Below, one piece after another: positions 1 through 10,337 of a stretch of 10,337 nt of DNA. Source of the stretch: Candidatus Altimarinota bacterium. GTDB taxonomy: Bacteria > Patescibacteriota > Gracilibacteria > BD1-5 > UBA2023. Positions within the stretch are counted from its first letter, which is position 1, and each line of letters begins with the position of its first letter. Below the pieces are notes generated by a model. That model did not search any database. It was not told where the DNA came from and saw only the letters and a list, made by a program, of their open reading frames with translations. The stretch spans positions 1 to 10,337 of the forward strand of contig DNKW01000036.1 in assembly GCA_003488655.1 (NCBI GenBank). Direction: 5' to 3'. A program made the position numbers and the translations under genes.

Positions 1-20
1 GATCCCTACCCGGCCCACCA
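1..20 (+). tRNA. 3' end of a tRNA, cut by the window edge
   Basis: The first 20 bases fit the end of a tRNA: the last part of the T-loop (GATC), the T-stem 3' strand CCTAC, a 7-base acceptor 3' strand CCGGCCC, discriminator A and an encoded CCA. A rho-independent terminator follows 13 bases later, as expected for a tRNA transcript. The matching 5' acceptor strand would be GGGCCGG, outside the window. The anticodon is not visible, so the amino acid cannot be assigned. Confidence 0.7.
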
Positions 21-33
21 TTTCGTAAAAAAC

Positions 34-63
34 ATCCCATCCGCTATGCGGGTGGGATTTTTT
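34..63 (+). terminator. Rho-independent terminator after the truncated tRNA
   Basis: An 11-bp stem (34-44 with 48-58, one T-G pair) closes a 3-base TAT loop and runs into a T tract (58-63). It lies directly downstream of the tRNA 3' end and most likely ends that transcript. Confidence 0.85.
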
Positions 64-85
64 GACGAAAAGTGTTCCTTGGATA

Positions 86-218
86 GTAGGGATCGAAGCC
101 GTAGCGACACTGATAAGTTCTTTGAAAAAGAACGAATCAGGGAAGATGTGCCTGGAATGGCACATCTTGTCGCAAGGAGTTTTTCTGAAGTGAAACAGAA
201 GAAAAAAGATCCCTACCC
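86..218 (+). repeat. Structured repeat element A behind the first tRNA
   Basis: The unit is bounded by an inverted pair, GTAGGGATC (86-94) and GATCCCTAC (208-216). The right copy also repeats the tRNA 3' end at 1-11 (GATCCCTACCC). Inside, GAAGCCGTAGCGACAC (95-110) and GTCGCAAGGAGTT (169-181) are identical to element B. A fold can be drawn by eye: GCGAC (104-108) pairs with GTCGC (169-173). This encloses a hairpin formed by 110-140 (CTGAT...ATCAG with inner GTTCTTT/AAAGAAC) and a perfect 10-bp hairpin 143-152/159-168 with loop TGGAAT. No protein is supported here. The strand is given by analogy with the tRNA; true transcription is unknown. Confidence 0.7.
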
Positions 219-232
219 TGCCAGAGAATCTT

Positions 233-329
233 TTTCAGAGAGTATATTATTTCTCGTTCATATGAAAGCAGTGCCTATTCTCATACTCATTAAGCTCATA
301 GGAACATCGAAATAAAATACTCTCTGAAA
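233..329. repeat. 97-bp unit bounded by 13-bp perfect inverted repeats
   Basis: TTTCAGAGAGTAT (233-245) is the exact reverse complement of ATACTCTCTGAAA (317-329). The 71-base interior is AT-rich, contains the small palindrome TTCATATGAA, and has no credible coding content. No target-site duplication is visible outside the repeats. It could be a small MITE-like element or a structured RNA; one copy in the window does not decide. Together with element A and the tRNA-Leu promoter it accounts for most of the gene-free stretch 64-426. Confidence 0.55.
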
Positions 330-381
330 CTATGAATAATGCAAGTATTGTATAGCTATAATAATAATTTCCCAAAAAAAT

Positions 382-408
382 TTGCTTTCCGTCCATTTTC
401 CATATACT
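382..408 (+). promoter_or_regulatory. Probable promoter of tRNA-Leu
   Basis: TTGCTT (382-387) and TATACT (403-408) are 15 bases apart; read as TTTGCT from 381 the spacer is 16. The -10 box ends 18 bases before the tRNA 5' end. The same TTGC-N17-TATA(A/C)T pattern appears before rpmF and the CNNM gene, which supports it. Confidence 0.5.
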
Positions 409-426
409 GTCCTCACATTCAAACCT

Positions 427-510
427 GCCCGGGTGGTGAAATGGTAGACACGACGGTCTTAGAAGCCGTTGCCTTACGGTGTGAGAGTTCAAGTCTCTCT
501 CCGGGCACCA
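427..510 (+). tRNA. tRNA-Leu (anticodon UAG)
   Basis: This 84-base class II tRNA has acceptor strands GCCCGGG and TCCGGGC (one G-T pair), discriminator A and an encoded CCA. The anticodon stem ACGGT/GCCGT holds the 7-base loop CTTAGAA, giving anticodon TAG, which reads CUN leucine codons. A long variable arm (around GCCTTACGGT) and the T-arm GAGAG-TTCAAGT-CTCTC follow, typical of tRNA-Leu. It has its own promoter and a terminator 12 bases downstream. Its 3' end is partly repeated at 712-760 in element B. Confidence 0.93.
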
Positions 511-522
511 AAAAAATATAAG

Positions 523-556
523 CCCTCTTCCGAAAGGAGGAGGGATTATTTTTTTT
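523..556 (+). terminator. Rho-independent terminator of tRNA-Leu
   Basis: A 9-bp stem (523-531 with 536-544, one T-G pair) with a GAAA tetraloop is followed by ATTA and an 8-base T tract (549-556). Confidence 0.85.
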
Positions 557-579
557 GTGCACGTTGAGGTGAGATACTT

Positions 580-760
580 GAAGCCGTAGCGACACCGACG
601 ACGAAGGAGTTAGGGAAAGTGTGCCTGGAATGGCACACTTCGTCGCAAGGAGTTCCCGGGACGGGACAAGTCTCTGGGGTGGATTGAGGTGATGGCATTG
701 AGCTCGAACATTGAGAGTTCAGCGAAACGATAGTGAAGCGAGTCGTCTCCGGGCACCAAA
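580..760 (+). repeat. Structured repeat element B with partial copy of the tRNA-Leu 3' end
   Basis: Shares with element A GAAGCCGTAGCGACAC (580-595), GTGCCTGGAATGGCAC (621-636) and GTCGCAAGGAGTT (642-654). The central hairpin is 9 bp (617-625/632-640); its outer stem differs from element A but remains paired. GCGAC (589-593) pairs with GTCGC (642-646). The right end carries two exact pieces of the tRNA-Leu 3' half: TGAGAGTTCA (712-721, as at 482-491) and TCTCCGGGCACCAAA (746-760, as at 498-512). Twenty-four bases separate them here, against six in the tRNA. The region does not fold as a complete tRNA. It fills the gene-free stretch between tRNA-Leu and rnpA. Confidence 0.7.
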
Positions 761-773
761 GAAAATCAAATAA

Positions 774-796
774 CTCACGCGAAAGCGTGGGTTTTT
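774..796. terminator. Terminator hairpin after element B, possibly bidirectional
   Basis: Stem CTCACGC/GCGTGGG (774-780, 785-791; one T-G pair) with a GAAA loop and TTTTT (792-796) forms a plus-strand terminator after the tRNA-like tail of element B. Read on the minus strand, the same hairpin lies 59 bases after the rnpA stop and is followed by TTATTTGATTTTC, so it may also end the rnpA transcript. Confidence 0.65.
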
Positions 797-854
797 GTGA
801 TTTTCTGAATAGCATAATTTTCTGAATATGAGGACATCATCCAAAGAAGACACA

Positions 855-1196
855 TTATTTCTTCACCAATTTCTTCAAAAACCCCATATCTTTATCGAAC
901 CCCGCAATGTCTTCCACACTCTTATGATGGAAGGTCTTTCCTTTCTTGGGGACGAACACGATATCGTTGCTCCCGGTAATGCAGATATCGGCGACGCTGT
1001 CATAGAGTCGACGACGATAGAAGTTACGTGCTATGGACGTTCGAGTATGCTTTCCGGAGAAGACAACCCCGAAACGATTGTGTCCAATCTTGTTGGGGAG
1101 TATATTCGCTATGAATCCGTACGCAAAAAAAGGTTTACGAAATCGTAGAACCTTTTTTACCTCGTTTTCTGAGAGTCTGTATATCTTTGGGATCAT
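855..1196 (-). CDS. rnpA: Ribonuclease P protein component
   Basis: The 113-residue basic protein is the size of RnpA, which binds RNase P RNA and helps remove the 5' leader from pre-tRNAs. The family core is visible as RFGVVFSGKHTRTS (residues 41-54) followed by the basic helix ARNFYRRRLYD (56-66), corresponding to the RNR signature; the third arginine of RNR appears as Phe59. It lies downstream of rpmH on the same strand, the classic rpmH-rnpA order, although a 160-base gap with repeat C separates them. I chose the ATG at 1196; an in-frame TTG at 1202 is an alternative. An AGGAG lies 20 bases before the ATG and 14 before the TTG, too far for a normal Shine-Dalgarno site in either case. The stop is UAA and there is no in-frame UGA. 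Confidence 0.9.
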   Translation of the reverse strand: MIPKIYRLSENEVKKVLRFRKPFFAYGFIANILPNKIGHNRFGVVFSGKHTRTSIARNFYRRRLYDSVADICITGSNDIVFVPKKGKTFHHKSVEDIAGFDKDMGFLKKLVKK

Positions 1197-1249
1197 ATTC
1201 AAAAGAAATTTAGAATCTCCTGAAAAATGATGAAGTTCGTATGAAAATC

Positions 1250-1322
1250 GAAGCCATAGCTCCCCCTTGTGGGGTTATTGAAGCGAAGCGTACTAAATGG
1301 TACGATGAGCGAGGAACGGAAG
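1250..1322 (+). repeat. Structured repeat element C, diverged relative of A and B
   Basis: It starts GAAGCCATAGC (1250-1260), against GAAGCCGTAGC in A and B. It contains a CCCC-CTTGT-GGGG hairpin (about 1263-1275). The central hairpin CGTAC-TAAATG-GTACG (1289-1304) resembles the GTGCC-TGGAAT-GGCAC hairpin of A and B, and GAGCGAGGAAC follows in the position of GTCGCAAGGAG. It lies in the rpmH-rnpA intergenic region. A further palindrome TGCGAA-A-TTCGCA follows at about 1330-1342. Homology to A and B is inferred from order and motifs, not from long identity. Confidence 0.45.
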
Positions 1323-1362
1323 ATTTGAGTGCGAAATTCGCATTTTGCAGAGATTCCTAAAA

Positions 1363-1647
1363 CTATTCAGCTGCTTTAGTATCTGTCTTAGAATAACGTG
1401 CAGAATTATCTACACGGAAGTGCTTGCTCGATCCTGGGTATTGTACTACACGGGCAGTACCTCCGGCAACGATGTGCATCTTGGATTTTCCTTTGGTGAG
1501 CTTGTATCGAGTCGGGTAGCTCACAGTGAGAACATGACGACCCTTTCGGCGTCGTGCAGCGAGAACCGCTCGTCCTCCAACTGAGAGAGATCGAGTGAGG
1601 AATCCGTGAGTTCGGAGTCGTTTTCTTTTTTTGAATTTAGCGAGCAT
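1363..1647 (-). CDS. rpmH: Large-subunit ribosomal protein bL34, C-terminally extended
   Basis: Residues 7-43 match the L34 core: KKRKRLRTHGFLTRS, then GGRAVLAARRRKGRHVLTV, compared with the usual THGF-x-R, GR-x-VL and RRRAKGRKRLTV. L34 is normally about 44-50 residues; this product is 94, with an added tail of about 50 residues after LTV that begins SYPTRYKLTKGKSK. The usual N-terminal KRTYQPS segment is missing, the protein starting MLAKFKKRKR. It lies upstream of rnpA on the same strand, the conserved arrangement, which supports the call. The start ATG at 1647 is preceded by AGGCACT, at most a weak ribosome site. The stop is UAG. The tail has no recognised domain; it is basic to neutral and could reach further into ribosomal RNA. 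Confidence 0.85.
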   Translation of the reverse strand: MLAKFKKRKRLRTHGFLTRSLSVGGRAVLAARRRKGRHVLTVSYPTRYKLTKGKSKMHIVAGGTARVVQYPGSSKHFRVDNSARYSKTDTKAAE

Positions 1648-1675
1648 AGTGCCTGTTTTTATTAAAAATAATAGT

Positions 1676-1697
1676 AAAAAGAGGTAGTGCTCTTTTT
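1676..1697 (-). terminator. Weak AT-rich hairpin between rnc and rpmH
   Basis: AAAAAGAG (1676-1683) and CTCTTTTT (1690-1697) form an 8-bp stem with a 6-base loop. T tracts follow on either strand. It lies in the 224-base gap between the rnc stop and the rpmH start and could terminate or attenuate read-through from rnc. The stem has only two G-C pairs, so it is weak. Confidence 0.35.
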
Positions 1698-1807
1698 ATG
1701 AAAGTGCGGGAATTGTATGAAAAAATGGAGAAAAGTCAAAACAAATTATATTTTTCTCGGGAGCGGATTGTCTGGGGAGGAGAGAATTCTTTATTTCGAG
1801 GTCGAAA

Positions 1808-1840
1808 CTCCCCCTTAATCCCCCTCGGTTGAGGGGGAGA
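1808..1840. repeat. GC-rich palindromic repeat (CCCCCTC-GGTT-GAGGGGG)
   Basis: A perfect 7-bp hairpin, CCCCCTC (1820-1826), GGTT, GAGGGGG (1831-1837), is preceded by a second C-run, CTCCCCCTTAAT (1809-1820). It stands out from its AT-rich surroundings. Short C-run palindromes of this type are common dispersed intergenic repeats in environmental bacterial genomes; only one copy is visible here. It follows the rnc stop by about 35 bases but lacks a T tract. Confidence 0.5.
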
Positions 1841-1871
1841 ATTCGAACGAAAGTGAAAATAGGAGGAGTTT

Positions 1872-2621
1872 TTAGTTCTTGATCGTCTTTTCCCAAACCT
1901 TCTGAAGTGAGAGTGCGTTTTCTGCCGCCTCCTGCTGGGCCTTTTTCTTGCTCGAACCCATTCCTGTTCCGACTTGTTTCGTTCCTATGTACGCACCGAC
2001 AGTGTAGGATTTATTGTGGTCTGATCCCGATTCTCCAAGCACCTCATAGGTGGGAGTGGTAAGATACTTGTCCTGAGCTATCTCTTGGAGATGGGATTTC
2101 GGATCGACATGGAGTTCCTTTTCGAGGATTTCCAAAAGAGTGGAAAGAACGTATTTTTTTACAAAAGATTTTGCTTCTTCATACCCGAGATCGAGATAAA
2201 GAGCTCAGAGAAATGCTTCGAAAGTATTGGCAACGATGTAGGGATTGGTATTCCCTCCAGCGAGGAGCTCGCCCTTGGATACGAGCACGTAATCCTGAAG
2301 ATTCAAAGCCAATCCAATGGATGCGAGATTTTTTCCGCGAACCAGAGCGCTCCGTATATCAGTAAGCTCTCATTCTGCTTTATCTGGATATGCATGAAAA
2401 AGAAGCTCTGTTGAGATAAGTTCAAGAACCGCATCCCCGAGGAATTCCAGACGTTCATTACTCTCCGAAACATGAATGATATTTTCATTCAGCACGGATC
2501 GGTGAATGAACGCGAGGCAGTAGTTGGTAATGTTTTTATAGGGAATCTCAAGAGAAGATACGAATGATCCTATTTTCTCTTCAAATGCCTTGCTCGATAT
2601 AGAGACAATTTTTTTGGACAT
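1872..2621 (-). CDS. rnc: Ribonuclease III, with two UGA-encoded glycines
   Basis: The 249-residue product cleaves double-stranded RNA in rRNA and mRNA maturation. The signature NERLEFLGDAVLEL is at residues 55-68, with catalytic Glu59 and Asp63 in view. Residue 84 is UGA (2370-2372) in the conserved E-G-E-L-T motif; residue 139 is UGA (2205-2207) in FEAF-L-G-ALYLD. Both are glycines in the family, direct evidence for UGA=Gly. Glu135 matches the second catalytic glutamate (E117 in E. coli), but the aspartate three residues before it (D114) is Asn132 here. A C-terminal dsRNA-binding domain spans about 175-243, ending with the basic GSSKKKAQQEAAENAL. The start ATG lies 17 bases after the nusB stop, so the two are probably cotranscribed. 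There is no Shine-Dalgarno. The stop is UAA. Confidence 0.95.
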
Positions 2622-2638
2622 AAGAAATATGTTAAAAA

Positions 2639-3112
2639 CTATACAAAGAATCTCGGTTTAAGGGGATTTATTTTTATCATCTCAAGTATTGTTCCCTTCT
2701 CATCTTTAAGGGCATTGAGAACACCATTCACCATCATGCGGGCAGTGTCATCGGAAAAGGTTTTAGAAAGCTCGATCGCCTCATTGATACTCACTTTCTC
2801 GGGGATGCTATCGATAGTCAAGTACAGCATTTCATACGATGCAATCATAATCGGAAGAAGATTTCCAACTGGCATGCTGGTAATATCGAACTTTGGTGCA
2901 TATTTATGTATAATCGCCAGGAGTTCTCCTTCTTTTTCTATAACTCCGGAAAACATCGACTGAAAATAGGGAATATCCAAAGATGTGGAAACAAGTTCGT
3001 CAAAGAAAGCATGAAGAAAGGCTTGTTCCTCAAAACTTACACCTCCCATAGATCGGGCATAGAGCGCCTGGAGAAGATAAGAACGAGTCTTACGACGGGA
3101 AACTTTAATCAT
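2639..3112 (-). CDS. nusB: Transcription antitermination factor NusB
   Basis: The 157-residue all-helical protein binds boxA RNA with NusE (S10) and supports rRNA transcription antitermination. Family features are the N-terminal RRKTRSYLLQALYARS (residues 6-21) and the strongly conserved SINEAIELSKTF (108-119) followed by RMMVNGVLNAL. Length is normal. It is followed after 17 bases by rnc, fitting an RNA-maturation operon. Upstream it is separated from rpmF by about 100 bases holding a good terminator, so it needs either read-through or its own promoter, which I could not identify. The ATG at 3112 has no Shine-Dalgarno. The stop is UAG and no in-frame UGA is present. Confidence 0.93.
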   Translation of the reverse strand: MIKVSRRKTRSYLLQALYARSMGGVSFEEQAFLHAFFDELVSTSLDIPYFQSMFSGVIEKEGELLAIIHKYAPKFDITSMPVGNLLPIMIASYEMLYLTIDSIPEKVSINEAIELSKTFSDDTARMMVNGVLNALKDEKGTILEMIKINPLKPRFFV

Positions 3113-3136
3113 AGATTGTAAATGAACGATGGAGAA

Positions 3137-3181
3137 GTAAAAAAACGAAAAAACTTTGCGAAAATTTCTTCTCGCAAAGTT
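3137..3181 (-). terminator. Rho-independent terminator after rpmF
   Basis: AACTTTGCGA (3152-3161) pairs perfectly with TCGCAAAGTT (3172-3181), a 10-bp stem with a 10-base loop. On the minus strand it is followed by TTTTTCGTTTTTTTAC. It lies just after the rpmF stop and before nusB, so it would end or attenuate rpmF transcripts. Confidence 0.8.
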
Positions 3182-3211
3182 CTCGCTCGTATTTATTGTA
3201 ATTTTCGCAAA

Positions 3212-3445
3212 TTATGCACGGACGGTGGTAACTTTCTTAGCAGCCTTCCCTACAGAATATACTTTTCGTCCTTTGTATTCTCCGGTGATAGGAGAAGCAA
3301 AGTGAGAAAGTCCTATAGCATTTCCTTCTTTGTCATATTGAAGAGAAACACTGTTAAGAACTTTTCGAGTCTTGAGCTCGAGCCATTTACCATGGCGTTT
3401 TCCAGTTTGGACTTTGGAAGCTTTCTTTTTAGGTGCGAAAGACAT
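3212..3445 (-). CDS. rpmF: Probable large-subunit ribosomal protein bL32, cysteine-free form
   Basis: The 77-residue basic protein starts MSFAPKKKASKVQTGKRHGK, matching the start of L32 (PKKKTSK...RR..H). It ends with LSHFASPITGEYKGRKVYS, aligning with the L32 segment LPHRVCPSCGYYKGREV. The four zinc-ribbon cysteines found in many L32 proteins are absent; cysteine-free L32 forms are known. It is slightly longer than the usual 55-65 residues. It heads a minus-strand block with nusB and rnc and has a probable promoter about 70 bases upstream. The ATG at 3445 is preceded by ATCATC, without a Shine-Dalgarno. The stop is UAA. The L32 assignment rests on the two terminal motifs. Confidence 0.78.
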   Translation of the reverse strand: MSFAPKKKASKVQTGKRHGKWLELKTRKVLNSVSLQYDKEGNAIGLSHFASPITGEYKGRKVYSVGKAAKKVTTVRA

Positions 3446-3513
3446 GATGATGAATCGTAAGAAAATAGGATGATAGAGCGATTTCCTCGCTTCTTATCGA
3501 ATAAGTGGGCGTT

Positions 3514-3540
3514 ATTATATGGAAAAATCTAAAAATGCAA
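3514..3540 (-). promoter_or_regulatory. Probable promoter of rpmF
   Basis: On the minus strand TTGCAT (3540-3535) is followed after 15 bases by a perfect TATAAT (3519-3514); read as TTTGCA the spacer is 16. Transcription would start about 60 bases before the rpmF ATG. The rest of the 194-base gap to the CNNM gene shows no other clear signal. Confidence 0.6.
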
Positions 3541-3639
3541 AGGAAAATGTGGAAATTTTTTGGAACTCGGAAAATTCCTCCTTCATTTGAGAGTTTCTGA
3601 GACCATTCCAAAGGATATTCGATTTTTTATATTCCGGAA

Positions 3640-4941
3640 TTAAACGAGCGCGCCTTTTTCTACTCGGACACTCTCGATTTTTCCATCTTCAATATCCTCA
3701 ACGGTGAGTATGAGAGAATTCTTCTGTCCTGTCAGAGTAATGGATTCTCCATTTCTCGGAAATCGTTCGAGAAGAGAGAGGATCAGATAGCCGATTGTTT
3801 CGCCGATGTATTCCTCACTGATATTTATAGAAGCGCTCGTGAGCTTATATTCTTCCAAAACATCCTCCACAAGAACACTCCCTTGGACGATAATCGCCCC
3901 ATTGGAAGTCTTTCGGATATATTCCTCTTCCCGATCCTTTTCATCTTTGATATCTCCGAATACTTCCTCGATAATATCCTCAAGGGTGATAACTCCATCA
4001 ACTCCGCCATGTTCGTCAAGTACGAGCGCTATATGTTTATGGGATTTCTGGAAGATGGTCAATATACGATCGATTGGTTGTGTGGAAGGTACCTTAATAA
4101 TCTTTTCAAGATCCAGCTCTTTGAGCTTCTTATCAGCAAGCCCTTCTTTCTTCCAGATAAAAGCTTCTCGGAAAGTAACGACATAATCGACATCGTCCGG
4201 GGTTTCCGCATAGACAGGAATACGGGAATGACTCGAATTCAGAAAAAAAGTGCAAAGTTCCAGAACGGTCATATCTTCAGAAACAAAATCCACCGAGACT
4301 CGCGGGGTCATAACAGACGAGGCTTCGGTTTCGGAAAGATCGAGAATATTCTTAATCTTCTTGTGTTCATGGGATTCCACACCTCATTTTTCATGAGATA
4401 TATCGATGAATGCCTCGAATTCTTCCGTTGTCATTCTCTTATTATGGAGATTGGATCCTGCTCCCGTAAGAAAACTTATGAATCGAATAAAGTATTCGAT
4501 AAGCCAGTTAAGGGGGAAAAGAAGGAACATAAGAATCCGATATATGGGCGCAACAATAAGCGCTACGTGATCGGAAAAGCGTACTCCGAGAATCTTTGGC
4601 GTAATCTCTCCAAAAAGGAGAATGATGGTGGAAACAATGAGCAATGCGAAGGTAACGCCGAGTTCTCCCGGAAACTGAAATTGCTGAGAAAAATCAAGGG
4701 CTACGATGGTGGAAAAACTGGAAATAGCGATGGTAACGGCTGTAGTTCCGATAAGATTCGTCATAAGAAGACGCTCATTTTGTGCCTTGATAAATTGAAG
4801 GGTTACAGCGCCGAATCGGCGTTTTTTCACAGCAGATACTATAACATGGTCAGAGATGGACATGAGAGGAATCTCGGTTCCTGCGAAAAATACAAGGAGG
4901 AGGAGGAGGGTGAAAAATATACCGAGCGACGCGGGGTCCAT
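3640..4941 (-). CDS. CNNM/CorB-type membrane protein: DUF21, two CBS domains, CorC_HlyC domain
   Basis: The 433-residue protein belongs to the HlyC/CorC (CNNM, UPF0053) family linked to divalent metal (Mg2+/Co2+) transport. Residues 1-150 are the DUF21 membrane domain with hydrophobic segments at about 6-27, 63-82, 94-113 and 125-151; FFAGTEIPLMSIS and the GEITPKILGVRFSDHVAL motif are characteristic. The CBS pair lies at about 200-320 (MTPRVSVDFV; HKHIALVLDEHGGVDGVITLEDIIEEVFGDI), where CBS domains usually bind adenosine nucleotides. The C-terminal 345-430 is the CorC_HlyC domain. Residue 186 is UGA (4384-4386) in HEK-G-GVESHEHKKI, where relatives read E-E-G; under the standard code the gene would split between the membrane and CBS parts. 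The start ATG lacks a Shine-Dalgarno and the stop is UAA. The older name hemolysin is misleading. Confidence 0.93.
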
Positions 4942-4970
4942 AATGAAGGGAAAAGAATAGAATGTGAAGT

Positions 4971-4997
4971 ATTATATAGGTTTCTCCCAATTTGCAA
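4971..4997 (-). promoter_or_regulatory. Probable promoter of the CNNM/CBS gene
   Basis: On the minus strand TTGCAA (4997-4992) is followed after 15 bases by a perfect TATAAT (4976-4971), about 30 bases before the ATG. The pattern is the same as before rpmF and tRNA-Leu. Confidence 0.6.
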
Positions 4998-5021
4998 GTT
5001 TTTCGAAGAAAGGATTTTTTT

Positions 5022-5047
5022 TTGACTTTCTATTTTTTAAGTATAAA
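5022..5047 (+). promoter_or_regulatory. Possible promoter of the pilin-like gene
   Basis: TTGACT (5022-5027) and TATAAA (5042-5047) are spaced by 14 bases, short for a standard promoter. The -10-like box lies 41 bases before the ATG at 5089. It overlaps the AT-rich divergent region shared with the CNNM gene. Confidence 0.4.
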
Positions 5048-5088
5048 CTTCCCGAGAATATATATTTATATCCTTCATATCATTCTTT

Positions 5089-6045
5089 ATGACAAAAATA
5101 ACAAAAAAACAGATGAGAAAAACCCATTTTTCGCTCTCCGGCTTCACTCTTGTGGAACTTATCGTCGTTATTTCGATTCTTGCTGTCCTCGGAACCATCG
5201 CTTTCACCTCCATTAGCGGATATATCAGTAATTCTCGAGATTCCAAACGTATATCAAATGCCGCGCTCATCTCAAAGGGATTCGATATAGCATTTGCCGC
5301 AGGAACATTCGTCAATACTTCCAAGACCTCTACTGGCTACAATATAGCACTTGTCGGTTCCGGACTAACGATGACCGGGTATTATGGAGTCGTCAATGAC
5401 ACCCTCCTTCAGTCCATTAAAGTAATGGGGAACGATACTGCCGTGTATGATGGATTTCAGGAATACCGATATAGCTATTTCCCTAATGAGAAAAAATACC
5501 AGGTTCTTGCAACATTGGAGAATCCGGAAAATGCAAGATCCGCGTTCATTCTCCCTTCGTTTGTAAATCAGGCATTTGCTGCAAGCGGTTCGGTAGGATA
5601 TGCTTTCATAAAAGGAAACTTTACCTCCACCGGGGAGATCAATAATCTCGTCGTCGATGCAAGTATGTGGGAGGTTGAGCCCATTGTGGACGGAATAAAA
5701 ACTTTCTCCGGAACAGAAACTCTCGTCGTAGGAAGTGCATTGGCTCTCGTTGAGGCAGTCTACGTACCGGAAAATGGATCATGTGGAACTGCAAATGGAC
5801 AGCTCTTTACAGTAACACCGACGAGTAATCTCTGTGCTATTGGAACATCCACAGGAATGCTCGATAATGGTGGGGTTGTCGATAAATGGACATGGGGGTG
5901 TACCGGTGTAAATGGAGGTGCCGATACTGCCGTCAATGCCTGTAGTGCGGATCTTGATACCTCAGTGAATTGTGTGTTTGATACGGATCCTGTAAATGGA
6001 AAATTTGGTGATGGAACTACGAATTACTGTACATTTGCACCATAA
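5089..6045 (+). CDS. Type IV pilin-like protein with large cysteine-bearing C-terminal domain
   Basis: The 318-residue protein starts with a short basic leader (KITKKQMRKTH) and a class III prepilin signal: Gly18 before the cleavage point, then FTLVELIVVISILAVLGTIAF (19-39), with Glu at position 5 of the mature protein. Prepilin peptidase would cut after Gly18 and the hydrophobic helix would enter a pilus or pseudopilus. The remainder is much longer than a typical major pilin (150-200 residues). The C-terminal part has six cysteines (232, 249, 271, 285, 295, 314). Residues 230-287 resemble a Cys/Trp/Gly module seen in many uncultured-bacterial surface proteins (NGSCG...SNLC...WTWGC.GVNGG...ACSA). 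It could be a minor pilin, tip adhesin or major pilin; no other pilus genes are in view. The ATG has no Shine-Dalgarno; an in-frame ATG at 5113 is an alternative. The stop is UAA. Confidence 0.88.
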   Translation: MTKITKKQMRKTHFSLSGFTLVELIVVISILAVLGTIAFTSISGYISNSRDSKRISNAALISKGFDIAFAAGTFVNTSKTSTGYNIALVGSGLTMTGYYGVVNDTLLQSIKVMGNDTAVYDGFQEYRYSYFPNEKKYQVLATLENPENARSAFILPSFVNQAFAASGSVGYAFIKGNFTSTGEINNLVVDASMWEVEPIVDGIKTFSGTETLVVGSALALVEAVYVPENGSCGTANGQLFTVTPTSNLCAIGTSTGMLDNGGVVDKWTWGCTGVNGGADTAVNACSADLDTSVNCVFDTDPVNGKFGDGTTNYCTFAP

Positions 6046-6070
6046 AACTCTGTCCTGTACTATCCTATAA

Positions 6071-6104
6071 AAATACTCCCGCAAATTTGCGGGAGTATTT
6101 TTTT
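6071..6104. terminator. Palindromic terminator between convergent genes
   Basis: Bases 6071-6100 form a perfect 30-base palindrome centred on GCAAATTTGC, giving a stem of 10-13 bp with GGGAGTATTT on its 3' side and a T tract to 6104. On the minus strand the stem is followed by TTTTTATAG, so it may act in both directions. It lies 26 bases after the pilin stop. Confidence 0.85.
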
Positions 6105-6167
6105 GTTTATAGCAACATCCTCGGATACGCCGTTGTAACCTCATTTGTATTCCCTTTCGGCGGTAAT

Positions 6168-6187
6168 CGAGAACCTGAGGGTTCTCG
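6168..6187. other. Perfect hairpin in the pilin-permease intergenic region
   Basis: CGAGAACC (6168-6175), TGAG, GGTTCTCG (6180-6187) is a perfect 8-bp stem with a tetraloop, followed by TGAGGAGC. A weaker stem CGCCG/CGGCG flanks it to the left. Downstream, ATGGTACGATGA (6203-6214) is identical to bases 1297-1308 in repeat C. No protein is supported in the 240-base gap 6105-6344. It may be a remote member of the structured repeat family or simply a local hairpin. Confidence 0.4.
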
Positions 6188-6344
6188 TGAGGAGCAGCAC
6201 GGATGGTACGATGACCACACCATTCTTACATACTCCCGGAAAGCGTACAAAATTGTAGAGAAAAAATCGAGGCAGATGCACGAGCAAAACAAGATGCTTT
6301 TTTATTATAAAGATTTTTAAGAAAAGTACACTTATTTTTAGGGA

Positions 6345-7565
6345 TTATTTCCCTTCCCGTTTTCCCGAACGGCTCAGTCGTATATCGTGCGAGATTGCTT
6401 CTTTTGTGTCCTCCTTGGTTTCACGGAAAAGATTGGATGCATGAGAGATTTTGGTGATGAATTGATCAAAATCTTTCAGTACGTCAACGAGGATATAGAA
6501 GAGGGGGACACCGATCAAAAGTCCGACGAATCCGAAGATATGCTCAGAGACGAGAAGTATCAAAAATGTAAGGAATACCGGGAGCTCCATATAAGAGGAA
6601 ACTATTTTTGGATTGAGGTAATATGCTTCCACTGCATGTATGAAAATTGCCATACTGATGATAGCCATAATGACGCTTGTCCCACCATAATTGTATCCGA
6701 TGATAAGAATAGGAACAGCGGAAAGAAAGGTTCAGAGAATAGGGACGAATCCGAAGATGAAAACGATAACCCCAAGAGTGATGATGTACGGAAAAGTTCC
6801 TCCTTCATGGAAAAAACTGATAATCAGAAGTCCGAGAATAGTGAGTATCGCATTCACGAGTGCAATAATTGCTTGCGCTTTAAAGATAAGACCGAATCCT
6901 TTGGTGATTTTTCCGAAGATGATACGATATTCTTCATAAAGAAATGAGAAATTCCCTCCTTTCATCGCCTCAAGATAATCGCTTATCTTCCTTCTATCTA
7001 TGAGAAACACGTAACTCAAAATAAGGGCGATAAAGAATTTCGTAAGGAAAATTCCGATATTTTTGATATTTTCAAATGTTCCCTTTACGATTTCCTGAAC
7101 CGATACCGGATTGAAAATACTGCTCAGCGCCTTATTGATACCGAGATCCATATTTACGCTATTTTCCAAGCTGGCAATAGCGCCCTGAAGCTGATTCGTA
7201 ATGACCGGAGCATCTTGGATGAGTCATTTTCATTCCTCCAATAGGTGTGGAATGAGCGTATAAAAAAGTGAAACTACTATGGCGATGAAAGTGATATATA
7301 CAACCGTGATGACAACAGGAAGAGAGGATCCCGTTCGGAGAAATTTCCGAACTAATCGGTGGGACATATGATCGCTCAATTGGATCATTTTGAGACTAAT
7401 GGCCTTTGCCACATCGAGAAAAAGGTAGGAAAAGAGGAAGGCTATGAGGAAAATAGCGAGAAAAGACTCAAGAAAATAGATTCCTATAAACAGAAGGGTT
7501 ATAGCAAAGATCTTCTGGAAAAAATAACGATTGAGAATGAGCTTAAAAAGAAAAGGAATATGCAT
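6345..7565 (-). CDS. AI-2E family transporter (UPF0118/PerM-like permease), three UGA glycines
   Basis: The 406-residue multi-pass membrane protein has the UPF0118 layout: an N-terminal pair of helices (about 20-50), a helix near 85-108, an amphipathic middle region (about 110-180), and several C-terminal helices. The family loop is visible as FIFGFVPILGTFLSAVPILIIG, where the glycine after PIL is UGA (6732-6734, residue 278); relatives have P-x-x-G at this site. Two more UGA codons (7230-7232 and 7224-7226, residues 112 and 114) read EEGKGLIQDAP at the end of the third helix. Members export AI-2-like signals or act in ion/proton antiport; the substrate here is unknown. The C-terminal tail (from about 375) is charged. 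The ATG at 7565 lacks a Shine-Dalgarno and the stop is UAA. It is transcribed in the same direction as dnaX, with a REPIN-like repeat between them. Confidence 0.92.
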
Positions 7566-7592
7566 AAGAGTAATAAAAATTAATAATTAATT

Positions 7593-7714
7593 GTCATTCC
7601 CTCGAAGGAGGGAATCTTCCTCGTATTTTAAAATATTATCAGATATTAAACTATATATTTTATTAACCTTTCCCTTCGGGATATTCGGTAGATTCCCGTC
7701 TTCACGGGAATGAC
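7593..7714. repeat. REPIN-like inverted pair of ATTCCC-N8-GGGAAT palindromes
   Basis: The left hairpin ATTCCCTC-GAAG-GAGGGAAT (7596-7615) and right hairpin ATTCCCGT-CTTC-ACGGGAAT (7692-7711) are both perfect 8-bp stems. They are inverted with respect to each other: GTCATTCC begins the left unit (7593-7600) and its complement GGAATGAC ends the right one (7707-7714). The 76-base spacer is AT-rich with a small TCCC-TTC-GGGA hairpin near its right end. Two inverted palindromes about 100 bases apart is the layout of REPINs moved by RAYT (TnpA-REP) transposases. It lies between the dnaX stop and the permease start and may also fold in the dnaX mRNA tail. Confidence 0.65.
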
Positions 7715-7719
7715 GGATT

Positions 7720-9213
7720 CTAAAATATATCCGTTGCATCATCCGTAAGTGATGTTGTTTTTTGTTCTTGTTTCATACCCTTCCCTCATTTACGAATAGT
7801 GATCTGGTATCCCTCTCCGAAAAGAGCATCGAGTGTTTCCTGAAGAAAGAGTCGTACATCAGCGGAATCAAGTTTTTTGTGATTAAAATCACTATCCGGA
7901 TGTATAACAATCGTATTCCCCTCTTCGCTATAGGTTGCTACTCGAAGTCAGAGTCCGACAAAAGATCGCCTTGGGACAGTGCGTATATGTTCGATGAAGC
8001 GACTAAAATCAAAAGAATTTTTCGGCTGAATCAGAGACGTATTCTCTTCTGGTTTCAGGTGGGAAGAAATGGAAGTAATTTCCGACACCTCTTTCTCTTC
8101 GACCGAAACGGGGGAAACCATGGTTTTTTGTTCTTTTTTTGCGGGGAGAGAAGAGTCCTTATTTTCTTTCTGTTCCAATACTTTCGATCACATATGGATA
8201 ACCGAAGGGGTTACAATGCATCGAAACGTACTCGTTTCCAGGAGGAGAAATGGATCCGGGGAAAATTTCAATCGTCCATATACTCCTTCAAATATCTCGA
8301 AAAGTTCCGTATACGATCCAAATTCGACTTTCTTCAAGGACTCTTTCATGCGGTCTCGAAGAAAGAAGAGGAGTTGCTCAAGAAAGAGTCGTACATCGAG
8401 GCTCTTCTCTCGAAGAAAAGCGAGATTTTTGAGGGTTTTTTCTTGGTCTTTGGAAATAAGCGCCTCGATAAAGTCCGAGAGGAAATCGTCTCCAATGAGC
8501 TCCAGATTTTCCTCGATGTATTTTCGTTTCAAAACCCCTCCGACACTGTACTGTTCAAAAAGCGTTATAGCATCGCGGAGACCTCACTTCGCAAGTCTCG
8601 CGATAAGCTCCAATGCCGATTCTTCCACTTGAATATGCTCCGCATGAGCGATAAAATGAAGCCGTTCGATAATATCCTCGTTCTTGATGCGCTTAAAATC
8701 GTAGCGTTGCGAACGAGAGATAATCGTGTCGGGGATCTTGTGAATCTCCGTCGTGGCGAGGATGAACTTCACATGTTTCGGTGGTTCTTCCAGGGTTTTG
8801 AGAAGAGCGTTGAAAGCTCCCTTTGAAAGCATATGCACCTCATCGATGATGTACACCTTGTATGGCGCTTGGGTGGGCTGAAACTGGGCTCGTTCGATCA
8901 TATCTCGGATATTGTCGACTCCCGTATTGGAAGCAGCATCGATCTCGATGATGTCTAAAAGACTCCCGTTCTCCGCATCACGACAGTTCTGGCACTCTCC
9001 GCAAGGATTCCCGTCGACAGTGAGAGAGAGACAGTTTACCCCCTTGGCAAGTATTCGTGCCACGGTCGTCTTTCCCGTTCCGCGAGAACCGTGAAAAAGA
9101 TACGCCCCAACCGTGCGATTCTGCAAAAGAGCATTCTGCAAAACCTCCCGGACGAAGGTTTGTCCGAAAAGAGAATGAAAATCTTTGGGTCGATATTTTT
9201 GATAGAGTGCCAT
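7720..9213 (-). CDS. dnaX: DNA polymerase III subunit gamma/tau, four UGA glycines
   Basis: The 497-residue protein is the AAA+ motor of the replicative clamp loader. The start MALYQKYRPKDFHSLFGQ is typical of DnaX; Walker A is GSRGTGKTT (42-50), the zinc site is Cys61, 71, 74 and 77, Walker B is IIDEVHML (122-129), and sensor 1 lies at LATTEIHKIPDTIISRS (152-168; SRS replaces the more usual SRC). UGA codons fall at residues 210 (8584-8586, in AK-G-GLRDA, a conserved glycine region), 342 (8188-8190), 422 (7948-7950) and 476 (7786-7788). Residues about 340-410 are a charged linker and 410-475 a small C-terminal domain, so this is a short tau-like form. Read with code 25 it ends at UAG (7720-7722), 22 residues beyond the last UGA. 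An upstream in-frame ATG at 9273 would add 20 unconserved residues. No Shine-Dalgarno is seen. Confidence 0.95.
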
Positions 9214-9246
9214 TACTGGGGAAAAAAGAGGAGAAATATATACTGG

Positions 9247-9275
9247 AGTATACGGATGATGGACAAAAAACAAAA
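9247..9275 (-). promoter_or_regulatory. Possible promoter of dnaX
   Basis: On the minus strand TTTTGT (9275-9270) is followed after 17 bases by TATACT (9252-9247), 33 bases before the ATG at 9213. The -35 box is poor. Confidence 0.35.
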
Positions 9276-9304
9276 TTTAACGAAAAAGATTTTTTCATAA
9301 CCCA

Positions 9305-9334
9305 TTGCTTTTTTTTAAAAAATCATTATATACT
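9305..9334 (+). promoter_or_regulatory. Probable promoter of the GAF-GGDEF gene
   Basis: TTGCTT (9305-9310) and TATACT (9329-9334) lie 18 bases apart (16 if TATATA at 9327-9332 is used). The -35 and -10 hexamers are the same as those before tRNA-Leu. The leader to the ATG at 9402 would be about 60 bases. Confidence 0.45.
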
Positions 9335-9401
9335 ATCTTATATCAAAGAAATAGAGTCTTTCTAATAAAAACTATTTTAGTCGTTAATAAGCACAATCCA
9401 T

Positions 9402-10337
9402 ATGGTTCATAGACTTGCTTTTCCCCCTTATGACAGACAAATTGATGATAGCAACTCCAGCTCTGTATCACAAGAAAATATTCGGTCAAGAGCACAGGAA
9501 ATATTGGCCACTGAGGGTCCTACGCTTGATATCCAAGAGGAAACACTTCAGTTTCTCTGTGGATCAAGAGCAATAAACGGCCCTCAAGAGCTTATTCAGA
9601 TACTTTTCGACATTGGAAAACTCCTCAATATTCAACGATTTATTCTATATCGTATCGTAAACGTAACGGAAGCGGAAATCCTTCTTCTCTTTTCTTCGCA
9701 TACCAGAGAGACAGAATATATAGGACAGATTGTGCCAATAATGGGAAACCCGAATCTTGAGCAAGCAGTATCTACTCAGATACTCTCACAAGTTCCCGTT
9801 CCAGGAATTGGTATCGATGTAGCTTTCCCTATAGGGCGTAATAATCTCGTTGTAGGAATCGATAATACCGATGGAGCGAGGGAATTTTCTCAGGAAGACA
9901 TGATTATCATAAAACCTGCAGCACTTCTTCTTGCTACAGCATACAATGCTTGACATGCCATACATACGAATGGCCTAGATGGGCTCACCGGACTCGCGAA
10001 TCGTTCTGCTCTTAATTCCGCTATTGATAAGTGAATGGATATTTTTGATACTCCTATTCCATCTATTGAAGCAATTGGTTTCTTCGATATCGATTTTTTT
10101 AAACAATTCAATACCGACCATGGTCATCATACGGGTGATATGGTTTTAAAACATGTGGCACATATAATAAAAAGGGAGGCGAAACGCTTAGGCGGTAAAG
10201 CGTTTCGTTATGGAGGGGAGGAATTTGTCGCAACTTTCAGTAAATCCATGTCTCATGAAGAGATTGATTCGATACGAAAAAGCGTTGAGGATTCTATATG
10301 TATGTTTGAATGAAAAGAACATAAAGTAAGGTGTTCT
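9402..10337 (+). CDS. GAF-GGDEF protein, probable diguanylate cyclase, cut by the window edge
   Basis: 312 codons are visible; the reading frame is open at the window end. Residues about 45-183 look like a GAF sensor domain, ending VGIDNTDGAREFSQEDMIIIKPAALLLATAY. The GGDEF domain begins near 188 with LDGLTGLANRSALN, followed by the metal-binding segment FFDIDFFKQFNTDHG (227-241) and the active-site motif YGGEEF (270-275), a catalytically competent GG(D/E)EF form that would make c-di-GMP from two GTP. The inhibitory I-site RxxD, five residues upstream, reads RLGG (262-265), so product inhibition at that site is probably lost. UGA codons occur at residues 184 (9951-9953), 211 (10032-10034) and 304 (10311-10313); without recoding the GGDEF domain would be cut off from GAF. 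No membrane segment or Shine-Dalgarno is seen. Confidence 0.9.

Follow-up and report, generated by a model that had tools for sequence, protein, structure and literature searches.

At the beginning of the window, by which is meant the whole stretch of DNA analysed (10,337 nt of contig DNKW01000036.1, assembly GCA_003488655.1, from a Candidatus Altimarinota bacterium), two tRNA genes are each followed on the forward strand by the same series of parts, here called a unit (Table 1). The DNA is of the Gracilibacteria type, and TGA is read as glycine in this chromosome, since the rnc-, dnaX-, CBS-transporter- and AI-2E-like genes (names given by eye) are fully open under code 25 only. Of the first tRNA only the last 20 nt, GATCCCTACCCGGCCCACCA, fall inside the window; they are identical to the end of tRNA-Tyr(GTA) in three relatives (genomes G001, G022 and G025), and the gene is therefore taken as tRNA-Tyr, which in these relatives also lies upstream of Leu(TAG), in the same order as in the window. 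A preliminary description, made from the letters alone, had reported behind each tRNA a terminator, a structured core and a copy of that tRNA's own 3' end; every one of these parts is found in the sequence, and the two cores, described there as alike, agree at 85% of positions across 52 nt and at 95% across a further 19 nt. What had been overlooked is that the tail of each tRNA is also present in antisense immediately 5' of its core, and that there is a third core-like palindrome (1250–1316) away from any tRNA.

Table 1. Features of the two units and of the related palindrome (all on the forward strand)
Feature	Positions	Strand	Basis
tRNA-Tyr 3' end (R57–A76), serving as functional tail of unit 1; gene truncated at the window edge	1..20	+	identity to relatives
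Trailer with intrinsic terminator (hairpin about 33–63), unit 1	21..85	+	sequence; tip of the long tail–antisense hairpin
Antisense copy of tRNA-Tyr T-arm, GTAGGGATCGAA	86..97	+	reverse complement of TTCGATCCCTAC
Core of unit 1, type B, stem and two inner hairpins	95..179	+	model R1, 88.6 bits (a training sequence of R1); fold
Optional third hairpin, unit 1	180..207	+	fold; similar hairpins in relatives by eye
Second tRNA-Tyr tail copy, from R57, decayed after 11 nt, GATCCCTACCC exact	208..218	+	sequence
tRNA-Leu(TAG)	427..510	+	ARAGORN; Rfam RF00005
Trailer with intrinsic terminator, unit 2	511..556	+	sequence; Leu(TAG) trailer of G025 nearly the same
Antisense copy of tRNA-Leu tail, bulged, partly decayed, GTGCACGTTGAGGTGAGATACTTGAA	557..582	+	hairpin with 488–510
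Core of unit 2, type B	580..652	+	model R1, 92.7 bits (a training sequence of R1)
Second tRNA-Leu tail copy, broken: CAAGTCTCT 667–675, GAGAGTTCA 713–721, TCTCCGGGCACCA 746–758	667..758	+	sequence
Terminator behind the second tail, unit 2	759..798	+	near-identical counterpart in G022
Palindrome flanked by rpmH and rnpA (gene names assigned by eye), core-like at 1250–1316	1209..1360	+	pattern match; fold

Because the antisense copy precedes the core, tail, terminator and antisense copy form one long hairpin in each window unit. In unit 1, the stretch 70–240 folds at z = −6.4, and the antisense copy pairs with 208–216 in one fold and with the first tail in another; in unit 2, the DNA fold of 487–582, terminator included, has a z of −8.5, and the stretch 560–800 folds at z = −2.7 only, with 3 of 200 shuffles equally good. 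The window's own tail copies are old, the second Tyr tail keeping 11 nt and the second Leu tail being broken, in a form similar to ACATTGAGAGTTCAGCGAAGCGAGTCGTCTCCGGGCACCA of G021; taken alone, the Leu copies are modest, their own-tail score being equalled or beaten by 2 of 34 other tails (sense) and 3 of 34 (antisense). In G022 a terminator near-identical to the last one of unit 2 stands directly behind tRNA-Leu(TAG), and no element is seen there; this genome shares the Tyr–Leu order, but its DNA past the Leu(TAG) terminator is unlike that of the window.

Distribution and size of the family

A core pattern written from the window's own sequences has three matches in the window, none in 200 shuffles and none in the viral contigs searched, and in the genome collection it matches exactly one stretch, in Candidatus Gracilibacteria STA_21 (G001), where it also follows a tRNA-Leu, of a different anticodon, together with that tRNA's own tail. 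G001 gave 34 tRNA matches, and ARAGORN identified 34 distinct tRNA genes in the fetched stretches. Two covariance models, R1 for core type B (5 sequences) and R2 for core type A (7 sequences), which cross-match at some places, find cores at E ≤ 0.1 in 14 (R1) and 17 (R2) of the 27 genomes of the family of G001. Across the order, R1, with tighter filters and E ≤ 0.001, has matches in 13 of 77 genomes, all of which belong to this family, and across 379 genomes sampled from the phylum R2 matches G001 alone, under stricter filters and with few candidates scored per genome; since these wider matches stay within the family of G001, the element family is narrow at the search sensitivity used.

After weak rows and R2 rows at R1 places had been dropped, 80 places were examined (42 of 47 R1 rows and 38 of 57 R2 rows). 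A tRNA end lies at most 160 nt upstream in 58 of them, with 26 kinds of tRNA represented, and the exclusion of 10 places that had served to train the models, nine of them among the 58, leaves 49 of 70. The clustering of cores behind tRNAs proposed in the preliminary description is thus borne out; cores unlinked to tRNAs, or tails matching unrelated tRNAs equally well, were looked for and are not the general finding, yet 22 of the 80 places have no tRNA within 160 nt. Four of these 22 are second units of arrays, located 251–282 nt downstream of a tRNA; another three stand at contig ends, one of them with a truncated tRNA; the other 15 have no tRNA in their vicinity, though a tail can still be recognised in several. 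Other tRNA-distant elements may lie beyond islands. Elements with a Lys tail (L063, L097, L052 and L108) have no tRNA directly 5' and show a short ..CCACCA remnant instead, with a protein ORF between tRNA-Lys and the element at L052. The idea of a cargo between two Lys elements of G001, where radical-SAM-like and acetyltransferase-like ORFs are seen by eye, was set aside, no integrase being recognisable there.

The 32 units measured from CCA to CCA span 112–261 bp, which confirms the very small size suggested before and widens its range of about 200–250 bp, and units this short could hold fewer than 90 codons each. The description as protein-free agrees with this length and with the covariation of the core; in the window, an 89-aa ORF (46–315) crosses unit 1. 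Tandem arrays occur behind Leu(GAG) in G001 (type B, then A) and behind Leu(CAA) in G003 (type A, then A).

Insertion point at tRNA-His and other loci

In many genomes of the family tRNA-His precedes the same gene, presumably atpA, and the locus exists in both states, filled in G001, G024 and G025 and without insert in G021, G022, G023, G026 and others. In G023, CCA is followed by about 30 nt of AT-rich flank and the start codon; in G001 the element comes after the first CCA, and after the second CCA stands a flank that agrees almost letter for letter with that of G023, through the start codon into the next gene. The His tails of G021, G022, G023 and G026 differ from that of G001, and their loci are thus relatives and not the immediate ancestral state. 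At tRNA-Leu(TAA), the element is absent in G001 and present in G025 and G026.

As read from these alignments, the element lies between two copies of R57–A76. The native flank following the second tail at tRNA-His demonstrates, at the level of sequence, a tRNA gene split at the T-loop with its end regenerated, as by a genomic island; in the same terms, insertion between C56 and R57 with a restored tail gives the same product as the entry, behind CCA, of a unit whose far end is a tail copy. The earlier wording, an element that inserts next to tRNA genes, therefore holds for the association and has to be modified for the placement, which amounts to insertion within the T-loop. Judged by eye, most elements have a terminator 5' of them, and the trailer is without one at His, Leu(TAA), Arg and Gln(TTG).

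The second tail and the antisense copy

In the aligned units the layout is evident as tRNA tail (R57 to CCA), trailer or terminator, antisense T-arm, structured core and second tail. Own and swapped tails were compared for 33 tRNAs of G001 and the window tRNA-Leu, a G001 tRNA with 1 nt behind it being dropped; the mean score is 8.65 for own versus 6.08 for swapped tails in sense and 7.62 versus 6.52 in antisense, and neither own mean is reached in 20,000 label permutations (n = 34), which upholds the claim that each tail copy matches its own tRNA. About 10 of the 34 tRNAs account for this excess, the remainder being without signal, and the own score is at least 9 in 9 of 34 (sense) and 10 of 34 (antisense). 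Among the 58 elements behind tRNAs, the own tail is outscored by none of 63 others in 47 for sense, 33 for antisense and 26 for both. Sense copies scoring at least 9 (n = 51) start at R57 in 31 cases and at C56 in 15, and the copy often ends at CCA; the bases just 5' of it vary, by eye. The identity of the antisense copy to its own tRNA is 0.62–0.96 at positions 57–65 and, beginning at about position 68, declines to that seen with swapped tRNAs (56 elements); misfits were counted at 69 of 423 positions within 57–65. A second tail that matches its tRNA at 20 of 20 positions is found in 27 of 58 elements; in the other 31 the match is no longer complete. The alternative of a decoy RNA that carries the tRNA tail, also raised in the preliminary description, finds no support in these imperfect copies, nor in the terminator that mostly precedes the element.

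The first and second trailers share fewer than 7 leading bases in 27 of the 32 measured units, although the tails agree, which would not be expected of a simple local duplication; tail plus trailer are repeated at Leu(TAG) of G002 (17 nt of trailer) and at Ser of G003 (54 nt). The Cys element of G001 (L035) has a chimeric tail, its antisense copy and second T-arm fitting each other and not tRNA-Cys, and its last 11 nt being those of Cys, which suggests that arms can travel with the unit, brought from elsewhere. In G006, at Leu(TAG) (L165), a third core class is seen by eye, with tail, terminator and antisense copy repeated almost exactly on either side of the core.

Refitting of the arms and signs of mobility

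The fit of the arms was followed in 16 pairs of the same core type, with cores at least 84% identical and each second tail matching its own tRNA at 13/20 or more. The tRNA tails of these pairs differ at 64 positions, and at 52 of them each member's second tail tracks its own tRNA, an agreement that is favoured by the entry threshold for the second tail; the antisense copy, which that threshold does not favour, does so at 23 of 33 differing positions within 57–65. Some pairs are the same tRNA in different genomes (His; Lys, at 0.99), where the arms keep up with the tRNA, and in the orthologous His elements the second tail tracks its own tRNA at every differing position; other pairs are different tRNAs of one genome (Arg and Glu in G015, Gln and Met in G013). 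Near-identical cores thus occur at different tRNAs with arms that fit the local tRNA, as the pairwise comparisons establish, and we infer that the elements move.

The nearest core is found in the same genome at another tRNA in 11 of 42 cases (two of which are the neighbouring Arg pair of G001), in another genome at the same tRNA in 12, and in neither situation in 19. The mean core identity within a genome across tRNAs versus that between genomes is 0.665 versus 0.667 for type A and 0.636 versus 0.626 for type B; the own genome is not favoured by these means. Taken together, the tRNA-His loci with and without insert, the 58 of 80 cores behind tRNAs and the arms that track the tRNA support the proposal of a very small element that regenerates the tRNA 3' end.

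Structure of the core

In core B (40 sequences), 94.1% of cells are paired versus 72.2% in shuffled and 32–40% in slid alignments, and 19 of 22 pairs have changes on both sides; in core A (21 distinct of 25 sequences), the corresponding values are 93.2% versus 83.0% and 28–56%, with 15 of 20 pairs changed on both sides. Both alignments were fitted to the models and are hence biased towards them; with this bias in mind, the covariation of the cores is established by comparison of the sequences. Tail, trailer and antisense copy fold together in 55 of 56 elements, with 8–21 tail–antisense pairs and the terminator, if any, at the tip. The counts of G.T versus A.C cells in the helices (24 versus 41 in core B, 11 versus 12 in core A) do not distinguish RNA from single-stranded DNA, and most of the A.C cells are probably supplied by two poorly paired columns. 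Only tRNA scores above the gathering cut-off in the 15 sources scanned with Rfam, and no group I or II intron or ribozyme match appears there up to E ≤ 1 (E ≤ 0.5 for part of the sources). A longer core is present at Leu(TAG) in G023 (L152) and at Gln in G025 (L068), where about 80 nt forming an additional hairpin separate RTAG from the first inner hairpin; a likeness of this variant to the group I intron S element was considered and abandoned, as it had no support from Rfam and the stretch looks by eye like a long hairpin.

Related palindromes away from tRNAs

The palindrome at 1209–1360 lies in a stretch (1200–1375) that folds at z = −4.2, and no tRNA tail is recognised in it by eye; similar ones occur near tRNAs in relatives (L154, L129 and L014; by eye). 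The tRNA elements may have arisen from palindromes of this type. Two further regions of the window are rich in palindromes: 6110–6260, behind the terminator of a pilin-like gene, contains GGATGGTACGATG, which resembles a core hairpin, and 7585–7735 contains the inverted repeats TCATTCCC...GGGAATGA, a common kind of repeat-like palindrome.

Candidate mobilising enzymes

Enzymes were searched in the 27 family genomes at E ≤ 1e-5; these are metagenome-assembled genomes (MAGs), possibly incomplete, so that absences are provisional. Reverse transcriptase (RVT_1) is found in 12 of 27, and none at this threshold in G001, among the genomes richest in elements (a MAG that may be incomplete), nor in G023 and G026, which have four R1 matches each. 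The Y1 transposase (PF01797) is found in 4 of 27, and not in G001 or G025. Tyrosine recombinases, in a count that pools IntI with other types, are present in 23 of 27, and the sole match of G001 looks chromosomal because, by eye, a close relative exists in G025; serine recombinases occur in 19 of 27 genomes, with three matches in G001. By presence across the 27 genomes, none of the four fits cleanly as the mobiliser. Large serine recombinase ORFs adjoin tRNA-Gln and tRNA-Phe in G001 and lie directly 5' of two elements in G012 (L196, L198, L197); they are probably ordinary islands using the same tRNA ends, and such islands may explain elements far from their tRNA.

Discussion

The filled genes would consist of tRNA positions 1–56, a restored tail 57–76, trailer or terminator, antisense T-arm, core, the displaced original tail 57–76 and the native flank. 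It is reasonably probable, in our judgement, that these are mobile cassettes of very small size in which no protein gene is recognised, seated at the tRNA T-loop and copied by template switching or gene conversion, a reading that we rank before an enzyme acting in trans and, in third place, a functional RNA. The copying mechanism itself, template switching at a universal T-loop word, is a guess. The core would be copied between tRNA loci by replication-linked template switching or gene conversion, with the help of folded single strands: the new strand would fold back at the terminator hairpin and copy its own tail into the antisense arm, whose end would lie at the complement of the invariant TTC in the T-loop; the strand would then switch at the universal word GAA into a core elsewhere and switch back at R57 of the target. 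With such template switching, the arms would be local copies and no dedicated enzyme would be needed; the Cys arms of G001, which fit each other but not tRNA-Cys, weaken this choice. The divergent trailers of 27 of 32 units, the 22 cores with no tRNA within 160 nt, the mean core identities that do not favour the own genome, the differing His tails of the loci without insert, and the serine recombinases of 19 genomes, which could act in trans, also weigh against this reading. By eye, units at solitary tRNAs usually have a terminator and those at operon tRNAs (His, Leu(TAA)) have none, a distribution that would keep the expression of the tRNA and its neighbour intact.

Integration of a folded, att-like cassette at the T-loop by a tyrosine or serine recombinase in trans (Xer-like, or the large serine integrase of an island), with the 20-nt tail as the identity block, as for genomic islands, is unlikely, even though the regenerated gene and displaced fragment are the signature of islands in tRNA genes (PMC4383910), tandem arrays exist, and both recombinase types are common, with serine ORFs beside tRNAs or elements in G001 and G012; a single enzyme would have to serve 26 kinds of tRNA with arms that differ by tRNA, the units measured leave no room for an integrase gene, the sole tyrosine recombinase of G001 looks chromosomal, and the bases just 5' of the second tail vary. 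A working RNA of the host, either a T-loop intron or a read-through switch, is doubtful to a higher degree. In read-through RNA, the tail–terminator–antisense hairpin would hide the first tail, positions 1–56 would fold with the second tail, and the antisense copy would be the complement of the joined ends, in the manner of an intron guide. This agrees with the geometry, the pairing, the covariation of the core, the 27 second tails that are perfect, those of His that track their tRNA at every differing position, and the operon tRNAs without terminator; the 31 imperfect second tails, the decay of both window units, the patchy presence in the family (14 and 17 of 27 genomes for R1 and R2), the terminator 5' of most elements and the lack of any Rfam ribozyme or intron match speak against it. 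A mobile T-loop intron of a new kind, that is, a small structured RNA entering between C56 and R57 with a target-derived antisense guide, a spare tail and often its own terminator, is regarded as improbable; if it were true, the spare tail would keep the host alive, and a core that copies the T-arm of its target could be directed to almost any tRNA.

RNA-mediated copying by a reverse transcriptase would suit second copies that often end at CCA, and RVT_1 occurs in 12 of 27 genomes, but it was not found in the element-rich G001, nor in G023 and G026, and this route is very improbable. Hardly any credence is left for ordinary REP- or MITE-like palindromes that pile up behind tRNA terminators, their arm matches reflecting a general similarity of T-arms: there is a related palindrome away from tRNAs in the window, and similar ones are seen elsewhere by eye, but own-tail matches beat swapped ones, 58 of 80 cores lie behind tRNAs, and Y1 was not found in G001 or G025. 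As a full account it is refuted, and the cores may descend from such palindromes.

Relation to known systems and significance

Tycheposons carry partial tRNA copies at the far end of the insert and are gene-bearing and far larger; the elements described here share the partial tRNA copy at the far end and differ in their far smaller size and in having no recognised gene. With REP and MITE sequences they share short, hairpin-rich, repeated units and kindred palindromes elsewhere in these genomes, but they are tied to the tRNA T-loop, have arms copied from the target, and occur in G001 and G025, where no Y1 was found. They recall group I introns in tRNA genes by a guide-like stretch complementary to the sequences flanking the junction, but have no recognised catalytic core, carry a spare functional tail and a terminator, and do not lie in the anticodon loop. 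Like integron cassettes with attC hairpins, they are folded hairpin cassettes that form arrays; unlike these, they have no recognised gene and their target is a tRNA. In islands within tRNA genes, the gene is regenerated and a displaced fragment marks the far end (Islander, PMC4383910), and both features are found here, the fragment being decayed in many copies; the split target gene, the insert that restores its 3' end, the displaced fragment at the far end and the tandem arrays are shared with such islands, but the measured elements, of 112–261 bp, are too short for an integrase or a multigene unit, and they have an antisense tail copy and arms refitted at 26 kinds of tRNA. No such element was found in a search of open-licence PMC papers.

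The novelty rests on the arms refitted to many targets and would shrink on proof of an integrase in trans. As a rule, an integrase binds an element in a tRNA gene to its target; in the present case an insert of about 110–260 bp, with none inside, occupies 26 kinds of tRNA, and its arms are mostly copies of the tRNA upstream of it. If its mobility were confirmed, this would be a new way of changing target, in bacteria with very small genomes, and the 27 genomes of the family, each with a few dozen tRNA loci that are filled or empty, constitute a natural experiment for the rule by which the elements are copied.
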